In this document: positions 1 to 64,000 of the stretch, in pieces
Layout: every line of letters begins with the position of its first letter
Position numbering within the stretch: position 1 is the stretch's first letter
Assembly: GCF_012927265.1 (NCBI RefSeq)
Contig: NZ_JABBGF010000001.1
Coordinates: 2,168,502-2,232,501 of the forward strand
Reading direction: 5' to 3'
DNA from: Chryseobacterium cheonjiense
Lineage (GTDB): Bacteria > Bacteroidota > Bacteroidia > Flavobacteriales > Weeksellaceae
DNA length: 64,000 bases
The notes under the pieces: model-generated
What the model was told of the DNA's origin: nothing
Seen by the model: the letters and a program-made list of their open reading frames with translations, nothing else
Database searches by the model: none
Program-made: the position numbers and the translations under genes

Positions 1-244
1 CGATAAAAGATCCCTCTCTAGCCGAAGTCGGTTCTTTAGCGTAGGTATAAACGGTATAGGTAATCATATAAGATCCGTCTTTATATTCCTTGCGTAAGGA
101 ATATAATTTGCTGTCCGGATAGATAAGTATAGATCCCCTTATATCTAAAGTTTTTATTGCTACGGGGGTTCCGGCAAAGAATGTCTGGGTAAAACCATTG
201 GGATTTCCAAAAGTTCCAAATGCAATTAAATTAACACTGCTCAT
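1..244 (-). CDS. Unknown protein, 3' part cut by window edge
   Basis: Open reading frame that starts at ATG 244-242 and runs off the left edge with about 81 codons visible. Its start overlaps the stop of the upstream GTPase-like gene by one base (TAATG), which suggests translational coupling in one operon. The N-terminus begins MSSVNLIAFGTFGNPNGF and is followed by alternating hydrophobic and polar residues that look like beta strands. There is no signal peptide or membrane segment in the visible part. I do not recognise the family. From position it could be the GTPase-associated partner of the next gene, but that is inference only. Confidence 0.6.
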   Translation of the reverse strand, partial: MSSVNLIAFGTFGNPNGFTQTFFAGTPVAIKTLDIRGSILIYPDSKLYSLRKEYKDGSYMITYTVYTYAKEPTSAREGSFI

Positions 245-1206
245 TAATTTGTAAAACTGAATTTTATACGTTCCCAAAAAGTTCCTTCATAATTTAGCGG
301 ATAGCCTACAATGCTTTCATAAAGCCATTCTGATAATTTCTGTGCTCTTTCTAAGTTGAGTATGGTTACCTGGTTAGTCTCTTCGTTAAGCTCCCCTACC
401 GTATAAAATGTTTTTGCCAGCCCGTAGGTATCCATTGCTGTAGAAGTCATCGGCAGTCTTTCTTCAATAAAATTATCCAGTTCAATCGACGCTTCTACAT
501 TCGCTCTTCCGGATTTATCCCATTTCGAGATAACCAGAATAATGTTTACGGATTTTAATTTTTTCTCATACTTTTCAAGTTTATTTAGAAACGTATTGAT
601 TAATATATCATCTTTGTGTGCACTCTCATAGCTGGTTACAATAATAAATGTAAGAGGAAGATTAGCTGAAAGATAGGTTTCTATGCTGCTGTGATAGCTC
701 CCGCCACGCTTTATTTCATTGTGATTTTCTCCCGAGGTTTCCAGAAAAGTCAGATTAATGGGATTTACTTTTTTTGATTTATTATTAGGTTCAAAGATGA
801 GGTCCAGTCTGGTAACCTGATCTTTCACTGTTCCCGCAGGCAAGACCCCTTTACTAATATTTTCAAAGAAATCATAAAGGAGGCTTTCTGCTTCCGCTGT
901 ATTGGGGGTACCTATCTTTGGTCTTATAACCCCTGCTTTCGACCTCAGATAGTAAAGCATGGTTGCTAAAATAACGGATTTTCCGGAAGAAGCTGTTCCG
1001 AAAAAAAACACAAAATTGCTGTCTTTGTTTTTGATTTCCGAAACATTACCCTTCGCAATAGGAACAAAATGGTCATTTATAATTTCCTTATTATGATCTA
1101 AAGATAGAGGCTTTAGCGCTTCTTCATCTTCAAAAGTTAAAGGTTTAAGGACTTCCTGATCCTTATCAAAAGATAAGGGTTTCAAAGGTTCATTTTCCCA
1201 TTCCAT
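244..1206 (-). CDS. P-loop GTPase-like protein (DO-GTPase type candidate)
   Basis: A 320-residue soluble protein. It has a Walker A/G1 motif GTASSGKS at residues 70-77, a Walker B/G3-like strand ending LETSGE near 155-160, and a G4-like VISKWD at 225-230 (SKxD, the guanine-specificity position). This arrangement fits a TRAFAC-type GTPase, and the size and G3/G4 form resemble the double-GTPase (DO-GTPase) families described in bacterial conflict operons. That assignment is from memory of motifs, not a search. The N-terminus has three near-identical repeats LKPL(S/T)(F/L) at residues 8-13, 20-25 and 31-36. The gene lies 14 bp after the membrane-protein gene and overlaps the next gene by one base, so all three are probably co-transcribed. 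Confidence 0.6.
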   Translation of the reverse strand: MEWENEPLKPLSFDKDQEVLKPLTFEDEEALKPLSLDHNKEIINDHFVPIAKGNVSEIKNKDSNFVFFFGTASSGKSVILATMLYYLRSKAGVIRPKIGTPNTAEAESLLYDFFENISKGVLPAGTVKDQVTRLDLIFEPNNKSKKVNPINLTFLETSGENHNEIKRGGSYHSSIETYLSANLPLTFIIVTSYESAHKDDILINTFLNKLEKYEKKLKSVNIILVISKWDKSGRANVEASIELDNFIEERLPMTSTAMDTYGLAKTFYTVGELNEETNQVTILNLERAQKLSEWLYESIVGYPLNYEGTFWERIKFSFTN

Positions 1207-1220
1207 ATTTTATATTTCTA

Positions 1221-2255
1221 TTAGATTATTGTTTTTCCACTGCGTTTACTTGTAAAAATGCTTTCACTGCTGTTCCCCGCATTTCTGTTATTTTCTGCAG
1301 GCATCAAAAGAATGATAAACATAATACCGAAGTCTAACAATATGCAACCTGCTAAAACGACCAGCTGAAACATTCCGAAATTTTTGATGGCATGACTAAA
1401 AGCATATCCTATTTTTCCCACTTCCTGAGTTTCCGAGTGGGTTGGCTCAAACTTCAGTTTATCCTTCCCCAAAATAGATTCTGCTTTGGTGCCAAGGCGA
1501 TTATATTCAGTTAAAGATTTATCAATCTGTCCCTGGGCCATTAAGTTTATTACATCAGGATTCATTTGCAAGAGATTTTGAATTTCTTTATTCCATCGTA
1601 AAGAAGCGCTGTTAATATCACTCATTAAATTTTTCTCTTCAGGCGTAAGATTATAAACCATTTGTACAATCTGCTCTTCCATTCTGTCGGCAAGATCAGC
1701 ATATCCGTCAGGAGTTTCACTAATGGGCGTAAGGGGCGTTACTTTTTTGCCTATCATTTTTTCAATTCTTGCAATAATCTGTCTTGCTTCCGGTCCTATC
1801 CCTACATTTTTAGGATCACTGATCTGAATTTTCAACAGGTTCAGCTCACTGCGGATTGCCTGTCTTGTTTTAGCATCCGGAACAGAATAATTTAGTTTAG
1901 ATTCAACATCCGTTTCCAGAGCACTGAACTTTTCATTAACACTGCGTAGCTCAGTTGTATAAATATCGGTTCTCATAAACCTTGTATATAGTGCATTGAA
2001 ATTGGCAATGAAGCAAAATGAAGCGAAGAAAAAATAAATCCAGCCAAGCGAAGATGGCGGTTGCCCGTGGATCTTTGCCCGTCGTATCTGCCAAAGCAAA
2101 AAAAGCAAGATAAGAGAAAGTACCAGGGCAATGACGAAGGAGCTTCCTCCGAAAATCTGCTGTAAGCCGAGCCAGGTTTGGTAAAAGCTAACCCCGATAA
2201 GCATTACGGCTAAGATACCGAGAAAGAAATCGGTTGCAGTAATTTTTGTTTTCAT
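1221..2255 (-). CDS. Four-TM membrane protein of the GTPase operon, unknown function
   Basis: A 344-residue integral membrane protein. Hydrophobic segments lie at about residues 10-32, 39-57 and 72-92. A long charged region of about 200 residues, probably helical or coiled coil, follows, and a fourth hydrophobic segment lies at 295-318. The central region would form a single soluble domain between TM3 and TM4. No enzymatic motif is visible and I do not recognise the family. It is the first gene of the operon, with the GTPase-like gene 14 bp downstream, so it may be the membrane anchor or output component of that system. A pair of TACGG palindromes sits about 45-80 bp upstream of its start. 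Confidence 0.65.
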   Translation of the reverse strand: MKTKITATDFFLGILAVMLIGVSFYQTWLGLQQIFGGSSFVIALVLSLILLFLLWQIRRAKIHGQPPSSLGWIYFFFASFCFIANFNALYTRFMRTDIYTTELRSVNEKFSALETDVESKLNYSVPDAKTRQAIRSELNLLKIQISDPKNVGIGPEARQIIARIEKMIGKKVTPLTPISETPDGYADLADRMEEQIVQMVYNLTPEEKNLMSDINSASLRWNKEIQNLLQMNPDVINLMAQGQIDKSLTEYNRLGTKAESILGKDKLKFEPTHSETQEVGKIGYAFSHAIKNFGMFQLVVLAGCILLDFGIMFIILLMPAENNRNAGNSSESIFTSKRSGKTII

Positions 2256-2299
2256 AGTTAAAATGTTTATTTAAATCCTTATTTACATCTGCAATTTAT

Positions 2300-2334
2300 T
2301 ACGGTTTTACGTATAATTTTTACGGTTTTCCGTA
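2300..2334. promoter_or_regulatory. Paired TACGG palindromes, probable operator
   Basis: TACGGTTTTACGTA (2300-2313) and TACGGTTTTCCGTA (2321-2334) are repeated with a 21-bp period, close to two helical turns. The second copy is a perfect inverted repeat (TACGG-N4-CCGTA) and the first has one mismatch. They precede the membrane protein and GTPase operon. The form fits a dimeric regulator binding in tandem on one face of the DNA. Confidence 0.5.
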
Positions 2335-2356
2335 AAACAAAGAAACTTATAAATGA

Positions 2357-2391
2357 AAAATGCCCCCATTATCAAATGGAGGCATTTTTTA
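2357..2391 (-). terminator. Rho-independent terminator after purL
   Basis: The hairpin has arms TGCCCCCAT and ATGGAGGCA with a short loop, flanked by A and T tracts on both sides. It lies just after the purL stop and can act in either direction. Confidence 0.7.
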
Positions 2392-2405
2392 TATTGATTT
2401 TTCGT

Positions 2406-5400
2406 TTATTTGAAGTATTCCACTCCGTTTTTGAAGATGTTGTGGTAATTCGCTGTAGGAATATTTTTCATTAAACCTTCTGCAAAACGTTCAGGGTGAC
2501 CCATTCTCCCGAAAATTTTCCCGTCCGGACTTGTTATTCCTTCAATTCCGAATAATGAATTATTTGGATTAAACGGCATTCCGTGGGCAATATTTCCTTC
2601 AAGATCAAGGTATTGCGTTGCAATCTGTCCGTTTTCATACAGCTTCTGAATTTCTGCTTCCGAAGCCATAAAACGTCCCTCCCCGTGAGAAATAGGAATG
2701 GTAAATACCTGATCTTTCATACCTTTTAACCAAGGTGATTCGTCATTTGTTACTTTTACGTTCACCATCTGGGAAATATGTCTTCTGATGGCATTATGCG
2801 CCAACGTTGGCGAATTTTCATCTAAATCTTTTATTCTTCCATAAGGTAACAATCCTGATTTTACCAACGCCTGGAATCCGTTACAGATTCCGATGATCAT
2901 CCCGTCTCTGTCTAGCAATTCATGAACGGCATTTCTCATCTTTTCGTTTTTCAGAACGTTGACGATGAATTTTGCAGAACCATCCGGTTCGTCACCGGCA
3001 GAGAAACCTCCTGAGAATGCTAAAATCTGTGATGAAGCGATTTCTTTAACCCATGCATCAATACTTTCATCCAACAATTGGTGATTAATATTAATTAATG
3101 GCAGACTGCTTATCACAGCACCTTCTTTGGCAAAAGCATTTAATGTATCATATTCACAGTTTGTTCCCGGAAAGACCGGTGCAAAGACTTTTGGCTGAGC
3201 AATTCCGTGTTTTTTGATGATGATATTTCTTGGATTGACTGAATTTAATTTTTCATCCAGTTCAACCGTAATTTTTTCTTTTTCAATCGTTGGGAAAAGA
3301 TTTTCGAAGGTATTGGTGTTAGCAGCCAAAAGTTTGTCGATAGCTATTGATTGTTGGTTGATCGTTAAAGTTTCATCCGCAACTACTTTTCCGATCAGCT
3401 GAAGGTTTACAGAACTTAACTCTTCTTTAGATTCTATAATTAAGCTTCCGATATTTTTTGCCAATAAAACGTTTTCATCTACTGTAATTTCTGCTCCCAA
3501 TCTGTTCCCGAAGCTCATTTTCGCTAAGGCAACGGCAACTCCGCCTTCTTTCACCGTTTTTACAGAAACAATTTTTCCGACTTTAATATTTTCAAAAATA
3601 AGTTCATAGATTTCTTTTAAAGCATCATAATTCGGAAGTCCGTTTTCCTGCGGAATATGGTTGAAGAAATATATGTTATTACCTTCATTTTTAAATTCAG
3701 GAGAGATCACTGTTGATTTTTCTCCATTGGCACAGGCAAAGGAAATCAACGTTGGCGGAACATTCAGATCCTGATATGTTCCACTCATGGAATCTTTACC
3801 TCCAATTGCAGCAAGTCCGAAGTTAATCTGAGCATCATAAGCTCCCAAAAGAGAAGCCAACGGCTTGCCCCACTTTTCAGGGTTCTGACCTAATTTTTCA
3901 AAATATTCCTGGAAACTGAATCTGATATTTTTGTAATCGCCACCCATCGCTACGATTTTCGCAACACTTTCCACAACTGCATATGACGCTCCAAGCAATG
4001 AGTTTTGCTTTGAAATTTCAGCATCAAATCCCCAGCTTGCCAAAGAAACCGTTTCAATATCTTTGGCTCCGATGATTGGCAATGTCTGCACACTTCCTTC
4101 CATCAAAGTCTGCTGGTATTTTCCGCCTAAAGGCATCGCAACGGTTGTCGCTCCAATAGAGGAATCGAACATTTCCAGCAGCCCTTTTTGAGAGGCTACA
4201 TTTTTATCGCTTAATATTTTTAAGAAATTTTCTTCATTGAATACAGGAGTTTCTTCTTTTACTTCATTAAGGTGCGTAATTTTAACTTCCTGACTTTTTG
4301 AACAACCATTGGTATCTAAAAACGCTCTTGAAAGGTCAACGATTTTATTTCCTTTCCAGAACATCTGCATTCTTCCGGAATCGGTAACTTTTGCCACCTC
4401 AACGGCTACAATATTTTCTGCTTCACAGAATTTTATGAACTGTTCTTTATCTTTCGGATCTACAACAACTGCCATTCTTTCCTGAGATTCGGAAATAGCG
4501 AGTTCAGTGCCGTTCAGGCCTTCGTATTTTAAAGGTAAAACATCCAAATTAACTTCCAAAGAATCAGCAATTTCGCCGATGGCTACGGAAACTCCTCCGG
4601 CTCCGAAGTCATTTGATTTTTTAATCAGCCTTGTCACTTCAGGATTTCTGAATAATCTCTGGATTTTACGTTCTTCAACGGCATTTCCTTTCTGAACTTC
4701 AGAACTCATGGTGTGGATCGAAGTTTCGTCCTGCTCTTTAGAACTTCCGCTTGCACCGCCTACTCCGTCGCGGCCGGTTGCTCCTCCTAAAATAATGATT
4801 GAATCGCCGGCTTCAGGTTTTTCGCGTCTTACCCAATCCACAGGAACAGCTCCGGCAACGAAACCAACTTCCATTCTTTTTGCTTTGTAGCCTTCATCGT
4901 AAATTTCAGAAACCATTGTAGTCGCCAAACCAATTTGGTTACCGTAAGAAGAATATCCGTTTGCAGCCTGTTTTGTGATTGTTTTTTGAGGTAATTTACC
5001 CGGTAACGTCTGATCGACCGGCTCCAGCACATCTGCTGCCCCCGTTAATCTCATCGCCTGAAATACAAAAGAACGTCCTGACAAAGGATCTCTGATCGCA
5101 CCTCCAAGACAGGTCGATGCACCACCAAAAGGTTCAATTTCTGTCGGGTGGTTGTGGGTTTCGTTTTTAAATAATAGATACCACGGCTCTTTTTTACCGT
5201 CGTATTCCGCCTCAATCTGAATGGTACAGGCATTGATCTCATCGGATACCACCAGGTTCTCCAGATTGCCTGTTTTATGGAAATACCTTGCGCAAACCGT
5301 CGCTAAATCCATCAGGGAAATAGGTTTTAATTCGCGGCCCAGGAATTTTCTTTTTTCGATATAATCATTGAAAATAGTTTCCAATGTATGTTTAAACTGT

Positions 5401-6101
5401 CCTTCAAATTCAATATTCGACAGTTCTGTTTCAAAGGTGGTATGACGGCAGTGATCGCTCCAATAGGTATCCAGAACTTTAAGCTCGGTTTCGGTAGGAT
5501 TCCTGTTTTCCGACTTAAAATATTCCTGAATGAATTTAAGATCATCCAGTCCTAGTGCAAATCCGTGGTTGTTGTAGAAATCTTCCAGCTGCGCATCATC
5601 AAAAGTGATAAAATTTTCGTGGATGATTACTTTTGACGGTGCTTCTTCCGCAGGAATGTTTAAAATGGTTAAATCTTTTTCCTGAGATTCAACCTTATTG
5701 ATAAGAAGGTCTTTTATTTTAACCAAATCCGATTCTGAAATCCCTTCGAATTCTATTAATTTACCACTCCTTACTTTGGACTTTTCATTTTCAGTGAGTA
5801 ATGCAATACACTGTTGTGCAGAATCTGCACGCTGATCGTATTGTCCGGGCAAAAATTCCATGGCAAAATGAATGGACGATGCCGGATTTTCTTCATGCAG
5901 AATATCTGTAACCGGATCTACGAAGGTGCTGTTGACTACTTTTTCAAATTCTCCGTCATTCAGTCCGAAGATATCATACACATTATACACTTTTACCTGC
6001 TGTACCGTGGAAACCACTGCTTTTACTTCATCAAAAATTTTTGGACTTTCCACATCGAAAATTCCTCTTTTTTCTACGAAAATTCTTTTGTTTTGAGACA
6101 T
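2406..6101 (-). CDS. purL: Phosphoribosylformylglycinamidine synthase
   Basis: A 1231-residue large-type FGAM synthase, which converts FGAR, glutamine and ATP to FGAM in step four of purine synthesis. The linker motif DTYWSDHCRHTTF near residue 210, the two AIRS-like ATP-binding halves (for example KNETHNHPTEIEPFGGAST) and a C-terminal glutaminase domain are all present. The glutaminase nucleophile is the Cys of GICNGFQ near residue 1071, and a late GHPER carries the catalytic His. Length is somewhat below the roughly 1300 residues of the E. coli form, as is usual in Bacteroidota. It is monocistronic here, with a terminator after it and REP palindromes in its upstream region. purB lies 1.9 kb upstream on the same strand. 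Confidence 0.97.
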   Translation of the reverse strand: MSQNKRIFVEKRGIFDVESPKIFDEVKAVVSTVQQVKVYNVYDIFGLNDGEFEKVVNSTFVDPVTDILHEENPASSIHFAMEFLPGQYDQRADSAQQCIALLTENEKSKVRSGKLIEFEGISESDLVKIKDLLINKVESQEKDLTILNIPAEEAPSKVIIHENFITFDDAQLEDFYNNHGFALGLDDLKFIQEYFKSENRNPTETELKVLDTYWSDHCRHTTFETELSNIEFEGQFKHTLETIFNDYIEKRKFLGRELKPISLMDLATVCARYFHKTGNLENLVVSDEINACTIQIEAEYDGKKEPWYLLFKNETHNHPTEIEPFGGASTCLGGAIRDPLSGRSFVFQAMRLTGAADVLEPVDQTLPGKLPQKTITKQAANGYSSYGNQIGLATTMVSEIYDEGYKAKRMEVGFVAGAVPVDWVRREKPEAGDSIIILGGATGRDGVGGASGSSKEQDETSIHTMSSEVQKGNAVEERKIQRLFRNPEVTRLIKKSNDFGAGGVSVAIGEIADSLEVNLDVLPLKYEGLNGTELAISESQERMAVVVDPKDKEQFIKFCEAENIVAVEVAKVTDSGRMQMFWKGNKIVDLSRAFLDTNGCSKSQEVKITHLNEVKEETPVFNEENFLKILSDKNVASQKGLLEMFDSSIGATTVAMPLGGKYQQTLMEGSVQTLPIIGAKDIETVSLASWGFDAEISKQNSLLGASYAVVESVAKIVAMGGDYKNIRFSFQEYFEKLGQNPEKWGKPLASLLGAYDAQINFGLAAIGGKDSMSGTYQDLNVPPTLISFACANGEKSTVISPEFKNEGNNIYFFNHIPQENGLPNYDALKEIYELIFENIKVGKIVSVKTVKEGGVAVALAKMSFGNRLGAEITVDENVLLAKNIGSLIIESKEELSSVNLQLIGKVVADETLTINQQSIAIDKLLAANTNTFENLFPTIEKEKITVELDEKLNSVNPRNIIIKKHGIAQPKVFAPVFPGTNCEYDTLNAFAKEGAVISSLPLININHQLLDESIDAWVKEIASSQILAFSGGFSAGDEPDGSAKFIVNVLKNEKMRNAVHELLDRDGMIIGICNGFQALVKSGLLPYGRIKDLDENSPTLAHNAIRRHISQMVNVKVTNDESPWLKGMKDQVFTIPISHGEGRFMASEAEIQKLYENGQIATQYLDLEGNIAHGMPFNPNNSLFGIEGITSPDGKIFGRMGHPERFAEGLMKNIPTANYHNIFKNGVEYFK

Positions 6102-6171
6102 TAGATGTCAGATATTATATATTATTAGACTTATTTTTATTTTCAAATATTTGGCTGCATTGCCTTTTTAT

Positions 6172-6198
6172 TTTACAAAGATAGCATTCCTACGGAAT
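6172..6198. repeat. REP-like direct repeat, left copy
   Basis: A 27-bp segment containing CAAAGATAGCATTCCTACGG. It matches 25 of 27 bases of the segment at 6877-6903 on the other side of the RAYT transposase gene. It ends in the small palindrome CATTCCTACGGAATG. Confidence 0.7.
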
Positions 6199-6227
6199 GC
6201 GTGCATTATTTAATTTTATTACTACTA

Positions 6228-6300
6228 CTACACAGATTTCATTCCTACGGAATGATATAATTTTCTAATGTTGATTCCGTCAGGAATCATAGCTGTGTAG
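6228..6300. repeat. Bipartite REP/BIME-like element
   Basis: The outer arms CTACACAG (6228-6235) and CTGTGTAG (6293-6300) are a perfect inverted repeat. They enclose two small palindromes, CATTCCTACGGAATG (6240-6254) and GATTCCGTCAGGAATC (6273-6288). This paired-palindrome layout is that of a BIME, the usual substrate of RAYT transposases. It is adjacent to such a gene. Confidence 0.65.
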
Positions 6301-6321
6301 AAAGCCTGTTTGAATTAAAGC

Positions 6322-6338
6322 GCAGTCCGTAGGACTGC
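6322..6338. repeat. REP-like palindrome
   Basis: GCAGTCCGTAGGACTGC forms a perfect stem with a one-base centre. It shares the TCCGTAGGA core with the neighbouring palindromes, so it is probably the same REP family. Confidence 0.6.
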
Positions 6339-6385
6339 TATTCTCTTTTGATTGAAAATCACAGAACAATACTGCAATTACAAAA

Positions 6386-6859
6386 TTATTTTTCGCCATC
6401 ATAGAATTCAAATAAATATTCATTCTTAAATTCAATTTCAAAAACATTAAGCATTTCAGTATATTCTTCTCTGAAACTTTTTTTTGAATGATGTTTATCC
6501 TGGTTTAATACATAATTTATAACCTTATCTTTCTGACTTTTTGCATAAGAAAATGCTCCGTAACCTTCTTGCCAGGAAAATTTACCAAAACACAACTTTT
6601 TTTCATTAATAAAATTTGTTGATTCAATTTTAACCGTTTTAACTAATTCCGGAATTGTTATTTGTAAATTTTTATAGCTAAAGAAAACATGAAGATGATC
6701 AGGATTTGCATAAATCGCTAATACCTTTTGTTTCTTATTGTTAAATATTCCACAAATATATTTTTCAATTTCAACTCTGACTTCGGATTTGATTTTAATA
6801 TTTCTTCCTTTTGTAGCAAAAACAACCTGAATATAAATCTGTGTATAGGTATTCGGCAT
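6386..6859 (-). CDS. REP-associated IS200-like transposase (RAYT)
   Basis: A 157-residue single-strand transposase of the TnpA/Y1 superfamily. The HUH metal motif is visible as NPDHLHVFF (about residues 52-60). The candidate catalytic tyrosine lies in the downstream helix (EGYGAFSYAKSQKDKVINYV), and DKHHSKKSFREEY follows. No tnpB or accessory gene is present, which is typical of a domesticated RAYT. REP-like palindromes lie on both sides, at 6172-6338 and 6877-6903. RAYTs of this type are thought to move or maintain REP elements. Start at 6859 gives the usual MPNTYTQIYIQVVFATKGR N-terminus. Confidence 0.88.
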   Translation of the reverse strand: MPNTYTQIYIQVVFATKGRNIKIKSEVRVEIEKYICGIFNNKKQKVLAIYANPDHLHVFFSYKNLQITIPELVKTVKIESTNFINEKKLCFGKFSWQEGYGAFSYAKSQKDKVINYVLNQDKHHSKKSFREEYTEMLNVFEIEFKNEYLFEFYDGEK

Positions 6860-6876
6860 ATTCTATTTTCATCATT

Positions 6877-6903
6877 TTTGCAAAGATAGCATTCCTACTG
6901 AAT
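6877..6903. repeat. REP-like direct repeat, right copy
   Basis: Matches the 27-bp segment at 6172-6198 except for two bases. It lies between the RAYT start and the end of the WG-repeat gene. The palindrome is degraded here (CCTACTGAAT). Confidence 0.65.
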
Positions 6904-6920
6904 AAACATTTTCAACATTT

Positions 6921-7880
6921 TCATTTACTCAGTTTATTCGGGTTATCCGGATGTTCTTCTTGAAATTTCTCCGCATTTTTTCTTTCTTCCTTTAGCCATT
7001 TTTCAAAAGGAATTCTTTCATCGTCATATTCCAGTTCGAGAACTGTTTTGCCGTCTTCTGAAACCAGGAATTTATAACCGGATAATCCGGCTTGTGCTTT
7101 TCGGTAATCATAAGCATTTACCTGATAAAACGGGAAGTTTTCCTTTGGCCGTTCTACGATTTCAAAGAATAATTTCTTCTCATCTTCTGACAGCTTATTG
7201 TAATGGTTGACATAATATATCCCGGAAATATTCCTGTTTTGTTTTTCAAAAAACCGGAGAATATTTTTTTCTTTTTCATTATACGAAAAAGGGTATGGAT
7301 AGTGTTTACCGTTAATTTCGATGGTATTTCCTGATTTTGCAACAGGTTGAACAATCTCTCCTTTGAAATTTATCACGCCCCAGGTCCCGCCAACGATTGC
7401 TTTATGTTCTTCTTCCGTTTTCTCCCAGTCGCAGCCATTGCAATAGGCAGCATATCCGTAATTAAATGGTGATGCGAAATCGTATTTCGGTCTGATAACT
7501 ACGGTTCCGTTTCTGTCTGTAAAGCCAACTTTCCCGTTTTTAACGAATCTTCTCATCCCTTCTGAGAAATAATCTGCTCCGTTATCATAAAAGAAAGGTC
7601 TGTACAAAAAATTTCCTTTTCTATCGTAGACATACCCCCATGCATTTTTTTCCGGGACTTCATTTGCTTTCGGTCCGTCAAAATAAATAGTCTCTCCTTT
7701 TACCAAATCTCCGTCTTTTAAGTATGAAAAAATCTTAAACTGTGCCGGGATGATGATTTTACCATCCTGTTTTTTTACCCCAACCAAAGAGTCCTTGGAT
7801 TTAAAGTATCTGAGAATCTCTTTGTCTTGTGATAAAGCAAAGAATGGCATTAATGATAGTAAGAAAAGTATTTTTTTCAT
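6921..7880 (-). CDS. Secreted WG-repeat-containing protein
   Basis: A 319-residue protein with a signal peptide ending in LSQ (residues 1-18). At least three WG-type repeats (about 25-35 residues each) follow, recognisable from GVKKQDGKIIIPAQF, WGYVYDRKGNFLYRPFFYD, KVGFTDRNGTVVIRPKYD and WGVINFKGEIVQPV. WG repeats are thought to form beta-propeller-like binding scaffolds, and no enzymatic role is known. The last 100 residues lack repeats and end in a charged tail. The gene stands alone between the RAYT and purB genes. Its ligand cannot be told from sequence. Confidence 0.8.
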   Translation of the reverse strand: MKKILFLLSLMPFFALSQDKEILRYFKSKDSLVGVKKQDGKIIIPAQFKIFSYLKDGDLVKGETIYFDGPKANEVPEKNAWGYVYDRKGNFLYRPFFYDNGADYFSEGMRRFVKNGKVGFTDRNGTVVIRPKYDFASPFNYGYAAYCNGCDWEKTEEEHKAIVGGTWGVINFKGEIVQPVAKSGNTIEINGKHYPYPFSYNEKEKNILRFFEKQNRNISGIYYVNHYNKLSEDEKKLFFEIVERPKENFPFYQVNAYDYRKAQAGLSGYKFLVSEDGKTVLELEYDDERIPFEKWLKEERKNAEKFQEEHPDNPNKLSK

Positions 7881-7948
7881 AGGGAAATAAACTTTTACAT
7901 TTTATGAGCGGCTTTAGATCTGACCAGTTAAAGCAATGATCAAATAAA

Positions 7949-7973
7949 ATATGCAGCCCAAAAGACTGCATAT
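7949..7973 (-). terminator. Terminator after purB
   Basis: Arms ATATGCAG and CTGCATAT form a hairpin with a 9-base loop. On the minus strand it is followed by a T-rich stretch, just downstream of the purB stop. Confidence 0.6.
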
Positions 7974-7976
7974 CGT

Positions 7977-9404
7977 TTATACTTTAAGATCAGCTTCGAG
8001 TCCGATCAGGTCCTTGTTCTGATCGATGATCGGCTGTACTTCGTTTTTGATAAATTCTTCCGTCTGGATCGGGGCAAAACCGATGAAGTTCTTCGGATCA
8101 AGCACTTCTTTTAGTTTCGATTTATCCAGCTTTAAGGTGTGGTCATTCAGAATTCTTTCGATAAGGTCGTTTTCTTTTCCTTCTACTTTCACCTGCTTGG
8201 AAGCTTCCATAGAATGAACCCTTATCACTTCATGAATTTCCTGACGGTCACCACCGGCTTTTACTTCTTCCATGATGATATATTCTGTCGCCATGAAAGG
8301 AAGCTCTTCCATAATGTGTTTGTTGATTCTGTTCGGATATACTACGATTCCGTTCATGATGTTATTCCAGATTAGAAGGATCGCATCCACTGCTAAAAAC
8401 GCCTGTGGAATTGTCAGTCTCTTATTTGCGGAATCGTCCAAGGTTCTTTCAAACCACTGGGTCGAAGCTACCATAGCAGAACTTGTCGTTAAAGACATTA
8501 CATATTTTGCCAAGGCTCCGATTCTTTCGCTTCTCATCGGATTACGTTTGTATGCCATTGCAGACGAACCGATTTGGTTTTTCTCAAACGGTTCTTCAAT
8601 TTCTTTAAGGTTTTGAAGCAAACGTAAATCGTTGGTGAATTTATGGGCAGACTGTGCAATATTTCCTAATAAAGCGACTACTTTAGCATCGATTTTTCTG
8701 TCGTAAGTCTGTCCGGAAACTCCGAATACTTTTTCGAAACCGAATCTTTTGGATAATTCTTTATCCAGGTGTTTTACTTTAGAATAATCTCCGTTGAAAA
8801 GCTCCAGGAAACTCGCTGCAGTTCCGGTGGTTCCTTTCACGCCTCTGAATCTTAATGTTTCCAGGAAGAAATCAAGTTCTTCGATATCCAGCACCAGACT
8901 TTGCAACCAGAGTGTCGCTCTTTTACCAACGGTGGTAAGCTGAGCCGGCTGAAAATGGGTGAATCCTAAGGTTGGAAGATCTTTATATTCAATAGCAAAA
9001 TCTGCTAAATTTTTAATAACGTTAACGAGCTTTTTCTTTAAGATTAAAAGTCCGTCACGAATCTGGATCAAATCTGTATTGTCTCCTACGAATGCTGAAG
9101 TTGCCCCGAGGTGAATGATTCCTTTGGCTGAAGGAGCCACATCTCCATAGGTATGAACGTGTGCCATTACATCATGACGAAACTTCTTTTCATATTCGGC
9201 TGCTTTATCATAATCGATGTTTTCAGCATTGGCTTTCAGTTCTGCAATTTGTTCATCACTGATTTCGAGGCCTAAGTCTTTTTCGATTTCAGCAAGCGCG
9301 ATCCAAAGTTTTCTCCAGGTACGGAATTTATTATTGTGTGAGAAATTAAATAACATTTCTTCACTGGAGTAGCGCTCTTCCAATGGATTTTTGTAGGAAT
9401 TCAT
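7977..9404 (-). CDS. purB: Adenylosuccinate lyase
   Basis: A 475-residue member of the fumarase/aspartase superfamily. It cleaves SAICAR to AICAR and adenylosuccinate to AMP in purine synthesis. The family signature loop is present as IGSSAMAYKRNPMRSERI (SSxMxxKxNP type). The N-terminal region has the substrate-binding HDVMAHVHTYGD and the following GATSAFVGDNTD. FTHFQPAQLTTVGKR is also typical. Length is normal for the family. A -7-like box lies 25 bp upstream of the start. It shares strand and pathway with purL but is separated from it by the RAYT and WG genes. Confidence 0.97.
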   Translation of the reverse strand: MNSYKNPLEERYSSEEMLFNFSHNNKFRTWRKLWIALAEIEKDLGLEISDEQIAELKANAENIDYDKAAEYEKKFRHDVMAHVHTYGDVAPSAKGIIHLGATSAFVGDNTDLIQIRDGLLILKKKLVNVIKNLADFAIEYKDLPTLGFTHFQPAQLTTVGKRATLWLQSLVLDIEELDFFLETLRFRGVKGTTGTAASFLELFNGDYSKVKHLDKELSKRFGFEKVFGVSGQTYDRKIDAKVVALLGNIAQSAHKFTNDLRLLQNLKEIEEPFEKNQIGSSAMAYKRNPMRSERIGALAKYVMSLTTSSAMVASTQWFERTLDDSANKRLTIPQAFLAVDAILLIWNNIMNGIVVYPNRINKHIMEELPFMATEYIIMEEVKAGGDRQEIHEVIRVHSMEASKQVKVEGKENDLIERILNDHTLKLDKSKLKEVLDPKNFIGFAPIQTEEFIKNEVQPIIDQNKDLIGLEADLKV

Positions 9405-9428
9405 TCTTTCTTTTACTTTTTAGCTATG

Positions 9429-9436
9429 CAAAAATA
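9429..9436 (-). promoter_or_regulatory. Probable purB -7 box
   Basis: CAAAAATA on the plus strand reads TATTTTTG on the coding strand, a full TAnnTTTG match about 25 bp before the purB ATG. No clear -33 TTTG is visible at the expected distance. Confidence 0.35.
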
Positions 9437-9541
9437 AGGTTTTTGAGTGAGATTTGAAAATGGTTTAGCTAATTAAAGCACTCTTCTCATCTTTTGAGAG
9501 TTTATAGAAAAAGCCATCTTTAGAATGGTTTTCTGCAATAA

Positions 9542-9922
9542 TTATTGATAAATTACAAAATTGTCTTTTTTTAATTGATACGTCTTTTTGTAAGGGACCA
9601 GAACGTAATTTCCGTTTTTCCAGATTTTACTTTTTCGCTGTTTTGTAAGAATTATACTTTCCGGTTCTTCCATAAGAAAAATTTCTGCTTTCATCATGTC
9701 TTTACTAAAAACAACTGCAGCCATGAAGTTTGCACCCTCCTGAGATCTTACTCCTTTCAATTTGATCTTCTGCTCAAATACCCGTATACAATCATTTTTG
9801 GCTTTAGAATAAGTATATCCTGCGGAGGGTATACAGCCATGAGCGTCTCTGTCATTTCCTACCATCTGTGCAAAAGATAAGGCACTAAGGAACATTGTGC
9901 TTAATAAAATAATTTTTTTCAT
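9542..9922 (-). CDS. Small secreted protein of unknown function
   Basis: A 126-residue protein with a clear signal peptide (MKKIILLSTMFLSALSFAQ). The mature part is basic. It contains a conserved-looking GCIPSAGYTYSKAKNDCIRVFE, in which two cysteines may form a disulphide. The rest looks beta-rich. No catalytic motif is visible. It is flanked by purB and the GH3 gene and is separated from the latter by a strong bidirectional hairpin, so it is probably transcribed alone. Confidence 0.7.
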   Translation of the reverse strand: MKKIILLSTMFLSALSFAQMVGNDRDAHGCIPSAGYTYSKAKNDCIRVFEQKIKLKGVRSQEGANFMAAVVFSKDMMKAEIFLMEEPESIILTKQRKSKIWKNGNYVLVPYKKTYQLKKDNFVIYQ

Positions 9923-9955
9923 CTGTTAATGTTTAATTAATCAATCCAAGATACA

Positions 9956-9990
9956 AAAAGTAAGCCACTCAAATTGAGTGGCTTACTTTT
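9956..9990 (-). terminator. Terminator at the end of the GH3 gene
   Basis: A perfect stem with arms GTAAGCCACTCAA and TTGAGTGGCTTAC sits between A and T tracts and reaches the last codon of the GH3 gene. It closes the PUL operon. Confidence 0.75.
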
Positions 9991-12319
9991 ATTTTGTCCA
10001 GTTGATTTTTGAGTGTTTCACATCTTCAGAACTTGTTCCGATCATGATATCAAATTCTCCCGGCTCCCAGTCGTATTTCAGGTCTCCGTTGTAGAATTTC
10101 AGATTTTCCGGACTGATGCTAAAGGTAACCTTTTTAGATTCTCCTTTTTTAAGCATTACTTTCTGGAAACCTTTCAATTCTTTTACCGGTCTGGTAATGC
10201 TTCCTACCATATCTCTGATGTAAAGCTGCACAACTTCTGATCCGTCATAATTTCCGGAATTCGTTACCGTAACCGAAGCCTGAATCGCTTGATTCCCTTT
10301 CGGATTGGCATTGGAAACCGTAAGATCAGAATAGTTGAATTTCGTGTAGCTCAACCCATATCCGAAGGGATATAACGGCGTATTACATTCATCCATATAA
10401 TTGGAACGGAATCTCTGGTACTCACATTTATCCACAAGTTTCTGATCCAACGGTCTCCCCGTATTTTTAGCGTTATAGTAAATAGGCACCTGCCCTAAAC
10501 TTCTCGGAAAGGTCATTGGTAGTTTTCCGGAAGGGTTTACTTTTCCGAAAAGAACGTCTGCAATAGCATTTCCGGCTTCAGAACCAGGGAACCACGCATT
10601 AAGAATAGCATCCGGAGCATCTTTAACATTGGTAAGCGCCAACGGACGGCCTGTGAATAATACCATTGCAATAGGCTTTCCTGTCTTTTTCAGTTCGTTT
10701 AAAAGGTCTACCTGAGATTGCGGAATGGTAATTTCTGTTCTTGAAGAAGATTCTCCGCTCATTTCAGCAGATTCTCCGATGGCCAGAACAATAACATCTG
10801 CTTTATTGGCTACGTCAACAGCTTCTTTTAATAAAGCTTCTTTTGAACGGCTATCTCTATCTGTTTTTTTACCGTGAGCCGCATAGATTTCTTCCAGCTT
10901 TGCATCATCATCGATATTGGCTCCTTTTGCAGAGATAAATTTTACATTTTTACCATAGTTTGCCTGAAGACCCTGAACCAGATTAACCGATTTATCATGT
11001 TTTGCCGCAACACTCCATGTTCCGGTCATATTGATTGCGTTATTCACCAACGGCCCGATTACCGCAACGGTTCCTGTTGCTTTTAAAGGAAGTGTCTGAT
11101 TTTCATTTTTTAATAAAACCATTGACTGTGCTGCAACATTTCTTGCAATATTTCTGTTTTCCTGGCTGAAAACTTCTTTAGCTGCTAATTTAGCATCTCC
11201 ATGCTTGTATGGATTATCAAACAATCCCAGATCATATTTGGACTCCAGCACTCTCCTTGCTGCCATATCGATTTCAGACTGGGTAACTTTTCCTTCAGAT
11301 AAAGACTTTTTTAATGTTGTTAAAAATCCTTCTCCCACCATATCCATATCAACACCCGCTTTTAAAGCCAGTGCAGAAACCTGCTGAAGATCTCCCATTC
11401 CGTGATCTACCATTTCGTTGATCCCGGTATAATCGGTCACTACAAACCCTTTGAATTTCCACTGATTTCTTAATACTTCGGTCTGAAGCCATCTGTTTCC
11501 TGTAGCGGGAACGCCATCTACTTCATTGAAAGAGGCCATTACAGAAGCTACTCCTGCATCGACGGCTGCTTTATAAGGAGGGAAATATTCGTTGAACATT
11601 CTCACGTGGCTCATATCAACGGTATTATAATCTCTACCCGCTTCTCCGGCTCCGTATAATGCGAAATGCTTTACACATGCTAAAATGGTATTTCCGGCTG
11701 AAAGGTCTTTACCCTGATATCCGTACACCATGTTTTTAGCGATCTCGCTTCCTAAATAAGGATCTTCTCCGGAACCTTCGGAAACTCTTCCCCATCTAGG
11801 CTCACGGGAAATATCCACCATTGGCGAGAAGGTCCAGTTGATCCCGTCTGATGAAGCTTCTTTGGCAGCCACTCTTGCGGACTGCTGAACAAGATTCATA
11901 TCCCAAGAGGAAGCAAGCCCTAATGGAATCGGGAATGTGGTTTCATATCCGTGGATTACATCCATTCCGAAAATCAAAGGGATTTTAAGTCGGCTGTTTT
12001 CAACGGCAACTTTTTGAACGGCTTTAATTTTATCCGCTCCTTTTATGTTGAATAGTCCTCCAACCAGTCCCTGCTCGATTTTTTTACCAATATCTGAGCT
12101 TTTTGCCAGACCTGTGGTAAAATCGCCTGAACTTGGAAGATTGAGCTGTCCGATTTTTTCGTCTAAGGTCATTTTTGACAAAAGATTGTCTACGAAAGCT
12201 TTCTTTTTAGCCTGGTATTGAGCCGTCTGATAAGACTGAACGGGCTGAGATACCATTTCCTGTGCAGAAAATACAGGAGCCAGTGCCAACATGGCGATTA
12301 CAATTAACTTTTTTCTCAT
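9989..12319 (-). CDS. bglX: GH3 beta-glucosidase (BglX type)
   Basis: A 776-residue periplasmic glycoside hydrolase family 3 enzyme with signal peptide MRKKLIVIAMLALAPVFSAQ. The order of domains is TIM barrel (about 30-390), alpha/beta sandwich (about 400-620) and fibronectin type III-like domain (about 660-770). The nucleophile is Asp296 in GFVVTDYTG. KHFALYGAGEAGRDYN and the CEY/YGLSY region are typical of BglX. The enzyme removes terminal glucose from beta-linked oligosaccharides. It is the last gene of the PUL and would finish sophorooligosaccharides released by the GH144-type enzyme upstream. Linkage preference is inference from this context, because GH3 BglX proteins are often broad. 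Confidence 0.93.
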   Translation of the reverse strand: MRKKLIVIAMLALAPVFSAQEMVSQPVQSYQTAQYQAKKKAFVDNLLSKMTLDEKIGQLNLPSSGDFTTGLAKSSDIGKKIEQGLVGGLFNIKGADKIKAVQKVAVENSRLKIPLIFGMDVIHGYETTFPIPLGLASSWDMNLVQQSARVAAKEASSDGINWTFSPMVDISREPRWGRVSEGSGEDPYLGSEIAKNMVYGYQGKDLSAGNTILACVKHFALYGAGEAGRDYNTVDMSHVRMFNEYFPPYKAAVDAGVASVMASFNEVDGVPATGNRWLQTEVLRNQWKFKGFVVTDYTGINEMVDHGMGDLQQVSALALKAGVDMDMVGEGFLTTLKKSLSEGKVTQSEIDMAARRVLESKYDLGLFDNPYKHGDAKLAAKEVFSQENRNIARNVAAQSMVLLKNENQTLPLKATGTVAVIGPLVNNAINMTGTWSVAAKHDKSVNLVQGLQANYGKNVKFISAKGANIDDDAKLEEIYAAHGKKTDRDSRSKEALLKEAVDVANKADVIVLAIGESAEMSGESSSRTEITIPQSQVDLLNELKKTGKPIAMVLFTGRPLALTNVKDAPDAILNAWFPGSEAGNAIADVLFGKVNPSGKLPMTFPRSLGQVPIYYNAKNTGRPLDQKLVDKCEYQRFRSNYMDECNTPLYPFGYGLSYTKFNYSDLTVSNANPKGNQAIQASVTVTNSGNYDGSEVVQLYIRDMVGSITRPVKELKGFQKVMLKKGESKKVTFSISPENLKFYNGDLKYDWEPGEFDIMIGTSSEDVKHSKINWTK

Positions 12320-12522
12320 AACTTCTTCATTATTTTAAGGAATTCGTGAATCTTCGATTTCATAAATCTATCTTCTTTAATTATAGTTTCTTTATTAAGA
12401 ATTTATTTCAAACGCAAAGTTCGCAAAGATTTGTCTTTATAAATGACCTGCATATTTTCGGCCGCAAAAGCACTTCTACAAGCTCAGCATAAACCATTCA
12501 CTCAGCAAAGGCTTTGCTAAAA
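12320..12522. other. Intergenic, no gene seen
   Basis: About 200 bp between the esterase and GH3 genes of the PUL. I see no ORF, hairpin or clear promoter box. It may hold an internal promoter for bglX. Confidence 0.5.
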
Positions 12523-13224
12523 TTATTTTTCTTTTCTTTTTGACAGCATCCATTCATATAATTTAGGATTGGAATAGGTCGAATCCCAGGAATTATGGTT
12601 GTCATTAGGAAAGATGGTTAATTCTGCGGACGGATTTACCGGATGCAGTGCCTGGTAAAAATTAAATGCGTTTTCGGGTAAAACTACATCATCCATTCCA
12701 CCGTGGAAAATTTTCATATTCAGATTTTTGTACTGATCAATATTGGCGTACATCACCCTGTCTGTAGGCGCACAAACGGAAACTACTGCCGCAAACATTT
12801 CGGGATGTTCCATCGCCAGTTTTAACGTTCCCCAACCTCCCATGGAAAGTCCTGTAAGGTAAATTCTGGAAGCATCAATTTTATATTTTGCCTGAATTTC
12901 TTTGATCAGAGCATATACAGTAACGGTATCCCACCACGTATTTTCCGGGCATTGTGGCGCCAGAATTGCCACGGGCTCCTTGATCAGGTTTTTATAGGTG
13001 AACGGACTGTGTGCTTTTACGATCTCCAGGTTATTTCCTCTTTCCCCGGAACCATGAAGGAAAACAATAAGCGGTACATTTCCTTTAGTATTCTGCGGAT
13101 AGTCGAGGATATAGGAAATTTTTTCCTGTCTTTTGACTTCCTTATTTAATTCTGCTTTTATTTCCTGAGCGCCGACACTCAATGAGAATGGCAGGAATAA
13201 AAGCGGTAAGTATTTCAGCTTCAA
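12523..13224 (-). CDS. Secreted alpha/beta-hydrolase esterase of the PUL
   Basis: A 233-residue protein with a signal peptide (to about residue 19, GAQ) and an alpha/beta-hydrolase fold of the dienelactone hydrolase / PHB-depolymerase-like group. The nucleophile is Ser127 in GLSMGGWG. An oxyanion-region motif LIVFLHGSGERG lies near residue 55, and the acid and base are probably the Asp of GMDDVVLP and the His of NDNHNSW. The substrate is unknown. Between a GH144-type glucanase and a GH3 glucosidase it could remove ester substituents (for example succinyl groups on glucans), but this is inference. It is separated from the upstream glucanase gene by a repeat element with a very strong hairpin. 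Confidence 0.82.
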   Translation of the reverse strand: MKLKYLPLLFLPFSLSVGAQEIKAELNKEVKRQEKISYILDYPQNTKGNVPLIVFLHGSGERGNNLEIVKAHSPFTYKNLIKEPVAILAPQCPENTWWDTVTVYALIKEIQAKYKIDASRIYLTGLSMGGWGTLKLAMEHPEMFAAVVSVCAPTDRVMYANIDQYKNLNMKIFHGGMDDVVLPENAFNFYQALHPVNPSAELTIFPNDNHNSWDSTYSNPKLYEWMLSKRKEK

Positions 13225-13306
13225 TTTAATTTTTACTTTTTATGTTTGTTTCCGGCTTTAAATGATTTAATTCGATACTGCGGCCAATATTGAATTTTTT
13301 TTTAAA

Positions 13307-13423
13307 TAGCCCCGATTGAGTGGCCTGTCTGAGCTCTTTTCAGGTTTCGGCGGCGCGGCTTCGCCGCGCCGCCGAAACCTGAAAAAGCGAGTAGCGAAAG
13401 CGGGATCAAGCTCCAAAATAAAT
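13307..13423. repeat. GC-rich hairpin repeat element inside the PUL
   Basis: Non-coding element bounded by AGCCCCGATTGAG on the left and GCGGGATCAAGCTCC on the right. At its centre is a perfect 23-bp stem (13337-13359 with 13363-13385) closed by the three-base loop TTC. Its GC content is far above the surroundings. The same kind of element (AGCCCCGAT ... AAAGCGGGA ... AGCTCC) is, from memory, a dispersed intergenic repeat of Flavobacteriia. It sits between the glucanase and esterase genes, so it would be transcribed within the PUL mRNA. It may stabilise or process the message, or partly terminate it. Confidence 0.75.
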
Positions 13424-13476
13424 CTGGTTTATGCTTTCTGCTATATGTATCTGTTAAAGATATTAATAATTATCAA

Positions 13477-14865
13477 TTACCTGATGTTATATTTTTCAGA
13501 TTTAAAGCTTAATTTCTTTAATCCCTGCTGAATTTCGGGTGCATTCATGAATAATTTCCATAAAAATCCGGTTCTGTAATTTTCAATCATCGGTGCAATG
13601 GTACCCTGATCGATGGCAAGATATCTTGGGGTAAACCAGTTGTCGTAATTGATTGACGTTGCATCATAAGGTCCGGCAGAGCCAATAAATTCAGGCTTCT
13701 GCGTGTAGATAAATCTTAAAAAATCCATAGATTCTTTCGGGGTGTACGGAAAACTGCTCAATGCGGCAGTTGGTGTAATTACTCCTCTGTCATTTTTTGG
13801 GAAATGTGCATCATATCCGGCCGTTCCGTCATCATTTCTTGAATAACTTGCGGTTAGTCCCCAATAGTTTGGTCCGTAACCTTTCCAGTTCTTGGGATTT
13901 TCAACGCAGTATTTATAATCAATAAGCACCTGATTTTTGTTCAGATCGAAATAATTTTTGATTAATTTATCCGAAAGATTGGTCGGATCCAACCCGATGT
14001 ATGAGTAATGTGCCCAAAATAAAGGACCACCATATTCTTCGGCTCCGTTGTGCTTTACATATAACGGGAGGCCGTATTTTGTTTTGTCTGAAAGGTAGGT
14101 TCCGTTTCTTGTCCAGCCTTTATAGTAAGTTTCAGCATCAATAGGGTAAGTAGGTGAAGATGCGGCTAAAATGTACGTAATCAGGCATTCGTTGTAGCCT
14201 TCAAGCGGAAAGTTCATTTCCCAGCCGTAATTTGGAGACCAATGCCAGTACAATACTTTTTCGCCTCCTTTGGTGTACCAGTTCCACTGGATTCCTTTCC
14301 AGAGTTCATCACATTTTTTGGCAAGCGCTTTTTCTTCAGCATTTCCGTTTTTGAAATACTCACGGACCATTAAAATTCCTGAAGTTAGAAATGCCGTTTC
14401 TACAAGGTCTCCACCATTGTCTTTTTTCCCGAAAGGTACTGTTTTACCGGTTTCACCGTTGATCCAGTGCGACCATGCTCCTTTGTGACGATCTGCTTTT
14501 GCCAGAAAGTCCATCATTACGGTCAATCGTTTCACCGCTTCTTTTCTTGGGACAAAACCTCTTTCAACCCCTACCAGAACTGTTGCCAGGCCAAACCCGG
14601 AACCACCTGTGGTCACAACATGTTTGTCATTATCCGGGTAGATATTATCTTCGTGATACCGCTCCCGTCCAAGCTTAGAGTTTGGCTCTGCATAGTCCCA
14701 GAAGTATTTCAATGCATCTTTCTGCACGCGGTCCATTAACTGCTCGTCTGTAATATCATTTTTCACGTTCTGGGTTTTCGGAGCCTGCTGTTGTGTCGAC
14801 TGCGAATTTTTGCAAGAAACGGTAAATAAAGATATTAAAGCGATTGATGCTATTATCCTTTTCAT
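13477..14865 (-). CDS. PF10091/GH144-type glucanase lipoprotein
   Basis: A 462-residue protein with lipobox SLFTVSC (Cys near residue 18) and a Gln/Ser-rich linker. An (alpha/alpha)6-type domain with the hallmarks of PF10091 follows: TTGGSGFGLATVLVGVERGF, HWSPNYGWEMNFPLEGYNE, FWAHYSYIGLDP and a late YDATSINYDNW. The founding characterised member of GH144 in this family, from Chitinophaga pinensis, is an endo-beta-1,2-glucanase, and older annotation calls the family 'glucoamylase'. Function here is inferred: cleavage of beta-1,2-glucan at the surface or in the periplasm into sophorooligosaccharides for SusCD uptake and GH3 digestion. It lies 77 bp after susD. Confidence 0.85.
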   Translation of the reverse strand: MKRIIASIALISLFTVSCKNSQSTQQQAPKTQNVKNDITDEQLMDRVQKDALKYFWDYAEPNSKLGRERYHEDNIYPDNDKHVVTTGGSGFGLATVLVGVERGFVPRKEAVKRLTVMMDFLAKADRHKGAWSHWINGETGKTVPFGKKDNGGDLVETAFLTSGILMVREYFKNGNAEEKALAKKCDELWKGIQWNWYTKGGEKVLYWHWSPNYGWEMNFPLEGYNECLITYILAASSPTYPIDAETYYKGWTRNGTYLSDKTKYGLPLYVKHNGAEEYGGPLFWAHYSYIGLDPTNLSDKLIKNYFDLNKNQVLIDYKYCVENPKNWKGYGPNYWGLTASYSRNDDGTAGYDAHFPKNDRGVITPTAALSSFPYTPKESMDFLRFIYTQKPEFIGSAGPYDATSINYDNWFTPRYLAIDQGTIAPMIENYRTGFLWKLFMNAPEIQQGLKKLSFKSEKYNIR

Positions 14866-14941
14866 TTTTTAGATGTTTTGAAGTTATATCCTAAAAGAAG
14901 AGGAGAACTTTCATTCTCCTCTCAAGTTATATGGTTATATT

Positions 14942-16366
14942 TTAGTAGCCAGGGTTCTGGGTTAAGATGCCACTACTTTGGTTGATTGAATTTAAAGGGA
15001 TTGGGAATACTTCATTTTTCCCGGCTTTAAATCCGTATGGTGCCAAAACAGTTGCTGCCTGTCCTGTTCTCACCAAGTCTACAAAACGGTCTCCTTCCAT
15101 AGCCAGCTCTACTCTACGTTCACGCCAGATGGCGGTTCTTAATGCAGATTGCGTAGTAGCAGTAGTTCCTGCTAACTGTGCTCTTGTTCTTACTTTATTA
15201 AGATTCGTAATCGCAGCAGTAGTGTTTCCTAATTCATTAGCTGCTTCAGCATTTATTAGAAGAACCTCTGCAAATCTTAGAATTCTGATATTTTGTATTG
15301 ATCCATAGCCGCAAGCATTATTATTCAGTGATTTTGGAACATATACTTTCTGATTCCACATATTTCCTGCCTGAGGATCTCCTTTTTGAATTAAATCACC
15401 TTCAGGAGTGGTTTCACCATTTCTTAGAATCGTTAATTCTTTACGGATATCTCCGGTTTCAAATGCTGATTCTAATGCAGTCGTCGGGGTAAAGAATCCC
15501 CATCCGAACTGATTTCTTACTCCCTGAACTTCTGCATACTGGCTTCCTCCGAATTGTGAGGAACAGTCACAGTTAACCTCAATAACTGATTCCGATCCAA
15601 ACTCTCCCGCAGGCCGGAATAGATGATTGAAATTTGGATCAAGATTATACCCCATTGCTATTACCTGATTTGAAGTATCGTAGGCTTTCTGCCAATCTTT
15701 TTTGTATAAATACACTTTAGACAAAAGTCCTAACGCGCCGCCTTTTGTCATTCTTCCTAAATCTGAAGCAGGATATGACTGAGGTAAAACAGCCGCCGCA
15801 CTTGTAAGATCAGAAATAATGAAATTATATACCTCATCTACAGAGTTTCTTGGAATGTTATAGTTTTTATCAGCCGGTAGGCCATCAAAAATAGGAACGC
15901 CCCCGTAAATTCTTACCAGATTAAAATAGAAATATGCTCTGAGCATTTTAGCTTCTGCTATAAGTCTATTTTTTAAAGTGGCATCCATATTAATATTCGG
16001 TACGTTTGTAATTACCTGATTACATCTGTTCACGAATTGCCATTGTCCAATCCAGTACCCTTCTACACCGGAATCACTTGCAGTGTAGGTAAATTGATCA
16101 TAAGCATTAATAAAAGATGCGTCTCCCGGGTTTGATCCTTTTTCAACATCATCAGCAGGAACTCCAAAAACAAATTGAGAAGGAAATGCGGAGTTTTCCC
16201 AGCTTCGTAGTGCTACATAAATTGCGTTTGTAGCTTGCATTGCATCTTCCTGAGTTGTAAAAAATGCGTCAGCTACTAATCTATTTGGCTGTTGCACGTC
16301 TAAATAATCATCCTTACATGATCCAAGTGCCGATAATATGGCTATTGATAAAAGTATTTTTTTCAT
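14942..16366 (-). CDS. SusD/RagB family glycan-binding lipoprotein
   Basis: A 474-residue outer-membrane surface lipoprotein. The lipobox is LGSC (Cys17), followed by the acidic KDDYLD that acts as an export signal in Bacteroidota. The N-terminal SusD-like region (AFFTTQEDAMQATNAIYVALR) and TPR helices are followed by the C-terminal RagB/SusD domain, with WRERRVELAMEGDRFVDLVRTG as the diagnostic motif. It forms the lid of the SusC transporter and binds the glycan. It starts 9 bp after the susC stop. Length is somewhat short for the family, as in other small-ligand SusDs. Confidence 0.95.
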   Translation of the reverse strand: MKKILLSIAILSALGSCKDDYLDVQQPNRLVADAFFTTQEDAMQATNAIYVALRSWENSAFPSQFVFGVPADDVEKGSNPGDASFINAYDQFTYTASDSGVEGYWIGQWQFVNRCNQVITNVPNINMDATLKNRLIAEAKMLRAYFYFNLVRIYGGVPIFDGLPADKNYNIPRNSVDEVYNFIISDLTSAAAVLPQSYPASDLGRMTKGGALGLLSKVYLYKKDWQKAYDTSNQVIAMGYNLDPNFNHLFRPAGEFGSESVIEVNCDCSSQFGGSQYAEVQGVRNQFGWGFFTPTTALESAFETGDIRKELTILRNGETTPEGDLIQKGDPQAGNMWNQKVYVPKSLNNNACGYGSIQNIRILRFAEVLLINAEAANELGNTTAAITNLNKVRTRAQLAGTTATTQSALRTAIWRERRVELAMEGDRFVDLVRTGQAATVLAPYGFKAGKNEVFPIPLNSINQSSGILTQNPGY

Positions 16367-16375
16367 AATTTTCGA

Positions 16376-19189
16376 TTAAAAAGTTAAATTCATACCAAAT
16401 GTATAAATTGCTGATAATGGATAGATGTTATTATCGATTCCCATTTGAACTCTATCTGCACTGGTAATCTCCGGCGAGAATCCTTTATATTTGAAAGTTG
16501 TTAATGGGTTTTGTGCACTAAGATAAAGTCTAACCCTCGTGAAGTTCGGTAATTTAGCAAAGCCTTTCGGTAAAGAATATCCAACCTGAATATTTCTTAT
16601 TCTGAAATAAGCACCACTTTCCACATAAAAGCTGCTTGGCAAAATTATAGATTGGTTATTGGTAACCATAGAATAAGAATTGGAAGTACCAGGTCCGTTC
16701 CATCTGTTATTATAGAAATCCAGATCCCAGCTTTCGTTACCAAATCTCTGTTCACGGTTGTAATTGTATATTTTATTTCCAAATACTCCCTGAAAGTCTA
16801 TAGCAAAATCGAAGTTGGAGACATTCATATTGAAACCAAAACCATAAGTCCCTTTTGGAACAGGGCTTCCTAAGAAAGTTTTATCCCTTTCATCAATAAC
16901 TCCGTTTCCATCCTGGTCTACAAATTTAAACCATCCTGCTTTTGCACCTGTCTGAGCAGAAGCAGCCGCTTCAGCATCAGTCTGGAATACCCCTGCTACT
17001 TCATATCCATAATAGGAACCTACAGCCTGGCCAGCTTGTAATCTCACAATCTGATTTCCAAAGAGGCTTGGTGCAGAATTCGCATAAGATCCTCCAAAAA
17101 CTGAAGTAATTTCATTTTTCAGCGATGTAAAATTACCATAGAAGCCAATCCTCACCTTGTCAGATAATTTCTTATCATAATTTACTGATAATTCTACCCC
17201 TCTGTTATTGAAAGAAAAAGCATTTGTAATATAACCCGCCCAGTTTGCTGCTCCGGAAACGGTACCCTGAACTATTCCATAAACTACATCTTTTGTATCT
17301 TTATCAAAATAAGTTGCTTCAAATTTTAAGTTATTGTTAAGAAACGCCATTTCAATACCAAAATCCTTTCCGGTAGTAATTTCCCAACCAATGGATGTAT
17401 CTATAAAATTGTCTATTGTAGCCGCCGGAGACCCTGTTGAGCCATAGTAAGCACCTTCTTTTATATTTGTTGCAAATAAAGTATAAGCCCCATTCTGTAC
17501 GTTTGGATTTCCTGTTCTTCCCCAGCTCCCTCTTAATTTTAAGAGATTAAAAATATTCTGGTTGCTCATGAACTCTTCTTTCGAAATAACCCAACCTGCA
17601 CTAACGGATGGGAATATCTCATTTCTGTTTTGATTGAAATTAGAAGATCCGTCTCTACGTATTGACCCGTTAATAAGATATTTGCCCGCGTAATCATAAT
17701 TCACTCTTCCAAAGAAAGACTGAATTCTGCTTAATTTAGGAATAACATCTCTTCCTAGGTCATACATTCCGACTTCAAAAATATTTGTTCCGTTTGATAT
17801 TTCAAGGGAACCATTAGTTCCATCATAATTTACATTAGTGGCATTTCTGTAGACCTGATTGTAATAATTCTGTGTTCTTGAAAAACCTGCTAATAAATCA
17901 AAATTATGACTTCCAAAACTTTTCTTCCAATTTAATGTATTATCCCAAACGTAATCTCTGTTTTTAGAGTCTCTTGTGATAAGTGTAGAAACACCTGGCT
18001 GTGGAGTATAAGTTATTACAGGAGTATATTCGTATTTGCTTGAATTTAAATTATCATTTGTCAAACTACTTCTAAAAGTAAAATCTTTTAAGAATTTCAC
18101 CTCTGCCCAAACATTATTAAGCAATCTCTGTTGTCTGTCCTGAGATCTAAAAAGATCTAATTGCGCACGAGGATTATTTACAGTGACTAATGTAAAATAT
18201 TGGTATGTTCCTGTGGAAGGATTAATAGGAGAATATACGGGTGGTGCATTATAGGCATTCAGCAGCGGATTATTTGCCGTATTAATTAATATTTTGGAAA
18301 AGGTAAAATTATTTCCTATTGTAATATTATCAGTGATTTTATAGCTTAAGTTAGCTTTAGTTGTAAATCTTTTAAAATTACTTCCTGAGTTGATTCCCTT
18401 TCCTGCATCAAGATTACCTTCATCTTCAAGATAACCCACACTACCGTAATAATTTAGTTTACCAACACTTCCTGAAGCTGAAAAATCATTTGAATTGATG
18501 GTACTAGGCCGAAATACTTCTTTGAACCAATTTGTTTCCTGCGGATAATTTAGACGAGAAATAGATCCTGCACTAGAGCCATTATCATTCATCAACCTCT
18601 CATTATATAATTCAATATACTGATCCGAATTCACCATTTTCGGAATATTGGTAACTTTTTTGATTCCCAGGTAAGAATTAAAATTAAAAGTTGGCTTTTT
18701 ACCTCTTCCGGTTTTAGTCTTAATAATTACAGCACCATTACCTGCCTGCGCTCCGTAAATTGCCAAACTTGAAGGATCTTTCAATATACTCATAGATTCA
18801 ATATCCTGCGGATTCAGATAGGAAATATCCGTTGTTATAGAACCATCGACAATATATACAGTATTACCAGTAAGAGATCCAATACCGCGGATATCTACTC
18901 TTGGTGATCCACCTGGAGTCCCCGAATTAAAAATCTGAACACCAGACACTTTTCCCTGAACAGAACTCAATGGGTTCGCATTGGGTTTATCCGCCAGGTC
19001 TTTTGCAGAAATTACACCAATACTTCCTGTAACGTTCTCTTTTTTCTGAGATCCATATCCAATCAACACCACCTCTTCAATTTTCTGTTCCTTAGCAACA
19101 GTATCTCTTGGTGTAGTCTGTGCATTGACATTCATACCGAAGTATAAAACAGCAATGAGACATGAATACTTTAAATCACTTTGTTTCAT
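16376..19189 (-). CDS. SusC/RagA TonB-dependent outer-membrane receptor
   Basis: A TonB-linked receptor of 937 residues from the preferred ATG at 19189; an upstream in-frame ATG at 19216 would add nine residues before the signal peptide. After the signal peptide (ending NVNAQ) there is a TonB-box-like segment EEVVLIGYGSQKKENVTGS. The plug (NPLSSVQGKVSGVQIFNSG, then SMSILKDPSSLAIYGAQAGNGAVIIKTK) and a 22-strand barrel follow. The usual N-terminal carboxypeptidase-regulatory-like domain is absent, so the receptor is short for SusC. It imports oligosaccharides together with the SusD downstream. It is the first gene of the PUL. No sigma/anti-sigma or hybrid two-component regulator is adjacent. 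Confidence 0.95.
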   Translation of the reverse strand: MKQSDLKYSCLIAVLYFGMNVNAQTTPRDTVAKEQKIEEVVLIGYGSQKKENVTGSIGVISAKDLADKPNANPLSSVQGKVSGVQIFNSGTPGGSPRVDIRGIGSLTGNTVYIVDGSITTDISYLNPQDIESMSILKDPSSLAIYGAQAGNGAVIIKTKTGRGKKPTFNFNSYLGIKKVTNIPKMVNSDQYIELYNERLMNDNGSSAGSISRLNYPQETNWFKEVFRPSTINSNDFSASGSVGKLNYYGSVGYLEDEGNLDAGKGINSGSNFKRFTTKANLSYKITDNITIGNNFTFSKILINTANNPLLNAYNAPPVYSPINPSTGTYQYFTLVTVNNPRAQLDLFRSQDRQQRLLNNVWAEVKFLKDFTFRSSLTNDNLNSSKYEYTPVITYTPQPGVSTLITRDSKNRDYVWDNTLNWKKSFGSHNFDLLAGFSRTQNYYNQVYRNATNVNYDGTNGSLEISNGTNIFEVGMYDLGRDVIPKLSRIQSFFGRVNYDYAGKYLINGSIRRDGSSNFNQNRNEIFPSVSAGWVISKEEFMSNQNIFNLLKLRGSWGRTGNPNVQNGAYTLFATNIKEGAYYGSTGSPAATIDNFIDTSIGWEITTGKDFGIEMAFLNNNLKFEATYFDKDTKDVVYGIVQGTVSGAANWAGYITNAFSFNNRGVELSVNYDKKLSDKVRIGFYGNFTSLKNEITSVFGGSYANSAPSLFGNQIVRLQAGQAVGSYYGYEVAGVFQTDAEAAASAQTGAKAGWFKFVDQDGNGVIDERDKTFLGSPVPKGTYGFGFNMNVSNFDFAIDFQGVFGNKIYNYNREQRFGNESWDLDFYNNRWNGPGTSNSYSMVTNNQSIILPSSFYVESGAYFRIRNIQVGYSLPKGFAKLPNFTRVRLYLSAQNPLTTFKYKGFSPEITSADRVQMGIDNNIYPLSAIYTFGMNLTF

Positions 19190-19288
19190 ATAGTTATCTT
19201 TTATTCGTACAATCATTATTATGAAAAGATGCCCGATCTTTTCCTGCTTATCATGAAAATATACTTATTCTCATAAAAAGACATTAGT

Positions 19289-19296
19289 CAAAATTA
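19289..19296 (-). promoter_or_regulatory. Possible susC -7 box
   Basis: Reads TAATTTTG on the coding strand (TAnnTTTG), about 100 bp upstream of the susC start. The -33 element is weak. The region up to 19480 is very AT-rich with no other clear motif. Confidence 0.35.
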
Positions 19297-19548
19297 TAAA
19301 AATATCTTGAACAATGTTAATTTTACTTAATGTTTTTATACTTTGGTTAAATAGCCAATTTTATATAAAAATGAGATAATAATTATATTTCTAAAAGTAT
19401 ATTCATTTTTTCAGATTAAAATTATTATTATAATTAATTACAACTGCTTCTTTAACAAAAAAATCCAATTATATTATTTATATAAAATCAGAATAATATC
19501 ATATTCACAGCAAATATTTTAAGATGCTTATTCTGCAGTGTGATAAAA

Positions 19549-19579
19549 TTTGTTAAAATAATAATTGTCATTAAATTTG
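19549..19579 (+). promoter_or_regulatory. Bacteroidota-type promoter for the DUF4197 gene
   Basis: TTTG at 19549-19552, a 19-bp spacer, and TAAATTTG at 19572-19579 match the -33/-7 consensus of primary-sigma promoters in this phylum. Transcription would start near 19586, about 35 bp before the ATG. Confidence 0.6.
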
Positions 19580-19619
19580 GTTTATTATTTGAGAACATTA
19601 TTATTTTAATCAACAAAAA

Positions 19620-20300
19620 ATGAAAAAGTACATTATTGCTGCTGCCTTTATTATAGGTACGGGAGCTTTTATTAATACAACCGTGCAGTCCTGCACTACT
19701 CTGGCAACATCCGATATCGGATTGTCTGTCATCAAAAGATTTCTTCTGAACGGAATTGATAAAGGGGTAAATATCTACAGCAACAGAGATGCTTTTCTGC
19801 AAAATAATATGGTAGACAAGGCTCTTCCGAAACAGCTGCGGGAAATCAATTCCATGCTTGAAAAAGTTGCTCCTTCACTGGTAGCTAAAGAGAGAGCATA
19901 TATTGCAGATGCCGCGGTATACACTGTAAATATTTCTAAACCTATTCTCGTAAATGCAGTTAACAGCTTAAATGCACAGGATGTTACAAGAATTATCCAG
20001 GGAGAAAAAGGGACTGCTACACTGATTCTGAAAGAGAAAACATCGCAACAGCTCATCGCTGCTATCACCCCGAAAGTTGAAGAACAGCTTAATCAATATG
20101 GTATTACAAGAAGCATCAATACCGCTCTATCGGGCAGCAATCTGCTGGGCGGATTGCTTGGAGGCAACAACAACAGTACGGTAAATGCAGGCGGATTAAG
20201 CCAGCTTGCCTCTGAGCAGCTGGTAAACGGCATGTTCAATATCATCGAAGATTATGAAATACAGAATTCCAGCTCGCTGTTAGGACCACTTGGAAAATAG
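19620..20300 (+). CDS. DUF4197 family lipoprotein
   Basis: A 226-residue protein with an N-terminal hydrophobic segment and a probable lipobox (TVQSC, Cys25). The remainder matches the DUF4197 pattern: a conserved ALPKQLREINSMLEKV helix, then AKERAYIADAAVYTVNISKPI and GEKGTATLILKEKTSQQL. A Gly/Asn-rich stretch (GGLLGGNNNS) lies near the end. The family is mostly helical and periplasmic, and its function is unknown. The gene is divergent from the PUL across about 430 bp of AT-rich DNA and has its own promoter. Confidence 0.8.
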   Translation: MKKYIIAAAFIIGTGAFINTTVQSCTTLATSDIGLSVIKRFLLNGIDKGVNIYSNRDAFLQNNMVDKALPKQLREINSMLEKVAPSLVAKERAYIADAAVYTVNISKPILVNAVNSLNAQDVTRIIQGEKGTATLILKEKTSQQLIAAITPKVEEQLNQYGITRSINTALSGSNLLGGLLGGNNNSTVNAGGLSQLASEQLVNGMFNIIEDYEIQNSSSLLGPLGK

Positions 20301-20341
20301 AATAATTTTCGTTATATTTATATATAATTTACAATTTGGAG

Positions 20342-20647
20342 ATGGATATTTTACAAGGAAATCAACATGCGAGTCCTGAAGATTTTTACAATTCATTAAG
20401 GACAAAACTGGAAGATCATCACGATTTTCCGGAAGACTATTTATTTAAATTTATCATTCCGACGGATCAGGCGAAGCTTACTGAGATTTACAGAGTTTTC
20501 GACGGGATAAAATTCACTCTGGGAAACAGGGAAAGCAAAAACGGAAAATACACAGCCTGCAATATCAACGCTTTTGTGCTGGATGCCCATCAGGTTGTCA
20601 GGATCTACAAGGAGGTTGCCAAGATAGAAGGTGTAATTCTCTTATAA
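20342..20647 (+). CDS. DUF493 family protein
   Basis: A small cytosolic protein of 101 residues from ATG 20342, the preferred start; a TTG six bases upstream would add two residues. It matches the DUF493/YbeD family: PEDYLFKFIIPTDQAKLTEIYRVF, then a beta-rich segment and AFVLDAHQVVRIYKEVAKIEGV, forming an ACT-like ferredoxin fold. In E. coli the family member is linked to lipoate metabolism only by proximity, so the role is not settled. A strong terminator follows directly. Confidence 0.8.
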   Translation: MDILQGNQHASPEDFYNSLRTKLEDHHDFPEDYLFKFIIPTDQAKLTEIYRVFDGIKFTLGNRESKNGKYTACNINAFVLDAHQVVRIYKEVAKIEGVILL

Positions 20648-20677
20648 AAAAAGTCAGCTCTGTAGCTGACTTTTTTG
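20646..20677. terminator. Bidirectional terminator
   Basis: Arms AAGTCAGCT and AGCTGACTT with a 4-base loop and A/T tracts on both sides. It separates the convergent DUF493 and ArsC-like genes. Confidence 0.8.
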
Positions 20678-20678
20678 T

Positions 20679-21029
20679 TTATTTATCTATAAAATATTTA
20701 ACATTTTCAACCGGTCTTCCCAGCATTGCTACGGAACCTTTGATCAGAATAGGTCTTTGGATTAAAGAGGGGTTTTCAGATAAAACCTGTATCCATTCCT
20801 CTTCCGAAAGATTTTTACCGGCATATTTTTCAAGATACAGCTTTTCATTTTTTCTGATGATATCAGACACATTCTGGTTCAGCTTTTTTAAAACGGTTTT
20901 AATTTCCTGAACACTCAGCGGTTCCTCCATCATATTAATGATTTCAAACGGAACTCCATTTTCATCAAGATACTCCAAAACCGCATTGGATTTCGAGCAA
21001 TTTCCGTTATGTAAAACTTTCACTAACAT
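20679..21029 (-). CDS. ArsC/Spx-family thioredoxin-fold protein
   Basis: A 116-residue protein of the arsenate reductase (glutaredoxin) family. It has the active Cys11 in HNGNCSKS and the family motif NPSLIQRPILIKG, whose Arg would contact oxyanions in true ArsC. Helical middle and GRPVENVKYF end are normal. No arsenic genes are nearby, so it may be a YffB-like reductase rather than an arsenate resistance enzyme. It ends at a terminator shared with the convergent DUF493 gene. Confidence 0.82.
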   Translation of the reverse strand: MLVKVLHNGNCSKSNAVLEYLDENGVPFEIINMMEEPLSVQEIKTVLKKLNQNVSDIIRKNEKLYLEKYAGKNLSEEEWIQVLSENPSLIQRPILIKGSVAMLGRPVENVKYFIDK

Positions 21030-21114
21030 TTTTATTGGCGATTAAAATATACTGCTATTAAACAAATTTAGTAAGAATATTACCAGATTCTGTTTAATTT
21101 ATAATAAATCTTTG

Positions 21115-21729
21115 TTAAAACAGTCCGTAAAGCTCTGCCTCTATTTTTTCCAAGATAAATCCAAAATCTTCGGGCTTTTCTACAAAATCAAGATCATCTA
21201 CTTCTATAATCAGTAGTTTGCCCTCCGTATAATTAGAGATCCATTTTTCGTATTTCTGATTGAGCTTGGAGAGATATTCGATACTGATAGATGCTTCATA
21301 CTCTCTTCCTCTTTTGTAAATCTTCTTTACCAGATTAGGAACGTCGGATTTCAGATAAATTAAAAGATCGGGCGCAGAAACGAATGATTTCATCAAATTA
21401 AAAACCGATGAATAATTGTTAAAATCCCTGTCTGAAAGCAACTTCATATCGTTCAGGTTTTCTGCAAAAATATGGGCATCCTCGTAAATCGTACGGTCCT
21501 GAATGATATTTTTACCACTTTCCCTTATTTCTTTTACCTGCTGAAATCTGCTTCCCAAAAAATAAATCTGCAGCGCAAAGCTCCACTTGCTCATATCCGC
21601 ATAAAAATCTTCGAGGTAAGGGTTGTGATCTACATCCTCAAATTGAGCATCCCATCCGTAATGCTTAGAAAGCATGGTCGTTAAAGTAGTTTTACCAGCT
21701 CCAATATTTCCTGTAACTGCAATATGCAT
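21115..21729 (-). CDS. Deoxynucleoside kinase
   Basis: A 204-residue deoxyadenosine/deoxycytidine-type kinase, which phosphorylates deoxynucleosides for salvage. P-loop GNIGAGKTT is at residues 7-15. The Glu-containing FEDVDHNPYLEDFY, the DRT-type motif IIQDRTIYEDAHIFA, and the lid-region motif KRGREYEASISIEYL are all present. Length is normal. The gene lies 31 bp upstream of nothing on its own strand except the weakly spaced ArsC-like gene; the preceding beta-propeller-like gene ends 31 bp before its start, so the two may be co-transcribed. Confidence 0.92.
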   Translation of the reverse strand: MHIAVTGNIGAGKTTLTTMLSKHYGWDAQFEDVDHNPYLEDFYADMSKWSFALQIYFLGSRFQQVKEIRESGKNIIQDRTIYEDAHIFAENLNDMKLLSDRDFNNYSSVFNLMKSFVSAPDLLIYLKSDVPNLVKKIYKRGREYEASISIEYLSKLNQKYEKWISNYTEGKLLIIEVDDLDFVEKPEDFGFILEKIEAELYGLF

Positions 21730-21760
21730 ATTTTCTCCTTAATATTATGGTTTTATCCGA

Positions 21761-22738
21761 TTAATCACCGGCAGATTCCAGTGTAGAGATATCCTCGATC
21801 AGCTTTTGCAAAGAGCTTTCAGCGGGATTTTTCTCTTCAATTTCCTGAGTCTTTTTCTCCAGCTTTTCTTCCGGGCTGCCCGATGCAGAAGTCTTTTCTT
21901 CGGGTTGCTTTACCTCCTGTTCCGATGTTTTCTGCTGCAAATCCGGTTCTGATTGCGGCTGAGACTCATCTTTGTTTTCGAGACTGTAAAGATAAAGTTT
22001 GTTGGCCTTGATTTCAAAATAAGAAAGGGTATTTTTATCCACAATCTGCGCCCCTTGGTCCTGAAAAATTTTAACCATTTCTTTTCCTGGAACGTATTTT
22101 AGAATCGTATCATTAGTAATCACTAAAATAAATTCATTTTCTCTCCGAAAACGCTTCCCGTTCTCTATAGGTGCTTCAAAGATTTTTTCAAACTTAAAAG
22201 TATATACGCGCATTTGTTGCCTGGTCAGTACATAGATTTTATTATCATATATCAGCAGATCCATAAGGTCGTCAAAACTTGCATCAAAAGGATAAGAATT
22301 GATAATGGTTTCGTTCCGGAAATTATACTGGATAAGCCTTTTCGTGCTCTCGTCAAGTAACCAAAGCTGCTGTAGATCTTCCGCATAAGCCATTTTGATA
22401 AACCCAAATTTCTGTTTAAAATCCACACGCTGGATCTCATTCATATTCTGATCAACAAACTTAAGTTCCTGCGCGTTTTCTGAGAAAAGGGGCACACTCA
22501 GCGGATTCTGTACAGACTGAACCTTGAAAGGCACCGTAAGCATCATCTGCCCAATTTGTTTTCCAAGCGAGTCGTATTTGGTAAGACTGAAATCTTTATT
22601 TTTGTAGATGTAGAGGTTTCCGTAGTCATCAGCAAGCATATCTCTGGCTTCCTTCAGTTTCAGGGTATCCAAAGGAAGAGATTTCTGTGCAGAAAGTGAA
22701 CAGAAAACGAATACAAATATCAAATATATTATTCTCAA
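21761..22738 (-). CDS. Secreted beta-propeller-like protein with acidic tail
   Basis: A 325-residue protein with a signal peptide (to LSAQ, about residue 18). About 235 residues of short repeated beta-strand units follow (DDYGNLYIYKN, QQLWLLDESTKRLIQYN, YDNKIYVLTRQQMRVYTF), as in six- or seven-bladed propellers. The last 75 residues are a low-complexity tail rich in Glu, Lys, Gln and Ser, likely disordered. I do not recognise a named family. It is 31 bp upstream of the deoxynucleoside kinase gene on the same strand, which hints at an operon but not a function. Confidence 0.65.
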   Translation of the reverse strand: MRIIYLIFVFVFCSLSAQKSLPLDTLKLKEARDMLADDYGNLYIYKNKDFSLTKYDSLGKQIGQMMLTVPFKVQSVQNPLSVPLFSENAQELKFVDQNMNEIQRVDFKQKFGFIKMAYAEDLQQLWLLDESTKRLIQYNFRNETIINSYPFDASFDDLMDLLIYDNKIYVLTRQQMRVYTFKFEKIFEAPIENGKRFRRENEFILVITNDTILKYVPGKEMVKIFQDQGAQIVDKNTLSYFEIKANKLYLYSLENKDESQPQSEPDLQQKTSEQEVKQPEEKTSASGSPEEKLEKKTQEIEEKNPAESSLQKLIEDISTLESAGD

Positions 22739-22750
22739 ATTATTCTACTA

Positions 22751-22777
22751 AAGTAGCGTTCCGCCGGAACGCTACTT
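22751..22777. repeat. REP-like palindrome
   Basis: Arms AAGTAGCGTTCC and GGAACGCTACTT pair perfectly around a 3-base loop. No T tract follows directly. The TTCCGxCGGAA core resembles the palindromes around the RAYT gene at 6.2 kb, so it is probably a dispersed REP, although it could also end the glutaminyl cyclase transcript. Confidence 0.55.
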
Positions 22778-22832
22778 ATTTACTATTTTTTTTATTTATT
22801 AAAATTTATAACTTAAGGTAATAAACCTGTGA

Positions 22833-23855
22833 TTATTTAATGGCTACTTCGTAGATTTTAGGCCAGTTTTTTCCGGTTACCAGCATATTTTCACCTTTAA
22901 AGGCTATTCCGTTGAGTACATCATCGCTTCCTTTGGTGTTTTGTTTTACAATGTCGGTAAAATCAAATGTACCTACGACTTCTCCGTTCTGAGGATTGAT
23001 TTTTAAAATAACCGGTTTCTGCCATACGTTAGCATAAATAAACCCATTATAATATTCCAGTTCATTAAGCTGATCGTATGCCTGTGAACTTCCCGCAACG
23101 GCAATATATTTTACCAGCTTTGAAGGATTGGCAGGATCAAGAAAGTATAAAAGTTTGCTGCCGTCTGATGCGATCAGGTTTTTACCGTCATAAGTAAGTC
23201 CCCAACCTTCTCCCAAAACATTTGGATAAGCAAATTCAGATAATAATTTCAAAGAGCTTTTATCGTAAATATATCCTTTTTTACTTTGCCACGTCAGCTG
23301 ATAGACTTTATCGCCTACAATGGTGCTTCCTTCAGAAAAATCTTCCTGCGGCTGTTTTGTTGAGGCCAGCGGCGTTGTAGTGCCCAATGTGTATTTTAAA
23401 ATCTGAGACGAGCCGTTCTGCCCATCACTCTCGTAAATCGTATTTCCTTCAATTTGGAAACCCTGAACGAAATTTTTAGGATCATGAGGATATTCTGCTA
23501 CAATTTCGTAGGACATTTTTTTCTCAGGATTTTTTGCAAAAACGTTGATAGTGGCATCCTGCGTAAGAGTTTCACCACCTTTTGTCTTAATATTAAAAGT
23601 AACCGGATTATCACCCAGTGTAAAGAATTTCGGATCAATTGTCAAGTTTGAAGTTTCTTTATCCCCAAAACTGATGGAAATACTCTCTGCTTCATTGGTA
23701 ACTTCACCCGGCAAGGCAAGCTTATCGCCGAAATGGTATCCTTTCTGCTCCATTGAGTTGTTGTAGTCTGCAAGTGCATCCAGAACTTTCTTATCATTCT
23801 TGCAAGCCGACAGTAACAAGATTGCTGCAAAACCAGCTATAATATTTTTCTTCAT
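22833..23855 (-). CDS. Glutaminyl-peptide cyclotransferase lipoprotein
   Basis: A 340-residue lipoprotein (lipobox LLSAC, Cys18). Residues 30-105 form a small Ig-like region. A five-bladed propeller of the plant/bacterial glutamine cyclotransferase family (PF05096) follows, from YPHDPKNFVQGFQIEGNTIYES to VTGKNWPKIYEVAIK. FVQGF, LGEGWGL and LNELEYYNGFIYANVW are family landmarks. It forms pyroglutamate at the N-terminus of exported proteins. That fits this phylum, where many signal peptides end AQ and leave an N-terminal Gln. The Ig-like domain is an addition to the plain enzyme. Confidence 0.88.
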   Translation of the reverse strand: MKKNIIAGFAAILLLSACKNDKKVLDALADYNNSMEQKGYHFGDKLALPGEVTNEAESISISFGDKETSNLTIDPKFFTLGDNPVTFNIKTKGGETLTQDATINVFAKNPEKKMSYEIVAEYPHDPKNFVQGFQIEGNTIYESDGQNGSSQILKYTLGTTTPLASTKQPQEDFSEGSTIVGDKVYQLTWQSKKGYIYDKSSLKLLSEFAYPNVLGEGWGLTYDGKNLIASDGSKLLYFLDPANPSKLVKYIAVAGSSQAYDQLNELEYYNGFIYANVWQKPVILKINPQNGEVVGTFDFTDIVKQNTKGSDDVLNGIAFKGENMLVTGKNWPKIYEVAIK

Positions 23856-23876
23856 TGATTTCTAAATAAATTTTTT

Positions 23877-23884
23877 CAAAATTA
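23877..23884 (-). promoter_or_regulatory. Possible glutaminyl cyclase -7 box
   Basis: Reads TAATTTTG on the coding strand, 22 bp before the ATG. No -33 element is clear. Confidence 0.3.
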
Positions 23885-23983
23885 GCAAAATTTATTGCTC
23901 CCTGCTAATTTCATTTCCACGTTCACTAAATTGTAATATTTATACACATTCAAATTTTGTAATGAATGATTGAGAAGGAGAAA

Positions 23984-24409
23984 TTAACTTTCAAGGTAAG
24001 GCACAAGGCTATGATCTATAATCTGTGTCCATCCTTCTGTAAAAGCTTTTTCGGAAAAATTTTCGCCAAGATCACTAAAATAATTAATATTTTCATGAAT
24101 CAGTCTTAGAAGAGTTTGTTCACCATCCGGCTGAAGTTCCCAGCTTAATATTGTCTTCTGGTCCGAAAATTCGGGGTAAAACCAAGTATGCTTCAGCTTT
24201 CTTCCCGGGATAATTTCCAGAATTTCTGCCTGATGATGATATTTCATTTCGTTTCCGGGTTCATAAAAATTAAAAACAGCTCCTTCCTCCGGAATAAAAT
24301 CAGGAATATCAAAATACCATATTTTCATTTCGTCCCTGTCGGTTAAAGCTTTCCAGACCTTTTCTGCCGGAGCATTGACTTTCTGTTCTATGATGATCGG
24401 ATGGCTCAT
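23984..24409 (-). CDS. SRPBCC (AHSA1-type) protein
   Basis: A 141-residue START/Bet v1-fold protein of the AHSA1 group. It has the family start IIIEQKVNAPAEKVWKALTD, the central DIPDFIPEEGAVFNFYEPG and the closing GWTQIIDHSLVPYLE helix. Such proteins bind hydrophobic ligands or aid Hsp90 in eukaryotes; in bacteria the role is unknown. Stands alone between the glutaminyl cyclase and DUF2490 genes. Confidence 0.85.
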   Translation of the reverse strand: MSHPIIIEQKVNAPAEKVWKALTDRDEMKIWYFDIPDFIPEEGAVFNFYEPGNEMKYHHQAEILEIIPGRKLKHTWFYPEFSDQKTILSWELQPDGEQTLLRLIHENINYFSDLGENFSEKAFTEGWTQIIDHSLVPYLES

Positions 24410-24571
24410 ATCTTTTGTTTTATCGATTTAATGCAATTTTTCTGACATTCTCTTTATCTGAATCATATTCAATACTAAACGTACTATTTTTTTTCAAAAA
24501 GAGTGCTAAAGAATTTATCTACAGAAGATCACATCATAAAAACAAACCAAATCCCGTGAATATTACATTTA

Positions 24572-25246
24572 TTAATTTTTAGTAAAAGGAATATTGTTGT
24601 AAAAGCCAATCTGAACCTGTCCGCGATTTCTGTTCTCCTGGATCTGATTCATATATCCGGCTTCAATTCTCATATTTTTGTTGATCACATATCCCAAAGC
24701 CCCGTACACTCTGTTTCTGTCGAAAACCGGACTGTCAAAATGCAGGAAAATTTCGTTATAGGCAGATGCGTAAAAAGTTTTCGGAAGAAGTTCTTTGTTG
24801 TTAATCGGAATATTAAATCCTAAAAAATACCGAAACCTCATCCTAAAGTCATCTTCAAGAAAGCGTTCTTCCAGCCTGTAACGGTGCTGAATATTGAAGC
24901 GTCCGAATTTCTGTTTGGTAATATACTGCTGGAATATACGATGTTCAATATTTTCAGTTTTTTCATCGTTTACGTAGGGCCTGCTAAGAATAAATCCGTA
25001 GCCAAGCAATATATTATTGTTGTTTTCCGTAAGATCATACCCGATTCCCGTGCGGATAAGAAGCTGTTCCAAATCGCCTCCCGCATCAAAATTTCTGTAT
25101 TGAATCTCGTTATGCAGGTTTAATTTCTTACTGATCTTATTGTTCCCAAAATACATATACCATGCGCCAAGGTCGCTTTCCTGTGCCTGTAGTGACAATG
25201 TTCCAAACATAAAAAGGCCTGCTGCAACCAATCTTAAAATTTTCAT
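24572..25246 (-). CDS. DUF2490 outer-membrane protein
   Basis: A 224-residue protein with a signal peptide (to about residue 21, LQAQ) and a beta-barrel pattern of alternating residues typical of DUF2490: LGAWYMYFGNNKISKKLNLHNEIQYRNF, LLIRTGIGYDL, FGRFNIQHRYRLEERFL and a terminal YNNIPFTKN. The terminal residues differ from the usual aromatic end. Porin or structural role is likely, but the substrate is unknown. About 170 bp of AT-rich DNA separates it from the VOC gene. Confidence 0.82.
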   Translation of the reverse strand: MKILRLVAAGLFMFGTLSLQAQESDLGAWYMYFGNNKISKKLNLHNEIQYRNFDAGGDLEQLLIRTGIGYDLTENNNNILLGYGFILSRPYVNDEKTENIEHRIFQQYITKQKFGRFNIQHRYRLEERFLEDDFRMRFRYFLGFNIPINNKELLPKTFYASAYNEIFLHFDSPVFDRNRVYGALGYVINKNMRIEAGYMNQIQENRNRGQVQIGFYNNIPFTKN

Positions 25247-25374
25247 TCCCTCTTTTTTATTTATTATTAAAATCTATTAAATAATTGAATTCAATATGAA
25301 TTATCAATAATAAGCAAAATAATCAGGTTATAAAAATATTTATATAGGGTACTGTTATTGGATAAAAATTTTCA

Positions 25375-25400
25375 CAAAAAAACCGGCGTGTAAGCCGGTG
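25375..25400 (-). terminator. Terminator after the VOC/PhnB-like gene
   Basis: Arms ACCGGC and GCCGGT with a 6-base loop, followed by seven T on the minus strand. Confidence 0.7.
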
Positions 25401-25416
25401 TATTTATTATCTCTGT

Positions 25417-25866
25417 TTACGGATGCGGCTGCATTTTTGCAGGGTCATCATAATTAACCATCCAGTTGATTCCGAATTTATCGGTAAACATTCCGAAATA
25501 GGCTCCCCAAAAAGTATCTGCCATCGGCATGGTCACCTTACCGCCTTCGGAGAGTCCGTTGAAAAGCTTATCTGCTTCTTCTTTTGATTCTGCGTTGATA
25601 GAAATCGAAAAATTGTTCCCTTCCTTATGGTTGGATGCCCACTCTCCTCCTGTATCGCTTCCCATAAGGATGGTTTCCTGTGAAATCGGAAGACTTACGT
25701 GCATAATCTTATCCTTGTCTTCTTGGGGAGTTTGTTTACCTTCCATAGGAGGCATTTCGCCAAAAGTTCCGATATAGGGGAATTCGCCGCCAAAAACGGA
25801 TTTATAGAAATCGAAAGCCTGCCTGCAGTTTCCGTTGAATGTTAAATAAACATTTACTGTTGCCAT
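25417..25866 (-). CDS. VOC family protein, PhnB-like
   Basis: A 149-residue glyoxalase-fold protein of the PhnB/3-demethylubiquinone-methyltransferase-like type. It has YLTFNGNCRQAFDFYKSVFGGEF at the start, HVSLPISQETILMGSD in the middle and FWGAYFGMFTDKFGINWMVNYDD at the end. The metal ligands of true glyoxalases are not all conserved, so enzymatic function is uncertain. It is 23 bp downstream of a second VOC gene, and the two are probably one operon. Confidence 0.87.
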   Translation of the reverse strand: MATVNVYLTFNGNCRQAFDFYKSVFGGEFPYIGTFGEMPPMEGKQTPQEDKDKIMHVSLPISQETILMGSDTGGEWASNHKEGNNFSISINAESKEEADKLFNGLSEGGKVTMPMADTFWGAYFGMFTDKFGINWMVNYDDPAKMQPHP

Positions 25867-25888
25867 AATCTGTATTTTTATAGTTAAA

Positions 25889-26260
25889 TTATCTGTGCTG
25901 ATCTATTAAAATCATATTTCCATCGGGATCTTTCAGGTAAATATGTTCAGGACCGGAAGTGCTTTCATCGGCTTCTTTTTCAAGTTCGATTCCCTGTTCT
26001 TTTAAGCGTTTCTGAATATCGCGCACGTCGTCAAAACTCTCAAGGTTCTGGGCATTTTGGTCCCAACCCGGATTAAAAGTCAGCATATTTCCGTCAAACA
26101 TAGCCTGAAAAAGGCCAATGATGTGATCTCCGTTTTTCAGGATGACATAATTATGCTCCATGTTTCCGCCCATCTGGCTGAATCCTAGTTTTTCGTAAAA
26201 ATCTTTGGATTTCTGAAGGTCTTTGACACTAAGACTTATTGAAAAAGCTCCTAATTTCAT
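25889..26260 (-). CDS. VOC family protein, glyoxalase-like
   Basis: A 123-residue single-module vicinal oxygen chelate protein. It begins FSISLSVKDLQKSKDFYEKLGF and ends HIYLKDPDGNMILIDQHR, both classical for the bleomycin-resistance/dioxygenase group. The C-terminal Glu ligand of glyoxalase I is replaced by the NMILID strand. Its substrate cannot be told. Upstream gene of the two-gene VOC operon. Confidence 0.87.
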   Translation of the reverse strand: MKLGAFSISLSVKDLQKSKDFYEKLGFSQMGGNMEHNYVILKNGDHIIGLFQAMFDGNMLTFNPGWDQNAQNLESFDDVRDIQKRLKEQGIELEKEADESTSGPEHIYLKDPDGNMILIDQHR

Positions 26261-26296
26261 ATTTAGTTTTTTTAAGGATTATCTTATTTAAATTAC

Positions 26297-26770
26297 TTAC
26301 TGACTGTTCTGTAAACGGGTTTTGAAATCCAATGTACCGTCATAGCTTTTCCAGTCACCGGCAAGCTCTATATATTGCTGTTCAATTTTTTCGTTGTTTT
26401 TATCCCAACGGAAAGTATAAACAAATTTTCCACTGAACATCCCCGAATGTTTTCCTTTGTATTCTTCAGCAAGCTCATATTCACCGTAAACAGATCCTTT
26501 TTTACCGGAGTCTTTATACTTTTTGATTTTAAATTTGCCTTCAAACTTTGTATAATTCTTATCGACAAGCGTATAGCCGGAAACAAAATATTCCTGATCA
26601 TTTTTCCTGTCCTGCTCAGAAATATCGATTTTAAGCTTAATTTCCTGATTTTTGCTGCCGATTGTTCCCGTGTAAGTTTTGCCATTATTCAGCCAGACAT
26701 TAGAGATATCGGGCATTTGCGAAAACGCAGCATTTGAAATGAGAATAAAGTAGAATAATAATTTTTTCAT
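26297..26770 (-). CDS. Secreted protein of an unnamed family, paralogue 1
   Basis: A 157-residue protein with a signal peptide (to FSQ, about residue 18). It shares landmarks with the next gene: EYFVSGYTLVDKNYTKFEGK, GKHSGMFSGKF and AGDWKSYDGTLDF. These suggest a small beta-sandwich of about 130 residues. I do not recognise a named family. It lies 18 bp after its paralogue, so the pair arose by tandem duplication and is probably co-transcribed. Confidence 0.7.
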   Translation of the reverse strand: MKKLLFYFILISNAAFSQMPDISNVWLNNGKTYTGTIGSKNQEIKLKIDISEQDRKNDQEYFVSGYTLVDKNYTKFEGKFKIKKYKDSGKKGSVYGEYELAEEYKGKHSGMFSGKFVYTFRWDKNNEKIEQQYIELAGDWKSYDGTLDFKTRLQNSQ

Positions 26771-26788
26771 GTGTTTTTTTGCTTTTAT

Positions 26789-27325
26789 TTATTTAAATAT
26801 TACTTTAGAAATATCGGTAGGTACAAAATTTGCCCACCAGGCTTCATACTCCAGGGTTTGGGAATAGTTCTTCCATTTTCCTTTCCAGGTAACACTTGCG
26901 CGGCTGGTTTTTGTAATAACTTTCTGCGACTGGATTCTTATCTTCCCCGTGAACACGCCTGAATGCTCTCCCGATTCCGTTTCTTTCAGAACAAAATCTC
27001 CAAAGACCAGCATGTCATCAGGAAGATCTTTCACATTATATCTCTGTGTAAATATGATCTCACCGGAAAATTTTGCATGGTTCCCTTCTTTCACTTCAGA
27101 ATATCCGGAGATAAAATACTGTTCCTGTTTTTCGGGATTCTTTACTGCTTTTTCAACCTTTACTTTTATTATTGTTTCATTATCGGCAATGGTCCCTTGA
27201 AAAGGTGTTTCATAATTCATCAGAAAGGCGCTGAAGTCTTCGTTTTTCGCGGGAAAATTATTCAATGACTGACCAAAAGAAAATGAAAAAAATGAAAGCA
27301 GAATAAGCAATACAATTTTTTTCAT
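26789..27325 (-). CDS. Secreted protein of an unnamed family, paralogue 2
   Basis: A 178-residue protein from ATG 27325, which gives a standard signal peptide (MKKIVLLILLSFFSFSFGQ). An ATG at 27334 that overlaps the upstream stop (ATGA) is an alternative, adding three residues. The mature part contains QYFISGYSEVKEGNHAKFSGE, GEHSGVFTGK and WKGKWKNYSQTLEYE, matching the gene at 26297-26770 in the same order. The gene overlaps or abuts the DUF1569 gene, so three genes form an operon. Function unknown. Confidence 0.7.
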   Translation of the reverse strand: MKKIVLLILLSFFSFSFGQSLNNFPAKNEDFSAFLMNYETPFQGTIADNETIIKVKVEKAVKNPEKQEQYFISGYSEVKEGNHAKFSGEIIFTQRYNVKDLPDDMLVFGDFVLKETESGEHSGVFTGKIRIQSQKVITKTSRASVTWKGKWKNYSQTLEYEAWWANFVPTDISKVIFK

Positions 27326-27330
27326 ATTTA

Positions 27331-27786
27331 TCATACGCCAAATTGTGCCAGATGATGATTGAGATGTTTCGCAAACATATTGCTCCATTCTTTTGCTTTC
27401 AGCTTACCGAATGAAAAAGATTCTTTGTCGTCAAAAGCTGATTCTCCCAGCTGCTGGGTCTTCTGAATAAAGCCGATCAATCTTTTCTTTTCATCTTCAA
27501 AATTCTTTCTGTCGGCAATAATAAACTGCGGAGCAGTAGGACTGTTATGAGGATATCCTTTTTCACCGACAACTTTGGATTTTACAAATGTTTTTAAGAT
27601 AAATTTTGCAATAGATCCCGGTTTTTTGTGCTTTTCCGGTTCGTAGACCATTTCATAAGAAACATTACAGTGAGCCAGCATCTGATCTACCGTCATTTTC
27701 CCCCATAAGGGCTGTGTTTCAGGAGTAAGCGTATTGATCCTGTCGATGTAATTCTGAGCTACTTTAGCATCAAAAACATTTTCCAT
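27331..27786 (-). CDS. DUF1569 (DinB-like) protein
   Basis: A 151-residue four-helix protein of the DinB/DUF1569 group. It has QPLWGKMTVDQMLAHCNVSYEMVYE with the first metal-ligand His, and NMFAKHLNHHLAQFGV with the later His residues at the C-terminus. Such proteins bind a metal ion and may act as thiol-dependent transferases, but the substrate is unknown. First gene of the operon with the two paralogous secreted proteins. Confidence 0.85.
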   Translation of the reverse strand: MENVFDAKVAQNYIDRINTLTPETQPLWGKMTVDQMLAHCNVSYEMVYEPEKHKKPGSIAKFILKTFVKSKVVGEKGYPHNSPTAPQFIIADRKNFEDEKKRLIGFIQKTQQLGESAFDDKESFSFGKLKAKEWSNMFAKHLNHHLAQFGV

Positions 27787-27808
27787 AGTTTATTATATTG
27801 TTGAAAAG

Positions 27809-27816
27809 CAAATATA
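27809..27816 (-). promoter_or_regulatory. Probable -7 box of the DUF1569 operon
   Basis: Reads TATATTTG on the coding strand (full TAnnTTTG), 23 bp upstream of the ATG. Confidence 0.4.
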
Positions 27817-27981
27817 TCAGTTTTTTTTCTGATCCTTTTTATTAAATGTTAAAAAATACAATAATTAACTAAAAATCAATTAATTAATCGAAAAATTTAT
27901 CATTATTTAGAGTGTTATTCTCACTTGGATTTACAATAAAATAAATCCGTAGCAATTACGTTTATATCCAAAACTGAAACC

Positions 27982-29238
27982 TTGAAAAAAATTATTTTTC
28001 TTTTTATTATTGTTGTTTATACAATTTCTTCTGCACAGGAAAGTGAGATCTGCAAATGTAGTTTATTAACAAAAAGTGAAGACAGTATTAAGAAATTCTC
28101 TAATAATGTGGCTACTATCTCAAAAAAAGAAGCTTTAAGACCACCATTCGATTTTATTTCTATAAAATATTTAAAAAGCTACGCAAAGTCTGAAGATGTG
28201 GTTGATTCAGTGGATTTGAAGATCAAGAGTTTTTTGAACATTAAAAAAATTGATAACGATGATGATTATCTGCATTATAAAATCACTGATTCCATTGAAA
28301 AAGCTGAATTTTCAAAAACTTTCGGAAACATTCCCAAACCACTCATTATAAAATCCGGCAAACTTAACTATTCTATAGCCATCCTTTATTTTAGTAATTA
28401 TAAAAGCAAATATTATTTAGCACTATCAACAGATGAAGGAAAAACATGGAAAAACTATTATACCGGATTAGTCCGAAAATTCAATTATATATTGAAGAGC
28501 AATTCACAATTTCCTTTATGGAAAGACAGCGAGCATATTCAAATTGAAGCTGATATTGTAAGAATGATCAAACCTATGACTTTTCCGGGCTTAAAGGAAG
28601 AATTTGAAACTGTTAAAAAAAATGCCTTGCTTACTTTACATTTAAAAGAAATTTTAAAAGATTCTGATAATGACGGTTTTAATGACCTTGAGGAAGAATT
28701 GGAACTTTTTACAAATCCACTTAGCGACGATACAGACCATGATGGAATTCCCGATTATGAAGATCCCAATCCCAAATATAAAAGTGTGAACAATGATTTT
28801 ACAAAATTGTTACAGGCAATTATGTATGGAGATTATCCTGTTGTTGAAAATTCGGATGTGCGACAATCTGAATTTATTGTGAACCTGGAAACCTTTGAAA
28901 AAGATTTTAATAATCCTGCGATTTTTTTTCACGGGCAGGAAACAAAGTTTTCAGATTCGTTTAATTTTTCGGTAATTGTAACAGATAATCAAAGCTTTAA
29001 ACAAATTACCCCAGTAGGCCAAAAAATAATTTTCTTAACTTCTGAAGAGTTCTCAAGATATAAAAAGAACAGTTTTATGAATTTGTATACACCGAATTAC
29101 AGCAAACTTTTCCCATGTGATGACGCTTCGGACACGTATCTTTTCGTTACCGATAACCTTTGGATTGGCCGCACTTATCTTATTAAAAGAATTCCGCAGG
29201 GATGGCTTATTAAAACTGTTTCCAGCTGGCAAAGTTAA
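27982..29238 (+). CDS. Secreted protein with calcium-binding TSP3-like repeats
   Basis: A 418-residue protein that probably starts at TTG 27982, because the signal peptide (KKIIFLFIIVVYTISSAQ) begins immediately and no upstream ATG is in frame. A middle region with STDEGKTWKNYYTG resembles a sialidase-type Asp box. Residues about 230-258 carry DxDxDG repeats (DSDNDGFNDLEEE and DTDHDGIPDYEDP) of the thrombospondin type-3 kind, which bind calcium. The last 150 residues are a separate domain that I do not recognise. Function unknown. The gene stands alone and ends at a bidirectional terminator. Confidence 0.7.
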   Translation: MKKIIFLFIIVVYTISSAQESEICKCSLLTKSEDSIKKFSNNVATISKKEALRPPFDFISIKYLKSYAKSEDVVDSVDLKIKSFLNIKKIDNDDDYLHYKITDSIEKAEFSKTFGNIPKPLIIKSGKLNYSIAILYFSNYKSKYYLALSTDEGKTWKNYYTGLVRKFNYILKSNSQFPLWKDSEHIQIEADIVRMIKPMTFPGLKEEFETVKKNALLTLHLKEILKDSDNDGFNDLEEELELFTNPLSDDTDHDGIPDYEDPNPKYKSVNNDFTKLLQAIMYGDYPVVENSDVRQSEFIVNLETFEKDFNNPAIFFHGQETKFSDSFNFSVIVTDNQSFKQITPVGQKIIFLTSEEFSRYKKNSFMNLYTPNYSKLFPCDDASDTYLFVTDNLWIGRTYLIKRIPQGWLIKTVSSWQS

Positions 29239-29280
29239 ATTTTAAATTGACTGGTCATTTTTATGATAAGCTTAAAATTT

Positions 29281-29314
29281 AAAACTCCACACATCTGTTG
29301 ATGTGCGGAGTTTT
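29281..29314. terminator. Bidirectional terminator
   Basis: Arms AAAACTCCACACATC and GATGTGCGGAGTTTT form a long stem with one mismatch, between two convergent genes. Confidence 0.8.
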
Positions 29315-29336
29315 AATGTCATGGTATAAAACTTAC

Positions 29337-32300
29337 TTATTCCGAGATATTAACGTTGCTTCCTTTTGTATGCGCATTCATCTGCGGGGCATAATAATTC
29401 TGGATCGTGGTAATCCCGTTTGAGAATTTTCCGGAAGCGTTGGCTACATAATCATATTCAAATACATATTTTCCTTTCGGCATGTATTGAATATAGAAAT
29501 TTGTGGACGCATCTTTGGTCGACTGATAATAGCCTAAATTATTTTTCCACTGGTAACCGGATAATACATCCAAAGGCTCAAAACCTGCGGCTCTCATGTC
29601 TTTGATGTGAATAAATTCCATAGCGCGGTCTGTATTCAAAATCATACGTACTGTCACCTTATCTCCAATTTTTAATGGCGTTTCCGGGGAAATTTTCTGC
29701 AATTCCTCACCGTTGACCGTTTTGATTTTTCTGTACAGCTCTTTCGTTATGGATACATAATTCTCAGAAGATTTTATCTGATCCAGATCTTCATAATACT
29801 GCCAGAACAAGCCTCCCTGAACGATTCCCGGTCCCGGCTTGGTAACGGTAACCTCAGCAAGGTTTTTATTGAGAACATCCGTTTTTATTGTAGATTTCAC
29901 ATAACCTGTCGCCTGAGTTTCCGGCTTCAGTTCTTTTCCGCCCCAGATGATGGTTGCTTTATCACTTTCAGCAGAAGTCCATGATTTTCCTGAATTTAAG
30001 ATCGTGAAAATAACTTCCGCCGTTCCACGGGAACTTCCCCATGAATTCACTTCTTTCTGCGTGATGAGCCATATTTTCATGTCTTCAATGAATTTCTGGT
30101 CATTAGGCTTTAATGTATTAAATGCTTCCAATGCCCCGGCATGATTCACCACTTTAGAGCTGAACCAGCCCCAGTCATCAAGATTTTGCTTCCAGTAAAC
30201 GCCCTGAGTTTTTGAGTCTACAGAAGTTTCTTTTAAATAATTCATCAGTTTATCTGAAACATCTTTCAGTCCGAAATCATTCATCAGTAAAGCGGCGCGA
30301 TGCAATCCGAAGAAGGTAAAATCCGTAATTTTTGCCGTTTTTGCTTTTTGCTTTACCAGCGATTTTATTGTTTCTCCTTTTCCTTTTACCGGATATTGCT
30401 TTTCCCAGTAATTACGGGCATCAAGATAGTCCAGCGTCCAGTTATTCAGGATATTTTCTTTATTTGATCTGAGCGAAGCTGAAGCATCATATTTTGCAAC
30501 TTCATTATCTACGTACTGAACCAGTTTTTTCACCAGTTCATTTTGACCTGAACTTTGATAATCACTTACATGATCTTTCAGCCACAAATTGATTTTCCCT
30601 AAGTTTTTCAGGATGTACAATGATGTGGAATAGGAACTCGGATATCCCTGATACCAAGAGAAACCGCCATCCGGGTTCTGCAGTTTACTTAAAGCGTCCC
30701 AATCCTGGTTAATTGAATTTTTCATCGAATTAACGTCAAATAACAATGCCAGTTTAGCCATTTGTTCCTGTTCATTTTTACTTTCCAAAACCCATGGTGT
30801 TTCTTCCAGAAGCAACTGTTTCAGTTCCTGATTTTTTTCAAGATTGGAGCTTAATAAGCCTTTATCCTGGTACTCTTCAAAAACAGCTTTTATTTTCGGA
30901 TTTCCTTTGAAAATTTCTGAAGCTAAAACATCCGCAAACCATTTATTGAAGATCACATCGGCAGAATTATTAGGATCATTTTTCAGGCTTGGAAGCGCAA
31001 ACATAATTTCCCAGATAGGATTGGTCGTCAGTTCCAGCGTATTGGAAACATTGGAAATTGTTGTTGAATTTGTATTTTTAAGATTTTCCAATGTAAACGT
31101 TTTGGTTTCACCTTCTCTTACAAAAACCGGGACCGCATCTGTTACGAGCATTCTGTTAGGAAGAACTGCCACCGCTTTTTGCTCACCATCAGAATACTGA
31201 CCGGCTTTAGCTACCACTTTCAAAATGATCGAAGAAACATTTTCAGGAACTTTTATATTCCATGTTAACGCTGAATTTCCGTTTTCATTTAAATCAAAAT
31301 TCTGAATCGCTGAATGTAATCCAAACTTAGAAGAAATATCTTCATTGGTGAAAGCATCCAGGATCTGTAAGCTTGCAGAACCGCTCATTTTTTTATCGGT
31401 TAAATTCGACAGTTTTGACTGAAGATTCAGCTCATCTCCTTCTCTTAAAAATCTTGGATAATTTGGCGTTACCGAAAATTCTTTCTGGGTTACGACTTCT
31501 TTTTCCAAAGTTGCTGCTCTGGCATCTTTTGTGTGAGCAAGGAACATTAATTTCCATTTCGTTAAGGCTTCCGGAGAAGTGAACTCGAAGCTTACGTTTC
31601 CTTCAGAATCGGTCTTTAAATCAGGATAAAAGAAAGCAGTTTCATTAAGATTCTGGCGAACCGGTATATTTTCCAAAGGTTTGTCTTCTTTATCAAGAAC
31701 TCCGTCATGATCAACATCGTCAGCAACGACTTCTGAAGCTGTCCTGGCAACTTTAGCTTTACTATAACCTAAGACAACAACTTCTTCAAGATTTTTATCT
31801 GAGCTACGAGCTGCCATTGGCGCAGGACTTGCAACACCGCGTACTACCACTCCTGATGCTGCACCTGGAAGTCCGTTAAAGTAGCCTCTGTCAAACCAAT
31901 TAAAAGCAGGAATTTCAACTTGTTTTTGCTGAAAATATTCCAGTCTTTTCTGATAATATTGCTGAGTAAGATATTTTCTGATATCATAAGAAGTCACCAT
32001 TGAAGTCTGAGCAGATAAGCTATACCAATTGAATCTATGAATTACAAATTTATCCAAAGACATATCGTACATATTGGCTAACACCTCCGCATTGATTTTT
32101 TCTTTTTCATTTCCTGAAACTTTTACAGACCATTTTTCTTTTGAATTCGGCTGGATTTTATCCCTGAATGTTACGGTTTCAATTTTTAAAGGCTGCTCAA
32201 CATCTTTTATGGCAAGATTGACAGATTCCGTCTGAACATCATTAAAAGCCACCACCTGAAACTGAACATTTAAATTTTGTACATTTTTATCTTTCGGAAT

Positions 32301-35225
32301 GTCTGTTGTGTACTCAACGATACCGTTTCTAAATGGCCGAACTTCTGAAATTGTTTTTCCTGAACCATCCTGAACGAAAACATTCAATAAAGCGTTGGGA
32401 ACTGAGGAATAAACAGTAAAAACGGCTTTTTCTCCTCTGGCAAATTCTTTTTTAGGCTGTAAAACCGTAAGGAAGGTTTTCTGATTCGGTTTTAACGATT
32501 TTTTGTCCCAGACCCTGAAATTCTGAGTTGTTTTTATCGTGTCTTTGCCTTCGATATTGTACAATTCGAGACGGTAATCTCCTGCTTCCAGTTTTCCAAG
32601 GTCAAGAGATTCTTCATTTCTCTTTGTTCCATCAAAAATAACAGAAGCCGTTTTCCAGTTTTTAATTTCATCATTTTTATCGTACAGGTCATGCGGGAAT
32701 TTGCTGATGAATTCTTCTTTTGAATACTTCGGCAGATCCTGAACTTCAGATTTAAAATTATTTCTAAAAACCCTTTCCGGAGCATCCAGCTTTGCTAATC
32801 TTACCAGATACGATTTTTTAAGGTTCTGTTCATTATAATTTTTGGTTTCAACTTTCAGCTTTATATTTTCATCAGAGAATACATCTTTAATTTCCTCAGC
32901 CTGTATATAATGAGACACAGAAGCAACTTTCAGCTGTGTATCTGCAGTCTGTGTTTCCCCGTTGATATCTGTAACGGAAGCATTGATTTCGTAATTATCA
33001 ATCTGAATACCTTCTACATTTTCATCTTTTTTCAGATCCAGTTTAATGGTAAACTCTCCTTTTTCATTGGTTTTTGCTTCTCCTAAAACAGAGTTCTCAT
33101 TATCATCATTTTGCGGGTACCATGAGAAATATCTCCATCGGATATTTCGCTTCCTGATTTCATACTGTACCGTCGTATTGCTTAAAGCAACTCCTGAAAA
33201 CATCATGGCTTTCCCTTTCAGCTCGATGGTTTGCCCGTATTTGTATTCTTCTTTTACAGGATCAAACGTTACTTCAAATTTGGGTCTTTTATATTCCTCA
33301 ACGCTGAAATCTTTATAGCCTTCATTGGTATCGGTCCGAAGATAAAACACTCCGTTCAGCTTACCTTTCGGAAGCATGAAACTTCCGTGATAAGAGCCGA
33401 AATTATTGGTTGTAAACGTCTGGGACGAAACTTCCTGTCCGTTTGCATCCGTTAATGTGATCTGTTGCTGTAATCCTGCTACAACAGACTCTATTTCTTT
33501 ATCACGGCTGGTATTAATTACTTTAAAATAAACCGTTTGCCCAGGTCGGTAGATGGCCCGGTCGGTAAAAATCTGGGCTTTGCTGCGTTTCGTTTCTTTG
33601 TTCTGATCAATAGCAGCGACTCTGCTTCCGTACACGTCCATCAACTGAAAATTATTTGTTTTTGGCTGAAAGAGGAGGAAGGTTCGGTAATAATCTTTAT
33701 TGGTTGTTGCTGGAAATTTAAAAACCCCTTTACCGTCAGTTTTACCTTGTATTGTATTGACGTTTTTATTTGAAACAAATTCATAAAACGTAAGACTTTC
33801 ATTAGCAACAGGCTGTCCGTTTTCGCTGCTCACCAACCTTAATTCGTTCTCTAACTGGTTTCTGTCGGTCTTTGACTGATAAATAATTCTGTTGTCTGAG
33901 ACCAGAAAATAAAAATCTTTTTCGGCTTCCGCATCTTTGGCACTTATTCCGTCAACAGCATATTCTGCGAGATAAATTCCGGGTGGAAGCGCTTTTATTT
34001 CTAACGATGTTTTGTGGTTGCGAAAGTCTTTTGGATCATTCAGTTGATAAATCTCTTTTCTTACGGAATTTTTTTTGACACTGCTCGATGTATTAACGTA
34101 GGGATTTTTGGCATATTTTAAAAAAGATGCTACATCCTCTTTTACTTCATAAATATTGATTGAAAAGGCAGAAACATTTTTATATTCTGCAACAAAGTGA
34201 ATCGGTTTATTGCTTTGGTTCTGCTGCTCATATTTAATATTTAAAAACGGATTTAAAATCTGATTTTCTACATTTTTTATATTGCCGATGAATAGAGATT
34301 TCGGATATTGATTTTTCGCCTGGACAGCAATTTCCAGAGCCTGCTTTTCCTTCTTTTCCAAAATCAGCTGATTCATGATATCCTCCATGATCAGGACTTT
34401 ATAATCGCCTTCTGCATCAGATTTCAAAAGATTCTGAAGCTGGGTAAGCCTGTCTTTGCACTGATTGAAATTACAGTTTTGCTGCAATTTTTTGTGCATA
34501 AAATATAGTTTTGAATTCCCGGTGTTCTGAGCGATTAATTCATCAAAATTGGTGTTGATTTTAATATGGTTTTCCTCAAGCTCATTTTTGGTAAAAAAAT
34601 CATCGTTGGCAAGAAAAATGTTTTTATTAATACTATACCAATCCCATAATGTCGGGAAATAGGGAATATAATCGCTGTTTGAAAAAGCTTTCTCATATTT
34701 TTTCAGAGCAATCTTTTTCATGTTGTCTTTTTGCAGATCAAGCTCCTGATAGTTTTTATTTAAATAATTTTTAAAATCCAGCCTGCTCCAGGTTTCTATC
34801 TGTGAAAGATCCTGAGCATTGATATTGGTACGCTGTCTTATTTCCCATGAATGTTCGTTGTAATAGTCGAGGAAAAAACCATTTAATAAAACCTGAAATA
34901 TAATTTTGTCGTCATTTTTTAATTGTTTTTCTACATCGGTCAGCTTTTTGAAAAACAGACTTACCGTGTCGTTTTTTTCATCATCCTGAGTTCGGTTTAC
35001 AATACTGAATTCTGCCTTTAAAGACTGAATAAGCTGTATAATATTATTGTCTTTCATCGCCTGTTTTTGTATGTCTGAAATTATGGGAAGACTAGATTTA
35101 TAAGCTCCTTTCTGAGAATTTGCAGCTACTTTTTTCCATTGCTCATCGTAATATTTCTGGGCAAAAACTAACGAAAAATTCAGCAGGAGCAGCAAAAGCA
35201 TAAAAATCTTGGATAATCTTTTCAT
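29337..35225 (-). CDS. Alpha-2-macroglobulin family protein without thioester
   Basis: A 1962-residue exported protein (signal peptide to about residue 22, VFAQ). The order is a helical N-terminal region (to about 320), macroglobulin domains (MG2 marked by FTDRAIYRPGQTVYFKV), a glycine-rich segment, the A2M domain (ETAFFYPDLKTDSEGNVSF) and an alpha/alpha thioester-type barrel (GGFSWYQGYPSSYSTSLYIL). The C-terminal receptor-like domain ends the protein. The CxEQ thioester motif is not present at the expected site, so it cannot trap proteases covalently. Near residues 1145-1185, around the bait-region position, there are a TonB-plug-like EEVVVLGYSKAK and a DVDHDGVLDKEDKP calcium-loop. Likely periplasmic, in protection of the envelope or peptidoglycan. 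It is divergent from a UbiA-like gene with only 18 bp between starts. Confidence 0.88.
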   Translation of the reverse strand: MKRLSKIFMLLLLLLNFSLVFAQKYYDEQWKKVAANSQKGAYKSSLPIISDIQKQAMKDNNIIQLIQSLKAEFSIVNRTQDDEKNDTVSLFFKKLTDVEKQLKNDDKIIFQVLLNGFFLDYYNEHSWEIRQRTNINAQDLSQIETWSRLDFKNYLNKNYQELDLQKDNMKKIALKKYEKAFSNSDYIPYFPTLWDWYSINKNIFLANDDFFTKNELEENHIKINTNFDELIAQNTGNSKLYFMHKKLQQNCNFNQCKDRLTQLQNLLKSDAEGDYKVLIMEDIMNQLILEKKEKQALEIAVQAKNQYPKSLFIGNIKNVENQILNPFLNIKYEQQNQSNKPIHFVAEYKNVSAFSINIYEVKEDVASFLKYAKNPYVNTSSSVKKNSVRKEIYQLNDPKDFRNHKTSLEIKALPPGIYLAEYAVDGISAKDAEAEKDFYFLVSDNRIIYQSKTDRNQLENELRLVSSENGQPVANESLTFYEFVSNKNVNTIQGKTDGKGVFKFPATTNKDYYRTFLLFQPKTNNFQLMDVYGSRVAAIDQNKETKRSKAQIFTDRAIYRPGQTVYFKVINTSRDKEIESVVAGLQQQITLTDANGQEVSSQTFTTNNFGSYHGSFMLPKGKLNGVFYLRTDTNEGYKDFSVEEYKRPKFEVTFDPVKEEYKYGQTIELKGKAMMFSGVALSNTTVQYEIRKRNIRWRYFSWYPQNDDNENSVLGEAKTNEKGEFTIKLDLKKDENVEGIQIDNYEINASVTDINGETQTADTQLKVASVSHYIQAEEIKDVFSDENIKLKVETKNYNEQNLKKSYLVRLAKLDAPERVFRNNFKSEVQDLPKYSKEEFISKFPHDLYDKNDEIKNWKTASVIFDGTKRNEESLDLGKLEAGDYRLELYNIEGKDTIKTTQNFRVWDKKSLKPNQKTFLTVLQPKKEFARGEKAVFTVYSSVPNALLNVFVQDGSGKTISEVRPFRNGIVEYTTDIPKDKNVQNLNVQFQVVAFNDVQTESVNLAIKDVEQPLKIETVTFRDKIQPNSKEKWSVKVSGNEKEKINAEVLANMYDMSLDKFVIHRFNWYSLSAQTSMVTSYDIRKYLTQQYYQKRLEYFQQKQVEIPAFNWFDRGYFNGLPGAASGVVVRGVASPAPMAARSSDKNLEEVVVLGYSKAKVARTASEVVADDVDHDGVLDKEDKPLENIPVRQNLNETAFFYPDLKTDSEGNVSFEFTSPEALTKWKLMFLAHTKDARAATLEKEVVTQKEFSVTPNYPRFLREGDELNLQSKLSNLTDKKMSGSASLQILDAFTNEDISSKFGLHSAIQNFDLNENGNSALTWNIKVPENVSSIILKVVAKAGQYSDGEQKAVAVLPNRMLVTDAVPVFVREGETKTFTLENLKNTNSTTISNVSNTLELTTNPIWEIMFALPSLKNDPNNSADVIFNKWFADVLASEIFKGNPKIKAVFEEYQDKGLLSSNLEKNQELKQLLLEETPWVLESKNEQEQMAKLALLFDVNSMKNSINQDWDALSKLQNPDGGFSWYQGYPSSYSTSLYILKNLGKINLWLKDHVSDYQSSGQNELVKKLVQYVDNEVAKYDASASLRSNKENILNNWTLDYLDARNYWEKQYPVKGKGETIKSLVKQKAKTAKITDFTFFGLHRAALLMNDFGLKDVSDKLMNYLKETSVDSKTQGVYWKQNLDDWGWFSSKVVNHAGALEAFNTLKPNDQKFIEDMKIWLITQKEVNSWGSSRGTAEVIFTILNSGKSWTSAESDKATIIWGGKELKPETQATGYVKSTIKTDVLNKNLAEVTVTKPGPGIVQGGLFWQYYEDLDQIKSSENYVSITKELYRKIKTVNGEELQKISPETPLKIGDKVTVRMILNTDRAMEFIHIKDMRAAGFEPLDVLSGYQWKNNLGYYQSTKDASTNFYIQYMPKGKYVFEYDYVANASGKFSNGITTIQNYYAPQMNAHTKGSNVNISE

Positions 35226-35243
35226 ATATGTTATTTTTGATAA

Positions 35244-35999
35244 ATGAATTTCTTAAAAATACTGAAAAAATCCGTTATAAACAGCCAATTGTATGTTTCT
35301 TTAATGGGGACCCTTTTTGCAGTATTCTTCATGGAGGAGCAAAACACATTCCGTTATCCTACTGTTTTCCTGATTTTTATCACCTATTTCAGCGGATATC
35401 TCTACACCAAGTACCAGAAAACAAAACATTTCTTTAAAATACTGATTCTGAACATTGTCGCCGGGCTGATTTGCGCTCTTTTAATTATTTATAACCATAA
35501 TGAAATACGCCTGATAAAATGGGGTATCATTGTTTTTCTGGGACTTCTCTACAATAGTTTTTTTCTTGATCTTTACATCCGGAAAATCCCGTTGCTGAAG
35601 GTGTTTTATGTTGGCCTGGTCTGGGCGCTGGTAAACTGCTGGCTTACGTTGCCGGAATTTAATATTCCCATATTTCTGATCAGTTTCTTATTCATCACCG
35701 CATTGGTACTTCCGTTCGACATCCGTGATATGAAAGTGGACACAGTAAAGACTTTTCCTGCTCTTATCGGCGTTCAGAATACCAAGTACATTGCTTATAT
35801 CTTAGTATTTCTGAGCATGATGCTGGCTGCGCAGTATCTTACTTTTTATAGTGCGGTTTCTTTTTTCCTGGCGGGTATTGTTACGTATATTTTTATCTAT
35901 TTTTCTGAAAATGAAAGGGATGATGCGTATTTTTCTTTCGGTGTGGAAACCTGCTCTGCACTTCCTTTTTTATTTTCAGTAATAATGAAGTATTTTTGA
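35244..35999 (+). CDS. UbiA-like polytopic membrane protein
   Basis: A 251-residue protein with about eight hydrophobic segments. The pattern PFDIRDMKVDTVKTFPALIG near residues 153-172 resembles the second Asp-rich motif of UbiA prenyltransferases. The first NDxxDxxxD motif is only poorly preserved (the LYNSFFLDLYIRK region), so catalytic function is uncertain. The gene is tightly followed by recF (3 bp). The start is 18 bp from the divergent alpha-2-macroglobulin start; a later in-frame ATG near 35304 is possible but would lose the first helix. Confidence 0.7.
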   Translation: MNFLKILKKSVINSQLYVSLMGTLFAVFFMEEQNTFRYPTVFLIFITYFSGYLYTKYQKTKHFFKILILNIVAGLICALLIIYNHNEIRLIKWGIIVFLGLLYNSFFLDLYIRKIPLLKVFYVGLVWALVNCWLTLPEFNIPIFLISFLFITALVLPFDIRDMKVDTVKTFPALIGVQNTKYIAYILVFLSMMLAAQYLTFYSAVSFFLAGIVTYIFIYFSENERDDAYFSFGVETCSALPFLFSVIMKYF

Positions 36000-36002
36000 C
36001 GA

Positions 36003-37082
36003 ATGATTATCAAGAAACTTTCGCTGTATAATTTTAAAAACCATTCTGAAAAAAGATTCGAGTTTTCGCCGCAGATCAACTGTTTTGTAGGAAACAACGG
36101 TGTGGGAAAGACCAATATTCTGGATGCACTCCACTATCTTTCAGTAGGAAAAAGTTTTTTGGGAAATACCGATCTTAATAATATCAGGCATGAGGAAGAT
36201 TTTTTCACCATAGATGCAGAGATCGTCAATGAAGACAGTGAAGACGTCATTAAAATCTCACAGCCGAAAGAAGCCAAAAAGATCATCAAAAAAAACGATA
36301 AAAGCTATGACCGGCTGGCCGATCATATAGGATACCTGCCCAGTGTCATGATTTCACCCTACGATTCCAACCTGATTTCGGACTCGGGAGAAAGCAGAAG
36401 GAAGTTTCTGGATTCAATGATCTCGCAGACCGATTCCGAATACCTTTTTGACCTCATCCAATATCAGAAAGCCATTCAGCAAAGAAATGCGTTGTTAAAA
36501 TATTTTGCTAAAAACAGAATCTGGGACAAAGATTCCCTGGAAATTTATGATGATCCCATTACCAGGACCGGAACCAAGATTTTCATAAAACGCAGGGATT
36601 TTGTTGAAAAGCTTAATCCTATCGTTCAGAGTTTTTACCAGATTATTTCGGGAGGTATGGAGCATGTTTCGGTGATCTACGAATCGCATCTTCTGGAAAA
36701 TTCATTCGAAGACCTGCTGAGGGAAAGCGTGGAGCGTGACCGGATGCTTACCTATACTTCCAAAGGTATTCACAAAGACGACCTCCGGTTTGAGATGGAT
36801 TCTGTTCTCATTAAAAAAGTCGGTTCACAGGGACAGCAAAAATCTTTTTTGATTTCACTAAAACTTGCACAGATGAGTTTGGTGAAAGAACTCACCAAAA
36901 AGACACCGATTCTGCTGCTTGATGATATTTTTGATAAGCTTGATGATACCAGAGTTTCACAGCTTATAGAATTGGTAAACCAGGAGAACTTCGGACAGAT
37001 TTTCATCACGGATACCCATCGAGAACGTACGGAAAGTGTCGTGAAAAAAATTAATGAAGAAAGTATTATTTTCGAATTATAA
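36003..37082 (+). CDS. recF: DNA replication and repair protein RecF
   Basis: A 359-residue SMC-like ATPase, which helps load RecA at gaps on single-strand DNA. Walker A is GNNGVGKTN (about residues 30-38), the signature region is GSQGQQKSFLISLKLAQ, and Walker B is ILLLDDIFDKLD. The N-terminus MIIKKLSLYNFKNHSEKRFEF is characteristic. Length is normal. It is followed 23 bp later by the DUF721 gene, a common neighbour of recF in this phylum, and is not near dnaA here. Confidence 0.96.
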   Translation: MIIKKLSLYNFKNHSEKRFEFSPQINCFVGNNGVGKTNILDALHYLSVGKSFLGNTDLNNIRHEEDFFTIDAEIVNEDSEDVIKISQPKEAKKIIKKNDKSYDRLADHIGYLPSVMISPYDSNLISDSGESRRKFLDSMISQTDSEYLFDLIQYQKAIQQRNALLKYFAKNRIWDKDSLEIYDDPITRTGTKIFIKRRDFVEKLNPIVQSFYQIISGGMEHVSVIYESHLLENSFEDLLRESVERDRMLTYTSKGIHKDDLRFEMDSVLIKKVGSQGQQKSFLISLKLAQMSLVKELTKKTPILLLDDIFDKLDDTRVSQLIELVNQENFGQIFITDTHRERTESVVKKINEESIIFEL

Positions 37083-37105
37083 TCTGTTTTATCAGCTGAA
37101 TTATC

Positions 37106-37402
37106 ATGAAGAAGAATAAAAAACGCGAATATCAGTCATCTGAACTTGTGAAATCTTTTGCAAGAATCCATGGTTTTGAAGATAAGCTGATTGCATTTGA
37201 AATCAAGGATTTTTTGGAGGAATATCTTGATGAGAGCCTTTTCCGGGAAATTAAAAGTGTAAATATCGAAAACCTAACGGTAATTATTAAAATCAATTCG
37301 CCGTTGTTGAAAAACGATTTTCAGATGCGTAAAAGCTTTTATCTGAAGAAATTCCAGGATAAGTTCGGCGCTGAAAAATTTAATGATCTTCAGATTTTGT
37401 AG
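37106..37402 (+). CDS. DUF721 (DciA-like) protein
   Basis: A 98-residue protein of the DUF721 family, related to DciA, which loads the DnaB helicase in many bacteria. The N-terminal basic region and the KH-like fold are visible in SVNIENLTVIIKINSPLLKND. It is next to recF, which supports a replication role. Its last 23 bp overlap the 3' end of the convergent SpecificRecomb gene. Confidence 0.82.
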   Translation: MKKNKKREYQSSELVKSFARIHGFEDKLIAFEIKDFLEEYLDESLFREIKSVNIENLTVIIKINSPLLKNDFQMRKSFYLKKFQDKFGAEKFNDLQIL

Positions 37403-39410
37403 GAATGGTATTGTTCATAAGATCATCCGTTTTTTTGTCCAATCCCGATTGTAAAGGAATGAAAAACCGAAGCGGATTTTTCAGGAAATACCTGAAAATA
37501 CCTTTGTAGATCTCACTTACCTGTCCGAAATTAAGCTTCCTTGACCTGAAAGCAAGGAACATCGATAAACTGAAACTCACCGCAAAATTGAAAAATCCGA
37601 TCAGGAAGACGGTAAAGAGCGAGATGCAGAATGTATAGGAATCTATGGTAAAATCTTTTCCGTAAAGCCCTAAAGCAAAATTCCCGGCAGCAAACGTAAT
37701 GTGCCTGATATCCAGGTCAAGCCCCAAAAACAATCCTACCGGAGCCGTTGCACCAAGAAACACCCCGAACCAGAAATTCGATACGATACCGGGCCAGTTT
37801 TTAGCATAATATTTAGATAATCCTTTTGCAAAGTTTTTCCCGAATAATCTTCTTATGGACAGGTTTTTTGCTATTCTTTCCGGTATCTGATAAAACACGG
37901 AATTATTGCCAATGTTCCCGGAAATAATCCCTGAAATGAAAAGATAAAATCCGGCAATACAGGCATGCAGAACCGCTTTGGAATTAAAGGGATCGAGATC
38001 TTTAAGAAGCTTATCAGACCTTTCAACCGCAAGATTCTGTGAGAAAAACACATCGAGACCGTAGATAATAATCAATGCTATCGGAAAAGATAAAAGAACA
38101 TTTCCCACAAACGCAATGAACTGGCTCCGAAACAGCTTAGAAACAAGATGGGCAAATTCCTTACTGTCGGTTTTAATATTTCCTTCCTCCGACAGGACTT
38201 TCGTCATGGTGGCGGCCGTCATGGCAGGCTGCTTTGTTGCCAGCGTAAAGCCCATAAGATAGATCATCACAAAGCCCATCGCATAGTTCATGGAATACAG
38301 GAATGCGTGTGAAAAATCGCTTCCAGGAACGTATCCGTAAAGCATTTTCAAAACACAAAGTGCTCCTACAATAATCCCGCCGCCACTGGCTTTATAGAAC
38401 ATCGTCATATATTCTCTGCGGGTGGAAGTAATATAGTGTGCTCCCGTTTCTGCGGTGTGATTGGTGATAAGATGTGAAATCAGCCTTGTACTGTCGTTGA
38501 TGAGTTCTGAAATATTATTCCTATGGGATTTATAGCTTAAAATATTAAATACCAATTGCTTCGAATTGATTAAAACATCTTTTTCCTCATCAATCACCAA
38601 TAGCTGTACAGTTTCGTAAATTCTCTGAACCTGCTGACGGATCTTCAGCAGAGACTGGTTGATCTTTCCGGAAATTCCGTATTTTGAGGAGTTTTTAAAT
38701 GAAATGTTTACAAATTCCAGACATTGTTCGATGTAAATTTTGATCTGCTTATAACGGCTGTCTTTTGAATGCAGCTGCAGTTCCTGATCTTTCTCAAATT
38801 CTGCGGCAAGCTCTTCGAGCTCATTTTGTAAGGCGAGAAAGGGATTATCGAAATTACGATACTGAGGAGCCATTCTTACAACCTCAACTTCCATTGCAGA
38901 TCCTGTAACACGCCATGAAAGGATATTCATTGAAAAAAGCAGCTCCTTTTTTACGTCAGGCTTAGTGATAAAATCTGATATTCCCAGAATGGTAAAAAGT
39001 TCATCAATCTCATTTTCCGGCAGATTCTGGAGAAATTCCAGGTCTTTTTTCGGCGTAAAGCTTACATTGTCGATCATATACCAGATCGTTTGTTCATTCA
39101 CAACCGGAGGCAGAACTTTGTTAAGAATTCTTTTTTTCAGCTCGGGAACGAATGCGTTTTCGGATAGAATATTTGCTTCTGTTAAAGACAGATTAAAGCT
39201 TTTATCCCCGAAAATATTATGAATGTATGTTTTAAAGTTTCCTGCAATCTGCGGATTGTTCCTGAGAAAATTGATAACGTCTGTAAAGTCCGCACTTTTA
39301 GCACTCTCCAGAAATTCCGAAAAGGGTTCAAGAGAGATCGTCTGGTTCTTAAAAGAAAAGTACTTTTTAAGAACAGACTCGAAATTTGCGCCGGATTTAA
39401 AGAGTTTCAT
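37380..39410 (-). CDS. SpecificRecomb family membrane protein
   Basis: A 676-residue protein of the PF10136 'site-specific recombinase' family. The N-terminal half is soluble and helical. The C-terminal half has about six to eight transmembrane segments (for example FVGNVLLSFPIALIIIYGL and AGFYLFISGIISGNIGNNSV). The family name is historical: there is no serine or tyrosine recombinase active site, so it should not be read as a mobile-element integrase. Function is unknown. It is convergent with the recF-DUF721 pair and overlaps DUF721 by 23 bp; a TATCTTTG -7-like box lies 7 bp upstream of its ATG. Confidence 0.82.
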   Translation of the reverse strand: MKLFKSGANFESVLKKYFSFKNQTISLEPFSEFLESAKSADFTDVINFLRNNPQIAGNFKTYIHNIFGDKSFNLSLTEANILSENAFVPELKKRILNKVLPPVVNEQTIWYMIDNVSFTPKKDLEFLQNLPENEIDELFTILGISDFITKPDVKKELLFSMNILSWRVTGSAMEVEVVRMAPQYRNFDNPFLALQNELEELAAEFEKDQELQLHSKDSRYKQIKIYIEQCLEFVNISFKNSSKYGISGKINQSLLKIRQQVQRIYETVQLLVIDEEKDVLINSKQLVFNILSYKSHRNNISELINDSTRLISHLITNHTAETGAHYITSTRREYMTMFYKASGGGIIVGALCVLKMLYGYVPGSDFSHAFLYSMNYAMGFVMIYLMGFTLATKQPAMTAATMTKVLSEEGNIKTDSKEFAHLVSKLFRSQFIAFVGNVLLSFPIALIIIYGLDVFFSQNLAVERSDKLLKDLDPFNSKAVLHACIAGFYLFISGIISGNIGNNSVFYQIPERIAKNLSIRRLFGKNFAKGLSKYYAKNWPGIVSNFWFGVFLGATAPVGLFLGLDLDIRHITFAAGNFALGLYGKDFTIDSYTFCISLFTVFLIGFFNFAVSFSLSMFLAFRSRKLNFGQVSEIYKGIFRYFLKNPLRFFIPLQSGLDKKTDDLMNNTIPTKSEDH

Positions 39411-39423
39411 TAGTGCAAAGATA

Positions 39424-40068
39424 CTATTTCAGACGCACATTCCTCATTTGTCTCATGATCCAATTGTGTTTCTTTCTTAAATAGGCTGAAGGATTTTTAG
39501 GATCATACTTTTTAGGATTCGGTAAAACCGTTGCTATCCAGGCTGCTTCAGATACGGTGAGATCTTTTGATGATTTCCCGAAATAGTACTGTGAAGCGGC
39601 CTCGACCCCGAAAACGCCCTGCCCCATTTCAATGGAGTTAAGGTATCTTTCGAGAATAATGTCTTTGCTCCATACTTTCTCAATGATGAAAGTATATACT
39701 GCTTCAAGCCCTTTTCTGAACCAGCTTCTTCCCTGCCACAGGAATATGTTTTTTGCCGTCTGCTGGGAAATGGTACTTCCTCCCCTCAACTTTTTGCCTT
39801 TTTCGTTGTGCTTCATGGCCTTTTCGATGGCGGTATAATCGAAACCGTCGTGGGAGAAAAACTTCTGATCTTCAGAAGCAATAACGGCTTTTTTTACATT
39901 GTTTCCCATTTCATCATAAGAAATGTAGTATCTCTGTAGTTTTCCGTATTTCAATACACCTCCTATCTGGGTAATAGTGATGGGCGGATTGAAGAATCTT
40001 CCCCAGACAATAAATACTACATTCAGAATAAGGATGATGAATATGATGCGTTTAATTGTTTTCCACAT
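39424..40068 (-). CDS. mtgA: Monofunctional peptidoglycan transglycosylase
   Basis: A 214-residue GT51 enzyme, which polymerises lipid II into glycan strands at the inner membrane. One N-terminal TM ([16 protein letters not shown]) is followed by the GT51 motifs: [14 protein letters not shown] with the catalytic Glu, [31 protein letters not shown] and [18 protein letters not shown]. No transpeptidase domain is present, so it is monofunctional. Size is normal. It is on the same strand as the next gene upstream, with 41 bp between them. Confidence 0.93.
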
Positions 40069-40109
40069 AATTTAAAAATGAAAGCCCAAAAATAAGCAAA
40101 TAGTCTGAG

Positions 40110-41156
40110 TTATTGCAACTCTTTCATGTAGGTAAGCTGATAATCGGGTAAAAGCCCGGGATGCAAAATTTTAATATAATCTTTTAATACAAGATCTGAC
40201 CGCACCACACCGCTTTCGAAAAAATCATTGGCTTTTCCTTTCTCTTTTCCGGTAACTACATAGATCTTTCCTTTATTGAAAACGTTTAATTTGCTGTAAA
40301 CAGGATTCATCGTAAGCATTTCTTTTTTTGAGGGATGGTTTCCTGCATTAATCCAGTACTGAACCGCACCAGCTTTGGCAAAAACCTCCTCAAAGCTCAT
40401 GGTGACTGCTTTCTCTTCGGTGTTATTTTTTAAAATATAACTGGCATTGGCATCTGAAATGAAGTGAGCCAAAGCCGTATTTCCGCCCGGAAGATACCAT
40501 ACATCACCATACATTTCGTTGGCCAGAACGGCAGGCCGCTCTTTAGCTTTTGAGGCTAACTGCTTTAATTCCTGATAATTTTTACTGATTTCATCATATC
40601 TGGCGGCTGCTGCTTCACTCATTCCGAAAAGTTTTCCGAAAAGCTTGATATAAGCTGTTTTTTCCAGTGGCTTCTGTTCAAGATATTCATCTAAGAAAAT
40701 AACCTGGATTCCGTTATCTTTTAAAAGTTTATAAGTATTGTCAAAGCTTGCAATGTGATTGGTAAAAATGGCATCCGGCTGCAAAGAAAGTATTTTTTCG
40801 ACATCATATTTCTGTTCGTTTCCAACATTTTGAATTTTGCCTGCTGCCACTAAATTTTGAATTTTATCGGAATAAATATACTCCGGACTTGCGACGCCGA
40901 TGATGAGATTTTCTGCGCCTAGTTCCGCGATATAGCCGGCCATGCTTGCATTCAGCAGTATGATTTTCTTGAACGGAAGCTGATTTTGTCTGAAATTATA
41001 GGTGAAATTTCCCGACTGGATATGTAAGTTCTCGTTTTCTTCGCTATACTGAACATGGTTTGAAATTAAAATGGGTTCTGAAGCTGATTTTTTTTGTTCT
41101 CTTTTACAAGCCGTTAGCGTAAAAATCGCGATTAATAGTAAAATTCCTGGTTTCAT
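40110..41156 (-). CDS. Cobalamin/iron-type ABC substrate-binding lipoprotein
   Basis: A 348-residue periplasmic binding protein of the BtuF/FepB type (PF01497). The lipobox is LTAC (Cys17). Family landmarks are AYIAELGAENLIIGVASPEY, YDVEKILSLQPDAIF and FFESGVVRSDLVLKDYIKILHPGLL. It would deliver a corrinoid or ferric chelate to an inner-membrane ABC transporter, but no permease is nearby, so the ligand is uncertain. Its start is 48 bp from the divergent tRNA-Arg gene. Confidence 0.85.
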   Translation of the reverse strand: MKPGILLLIAIFTLTACKREQKKSASEPILISNHVQYSEENENLHIQSGNFTYNFRQNQLPFKKIILLNASMAGYIAELGAENLIIGVASPEYIYSDKIQNLVAAGKIQNVGNEQKYDVEKILSLQPDAIFTNHIASFDNTYKLLKDNGIQVIFLDEYLEQKPLEKTAYIKLFGKLFGMSEAAAARYDEISKNYQELKQLASKAKERPAVLANEMYGDVWYLPGGNTALAHFISDANASYILKNNTEEKAVTMSFEEVFAKAGAVQYWINAGNHPSKKEMLTMNPVYSKLNVFNKGKIYVVTGKEKGKANDFFESGVVRSDLVLKDYIKILHPGLLPDYQLTYMKELQ

Positions 41157-41180
41157 CTTTCAAAGAAAGCAAAAAAGTGT

Positions 41181-41188
41181 TATATTTG
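41181..41188 (+). promoter_or_regulatory. tRNA-Arg -7 box
   Basis: TATATTTG matches TAnnTTTG and lies 16 bp before the mature tRNA 5' end. The -33 region is weak. Confidence 0.5.
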
Positions 41189-41204
41189 CAAACCATTAAA
41201 CAAC

Positions 41205-41278
41205 GGCCTCGTGGCGCAACTGAATAGCGCATCTGATTACGGCTCAGAAGGTTACAGGTTTGAATCCTGTCGAGGTCA
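41205..41278 (+). tRNA. tRNA-Arg (anticodon ACG)
   Basis: A 74-base cloverleaf. The acceptor arms GGCCTCG and CGAGGTC pair with one G-U, the D stem is GCGC/GCGC, and the anticodon stem is TCTGA/TCAGA around loop TTACGGC with anticodon ACG. The T stem is ACAGG/CCTGT, and the discriminator base is A. CCA is not encoded. A terminator follows 13 bp downstream. Confidence 0.95.
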
Positions 41279-41290
41279 CAAACAGCTAAA

Positions 41291-41324
41291 AGCGCCACTT
41301 TAAAATAAGTGGCGCTATTTTTTT
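41291..41324 (+). terminator. Terminator after tRNA-Arg
   Basis: Perfect 10-bp stem (AGCGCCACTT / AAGTGGCGCT), a 6-base loop, then an A and a run of T. It lies between the tRNA and the end of the metal-efflux operon. Its right arm has a similar copy at 49916-49926. Confidence 0.8.
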
Positions 41325-41340
41325 AGTATACAATCTATAA

Positions 41341-43032
41341 TTAAAACTTCATTTTCTGAATTCTCACTGCATTTAAAATTGCCAGCATTGCAACTCCAAC
41401 ATCTGCAAACACAGCTTCCCACATAGTAGCCAATCCGCCTGCTCCCAAAGCAAGAACAATTCCTTTCACAATAAATGCCAATATAATATTCTGCCAAACA
41501 ATCTGTTTTGTTTTTTTTCCAATATTGATTGCCATCGGAATCTTAGACGGCTTGTCATCCTGAATTACAACATCTGCCGTTTCAATAGTTGCATCACTTC
41601 CTAATCCTCCCATTGCAATTCCTACATCACTTAGCGCAACAACAGGAGCATCATTTACACCATCGCCTACAAAAGCAACACTTTCATTTCGGGCTTTGAT
41701 TTCTTTTACTTTATTTACCTTGTCTTCGGGTAGCAAGTCTCCAAAAGCATCATCTATCGAGATTTGCTCTGCAACATATTTTACGACTGTGCTTTTATCT
41801 CCACTGAGCATTGTAGCTTTTACACTTAATTGATGCAATTTTTGAACGGTTTGCTTTGCGTCTTCTTTGATACTGTCCGCAATGGTAATATAACCTGCAA
41901 ACTGTCCTCCATAGGCAACAGCAATGACCGTATAAACAATTTTTGAAGGGTCGATATCATAAAAAATATTAAACTTATCCATCAATTTAAAGTTCCCAAC
42001 CAAAAGTTCTTTTCCATCTATTTTAGCTTTCAGACCATGACCTGCAATTTCCTCAGGATTATCCAATTGGATAGATGAACTAATTTCCCCGGCATATTGA
42101 TGAATGGCTGTTGCAACAGGATGCGTCGATTTACTTTCCAGAACATTGACTAATTGAAGGATTTCATCTTTATTAAACTCCGGATTGATATTCACTTCCT
42201 GAACTTTAAAGACACCTTCTGTCATCGTTCCGGTCTTATCCATCACCACATTTTGGATCTCGGCAATCTTATCTAAAAAGTTGCTTCCTTTAAATAAAAT
42301 ACCGTTTCGGCTTGCTGCACCAATTCCTCCAAAATATCCCAAAGGAATAGAGATGACCAAAGCGCATGGACAGGAAATCACCAAGAAAATCAATGCTCTA
42401 TACAGCCAGTCTCTGAATATATAATCTTCAACAAAAAAGTAAGGCAGCAAGCAGATTCCAATAGACAGAAATACAACGATTGGCGTATAAATCCTTGCAA
42501 ATTTTCTGATGAAAAGTTCGGTCGGTGCTTTTTGAGCCGTTGCATTCTGAACCAATTCAAGGATTTTACTTAGTTTACTGTCCTCGTAAGCGGTTGTAAT
42601 TTTGATTTGAGCCACGGTTTGAAGATTAATCATTCCGGCTAAAACTATTTCGCCTTTGTTTTTTGTATCAGGCTTGCTTTCTCCTGTTAATGCTGAAGTA
42701 TTGAATGCTGCCGATTCGCTCAAAAGTTCACCGTCGAGAGCCAGTTTTTCGCCCGGCTTTAATTGAATGATATCGTTAATCTTCGCTTCTTTTGCCGGAA
42801 TGGTTTTCGGTGTATTATTTTCTAAAATAGTCACCTCATCTGGACGCTGGTCCAGCAAGGCTTTGATATTGCTTTTAGCTCTTGAAACAGCTAAGGTCTG
42901 GAAAACTTCTCCCACCGAATAAAACAGCATTACGGCAACACCTTCCGGATATTCACCAATGATGAATGCACCGATTGTTGCAATGCTCATCAGAAAAAAC
43001 TCTGAAAACATCACCTTCTCTGATGCTTTCAA
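41341..43032 (-). pseudogene. P1B-type heavy-metal ATPase, C-terminal part after frameshift
   Basis: A 563-codon frame holding TM3 to the end of a metal-transporting P-type ATPase. It carries TGES (residues 116-119), the metal site CPC (221-223), the phosphorylation loop DKTGT (265-269), the HP motif (STHPVA) and GDGVNDAPVVALSDVGIAMG. CPC with a His-rich N-terminus fits Zn/Cd/Pb export. The natural continuation of the upstream frame (42953-43390) is read only after a net one-base shift near 43000-43012. An ATG at 43032 might allow separate translation of this part. It is the last gene of the metal operon. Sequencing error at the T run, a true mutation and recoding are all possible. Confidence 0.8.
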
Positions 43033-43390
43033 ACGCTTCTTTAAGCACCGGTAATCCTACAGGAGCGTAAGCAATAGCATACAAAACAATTCTCACCCAC
43101 CCTGTAAACCATTGCTGTGGAAAGAAATTGTCGATCCCAATCCCCAACAACAAGATGACCAGTGAAATAATAGCAGGTAAAAACATCTGAAAAGTGCTTT
43201 TATCAGTATTACTATGATTATGGTCGTGTCCATCACCACCACTATGAACTTCAGGATTTTTACTTTTTGTGGAGCAGCATCTGTCATCTTCCAGCAATTT
43301 CTTTGCGCCTGCATCTTTGTATATTTTTCCTTCTTGCGGAGTACAGCAGAGCTGATTTCCCTGTTTATCGTAAATATGTTTATGTTCCAT
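42953..43390 (-). pseudogene. P1B-type heavy-metal ATPase, N-terminal part
   Basis: A 145-codon frame with Cys pairs (CC at residues 15-16 and 38-39), a His-rich segment GGDGHDHNHSN near 51-61, and the first two TM segments (FLPAIISLVILLLGIG and WVRIVLYAIAYAPVGLPVL). It ends EGDVFRVFSDEHCNNRC because the frame is lost, whereas the next frame continues with SEFFLMSIATIGAF. Together with 41341-43032 it would make an ATPase of about 660 residues, the normal size. It follows czcB with 23 bp between. Confidence 0.8.
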
Positions 43391-43413
43391 TATTGTAAAT
43401 TTTATATTTAATT

Positions 43414-44721
43414 TTAGTGTTCGTGTTCTCCTGAGTTTGACAATTTTGCATTCACAAAAAATGCACCTTTAACAACAATCTTAGCATTGTCAGGAATTTT
43501 ATTGACCGCTGTAATTGCTGTGTAGCCCATATCGGACGAACCTTTCACGACTTCCATTTTTTCAAAGTTAAACGTTTTGCCTTGCGATTCAGCATGTTTA
43601 CCGGCTTCGGTTTCATTTTTATGACCGTGTTCTGCTTCTCCTTCATCGTGTCCGTGTCCGTGGTCATCGTGACCAACTTCTTCTTTATGTTCCTCCTGTT
43701 TTTTATCGGTCTGAACGAAAATATAATATTTGCTGTCTGCCTCGACAATAGCATCGTTTGGAACTGCTGGAGTTGTAGACTTATCAAGACTTACGATTCC
43801 TGTGATGTTCATTCCGTCAATCAAACCGATTTTATTTCCGGTAACATTGGCGTGAACGGAAATTGTTTTACTTTCATTCTCAAAGGATGAACCGATGCTG
43901 TAAATTTTTGCATCATATTCCGTTTCAGGGTTATTGGTCAGTTTAAAATGAACGATTTGCCCTATTCTCATTTTTGGTAAATCTTTTTCAAAAACCTGTA
44001 AATCAAGATGAATCGATTGGTTATCAATAATATCTAAAACAGGCGATGAAACATCCACATAACTTCCAATCTGCGCATTGATGGTGCTGATTGTCCCGCT
44101 GATTGGTGCTGTAATAACCAATCCTGAACGTAGATTTCCATTAGAAACTTTTCCCGGACTTATCCCCATTAACTGTAATTGTCTTTGCAATGATGCTTTC
44201 TGAGTTCTCAAACTTTTGAGTTCAGCATCAGCACTTTGAAGATTCTTTTTCGCTCCGGCATCGTTGTCAAAAAGTTCTTTCTGTCTTCTGTACTCCTGTT
44301 CAGCGAAAGAAATTCTACTGTTTACCGTCAGATATTGTTCCTGCAACTGAATGTACTCAGGATTGTTGATGGTCGCCAAAACCTGTCCTTGTCTCACAAA
44401 ATCACCAATTTGAACTTTAATCGTCTGAATAACTCCGCCGTACAAAGAAGTTACAGTTGCCTTTTTATTATTCGGAACTCTTAACAGACCATTAGCTTTA
44501 ATAGTCGAAGTCAACTCTTTCATTTCGATATTTCCAAGAGCGACACCCACTGCTTTCATCTGCTCTTCTGTAAGCGAAGCGATGGTTTGGGGTGCTTCAT
44601 CGTGGTCTTCTTCAGTCTGCTCTGTTTTTATTTCGTCTTTGGGTTCTTCCTCTTTTTTTCCACAACTTATGGCGAAAAGTGAGATGAATACCAAGGAAAG
44701 GATTTTATATTTTATGTTCAT
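43414..44721 (-). CDS. czcB: Heavy-metal RND efflux adaptor (CzcB/CusB type)
   Basis: A 435-residue membrane-fusion lipoprotein (lipobox ISC, near residue 20). The lipoyl/barrel-sandwich halves (TVTSLYGGVIQTIKVQIGDFVRQGQVLATINN and ITAPISGTISTINAQIGSYVDVSSP) flank a coiled coil. A beta-barrel and a membrane-proximal domain follow. A His/Glu/Asp-rich insert lies near residues 340-375, and the protein ends GEHEH; both may bind metal. It links CzcA in the inner membrane to the outer-membrane channel. The start is one base from the end of czcA, so the two are translationally linked. Confidence 0.93.
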   Translation of the reverse strand: MNIKYKILSLVFISLFAISCGKKEEEPKDEIKTEQTEEDHDEAPQTIASLTEEQMKAVGVALGNIEMKELTSTIKANGLLRVPNNKKATVTSLYGGVIQTIKVQIGDFVRQGQVLATINNPEYIQLQEQYLTVNSRISFAEQEYRRQKELFDNDAGAKKNLQSADAELKSLRTQKASLQRQLQLMGISPGKVSNGNLRSGLVITAPISGTISTINAQIGSYVDVSSPVLDIIDNQSIHLDLQVFEKDLPKMRIGQIVHFKLTNNPETEYDAKIYSIGSSFENESKTISVHANVTGNKIGLIDGMNITGIVSLDKSTTPAVPNDAIVEADSKYYIFVQTDKKQEEHKEEVGHDDHGHGHDEGEAEHGHKNETEAGKHAESQGKTFNFEKMEVVKGSSDMGYTAITAVNKIPDNAKIVVKGAFFVNAKLSNSGEHEH

Positions 44722-44722
44722 T

Positions 44723-47700
44723 TTATTGATTTATAATTGAATTAATGATAATAACGGATTCGTTAACCTGCTGGATAGATTCCAAATATTTTAATTGAAT
44801 ATTCGTTGCGGTTTGTAATGCGAAAAGGTATTCTATGTAAGAGATTTCTCCTGTTTTGTAGCCCAATTGTCCGGCTTTTGTAATCTTTTCAGCATTCGGA
44901 ATCGCTTGGTTGACGTAATATTCGTACTGTTTTACGTTTTGCTGATATTGGTTTAAAGCATTTTCCAATTGTGCTTCCAGTTGTTTTTGCTGAAATTTTG
45001 CATTTGACTCCGCCATTTGTTTTTGATAATCAAAAGACTGCATTCTCGCTTTTGTCGCTCCGAAAGACAAAGGAATTGAAACGCCAACTGTTGCCGAATG
45101 AAAACGGTTTCCGCCATTGAAATACTGCTCAATTCCATTTACATTCTGAAAACCAATTAATGACTGATTTGTATACCCAATGGTAAATTCAGGAAGTCCC
45201 TGTAATTTTTCAACATTTTTATTCTTTTCCGCAATTTCCATTTCCTGATAAAAAGCCTTTACCAAAGGATGTTTTGCAATTGCCGAACTATCCAAGACAT
45301 AATCAGCTTTCAGAGGTTGATAATTTTGGTTAAACGGAACGGCTATATCTTCGGAGGTATTTAAAACAGTTTTTAAATTTTTATAGGCATTTGTTAAATA
45401 CACTTCGTTTTGTTTCAGTAACAAATTGATTTCGCCTTTCTGCGTCTCAGCGGTATTAATTTCAATTTTCTTAATATCTCCAGCTTTAAATCTTACCGTC
45501 GCAATTCTGATAAAATCATTGTATAGACTATCTAAATTTTTCAGTTTTGACTGATTATATTGCAGATACTCAATCTGATAATAATATGTTCTGACCTGTT
45601 TTGCCAGTTCATTTGCTGAAATTTCTTTGTTGATCTGCTTTCCTTTAATTTGCTCATTAATCAGCTCCTTTCTAGCTTTAAATAAAGTCGGAAACGGAAT
45701 CGTCTGAGAAACAGCAAAAGATTGGTCAAATTTTCTGGAGTTATATTGGCCCAACTGAGCATCAACATTCATTTTTGGAAGTTCTTTTGACGTAGGTTTT
45801 AATGCTTCAGTTGATTTAATATCCAAATCTTTTGATTTAATAAAATCACTGTTCTCCAAAGCCATATGAGTTGCCTGTTGAACTGTCAATGGATTTCCCT
45901 GTTGTGCTTTAAAGGTTTGTCCAAAAAATAAAAATCCAAGAACAACTACAGCTGTTGTTGTTTTAGATTTAAAATTTCTAAAACTAATTTTAGAATTAAA
46001 TATGATGTACAAAATTGGTAAAACAAATAAAGTCAGGAAAGTTGCCGTGACCAAACCTCCTATAACGACTGTCGCCAAAGGTTTCTGAACTTCCGCTCCT
46101 GCACCTGTTGAAATCGCCATTGGTAAAAATCCTAATGATGCCACTGCCGCAGTCATTAAAACTGGTCGAAGCCTTGTTTTTGTGCCTTCAAAAACTCTTT
46201 TCAGAATGTCGGTTTCGCCCTCTTTTTCAAATTGATTGAATGTTCCAATCAAAACAATTCCATTAAGAACTGCGACTCCAAATAAGGCAATAAAACCGAT
46301 TCCGGCACTTATACTGAAAGGCATATCTCTCAATAACAAAGCAAAGATTCCTCCGATGGCACTCATTGGAATGGCTGTAAAAATCAATGTTGCCTGCTTG
46401 AACGATTTAAAAGTAAAATATAAAAGCATAAAAATCAGGAACAGAGAAACCGGAACAGCAACCATTAATCTTTTGCTTGCTGCCTGAAGATTTTCAAACT
46501 GACCTCCGTAAGTGAAATAATATCCCGAAGGTAACTTAACTTCTTTGTCTAATTTTGCCTGAATATCTTTCACAACACTTTCCACATCACGGTCTTTGAC
46601 ATTAAAGCCGATAACAATTCTCCGTTTTCCTTCTTCACGGCTGATTTGTGCAGGACCAAGCTTATAACTGATATTCGCAACTTGCGCAAGCGGGATCTGA
46701 CTGCCTGAATTGGTGGAAATCATCAGATTATTCACATCATCAATATTGGTTCTGTGGAGGCTGTCGAGACGAACGACCAAATCAAAACGTCTTTCATTTT
46801 CGAAAACCTGTCCGGCAGATTTTCCCGCAAAAGCGGTACTTACTGCATTGTTCACATCTTCGATGTTCAGTCCGTAATTTGCCATTCTTGTACGGTCATA
46901 TTCCACATTGATTTGCGGAAGTCCGCTTACACGCTCGATTTGTGGAGCAGTTGCACCATCTACGGTTTGAATCACTTTTCCAACCTTATCTGCATAAATG
47001 GCGAGAGAATCCAGATTTTCCCCAAATATTTTCACGGCAACATCCTGTCGGATTCCGGTCATCAATTCATTAAAACGCATTTGAATCGGCTGGTTTTTTT
47101 CAAAGAAAACTCCTGGAATCAGTTCCAGTTTTTCGGAAATTTCATCTGCGAGTTCATCATAAGACTTCTTCGATTTCCAATCACTTTGCGGTTTTAAAAC
47201 AATTATTAAATCGGTCGCTTCCGGTGGCATTGGGTCGGTAGGAACTTCTGCCGAGCCCGTTTTTCCTACGACCATTTTAACTTCGTCAAATTCTTTTATT
47301 ATTCTGGAAGCCTGCATAGAAGTTTCAATACTTTGTGTCAATGAACTTCCTTGTGGTAAAATGCAGTGAAATGCAAAATCGCCTTCCTGCAATTGCGGAA
47401 TAAATTCGCCACCCATTCTGCTGAAAATCACGATTGATAAGGCAAATAAAGCGACCGTTCCACCTACCAGCCAATATTTAATTTTTAAAGCTTTATCGAG
47501 TAATGGTTGATATATTGCCTGTAATCGATTCATCATCTTATCGGAAAATGTTTCTTTTTGGGAAACTTTTTTAGATAGAAACAATGCACTCATCATCGGA
47601 ATGTAGGTCAGTGAAAGAATCAATGCTCCTAAAATCGCAAACCCAACTGTTTTAGCCATTGGCGTGAACATTTTTCCTTCCACACCAACCAATGTCAGGA

Positions 47701-49087
47701 TTGGAATGTAAACAATTAAGATGATAATCTCTCCGAATGCTGCGCTGTTCCTGATTTTAGAAGCCGAGAGAAATACTTCTTCATCCATCTCAGACTGCGT
47801 AAGAATCTTATTTGTTTTTCTTAAACCTAAATGATGTAAAGTGGCTTCGACAATAATTACCGCACCATCTACAATCAATCCGAAATCTATTGCTCCTAAA
47901 CTCATTAAATTGGCACTTACCCCAAAGACGTTCATCATTCCTAAAGCAAATAATAATGAAAGAGGAATTGCCGATGCTACAATCAATCCTGCTCTGAAGT
48001 TTCCAAGAAAAATGACAAGTACAAAAATGACAATTAACGCCCCTTCAATTAGGTTTTTCTCAACGGTACTGATTGCTCTTCCTACCAGATCGGTTCTGTC
48101 CAAAAATGGTTCTATCACAACATCATCCGGAAGCGATTTCTGAATGGTTGGGATTTTATCTTTGATTAAATTAACCACCTCGTTGCTGTTTGCACCTTTC
48201 AGCATCATTACGATTCCTCCGACGGCATCAACTTTACCGTTGTAGGTCATTGCTCCATATCTTACAGCGTTTCCAAAACGAACATCTGCAACATCTTTAA
48301 CAAAGATGGGAACGCTTCCTGTTTCATTTTTAACAGCTATATTTTTCACATCATCCAGAAAAGTGACAACCCCGATTCCACGGATGAAATAGGCATTTGG
48401 TTTTTTATCGATGTAAGCACCGCCTGTATTCTGATTATTCTTTTCCAACGTTGTGAAAATATCGGTAATGCTTACACCCATTGCACGAAGTCTGTTCGGG
48501 TCGATAGCAACTTCATATTGTTTTAGTTCTCCACCAAAACTGTTCACTTCTGCAACACCGGGAGTTCCGTTAAGCTGTCTTCTGACAATCCAATCCTGCA
48601 TTGTACGGAGTTCTTTGGAAGTATATTTTTTTTCACTTCCTTTTTTGGGATGGAGAATGTATTGGTAAACTTCTCCCAACCCTGTACTTACGGGAGCCAA
48701 TTCAGGTGTTCCCACCCCTTTCGGGATTTCTTCAGCTGCCTGTTTCAACTGTTCACTGATAAGCTGTCTTGCGAAATAGACATCTACATCCTCCTTGAAA
48801 ACCACAGTAATCACAGATAATCCGAATCTTGAAATACTTCTGGTTTCTTCTATATCGGGAACGTTGGCGATGCTTTGTTCAATGGGAAATGTTACCAATT
48901 GCTCTACTTCCTGCCCTGCCAATGTAGGACACACCGTGATTATCTGAACCTGATTGTTTGTAATGTCAGGAACAGCATCGATGGGCAGTTTGGTTGCGCT
49001 CCAAACACCCCATATAATCAATAACAAGGTCATTATACCAATGACAATCTTGTTCTTGATGCTAAACTTTATGATTTTATCTAACAC
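44723..49087 (-). CDS. czcA: CzcA-CzcC fusion: heavy-metal RND pump with TolC-like domain
   Basis: A 1454-residue protein from GTG 49087. An ATG at 49180 would add 31 atypical residues ahead of the usual start LDKIIKFSIKNKIVIG, so GTG is preferred. Residues 1-1040 are a 12-TM CusA/CzcA pump with VDAVPDITNNQVQ-like N-terminal features and the TM4 acidic motif DFGLIVDGAVIIVEA. After the last TM a hydrophobic stretch ends TFKAQ (near residue 1062), which looks like a signal peptide with a cleavage site. Residues 1062-1454 are an outer-membrane efflux protein with the coiled-coil repeats of CzcC/TolC. Such fusions are known in Bacteroidota. Substrate is divalent metal by family, exact ion unknown. 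Confidence 0.93.
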   Translation of the reverse strand: MLDKIIKFSIKNKIVIGIMTLLLIIWGVWSATKLPIDAVPDITNNQVQIITVCPTLAGQEVEQLVTFPIEQSIANVPDIEETRSISRFGLSVITVVFKEDVDVYFARQLISEQLKQAAEEIPKGVGTPELAPVSTGLGEVYQYILHPKKGSEKKYTSKELRTMQDWIVRRQLNGTPGVAEVNSFGGELKQYEVAIDPNRLRAMGVSITDIFTTLEKNNQNTGGAYIDKKPNAYFIRGIGVVTFLDDVKNIAVKNETGSVPIFVKDVADVRFGNAVRYGAMTYNGKVDAVGGIVMMLKGANSNEVVNLIKDKIPTIQKSLPDDVVIEPFLDRTDLVGRAISTVEKNLIEGALIVIFVLVIFLGNFRAGLIVASAIPLSLLFALGMMNVFGVSANLMSLGAIDFGLIVDGAVIIVEATLHHLGLRKTNKILTQSEMDEEVFLSASKIRNSAAFGEIIILIVYIPILTLVGVEGKMFTPMAKTVGFAILGALILSLTYIPMMSALFLSKKVSQKETFSDKMMNRLQAIYQPLLDKALKIKYWLVGGTVALFALSIVIFSRMGGEFIPQLQEGDFAFHCILPQGSSLTQSIETSMQASRIIKEFDEVKMVVGKTGSAEVPTDPMPPEATDLIIVLKPQSDWKSKKSYDELADEISEKLELIPGVFFEKNQPIQMRFNELMTGIRQDVAVKIFGENLDSLAIYADKVGKVIQTVDGATAPQIERVSGLPQINVEYDRTRMANYGLNIEDVNNAVSTAFAGKSAGQVFENERRFDLVVRLDSLHRTNIDDVNNLMISTNSGSQIPLAQVANISYKLGPAQISREEGKRRIVIGFNVKDRDVESVVKDIQAKLDKEVKLPSGYYFTYGGQFENLQAASKRLMVAVPVSLFLIFMLLYFTFKSFKQATLIFTAIPMSAIGGIFALLLRDMPFSISAGIGFIALFGVAVLNGIVLIGTFNQFEKEGETDILKRVFEGTKTRLRPVLMTAAVASLGFLPMAISTGAGAEVQKPLATVVIGGLVTATFLTLFVLPILYIIFNSKISFRNFKSKTTTAVVVLGFLFFGQTFKAQQGNPLTVQQATHMALENSDFIKSKDLDIKSTEALKPTSKELPKMNVDAQLGQYNSRKFDQSFAVSQTIPFPTLFKARKELINEQIKGKQINKEISANELAKQVRTYYYQIEYLQYNQSKLKNLDSLYNDFIRIATVRFKAGDIKKIEINTAETQKGEINLLLKQNEVYLTNAYKNLKTVLNTSEDIAVPFNQNYQPLKADYVLDSSAIAKHPLVKAFYQEMEIAEKNKNVEKLQGLPEFTIGYTNQSLIGFQNVNGIEQYFNGGNRFHSATVGVSIPLSFGATKARMQSFDYQKQMAESNAKFQQKQLEAQLENALNQYQQNVKQYEYYVNQAIPNAEKITKAGQLGYKTGEISYIEYLFALQTATNIQLKYLESIQQVNESVIIINSIINQ

Positions 49088-49246
49088 AGAATTTTTTGAT
49101 TTAAGTTTTATTGAAAATGCTGATAACTCGCATAGGACACTCCCAGCGTTTGAGTACAGCAAATGTAGAATTGAAAACAATGCAACTGTATTGCAAAGCC
49201 TTACAACGGGTCTTGAAGAATAAGTTCCTTCAAAAAGTCAACAAAA

Positions 49247-49573
49247 TTAAATCTTAGGGGGTTGCCAAATCTGGTCGTAAACCAGATAAGCGAAATCATT
49301 CTTTTTGAAATTGATTTTCTTGGAGTAATAGGATTTTACAGCTTCGGGAAAATTTAGAATAGGTTCTGCTTTAAAAGAAGTTACCGTCATCTGACAACAG
49401 TTGCAAATGCATAATGGCGAACAATTGTCATCTTTATTTTCCGAATGTGAACTTTCGACATTCATCGAAATCCTAAAGCTGTTTTCCGAATTAGATTGTG
49501 CCTTAACATCATTGCACGGCATTACCAATAATGCGGTGAAATAAATGGTTAATATCAATCTCAGGAATTTCAT
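49247..49573 (-). CDS. DUF6660-type small Cys-rich exported protein
   Basis: A 108-residue protein with a signal peptide (to about residue 26, VKAQ). A Cys-rich segment CSPLCICNCCQM lies near residues 52-63, a likely metal-binding site, and the C-terminus is YDQIWQPPKI. It fits DUF6660, found at the head of CzcA operons in Bacteroidota, so a metal-binding or sensing role in the periplasm is likely. It is the first gene of the metal operon. A -7 box ends only 6 bp before its ATG, so its mRNA may be leaderless or nearly so. Confidence 0.75.
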   Translation of the reverse strand: MKFLRLILTIYFTALLVMPCNDVKAQSNSENSFRISMNVESSHSENKDDNCSPLCICNCCQMTVTSFKAEPILNFPEAVKSYYSKKINFKKNDFAYLVYDQIWQPPKI

Positions 49574-49578
49574 TGAGA

Positions 49579-49586
49579 CAAAGGTA
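49579..49586 (-). promoter_or_regulatory. Metal-efflux operon -7 box
   Basis: Reads TACCTTTG on the coding strand (TAnnTTTG). The -33 element is weak, which leaves room for regulation. The start of transcription would fall within a few bases of the ATG at 49573. Confidence 0.45.
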
Positions 49587-50061
49587 AAGAATATTTTTTT
49601 ACAACATTATTATAAATAAATGATATTATTACAATTATAGATTTTGCTGTTTATATTTAAAAAATATTTTTGTATTAAATAAATAAGACAACAAGATACT
49701 TTAATCTACCAAGTTTCATCTTTGTTTAAATCCTATTAACTATATACAAATTAAATACTGATGTTAAAATCTTTATGACAAAAGGGAAACCAATCGAAGC
49801 AAAATGAAGTCACACGATTCCATCTTCATTGTTTCAAATATTTAAAATTATCTTACAAAAAATTTATAACTATAAAAATTAAATTCTAAATTAGGAATAG
49901 CCTAAATCCTTTTTTAAAGTGGCGCCTTTTTTATATAGTTCAAATTTTCAGTCTGTTGATCGGTGATAAGCATACTTTCCATTATTTTTCAAATATGTCA
50001 TTTTTATTATAACTATTCATGGAATTTCTGCAATAATTAGATTTTCTCCGAATAAAAAAAA
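49587..50061. other. AT-rich intergenic stretch
   Basis: About 475 bp with no credible gene. It holds a sequence AAAGTGGCGCC at 49916-49926 that resembles the right arm of the tRNA-Arg terminator, followed by a T run. Nothing else is clear. Confidence 0.5.
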
Positions 50062-50092
50062 TAAAAAATCCCCAGCCAAGGCCGAGGATAAA
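50062..50092 (-). terminator. Terminator after the AraC gene at 50269
   Basis: On the minus strand CCTCGGC and GCTGGGG pair with two G-U wobbles around loop CTTG, then a long T-rich run follows. On the plus strand the same positions are C-A mismatches, so the hairpin fits a minus-strand transcript only. Confidence 0.55.
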
Positions 50093-50103
50093 AACTAATA
50101 ACC

Positions 50104-50145
50104 ATGAAAACTCAAATTAAACATGAGAATCGGTTGCAAATGTAA
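50104..50145 (+). other. Possible 13-codon leader ORF
   Basis: ATG AAA ACT ... ATG TAA encodes MKTQIKHENRLQM, preceded by ACTAATAACC. The layout (hairpin, then a short ORF) resembles amino-acid leader peptides, but no structural gene follows on this strand and no run of one regulatory codon is present. It may be a remnant or chance. Confidence 0.25.
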
Positions 50146-50268
50146 AGCAATTAGTCTACAAATCCAATAGACAATATGTATTATGATAATTTAATTGTAC
50201 TAAATTATTTTTTTAATTTTCAGAAAAGAATTAGGACTACACAAACCAATGGATATTAGATCTGTTAT

Positions 50269-51165
50269 TTAATTATAATAATTCTGAGATTTTCTAAATT
50301 CCAAAGGCTTCATGCCAGTGTGTTTTTTAAATAATTGTGTGAAATAAGATGCGTTTTCAAAACCGAGATGATATGCAATCTCCGTGATCCCTTTTTCCCC
50401 CAATCTCAGTAGATTTTTAGCTTCTGAAATCAAAAACGTGTGAATCAGTTCCGAAGCTGTTTTTCCTGTTTCCTGTTTCAGTAAATCGCTCAGATAACGT
50501 GGTGAAATACACAATTGTTCAGCAAGATAAGCTACATTTGGCAATCCTTTATTCTCCAAACCGTCCTCAGCAATATATTTTTTTAAGATGTTATTAAATT
50601 TTGTGGCGGTTTTTCCATTGACCAGTGCTCTATCGACGAATTGTCTTTTGTAAAAACGCTGCGCATACTTTAAAATGGAAGAAATATGACTCAAAATAAT
50701 CTCACGGCTGTATTCATCAGGATTATTAAAATATTCTCCCTGGATTTTCGAATGAAGTTCCAGGATCGTCTGTTCTTCTTTTGGAGAAAGTTGTAGCGCT
50801 TCCGTTATATTGTAATCGAAAAAGCCATAATTAGTGATGCTTTGAAAGAGCTCGTGACCATTGAGATAATCTTCGTGAATCATCAGCATATAACCTTTTT
50901 CTTCAAACTCAAGGTCTTTCATTTCGATGATTTGCCGTGGCTTTGCAAAGAAAAGACAGCCATTATCATGGTCGTATTTTGTACGCCCGTACATAAAAAT
51001 TCCTGATCTTATTTTTTTGAAAGCGATAATGTAACAGTCTGTAGTAAACTCCCGATTTCCCAGCGGACAAGCTGCCTGACAGCCGATCATACTGAACAGC
51101 GGATGTTCCGGAGCGTCCCACCCATTTCCTGTATGAAGTTCGGTAAGGGTTTTATAATGTTTCAT
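50269..51165 (-). CDS. AraC family regulator, paralogue of 60578-61486
   Basis: A 298-residue protein from ATG 51165; the longer frame up to 51327 is rejected because it overlaps the hydrolase gene and lacks family character. The N-terminal ligand domain of about 180 residues (HYKTLTELHTGNGWDAPEHPLF ...) is followed by two helix-turn-helix motifs (YLAEQLCISPRYLSDLLKQETG and ITEIAYHLGFENASYFTQLFKKHTG). The same N-terminal pattern occurs in the second AraC at 60578. It is downstream of the alpha/beta hydrolase gene and may control the shared box found in this cluster. Confidence 0.9.
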   Translation of the reverse strand: MKHYKTLTELHTGNGWDAPEHPLFSMIGCQAACPLGNREFTTDCYIIAFKKIRSGIFMYGRTKYDHDNGCLFFAKPRQIIEMKDLEFEEKGYMLMIHEDYLNGHELFQSITNYGFFDYNITEALQLSPKEEQTILELHSKIQGEYFNNPDEYSREIILSHISSILKYAQRFYKRQFVDRALVNGKTATKFNNILKKYIAEDGLENKGLPNVAYLAEQLCISPRYLSDLLKQETGKTASELIHTFLISEAKNLLRLGEKGITEIAYHLGFENASYFTQLFKKHTGMKPLEFRKSQNYYN

Positions 51166-51223
51166 CCGGACTTTAATTTTAATCGAATTAATGAAATCTG
51201 ATTTTGATAAATTGGTTGTTGAA

Positions 51224-52057
51224 TCAAGCCAGAAATAAATTGATATAACCTGCTGAAATTTCCGGATACTGATGTTGAGGTCCGTGCCCGGAATTATTAA
51301 AAATAATATGCTGCATGGTTGGTGCATTTTTCAGTAAAGGAAACCAGTTCTCGGTCGCAAAGCTGATATCGTGGTCACCGGAAATGACAAGAACAGGAGA
51401 CTGCAAAGTTTTATAGCCTTCACGAAAATTCAGTTTATCTTCTTTAAAAATGCCTGAACCCGAAAAATATCTTTGAAAAACTTCTTGTGCTGAAGGTATC
51501 AAATCTCTGTCCAGCCTCTGAGCAATCCTATCATGGGACTCTTTTGCTGCCTGTCTGCTCTTTTCTGAAGTTGGTTCAAAAAACAGATAATATTCATCTT
51601 CCAGATCATTAATTGGCTTTAAAGCATGCTCGAAAAATATAGATTCAATCGGAATCGCATTTTCTCCCGGAGGGTTTGTTCCTATTAAAACGGTCTTCAG
51701 AACACGGTCTGGATTTTGAAAAGTAACGGTCTGGGCTACCAAGCCACCATAAGACCAACCCAACACATTGAATTTTTTTATGCCCAAATGGTCTGCCAAA
51801 GAAGGAACCGTATCTGCGACTTCAAAAATATCCAAAGGCAGCTCTCCTTCCGAACTTCCTATTCCCGGATAGTCAAAAAGAATTATCTCATTATTTTCTG
51901 CCAAAGAATCCAGAAATAAAGGATCCCAGGTATCCATTATCCCTCTGAACCTATTGATAAAAAATAAAGGCTTTCCGTTTCCGAATTTTCTGTAAGCAAT
52001 TTTGTTGCTGTTGATTTCTGCAAATTGTGTTTCTGCTTTTAAAGCTGTAGTTTTCAT
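51224..52057 (-). CDS. Alpha/beta hydrolase
   Basis: A 277-residue cytosolic enzyme of the alpha/beta-hydrolase 1 family. The nucleophile lies in LGWSYGGLVAQ, the acid is the Asp of VISGDHDISF and the base the His of NNSGHGPQHQ. The oxyanion loop reads FINRFRGIMDTWDPLF; the usual HG pair is replaced by NR, which is unusual. It carries copy 1 of the cluster-wide promoter box, 30 bp upstream of a -7 box. The substrate is unknown; the neighbours suggest a role in detoxification or a small redox pathway. Confidence 0.88.
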   Translation of the reverse strand: MKTTALKAETQFAEINSNKIAYRKFGNGKPLFFINRFRGIMDTWDPLFLDSLAENNEIILFDYPGIGSSEGELPLDIFEVADTVPSLADHLGIKKFNVLGWSYGGLVAQTVTFQNPDRVLKTVLIGTNPPGENAIPIESIFFEHALKPINDLEDEYYLFFEPTSEKSRQAAKESHDRIAQRLDRDLIPSAQEVFQRYFSGSGIFKEDKLNFREGYKTLQSPVLVISGDHDISFATENWFPLLKNAPTMQHIIFNNSGHGPQHQYPEISAGYINLFLA

Positions 52058-52089
52058 AAATTACATTTTATTTTGTTGTTTTAATGATT

Positions 52090-52146
52090 CAAAGTTCAGA
52101 AAACTAAAGTCGAAATAATTTCACAAATCAGTGGAAGAGTAGCACA
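52090..52146 (-). promoter_or_regulatory. Cluster promoter box 1 (hydrolase)
   Basis: On the coding strand, TGTGCTACTCTTCCACTGA (52146-52128), a 30-bp gap, then GAACTTTG (52097-52090), a -7 element with one deviation. No -33 TTTG is present. Confidence 0.6.
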
Positions 52147-52189
52147 AAAACCCATGACTATTTTAAGCTGATTTGGGTTTAAACTTTAG

Positions 52190-53014
52190 TTAGTGTCCGT
52201 GAGCTGCGATACTCGTCTCTTTCCAGTTTCTGATATCATTTAATCTTTTGGTATAAACCTCATTGACAACATGATAAGCAATTTTACCAAATAATAATCT
52301 TTGCGGTGGATTTTGATTGTTAATAAGATTCAGGACAGGTTCTACTGTAGCTTCAGGTTTTCCCCATGTGTCAGGATTGTCACCAGATTCTGCAAATGCT
52401 GCCCGCACCGGATTATAATCGGCAATATCCGAAGAAGTCTGCACCGCCGAGGCTCCCGCCCAGTCCGTTACGTAACCGTTTGGCTCAATTAAAGTGGTTT
52501 TGATACCCAAGTGCGCGGTTTCGCTTCCAATGGTTTCAATTAAACCTTCAACCGCAAATTTTGAGGCATTGTATAAACCTAGCAAAGGCAAAGTTGTCAA
52601 TCCCAAAAAGCTTGAAACCTGAATAATATGACCACTTCTTTGTTTTCTCATTACCGGTAAAACTGCCTGCGCTACCCAAAGCGAACCGAAGAAATTGGTC
52701 TCCATCTGTTCTCTTGCCTGCTGTTCTGAAGTTTCTTCCGTAGTTCCAAATAAACCGAAACCCGCGTTATTAATTAAGACATCGATCTTTCCGAAATGTT
52801 CTTCAATTTGGGCGACAGTTTCGAAAACTTCCGTTCTGCTGTTGACGTCAAGTTTTAAAGTTAAGATGTGATCACCATATTTTTCTTTAAGCTCGTGCAG
52901 AGCAGAAACATTTCTTGCTGTTGCGGCTACTTTATTGCCATTTTTTAAAAGTGCTTCAGCCCATAATTTTCCGAATCCTTTGGATGCTCCCGTGATAAAA
53001 ACTACTTTACTCAT
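52190..53014 (-). CDS. SDR family oxidoreductase
   Basis: A 274-residue classical short-chain dehydrogenase. TGASKGFG is the NAD(P)-binding glycine motif, NNAG lies near residue 87, and the catalytic Ser and YNASK (YxxxK) are present. The extended C-terminal part and the ending AAHGH are shared with the SDR at 61800, its paralogue. The substrate is a small carbonyl or alcohol but unknown. It has promoter box 2 and is divergent from the Crp/Fnr-type gene. Confidence 0.92.
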   Translation of the reverse strand: MSKVVFITGASKGFGKLWAEALLKNGNKVAATARNVSALHELKEKYGDHILTLKLDVNSRTEVFETVAQIEEHFGKIDVLINNAGFGLFGTTEETSEQQAREQMETNFFGSLWVAQAVLPVMRKQRSGHIIQVSSFLGLTTLPLLGLYNASKFAVEGLIETIGSETAHLGIKTTLIEPNGYVTDWAGASAVQTSSDIADYNPVRAAFAESGDNPDTWGKPEATVEPVLNLINNQNPPQRLLFGKIAYHVVNEVYTKRLNDIRNWKETSIAAHGH

Positions 53015-53043
53015 GTTTTATTTTTTAATGTTATTTAATGAAG

Positions 53044-53101
53044 CAAAGTTATCTTCAATACTGAAGGGATGGATAGTCCATTTTAGCTGAAAAATAGCAC
53101 A
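53044..53101 (-). promoter_or_regulatory. Cluster promoter box 2 (SDR)
   Basis: Coding strand: TGTGCTATTTTTCAGCTAA (53101-53083), a 31-bp gap, then TAACTTTG (53051-53044). No -33 TTTG. Confidence 0.65.
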
Positions 53102-53147
53102 TAAATACGTTTTGGAATTAAAAACGATTATTTTTAGATATAATAAT

Positions 53148-53155
53148 TAAATTTG
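53148..53155 (+). promoter_or_regulatory. Crp/Fnr gene -7 box
   Basis: TAAATTTG matches TAnnTTTG, 17 bp upstream of the ATG at 53173. Confidence 0.45.
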
Positions 53156-53172
53156 CTGTATAACTACTAGTA

Positions 53173-53751
53173 ATGTTCGAGATTTTCCAGAAATACCTGA
53201 CCGATAAAATAGAACTTTCCAATAACGAATTACAATTGATCGAATCTGTCTGCAGACTGAAAAAACTTCGTAAAAAACAATTCCTTTGTCAGGAAGGAGA
53301 AGTTTGGCATTACAATGCTTTTGTTTGCCGTGGACTGGTAAAAACATTTTCTATTGCCGAAAACGGAACCGAACACATCATCAATTTTGCACCGGAAAAT
53401 TACTGGACAGGCGATAGAGAAAGCCTTTACAGCGGAAAACCATCACTTCTTAACATCGATGCAATAGAACCTACAGAATTAATCCTGATCGACAAACCTG
53501 ATTTTGAAAAGCTATGTGCAGAGATTCCCCAGTTAAATCAATTGGTCAATCAGATTATTCAAAAAAGCTTTATTGTTTCACAGGGCAGAATTTTAGCCAA
53601 CATCAGTTTTACGGCCGAAGAAAAATATCAGAATTTCCTCGAAAAATATCCTAACATCGTCAATAGAATACCTCAGCATATGATCGCTTCTTATATCGGA
53701 ATTACTCCCGAAACCCTTACGAGGCTGCGTAGAAATATGGTCAAGAAATAA
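53173..53751 (+). CDS. Crp/Fnr family transcriptional regulator
   Basis: A 192-residue protein with an N-terminal cyclic-nucleotide-binding-like beta-roll (QEGEVWHYNAFVCRGLVKTFSIAENG ... ENYWTGDRESLYSGKPSL) and a C-terminal winged helix (NRIPQHMIASYIGITPETLTRLRRN). The beta-roll lacks the strict cAMP-binding Arg-Glu pattern, so a different ligand or no ligand is likely. It is divergent from the SDR gene across a shared region with promoter box 2 and precedes a second SDR gene. It is one of four candidate regulators of the cluster. Confidence 0.9.
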   Translation: MFEIFQKYLTDKIELSNNELQLIESVCRLKKLRKKQFLCQEGEVWHYNAFVCRGLVKTFSIAENGTEHIINFAPENYWTGDRESLYSGKPSLLNIDAIEPTELILIDKPDFEKLCAEIPQLNQLVNQIIQKSFIVSQGRILANISFTAEEKYQNFLEKYPNIVNRIPQHMIASYIGITPETLTRLRRNMVKK

Positions 53752-53761
53752 AAAATTTCAT

Positions 53762-53834
53762 TTTCATTGACATTTGTTTGCTATTTTTTCAAGCTTTTGT
53801 CAATGGAAGAAGTCATCCTGCTGCAGCATCTTTG
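53762..53834 (+). promoter_or_regulatory. Cluster promoter box 5 inside duplicated 51-bp element
   Basis: 53762-53812 matches 54836-54886 at 50 of 51 bases. Inside, CATTGACA (53765-53772) and TGTCAATG (53798-53805) form a perfect inverted repeat with a 25-bp spacer. TTTGCTATTTTTTCAAGCT (53777-53795), a 31-bp gap, then CATCTTTG (53827-53834) as -7 element. Confidence 0.6.
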
Positions 53835-53867
53835 TCTTATAAAAATAACAATTAAAAATAAGACAAA

Positions 53868-54725
53868 ATGAACAAAACAGTTTTTATTACAGGAACAAGC
53901 ACGGGCTTTGGAAAATTAACAGCAATTACTCTTTCAAAAGCAGGATACACGGTTATCGCAGGAATGCGGGGCATTTCAGGAAAAAATGAAACAGTCGCCA
54001 AAGAATTGGGAGCTCTCCCAAATATAGAAGTTGTTGAAATTGATGTAACCAATGATTCTTCGGTAACTGATGCTTTCGAAAAAGTACTTCAAAAATATGG
54101 CAAAATAGATGTATTGGTCAACAATGCGGCCGTTTCAGGTTTCGGATTATTGGAAGCGTATAGCCTGGACAGAATCTGACAAATGTTTGAAGTGAATTTC
54201 TATGGCGTCATTCGTACCTATCAGGCTGTATTGCCTTCTATGAGGCAATATAAAAGCGGTTTGATTATCAATATCACTTCCGGTGCAAGTGCTCATACAT
54301 CTCCTTTTATGATTCCTTATTTTGCTTCGAAATTCGGAGTGGAAAGTATTACTGAAGGTTTACAGGATGAATTGAAACAATTCAATATCGACAACGTTTC
54401 TATACAGCCGGGAGTTTATCCTACAGAAATGAATACGGGCGAAAAAACCGGTGTTAATTCGGATAAGCCTGAAATTTCCGAAGCGTATAATCCGGTTGCA
54501 ACAGAGCAGTTTAATGCTATTGGGGCTGCATTATTTGGAAAAATGAAAGAATTCAATATGAACCCGCAAACTATAGCAGATGGAATATTGGAACTGATTC
54601 AGATGAAAGAAGGCTCCCGTCCGTTGCGCTTTCCTCTGGATGCTGTCGCCCAGGGAACGGATCTCGAATTTATCAATGCCAGAGCCGAACTTAAAGCTAA
54701 ATGGCTTGCAAAATACAGTGAATAA
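53868..54725 (+). pseudogene. SDR oxidoreductase interrupted by in-frame TGA
   Basis: The frame 53868-54179 carries TGTSTGFG and NNAA, then TGA at 54177-54179 interrupts it. The same frame resumes at CAA 54180 and ATG 54183 and continues to 54725, with the catalytic YFASK in the second half. Without the stop the protein would be about 285 residues and full length (DRI-X-QMFEVNFYG). A CGA-to-TGA change would explain it. No selenocysteine insertion element is apparent and Cys or Sec is not expected there. So the gene is probably disrupted, unless the stop is read through. It has promoter box 5. Confidence 0.85.
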
Positions 54726-54749
54726 ATAGAATTCTAAATAATAACTGAT

Positions 54750-54781
54750 AAGGTTGGAATGTTTCGTTTCAGCCTTTTTTT
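54750..54781 (+). terminator. Terminator after the interrupted SDR
   Basis: Arms AAGGTTG and CAGCCTT (one G-U), loop of 13 bases, then a T tract. It separates this gene from the next promoter. Confidence 0.6.
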
Positions 54782-54835
54782 ATGTTTAAACAGTAACCCC
54801 AATATTATCGTTGAATTTTTTAAAACAAAGTCCGG

Positions 54836-54908
54836 TTTCATTGACATTTGTTTGCTTTTTTTTCAAGCTTTTGTCAATGGAAGAAGGCTCCTGAATGTTG
54901 GAAATTTG
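54836..54908 (+). promoter_or_regulatory. Cluster promoter box 6 inside duplicated 51-bp element
   Basis: TTTGCTTTTTTTTCAAGCT (54851-54869), a 31-bp gap, then GAAATTTG (54901-54908) as -7 element with one deviation. Inverted repeat CATTGACA/TGTCAATG as in the first copy. Confidence 0.6.
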
Positions 54909-54939
54909 CTTCATTAAATAACAACAACAAATTATCACA

Positions 54940-55944
54940 ATGAGCAATTTAAAAAAACAAATCAAAGCCAATGCAACAGCAGTAGCAAGTGCACTTTTAT
55001 TATCAACAGCAGTTTCAAACATTTCCGCGCAGGAAAAAGCAGGAATTCTTGGAGTGGATCATGTAGGAATCAACGTTCCGGATATGAAACAGGCTGTGAG
55101 CTTTTTTACTGATGTTTTAGGATTTTCAGCAGTAACAAGCTTAGGTCCGATTCCTTTGGATGATGCGTGGAAAAAGAATAATCGTATGAATCCCAAAACT
55201 GGTCCGGTATCATTCAAAATGGTAAAAGCAGGAACAGGTGCCAACATTGAGTTATTCGAATATCAGGACAATAAAGGAAGTTCCCAGCAACCTGGAGGAG
55301 ACGATATCGGAGCGAGTCACATTGCATTTTATACCAATGATATCAGTAAAAGTGTAGCTTATCTTAAAAGCAAAGGTGTACAATTCCTGGGAGAGCCCTT
55401 TTTAATGCCATCGGGAGATACAGAAGGCGAAACCTGGGTATATTTTGTAACACCCTGGGGTTCTAAAATGGAATTAGTGTCTTATCCAAACGGAAAAGGC
55501 TATGAGAAAAAAAATCCTTCAACGATTTTATGGTCGCCTAAAGATGCTGTGAAAAACCCAATTGAAAAGTCAGATTCAAAAGCGCTTTCGGAAGCAGAGA
55601 TTCGTTCTTTGGTAGAAGGACATTTGGCTATCTGGAATGAGAAAGACCTAAAAAAACGTGAAGCTTTGATGGCAAAGATCTATGCTGATGATATTGAAAT
55701 GGTAGACCGTCATTTTATAGCAGTAGGCCACAAAGAGATCAATGGGTTTGTTGATGATTTGCAGAAGAAAAGCCCAAGCTCAAAATTCACCCATATCAAA
55801 GCCATTGATGTCAATCATAATATCGCAAGATTGTATTGGCAAAACGGCACTCCCGAAAAACCAGATGCCGTAACCGGAATGGATCTTTTTGTTTTCGAAA
55901 ATGGAAAAGCAGTTAAACTATACGTTTTTGTGGACAACAAATAA
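54940..55944 (+). CDS. Exported VOC-SnoaL fusion protein
   Basis: A 334-residue protein with an N-terminal basic and hydrophobic stretch (to ISAQ, residue 31), a likely signal peptide. Residues 35-190 are a VOC domain (GVDHVGINVPDMKQAVSFFTDVLGF ... VYFVTPWGSKMELVSYP), and residues 215-334 are an NTF2/SnoaL-like domain (LVEGHLAIWNEKDLKKREALMAKIYADDIEMVD). Joining these two folds in one exported protein is unusual. It has promoter box 6 and is followed after 46 bp by a SnoaL/ester-cyclase-like gene, without a terminator, so the two form an operon. Confidence 0.82.
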   Translation: MSNLKKQIKANATAVASALLLSTAVSNISAQEKAGILGVDHVGINVPDMKQAVSFFTDVLGFSAVTSLGPIPLDDAWKKNNRMNPKTGPVSFKMVKAGTGANIELFEYQDNKGSSQQPGGDDIGASHIAFYTNDISKSVAYLKSKGVQFLGEPFLMPSGDTEGETWVYFVTPWGSKMELVSYPNGKGYEKKNPSTILWSPKDAVKNPIEKSDSKALSEAEIRSLVEGHLAIWNEKDLKKREALMAKIYADDIEMVDRHFIAVGHKEINGFVDDLQKKSPSSKFTHIKAIDVNHNIARLYWQNGTPEKPDAVTGMDLFVFENGKAVKLYVFVDNK

Positions 55945-55990
55945 TCATTATAAATTATCAAAATAACATTTACAATTTTAAAAATCAATT

Positions 55991-56434
55991 ATGAAAGCTT
56001 CAGTAATCAATCAAAATTCAGAAAACGAAAAATTAATCCGTGAGTTGTACAGAATCGCAGAAGAACAGGACACCCAAGGTTTTGTTGAGCTCTTTGCAGA
56101 GGACGGATACTTTTGGGATGTATCTGCAGGAACCAAATATTATGGACAGGATATCGGTAAAACAGTAGATATTTATGCAACAGCTTTTCCGGATATGCAC
56201 AGAGAATTATACGATCTGTATGTTTTAGAAAACGAGAATACAGTGGTAGTAGAATTATCTTTAAACGGAACCCACAAAGGCCCGCTCCAGTTACCTTCGG
56301 GAACGATTCCGGCTACCAATAAAACAATGCAAACCCCTTGTTGTGATGTTTTCAAAATCGAGAACGGAAAAATAAAATCATTCCATTGTTACACTGCGGC
56401 AACTATACTTTTAGGTCAGTTAGGTATTCTTTAA
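55991..56434 (+). CDS. SnoaL-like / ester cyclase-like protein
   Basis: A 147-residue cytosolic protein with the NTF2-like cone fold: LIRELYRIAEEQDTQGFVELFAEDGYFWDV, AFPDMHRELYDLYVLEN and CCDVFKIENGKIKSFHCY. Members include polyketide cyclases and ester cyclases, and many are uncharacterised. The genes around it suggest an accessory role in small-molecule turnover. A strong hairpin ends it before the nitroreductase gene. Confidence 0.82.
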   Translation: MKASVINQNSENEKLIRELYRIAEEQDTQGFVELFAEDGYFWDVSAGTKYYGQDIGKTVDIYATAFPDMHRELYDLYVLENENTVVVELSLNGTHKGPLQLPSGTIPATNKTMQTPCCDVFKIENGKIKSFHCYTAATILLGQLGIL

Positions 56435-56435
56435 T

Positions 56436-56474
56436 AAAAAATCAGGGTGATAATGTTTTGTTGCCCTGATTTTT
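56436..56474 (+). terminator. Terminator or attenuator before nitroreductase
   Basis: Arms AAAAATCAGGG and CCCTGATTTTT with a 16-base loop. The nitroreductase gene starts 14 bp later, so it may be reached by read-through. Confidence 0.65.
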
Positions 56475-56488
56475 AACAGCTATAAATA

Positions 56489-57124
56489 ATGAAAAATATA
56501 TTAGATTTTCTAAATTGGCGATACGCAACCAAAAGGATGACAGGCGAAATAATAGAGGAAGAAAAAATCAATGCTATTTTGAAAGCTGCCCATCTCGCTC
56601 CATCCGGAATCGGATTACAGCCTTACGAAATTATCGTCATCAGTAATCCTGAAATTAAAAAGCAAATTGTGCCGATCGCAATGAATCAGGCTCCAATCGT
56701 GGAATCTTCGCATCTTTTGGTTTTTGCCGTCTGGGATGAGTACTCTAAAGAAAGAATTGATAAAGTGTTTGATTATCTGGCAGAAAAACGCAATGTCGAT
56801 TCTGTTCAATATGATAAGCAAAGAAATTTTTCAAAACAGTTCTTCGGAAATATGAGCATTGAGGAAAACTTTCATCACGCTGCCAAGCAGGCAAATATTG
56901 CGTTAGGAGTAGCCATTGTAGAGGCTGCTTCAGAAGGAATAGATTCTACACCAATGGAAGGTTTTGACCCGATAGCTCTCGATGAATTTCTGAAACTTCC
57001 GTCCAAAGGATTAAGAAGCTCAATGCTTCTGGCGTTAGGATACAGAGACGAAGTGAAAGATTGGAATCTTAAGCTGAAAAAAGTGCGCAAGCCATTTGAT
57101 GAGTTTGTGACGTTTCTTCAATAA
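56489..57124 (+). CDS. Nitroreductase family NAD(P)H oxidoreductase
   Basis: A 211-residue flavoprotein of the NfsB-like group. FMN-binding motifs are WRYATKRMTG near residue 10 and ILKAAHLAPSGIGLQPYEI near residue 30, and GIDSTPMEGFDPIALDEFL and SSMLLALGYRD lie toward the end. It would reduce nitroaromatics or quinones, or act on enals. It has no close promoter of its own that I can see. It is convergent with the AhpD-like gene. Confidence 0.92.
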   Translation: MKNILDFLNWRYATKRMTGEIIEEEKINAILKAAHLAPSGIGLQPYEIIVISNPEIKKQIVPIAMNQAPIVESSHLLVFAVWDEYSKERIDKVFDYLAEKRNVDSVQYDKQRNFSKQFFGNMSIEENFHHAAKQANIALGVAIVEAASEGIDSTPMEGFDPIALDEFLKLPSKGLRSSMLLALGYRDEVKDWNLKLKKVRKPFDEFVTFLQ

Positions 57125-57242
57125 TTCAAAAAAATCAGAACATCCAATACTCGGTATAAACACAAAATACATGAACTAACTCAGTGCTTATTATAAAGTA
57201 CATCCCGATGACAGAAAGTTTATAAATTTATGATGAATTGAT

Positions 57243-57273
57243 AAAAGCCTTTTGAATACATCAAAAGGCTTTT
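57243..57273. terminator. Bidirectional terminator
   Basis: Perfect stem AAAAGCCTTTTGA / TCAAAAGGCTTTT with a 5-base loop between the convergent nitroreductase and AhpD-like genes. Confidence 0.75.
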
Positions 57274-57307
57274 CCTTAAAAACTAAAATTTATTTAAAAA
57301 GTCTTCA

Positions 57308-57847
57308 CTAAATAGCTTGTGCTAAAGGAAAGTCAATTGGTATCCTGGTATTGGCAAATACATAGTTTGTAAAACTTCTTAATGCAACCAGAGCAGTCAA
57401 TTCAATTAAAGCTTTTTCATTGTAACCTGAATTAAAGAAATCTTCTAAAGCTCCGTCTCCGGCGTTTCCTTTATTATTTGCGATAGACTGAGCTAATTTG
57501 ATTATTGCATTCAATGTAACATTATCAGAATTCCCTTTTCTGACTTCTATGGTTTCTTCTTCCGTAAAGCCTCTCATTTTAGCCAAAGCCGTATGTGCTG
57601 CCAGACAGTAATCACATTCGTTAACCTGAGAAACAACAAGATTAATTGCTTCTCTTTCTTTTGCTGTAAACGATGAATCGTGGGAAAGTGCGGCTTCAGT
57701 TTCCAACATTGCTTTCAATGCTGATGATGAGTAACCTATGGTGGCGTACAGATTGGGAATTTTTCCCATTTTTTTCTCTACAGATTCTAAAATACTTTGT
57801 GATCCAAAACCCAACTGTTCCTTTTCAGGTACTGAAATTGTTTTCAT
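57308..57847 (-). CDS. AhpD-like carboxymuconolactone decarboxylase family protein
   Basis: A 179-residue all-helical protein of the CMD/AhpD superfamily. The redox CxxC with the following His is seen in ECDYCLAAHTALAK (about residues 77-90), and EREAINLVVSQVN lies just before it. It probably acts as a peroxidase-type or disulphide reductase and is typical of oxidative or electrophile stress. It has promoter box 3 of the cluster. It is divergent from a decayed AraC fragment. Confidence 0.88.
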   Translation of the reverse strand: MKTISVPEKEQLGFGSQSILESVEKKMGKIPNLYATIGYSSSALKAMLETEAALSHDSSFTAKEREAINLVVSQVNECDYCLAAHTALAKMRGFTEEETIEVRKGNSDNVTLNAIIKLAQSIANNKGNAGDGALEDFFNSGYNEKALIELTALVALRSFTNYVFANTRIPIDFPLAQAI

Positions 57848-57890
57848 TTTTTATGATTTAAATGTTATTAAATTGTTTCATTTGTTGATA

Positions 57891-57948
57891 CAAAGTTAGC
57901 TCGCCCTCTAACCTAAAGCGTAGCCCATTTCAGCGGAAGAATAGCACA
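57891..57948 (-). promoter_or_regulatory. Cluster promoter box 3 (AhpD-like)
   Basis: Coding strand: TGTGCTATTCTTCCGCTGA (57948-57930), a 31-bp gap, then TAACTTTG (57898-57891). No -33 TTTG. Confidence 0.7.
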
Positions 57949-57989
57949 GAATTACTTAAACGAAACTGTAGAAATTTAAATAAAGTATT

Positions 57990-58188
57990 ATAGACAAAAG
58001 ACGATAGAATACAGCCGTCTTAACTTTGGATAAAGCAAAAATAGCATGCTGGAAAAGAAATTCTATGAGTGACATCGCCTGCCAGCTCGGTTTGAGCATC
58101 AATTTCACCTTATCAGACATTTCAAAGCAGGGCAGGAATCTCAAATACATGCTTTTTTAGAACAATTTTTCTCCGCAGAACTGATTTA
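57990..58188 (+). pseudogene. Decayed AraC HTH fragment
   Basis: The plus strand contains a broken coding relic: AKIACWKRNSMSDIACQLG in one frame and FEHQFHLIRHFK in the next. Together they resemble the end of an AraC HTH (SDIAxQLGFExxxxFxRxFK), with a one-base loss in the GGTTTGAG run near 58097 and at least one more shift upstream. No start codon or ligand domain is found. It is most likely the 3' remnant of a duplicated regulator. Confidence 0.4.
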
Positions 58189-58992
58189 ATTATTTTTAAG
58201 TATTGCTGCGGTATTTTTCGGGCTGCGCCCAAACTGCTTTTTAAAGGCATAAGAAAAATGAGAAAGGTCTTCAAAGCCCAAATCAACATAGATTTCGGAG
58301 GGTGACTGCTGTTTTTCCTTAATTAAAAAATAAGCTTCCTCCAAACGTTTCTGCAAAATCCACTTATGAGGTGAGGTGTGAAAAATCTTCTCAAAATCAC
58401 GCTTAAAGGTTGCTAAACTTCTTCCTGTGAGATAAGCAAGACGTTCTAAATTGACATTGTATTTGTAATTCTGAATCATGAAAGATTCCAAATCAATTTT
58501 AAATGGCTCTGAAAAATCGAATAGGATATGTTTGAGTTCAGGCTGAATCTCAAGTAAAATAAATAACAATTCTTTAATTTTAAGATCTATAAAATCCCTG
58601 GTCAGCAGTTTCTTATTTTCAAGAATGCTTTGCAACGAAGTAATGTAATTTTGAAGCACAGCACTCACTTTAATTGAAACCAAAGGTTTTGAAATCTCAG
58701 AACGGCTGGAAACAAGATGATATTCTTTTGCCATATTCTGTAGCACTTCCTGATTCAGGTAAATATTCAGGCTCTCAAAAATTCCGTTTTCAGGCGGATG
58801 CTTGGCGAATTTTACCAGCTGGTTTTTTCTGATTAAATTAAAATCACCTTCATGAGCGATGTATTTCTCCTGACCATCAGACAATACGAAACTTCCCGAT
58901 AACTGGAAAGAAAGCACATGCATAGGAACGAAATTTTCGCCTTTTCGGCTTACTTCGTGATAGCAGGAATAGACAATATCAGATTTTTCCAT
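58186..58992 (-). CDS. AraC family regulator
   Basis: A 268-residue regulator with a beta-rich N-terminal domain (HVLSFQLSGSFVLSDGQEKYIAHEGDFNLIRKNQLVKF) of the kind that binds small ligands, and a C-terminal double HTH (LERLAYLTGRSLATFKRDFEKIFH and PSEIYVDLGFEDLSHFSYAFKKQFGRSP). It differs from the other two AraC proteins in the N-terminal domain. It lies upstream of, and on the same strand as, nothing else in the operon: the ALDH gene ends 67 bp before its start. Confidence 0.9.
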   Translation of the reverse strand: MEKSDIVYSCYHEVSRKGENFVPMHVLSFQLSGSFVLSDGQEKYIAHEGDFNLIRKNQLVKFAKHPPENGIFESLNIYLNQEVLQNMAKEYHLVSSRSEISKPLVSIKVSAVLQNYITSLQSILENKKLLTRDFIDLKIKELLFILLEIQPELKHILFDFSEPFKIDLESFMIQNYKYNVNLERLAYLTGRSLATFKRDFEKIFHTSPHKWILQKRLEEAYFLIKEKQQSPSEIYVDLGFEDLSHFSYAFKKQFGRSPKNTAAILKNN

Positions 58993-59059
58993 TTCGTTTT
59001 AATGCTTAAACATAAAGCGTCATTTTTTAAAAACAACGCCTCATTAAATTTACAAAATA

Positions 59060-60475
59060 TTATTGCAGTACAGCTTTCGGCTCAAGATAGGCTTCCAGGC
59101 CATAGACTCCATATTCCCTGCCGACCCCGGATTGCTTGAAACCGCCGAACGGAACCATCGGATCGTGACGGAATCCGTTGATACAAACTCTTCCGGCATC
59201 AATCTGTGCTGCTATTTTTTCAGCTCTTTCAATATTGGGTGAACTAACGTAAGCGGCCAAACCGTAAGGGGTATCATTTGCAATATCGATGGCGTCTTCT
59301 TCTGTTTTGTAAGGTATAATGCAGAGTACAGGACCGAAAATCTCGTCCTGAGCGATTTTCATTTTATTACTCACATTAGTAAAAATAGTCGGTTTTACAA
59401 AGTTTCCATCTTCCAGTCCTGAAGGTTTACCTTCTCCTCCCGCAAGTAGCTCAGCACCTTCTTCCAATCCTATTCTGATATAATTTTGAACCCTTTCAAA
59501 TTGTTTCACACTTACCATCGGACCTACAATGGTATCATCATTCTGAGGCAAGCCTACAACCACTTTTTCAGCAGCTGCTCTGGCAATGTCATTTACTTTG
59601 TCGATTTGATTTTCAGGAACAAGAAGTCTTGTTGGAGCAATACAGGCTTGCCCGTTATTCATATACGCTCCGAAAATGGCTGTCGGTATGACTTCTTCAA
59701 AATTTGCGTCATCCATGATGATATTTGGTGATTTTCCGCCCAGCTCCAAAGTAACTCTTTTCATTGTATCGGCCGCAGTTTTAGCAATGAGTTTTCCAAC
59801 TGCAGTAGAGCCTGTAAACGAAATCTTGGAAACATTAGGATTGGCAGCCAATTCAGATCCTACTACATTTCCCAAGCCTGTTACAAAGTTGATGGCACCT
59901 TTTGGCAAACCGGCTTCGTGAAAGGCTTCCATCAGCACCTGAGTCTGCAGGCTGCTCATTTCGCTGGGCTTGATAACAACCGTACAACCCGCTGCAATAG
60001 CGGTAGCCACTTTGCTGCATATTGAACTGTTACTTGCGTTCCACGGCGTTATAATGCCTACAACGCCAACCGGCTGCAAGAAAATTTTTGAAGAATTGAT
60101 GATTGGGTTAAAGTTAAAATTCCGGAGAGATTCTATCATCGAATCGAACCACATTCCCGTAAATTCATTACTCAAGGATGAAAACCGGAAAGTTCCGCCA
60201 TATTCTTCAATCATCACATCCGTGAACTCCTTTTTTCTTTTTTCAACGGCAGATTTCAGCCTTTCAAGATATCCTATTCTTTCTTCCACCGTAGATTTCG
60301 AAAAAGTTTTGAAAGCTTGTTTTGCCGCCTCGACCGCATTTCTGGCATCAAATTCGTCCGCAAGAATTACTTCACCAATTTTTCTATTATCTGAGGGATT
60401 AATTACATCTAAAGTCTGTGTTCCGTGCGGCGTTACAAATTCGCCATTGACATAAATTTTGTTTACTGTTTTCAT
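59060..60475 (-). CDS. NAD-dependent aldehyde dehydrogenase
   Basis: A 471-residue ALDH superfamily enzyme. The catalytic Cys is residue 278 in NNGQACIAPTRLL. The general base Glu lies in VTLELGGKSPNII, the Gly-rich FTGSTAVGKLI is the NAD fold, and EIFGPVLCI follows. It oxidises aldehydes to acids. It is followed by the AraC at 58186, and its upstream region has a direct repeat of AraC-type form next to the AraC at 60578. Confidence 0.94.
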   Translation of the reverse strand: MKTVNKIYVNGEFVTPHGTQTLDVINPSDNRKIGEVILADEFDARNAVEAAKQAFKTFSKSTVEERIGYLERLKSAVEKRKKEFTDVMIEEYGGTFRFSSLSNEFTGMWFDSMIESLRNFNFNPIINSSKIFLQPVGVVGIITPWNASNSSICSKVATAIAAGCTVVIKPSEMSSLQTQVLMEAFHEAGLPKGAINFVTGLGNVVGSELAANPNVSKISFTGSTAVGKLIAKTAADTMKRVTLELGGKSPNIIMDDANFEEVIPTAIFGAYMNNGQACIAPTRLLVPENQIDKVNDIARAAAEKVVVGLPQNDDTIVGPMVSVKQFERVQNYIRIGLEEGAELLAGGEGKPSGLEDGNFVKPTIFTNVSNKMKIAQDEIFGPVLCIIPYKTEEDAIDIANDTPYGLAAYVSSPNIERAEKIAAQIDAGRVCINGFRHDPMVPFGGFKQSGVGREYGVYGLEAYLEPKAVLQ

Positions 60476-60492
60476 TTCTAAATTTTATAGTA

Positions 60493-60560
60493 CAAAATTA
60501 GATGAGAAATGAAATACATGGTTTGTAAAAAAGCTCAAATACAGTTTGTAAAAAAGTTCA
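60493..60560 (-). promoter_or_regulatory. ALDH promoter with AraC-type direct repeat
   Basis: GTTTGTAAAAAAGCTCA (60521-60537) and GTTTGTAAAAAAGTTCA (60544-60560) repeat with a 23-bp period, differing at one base. A -7 box TAATTTTG (coding strand, 60500-60493) lies 20 bp below the nearer repeat. The AraC gene at 60578 begins its stop just beyond. Confidence 0.6.
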
Positions 60561-60577
60561 GGCCGTGTTCATGAATT

Positions 60578-61486
60578 TTATTTGACCGCTTCTTTTTTAT
60601 ATTGACCAGGCGTAACGCCTACTACTTTTTTAAATAATCTGGTAAAATAAGAAGGACTTTCAAAACCGAGATCGTAAGCAATTCCTGCTACATTATTTTC
60701 TGAGCCTATCAAAAGATTTTTAGCTTCTTTGATCAGATAAATGTGAACATGCTCCAAAGCGGTTTTACCGGTTTCCTGCTTCAGAATATCACTGAGGTAG
60801 CGAGGAGAAACAGCTAATTTATCTGCCATAAAGCCAACAGTTGGCAACCCGTCTTCAGTATGTTTATTTTCGTTAAAATATTCATCCAGAACCGTCAGAA
60901 ATCTTTTAACCATTGTTCCGGAAACATTGGAACTTCTGTCTATAAACTGTCTTTTATAGAAACGGTCAGAATATTTCAGGATAGAATCAATATGAGAGAG
61001 GATGATTTCTCTACTGAACTCATCAGAATTTTCATCATACTCGCTTCTTATTTTATCATAAAGTTCCCACATTATCAGTTCTTCGGATGGCGAGATATGA
61101 AGCGCTTCATTGATTTCATATTCAAAATAGCCATACTTTTTGATCTGTTCATTAAGTGGATGCCCCGACAGATAATCCTCATGGAAAAACATCACAAATC
61201 CCTTTTCAGCAAACTGTACATTACTGACTTCTATAATTTGTCTGGGTTTCATAAAAACTGCAGAGCCGTTGCTGTGGTCATACTGTGTTTTACCATATAA
61301 TACATAACCTGACTTGATTTTTTTTAAAGCAATCATATAAAAATCTCCCGTAAAGCGGTCTTCACCAACAGAATAAGTCATCAGTTCTTTGCAGGTCATT
61401 AAACTCAAAAGAGGATTTTTAGGCGGTTCGAAACCACTTTTTTCGTGCAATTCTGCGATGTTTTTATAGTGATTGATTTTTTTCAT
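60578..61486 (-). CDS. AraC family regulator, paralogue of 50269-51165
   Basis: A 302-residue protein with the same two-part layout as the AraC at 50269: an N-terminal domain (HYKNIAELHEKSGFEPPKNPLLSL) and a double HTH (FMADKLAVSPRYLSDILKQETG and VAGIAYDLGFESPSYFTRLFKKVVG). Many blocks match its paralogue, for example FYKRQFIDRS and PRYLSDILKQETGKTA. It ends about 100 bp upstream of the ALDH gene, the direct repeat lies between, and it probably regulates that gene. Confidence 0.9.
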   Translation of the reverse strand: MKKINHYKNIAELHEKSGFEPPKNPLLSLMTCKELMTYSVGEDRFTGDFYMIALKKIKSGYVLYGKTQYDHSNGSAVFMKPRQIIEVSNVQFAEKGFVMFFHEDYLSGHPLNEQIKKYGYFEYEINEALHISPSEELIMWELYDKIRSEYDENSDEFSREIILSHIDSILKYSDRFYKRQFIDRSSNVSGTMVKRFLTVLDEYFNENKHTEDGLPTVGFMADKLAVSPRYLSDILKQETGKTALEHVHIYLIKEAKNLLIGSENNVAGIAYDLGFESPSYFTRLFKKVVGVTPGQYKKEAVK

Positions 61487-61751
61487 AGTTATTGAGGTTA
61501 TGAATCTTAATTAGGTATGATCAAATGTAGTAAATAAAGTTGTTTTATATTCTAAATTCCGGTTTTGATTTATAAAGCAGACACAGCTTTTATACTTCCG
61601 ACAATTGCTTTTATTAATAGTTAAACTGAGATAAATAATAGCGATGCAATGATAAATAACCAAATGTCCGGCAATCTTTAATTTCCAAAAGATTTCTCCG
61701 GTAAATCTAAGTTCGAAAGATTTAAGAACGAATATTTGATTTTAAACAAAA
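61487..61751. other. Intergenic, no gene seen
   Basis: About 265 bp of AT-rich DNA between the AraC start and the terminator of the next SDR. No motif matching the cluster box is visible. Confidence 0.5.
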
Positions 61752-61776
61752 AAAAATCCAATTTTATATTGGATTT
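61752..61776 (-). terminator. Terminator after the SDR at 61800
   Basis: Arms ATCCAAT and ATTGGAT with loop TTTAT; on the minus strand a run of T follows. It lies 24 bp after the SDR stop. Confidence 0.65.
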
Positions 61777-61799
61777 ATCTAATTTTTTCATTCTGCATA

Positions 61800-62621
61800 T
61801 TAACCGTGAGCGGCTTCAGAAACGTCTTTCCATTCTTTCCAAACCTGAATTTTTTCTGCATATACTTTTTCCGTTTTTCTCAATCCTACTTTTCCAAGGA
61901 ACAAACGAAGTGGCGGATTTTCACTGTCAATTAATTTCAAAATCGCAGGAACCGTTGCTTCCGGTTTTCCATAATCTTCAGGCAGTAAACCTTCCGCTTC
62001 TCCCAAGCTTGATTTCAAAGCATCGTAAGCCGGAATTACATCACCGTGAACTGCTGAGCTGCCTCCAAAATCTGTAGTATAACCATTAGGTTCAATCATG
62101 GTAACATGAATTCCAAAATCTTTCACTTCACTTGCCAAAGCTTCGCTGAAACCTTCCACCGCAAATTTTGTGGCGTTGTAAATGCCTAGTGTTGGTAAGC
62201 TCCAGACCCCCAAAACACTTGATAACTGAATTACGTGACCACTACCCTGCGCTCTGAAAATCGGCAAAGCAGCCTGAGTCACCCAAAGTGTTCCAAAAAC
62301 ATTGGCTTCAAATACATCTCTTGCAGCCTTCTCTCCTACTTCTTCTACGGCTCCGAAAACACCATATCCGGCATTGTTGATTACAACATCAAGTTTTCCG
62401 AAATGATCTTTAGCTTCATGTACAGCTTTAAAAACAGCTTCTCTGTCTGTAATATCCAATGCAATCGGTAAAAACTGCTCACCATATTGTTCTGCCAAAT
62501 CCTGATATGCTTCAATATTTCTTGATGTTGCAGCTACTTTATCTCCTCTTTTAAGAAATGCTTCCGTCCAAAGTTTTCCGAATCCTCTTGATGCTCCTGT
62601 GATAAAAATTGTCTTTTCCAT
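61800..62621 (-). CDS. SDR family oxidoreductase, paralogue of 52190-53014
   Basis: A 273-residue classical SDR from ATG 62621; the in-frame ATG at 62675 is rejected because it lies in the promoter region. TGASRGFG binds NAD(P), VINNAGYG and YNATK are as expected, and IEPNGYTTD and the ending SEAAHG match the SDR at 52190 closely. It has promoter box 4. The preferred substrate is unknown. Confidence 0.92.
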   Translation of the reverse strand: MEKTIFITGASRGFGKLWTEAFLKRGDKVAATSRNIEAYQDLAEQYGEQFLPIALDITDREAVFKAVHEAKDHFGKLDVVINNAGYGVFGAVEEVGEKAARDVFEANVFGTLWVTQAALPIFRAQGSGHVIQLSSVLGVWSLPTLGIYNATKFAVEGFSEALASEVKDFGIHVTMIEPNGYTTDFGGSSAVHGDVIPAYDALKSSLGEAEGLLPEDYGKPEATVPAILKLIDSENPPLRLFLGKVGLRKTEKVYAEKIQVWKEWKDVSEAAHG

Positions 62622-62659
62622 TTTAAAATTATTTGTCTTATTATTTAATTTTGATAGGA

Positions 62660-62717
62660 CAAAGTTATACTGCATGGCACCTGTGTTTGTAGCTCAGATC
62701 AGCGGAAGAATAGCACA
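62660..62717 (-). promoter_or_regulatory. Cluster promoter box 4 (SDR)
   Basis: Coding strand: TGTGCTATTCTTCCGCTGA (62717-62699), a 31-bp gap, then TAACTTTG (62667-62660). The 19-base box is identical to box 3. Confidence 0.7.
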
Positions 62718-62898
62718 GAATTACGATGTGGAAATTATATTAAAATTTTTCGAGAGCCGCTATATTTGTTTTGATTATTTTATGTATCTAAATTAATTTG
62801 AAGTTAAATGCTAAGTTTGAAATAACCAAGTCTTTTCCGATTGACTCAAACAAACCAATCCTTATAAAAATATTTAAAGATATGTTCGTCCAGGTCAG
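62718..62898. other. Intergenic, no gene seen
   Basis: About 180 bp between box 4 and the terminator of the OYE gene, with no feature that I can support. Confidence 0.45.
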
Positions 62899-62937
62899 AA
62901 AACCGACATAAGAAGTTATACTTCAAACGTCGGTTTT
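62899..62937 (-). terminator. Probable terminator after the OYE gene
   Basis: Arms AAAACCGAC and GTCGGTTTT enclose a second, smaller stem (GAAGT/ACTTC). It is about 120 bp after the OYE stop on its strand. Confidence 0.45.
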
Positions 62938-63058
62938 ATGGTCTAAATTACTGTTATAATAGCAGATACCGTAAGCGATATATTCATCTCAGATGTCTGA
63001 AATTTCCGTTATACTTGATTTTTAAATATAAGCAGCAATTTGTATTTTATTTTTATAC

Positions 63059-64000
63059 TTAGGCTCCGGCAATTACAGCTTTAGGATAAGTAGTATAGCC
63101 GTTTTCCTCTCCGGAATAATAAGTATTCCTGTCGCTTTCAGCCAAAGGTAAGTTATCTCTGAAACGCTCAACCAGATCAGGATTGGCAATGAAAGGTTCA
63201 CCGAAAGAAACTAAATCGGCAATTCCTTCCTGTATGATTGCATTTCCGCTCTCTTTTGTAAAACCTAAATTGGCCACGATTCTGCCTGTATAATTATTAC
63301 GAAAATGGGCAAAATAATTATCTTGCAGGTCTTCTACAGGAGTACCCGATAAATCTTCGGCCGGTCCTACGATGTGTATAAAAGCTAAATTGTAAGAATT
63401 TAAAGTATTTAAAATATATTTAAATAAATCAATTGTTTCTTCGTCCGGTTTAACGATTCCAACATTGCTAAGCATGACAGGAGAAAATTTTACGGAAACA
63501 CGGTTACTTTCCCAAACTTCGAAAATGGCATCTAATATTTCAAAAATAATACGGGCACGGTTTTCAATGCTTCCACCATATCTGTCGTTGCGCTTATTGG
63601 TAGCGGTACTCAGGAATTGCGGTATAAGCATTCCTACTATGGCATGTACCTCAACACCGTCAAAACCTGCATCTTTTGCATTTTGAGCAGCTTGTCTGTA
63701 ATCCTGTATCGTGTCTTGAATTTCAGCAACCGTCATCTCATGAGGCGTTACGGTATCTTTAAAGCCTTCCGGCGTAAAAGATTGCGATTGTATATTGACG
63801 GCCGACGGGCCGACAGGAAGCCTGCCATTCTGCAGATCAGGGTGTGCTCCGGCACCAATATGTCCCAACTGTGAAAAAATTAAGCCTCCATTATCGTGCA
63901 CAGCTTTGGTTACGGATTTCCATCCTTCTACCTGTTCCTGAGTGTAAATACCCGGAACATTAATAAAACCAATGGATTGCGTATTTACCCAGGTACCTTC
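63059..64000 (-). CDS. Old yellow enzyme-type alkene reductase, N-terminus cut
   Basis: The frame is open to the right edge, so the first part is missing; about 313 residues are visible. FMN-dependent NADH:flavin oxidoreductase/OYE features are GLIFSQLGHIGAGAHPDLQNG, FDGVEVH, RYGGSIENRARIIFEIL and SFGEPFIANPDLVERF. At the site that normally reads HxxN or HxxH, this protein has HAIV, so the second ligand-binding residue is replaced by Val. It would reduce activated alkenes or quinones. It could belong to the same regulon, but its promoter is outside the window. Confidence 0.9.
   Translation of the reverse strand, partial: EGTWVNTQSIGFINVPGIYTQEQVEGWKSVTKAVHDNGGLIFSQLGHIGAGAHPDLQNGRLPVGPSAVNIQSQSFTPEGFKDTVTPHEMTVAEIQDTIQDYRQAAQNAKDAGFDGVEVHAIVGMLIPQFLSTATNKRNDRYGGSIENRARIIFEILDAIFEVWESNRVSVKFSPVMLSNVGIVKPDEETIDLFKYILNTLNSYNLAFIHIVGPAEDLSGTPVEDLQDNYFAHFRNNYTGRIVANLGFTKESGNAIIQEGIADLVSFGEPFIANPDLVERFRDNLPLAESDRNTYYSGEENGYTTYPKAVIAGA

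Follow-up and report, generated by a model that had tools for sequence, protein, structure and literature searches.

At the araBAD promoter of E. coli, the araI1-I2 operator of AraC consists of direct-repeat half-sites with a 21-bp period, and the proximal half-site is located at the -35 region. The operators of the P. aeruginosa AraC-family activators CdhR/GbdR consist of GGTCGC half-sites separated by a 15-bp spacer (PMC5806209). Sites of the FNR/HcpR type read TTGATnnnnATCAA and TTGACnnnnGTCAA, the latter being a described FNR-family motif (PMC1274295). In Flavobacterium psychrophilum, the promoter element TAnnTTTG was mapped at positions -12 to -5 (PMC9723704). In the literature that we searched, there is little on how activators work at Bacteroidota promoters, and our open-access literature search found no paper on the regulon reported here. 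Operators of these kinds are known; for the motifs, the regulons and their interleaving, the literature searched appears to contain no description.

According to a first-pass annotation of the window (the whole stretch of 64,000 nucleotides from Chryseobacterium cheonjiense that was analyzed), a single 19-bp box lies 30 or 31 nt from a -7 element in front of six genes. We retain four of these genes, all on the minus strand: an alpha/beta hydrolase (51224-52057), SDR1 (a PRK08263-type short-chain dehydrogenase, 52190-53014), an AhpD/CMD-family protein (AhpD-like, 57308-57847) and SDR3 (PRK08263-type, 61800-62621). Their boxes, also on the minus strand, differ from TGTGCTATTCTTCCGCTGA at 2, 3, 0 and 0 positions, respectively, and are followed by the -7 element at gaps of 30, 31, 31 and 31 nt. 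The remaining two genes, SDR2 (53868) and VOC-SnoaL (54940), carry another element (described below) and are not members.

Each of the four promoters has the same parts, a box, a proximal half-site and a -7 element, all on the minus strand. They were scored with a sequence profile built from 43 of the 64 usable sites of related loci, none of them from the window. In the hydrolase promoter (profile site 52090-52149, 29.7 bits), the box (residing at 52128-52146) is followed by a weak proximal half-site (52107-52125) and by GAACTTTG as the -7 element (52090-52097). The other three promoters have TAACTTTG as the -7 element: (i) SDR1, with the box at 53083-53101 (49.6 bits), the proximal half-site TGGACTA.. 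at 53062-53080 and the -7 element at 53044-53051; (ii) AhpD-like, with the box at 57930-57948 (55.8 bits), the proximal half-site TGGGCTACGCTTTAGGTTA at 57909-57927 and the -7 element at 57891-57898; and (iii) SDR3, with the box at 62699-62717 (43.5 bits), the proximal half-site TGAGCTA.. at 62678-62696 and the -7 element at 62660-62667. The boxes of AhpD-like and SDR3 are identical, as had been claimed.

The 64 sites from related loci gave the consensus TTCTGTGCTATTCTTCCGCTGAAATGRGCTA, followed by approximately 20 variable bases and then by TAACTTTG. When the sequence downstream of the box was scored with a half-site matrix, a single peak appeared at an offset of 21 (mean -13 bits, versus about -43). 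Because the matrix peaks only at this offset, the box is one half of a direct repeat; that is to say, judged from its sequence, the operator is a 21-bp direct repeat, TGTGCTATTCTTCCGCTGA-aa-TGRGCTA, of which the box is the distal half. The second half-site previously suspected downstream of the box is therefore real and is the second copy of this repeat.

The distance between operator and promoter is fixed. Among 87 distinct boxes from related loci, 72 had a TAnnTTTG element within 70 nt, in every case at an offset of 30 or 31 (72/72), and the chance expectation was 0.05 per offset; the hydrolase type, with CAACTTTG or GAACTTTG, is among the remaining 15. The start codon mostly lies 23-45 nt past the -7 element in these loci. 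None of the 72 box promoters had a TTTG at the -33 spacing, whereas 4.9% of all TAnnTTTG elements in the same loci did, and the absence of a -33 TTTG noted earlier was confirmed at the four box promoters of the window. If TAnnTTTG is taken as -12 to -5, the distal half spans approximately -62 to -44 and the proximal core TGRGCTA approximately -41 to -35. The proximal half-site thus occupies the -33 region, where a -33 element would be, and the arrangement of direct-repeat half-sites approximately 21 bp apart with the proximal one at the -33/-35 region is that of a class-II operator. The box operator resembles araI1-I2 of E. coli AraC in its 21-bp direct repeat, and the C-terminal domains are related (2k9s). 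By contrast with araBAD, the box promoters lack a -33 element and are served by a Bacteroidota-type polymerase with TAnnTTTG. They have this element in common with Flavobacterium sigma-A promoters, but carry an activator repeat in place of the -33 TTTG (PMC9723704). The CdhR/GbdR operators also have a period of 21 bp (6-bp half-sites plus the 15-bp spacer), but their sequence is different, and CdhR was described as class I, acting upstream of the promoter, whereas the box operator is class-II-like (PMC5806209).

The profile found exactly four sites in the window (E 3e-16 to 5e-8), namely those of the hydrolase, SDR1, AhpD-like and SDR3 promoters. Across the 4.28-Mb genome, the same four sites were significant and the next match had E=0.06. 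Outside the cluster there were 61 box matches with 2-3 mismatches, and all of the 26 inspected were without a correctly spaced -7 element. The scans of this genome and of related genomes that the first-pass annotation had proposed thus gave no random scatter in the former and a fixed spacing of 30/31 nt (72/72) in the latter. Since all four significant genome sites fall in one cluster, the idea of a compact regulon holds at the sequence level.

The two genes excluded from this regulon are preceded by a different operator. Their claimed boxes differ from the box consensus at 8 of 19 (SDR2) and 9 of 19 (VOC-SnoaL) positions, were not found by the profile search of the window at E<=10, and fall inside a different 42-bp inverted element that is highly conserved (53765-53806 and 54839-54880, plus strand), and on these three grounds we rejected both as box promoters. 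In one relative, the box-like GCTATT is lost and the 42-bp element is kept (L034). We designate this element, CATTGACATTTGTTTGC-N8-CAAGCTTTTGTCAATGG, element 2. Before SDR2, it reads as a tandem of FNR-like sites, TTGAC-N4-GTTTG and CAAGC-N4-GTCAA, 20 nt from CATCTTTG at 53827-53834; before VOC-SnoaL, it lies likewise 20 nt from GAAATTTG at 54901-54908. The two FNR-like sites would centre near -42.5 and -65.5.

The candidate regulator of element 2 is the Crp/Fnr-family protein encoded next to it (53173-53751, plus strand; hereafter, Crp). Crp has a cyclic-nucleotide-binding fold (cNMP_binding) and a C-terminal HTH, and in an alignment with FNR structures through the HTH its recognition helix ETLTR parallels ETISR of FNR. 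Element 2 (<=3 mismatches) is present in exactly the ten of the 150 genus genomes that have Crp at >=85%, and one of these genomes (G116) has two Crp genes with element 2 beside both; linkage of element 2 and the crp gene is a caveat, as with the box. In distant Crp-SDR2 pairs (61-64%), the interior of the element is changed, its spacing from the -7 element is preserved, and a complete FNR-type palindrome, TTGAT-AATT-GTCAA, is present. The palindrome TTGAY-N4-RTCAA is complete in these loci (L203-L205), and each site in the window has only one strong half. Element 2 of the diverged loci is thus like the FNR/HcpR sites, from which that of the window differs in consisting of two tandem sites with one degenerate half each, at a fixed distance from the -7 element. 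Because of the shared element 2, the co-occurrence with Crp, and the FNR-like palindrome and helix, SDR2 and VOC-SnoaL form a second regulon, and the best explanation is a putative tandem FNR-like operator to which the adjacent Crp/Fnr protein would bind. A single in-frame stop codon (54177-54179) interrupts SDR2 (53868-54725), and copies in relatives are intact. A conserved recoding signal was considered and rejected, since of about ten copies read only that of this genome contains the stop.

For the box itself, the main candidate activator is AraC1 (50269-51165, minus strand), encoded approximately 58 bp downstream of the hydrolase gene, and the second candidate is its 52% identical paralogue AraC3 (60578-61486, minus strand). 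Both have a C-terminal double HTH (HTH_18/HTH_AraC; E 9.7e-22 for AraC1 and 2.8e-22 for AraC3). The N-terminal domain of AraC1 had no match in Pfam. In a structure model, whose overall domain arrangement is uncertain (pTM 0.62), AraC1 has an AraC-type HTH and an N-terminal domain that matches the RhaR regulatory domain (TM-score 0.71 by target), and this match points to an N-terminal beta-barrel with dimerisation helices.

With AraC1/3-type genes defined by >=50% identity and sites by E about 1e-5 or better, 22 of the 29 genus genomes with such a gene had box sites; of the other 121, none did (150 genomes; Fisher p=1e-20). Sixty-eight of the 70 sites lie <=5.2 kb from an AraC1/3-type gene; the other two, both in G116, lie at distances of about 88 and 110 kb, and they alone argue for action at a distance. 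Because the box, its target genes and the AraC genes travel together, the co-occurrence argument is partly confounded by linkage. In a tree of 69 family members, the AraC1 and AraC3 clades, which are not sisters, have sites in every row; in the other clades, only one long branch and a 39% cluster paralogue are accompanied by sites. No site was seen with three relatives (57% identity) beside the AraC3 branch. Outside the genus, we searched 395 genomes of the class, and the one strong new site is located approximately 1 kb from the sole AraC1 orthologue of >60% identity. On this evidence, AraC1 and/or AraC3 is very probably a class-II activator at the four box promoters. The earlier suggestion that the box positions an AraC-type activator is thus well supported for these four promoters, and not for SDR2 and VOC-SnoaL. 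A fourth AraC-type gene (approximately 39% identical), absent from the window, is found in the cluster of many relatives (L190:6645, L188:9411, L035:13319).

Two other regulators encoded in the cluster were weighed for the box and ruled out by co-occurrence. The first-pass annotation had named Crp as the alternative, and its gene does adjoin SDR1 divergently, with a likely Crp/Fnr operator at two of the six promoters. However, its orthologue is missing from 13 of the 22 box genomes, one genome (G093) lacks box sites although it contains both Crp and element 2, and the box is a direct repeat rather than the dyad TTGAY-N4-RTCAA that is the likely site of this protein. It is therefore highly unlikely that Crp regulates the box, or all six promoters, and the alternative survives only for SDR2 and VOC-SnoaL, where it is the best explanation. 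Activation by AraC2 (58186-58992, ExsA_N-type), an AraC-family protein encoded within the cluster approximately 240 bp from the AhpD-like promoter, is equally hard to credit: AraC2 (>=67% identity) is absent from 15 of the 22 box genomes, five genomes carry it without box sites at E<1e-5, and the promoter of its own ALDH-AraC2 unit has a different conserved repeat.

The division of labor between AraC1 and AraC3 is a closer question. In ten genomes, sites are retained with an AraC1-type gene in the absence of AraC3, which makes AraC1 the better single candidate, and an AraC1-type gene is also found in each of the 12 genus genomes with AraC3 (>=76%). Together with the non-sister position of the two clades, this is consistent with a narrower explanation in which only AraC1 uses the box and AraC3, responding to another signal or using another operator, merely co-travels. 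We regard this as possible, though somewhat doubtful, since in several loci the box lies inside the AraC3-SDR divergent region, directly beside araC3, and S279, rare elsewhere in the family, is common to the DNA-binding domains of both proteins. S279 is the only specificity residue peculiar to the two that stands out, too little to prove a shared specificity. The coverage of the -33 region by the proximal half-site would also suit a repressor that blocks this region. Yet there is no -33 element to block (0/72), and the invariant 30/31-nt spacing fits contact with the polymerase, so repression is improbable.

In the mechanism that we propose for activation by AraC1 and/or AraC3, a dimer would sit on the 21-bp direct repeat when the N-terminal domain senses a ligand. 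The fixed distance to the Bacteroidota -7 element would put the proximal half-site in place of the -33 TTTG, and the dimer would hold the RNA polymerase at promoters whose recognition is poor in the absence of a -33 element. As a result, the SDR (SDR1 and SDR3), AhpD-like and hydrolase genes would be switched on. Because the AraC1 gene probably lies in the hydrolase transcript (a probable operon), the regulon would include araC1 itself, with positive autoregulation. From the enzyme classes, we would guess at a role in the detoxification or catabolism of carbonyl, quinone or lactone compounds.

The ALDH-AraC2 unit is preceded by a third repeat. In ten loci, a direct repeat of TGARCTTTTTTACAAA with a 23-bp period lies at a fixed distance from TAATTTTG; in the window, the repeat is located at 60521-60560 (minus strand) and the -7 element at 60493-60500. 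AraC2 is a candidate regulator for this repeat. Two, probably three, operators are thus interleaved, and one motif should not be read across the whole cluster. A broader model, to which we give about even chances, is a mobile Bacteroidota enzyme module with interleaved operator-regulator pairs (AraC1/3, Crp/Fnr and perhaps AraC2), each of which would fix the distance of its activator to the -7 element; at least the box class would have lost the -33 element, with activator occupancy as the substitute. With a conserved operator, a known spacing and a defined regulator clade in >=8 genera, the system allows a direct test of an activator replacing the -33 element, and the box promoter is a usable candidate for an inducible promoter.

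In loci around AraC3 relatives, the box precedes the same genes in Chryseobacterium, Epilithonimonas, Chitinophaga, Sphingobacterium, Flavobacterium, Mariniflexile, Flectobacillus and Dyadobacter. AraC3 and its SDR have approximately 88-91% protein identity among the window genome, Chitinophaga terrae and Mariniflexile gromovii (L032, L049, L038 and relatives), and identity at this level across these organisms suggests that the cluster may have moved by horizontal transfer together with its operators. Across loci, the sites are followed by SDR1 (46), SDR3 (26), the hydrolase (17) and the AhpD-like gene (11). Other genes found after box sites encode a secreted MRJP/SGL-type protein, a metallo-beta-lactamase-fold protein and a 244-aa protein (METSTQTLVNK...), which has no Pfam match and is a recurrent box target in relatives (L190:5447, L188:8380, L041:5469).
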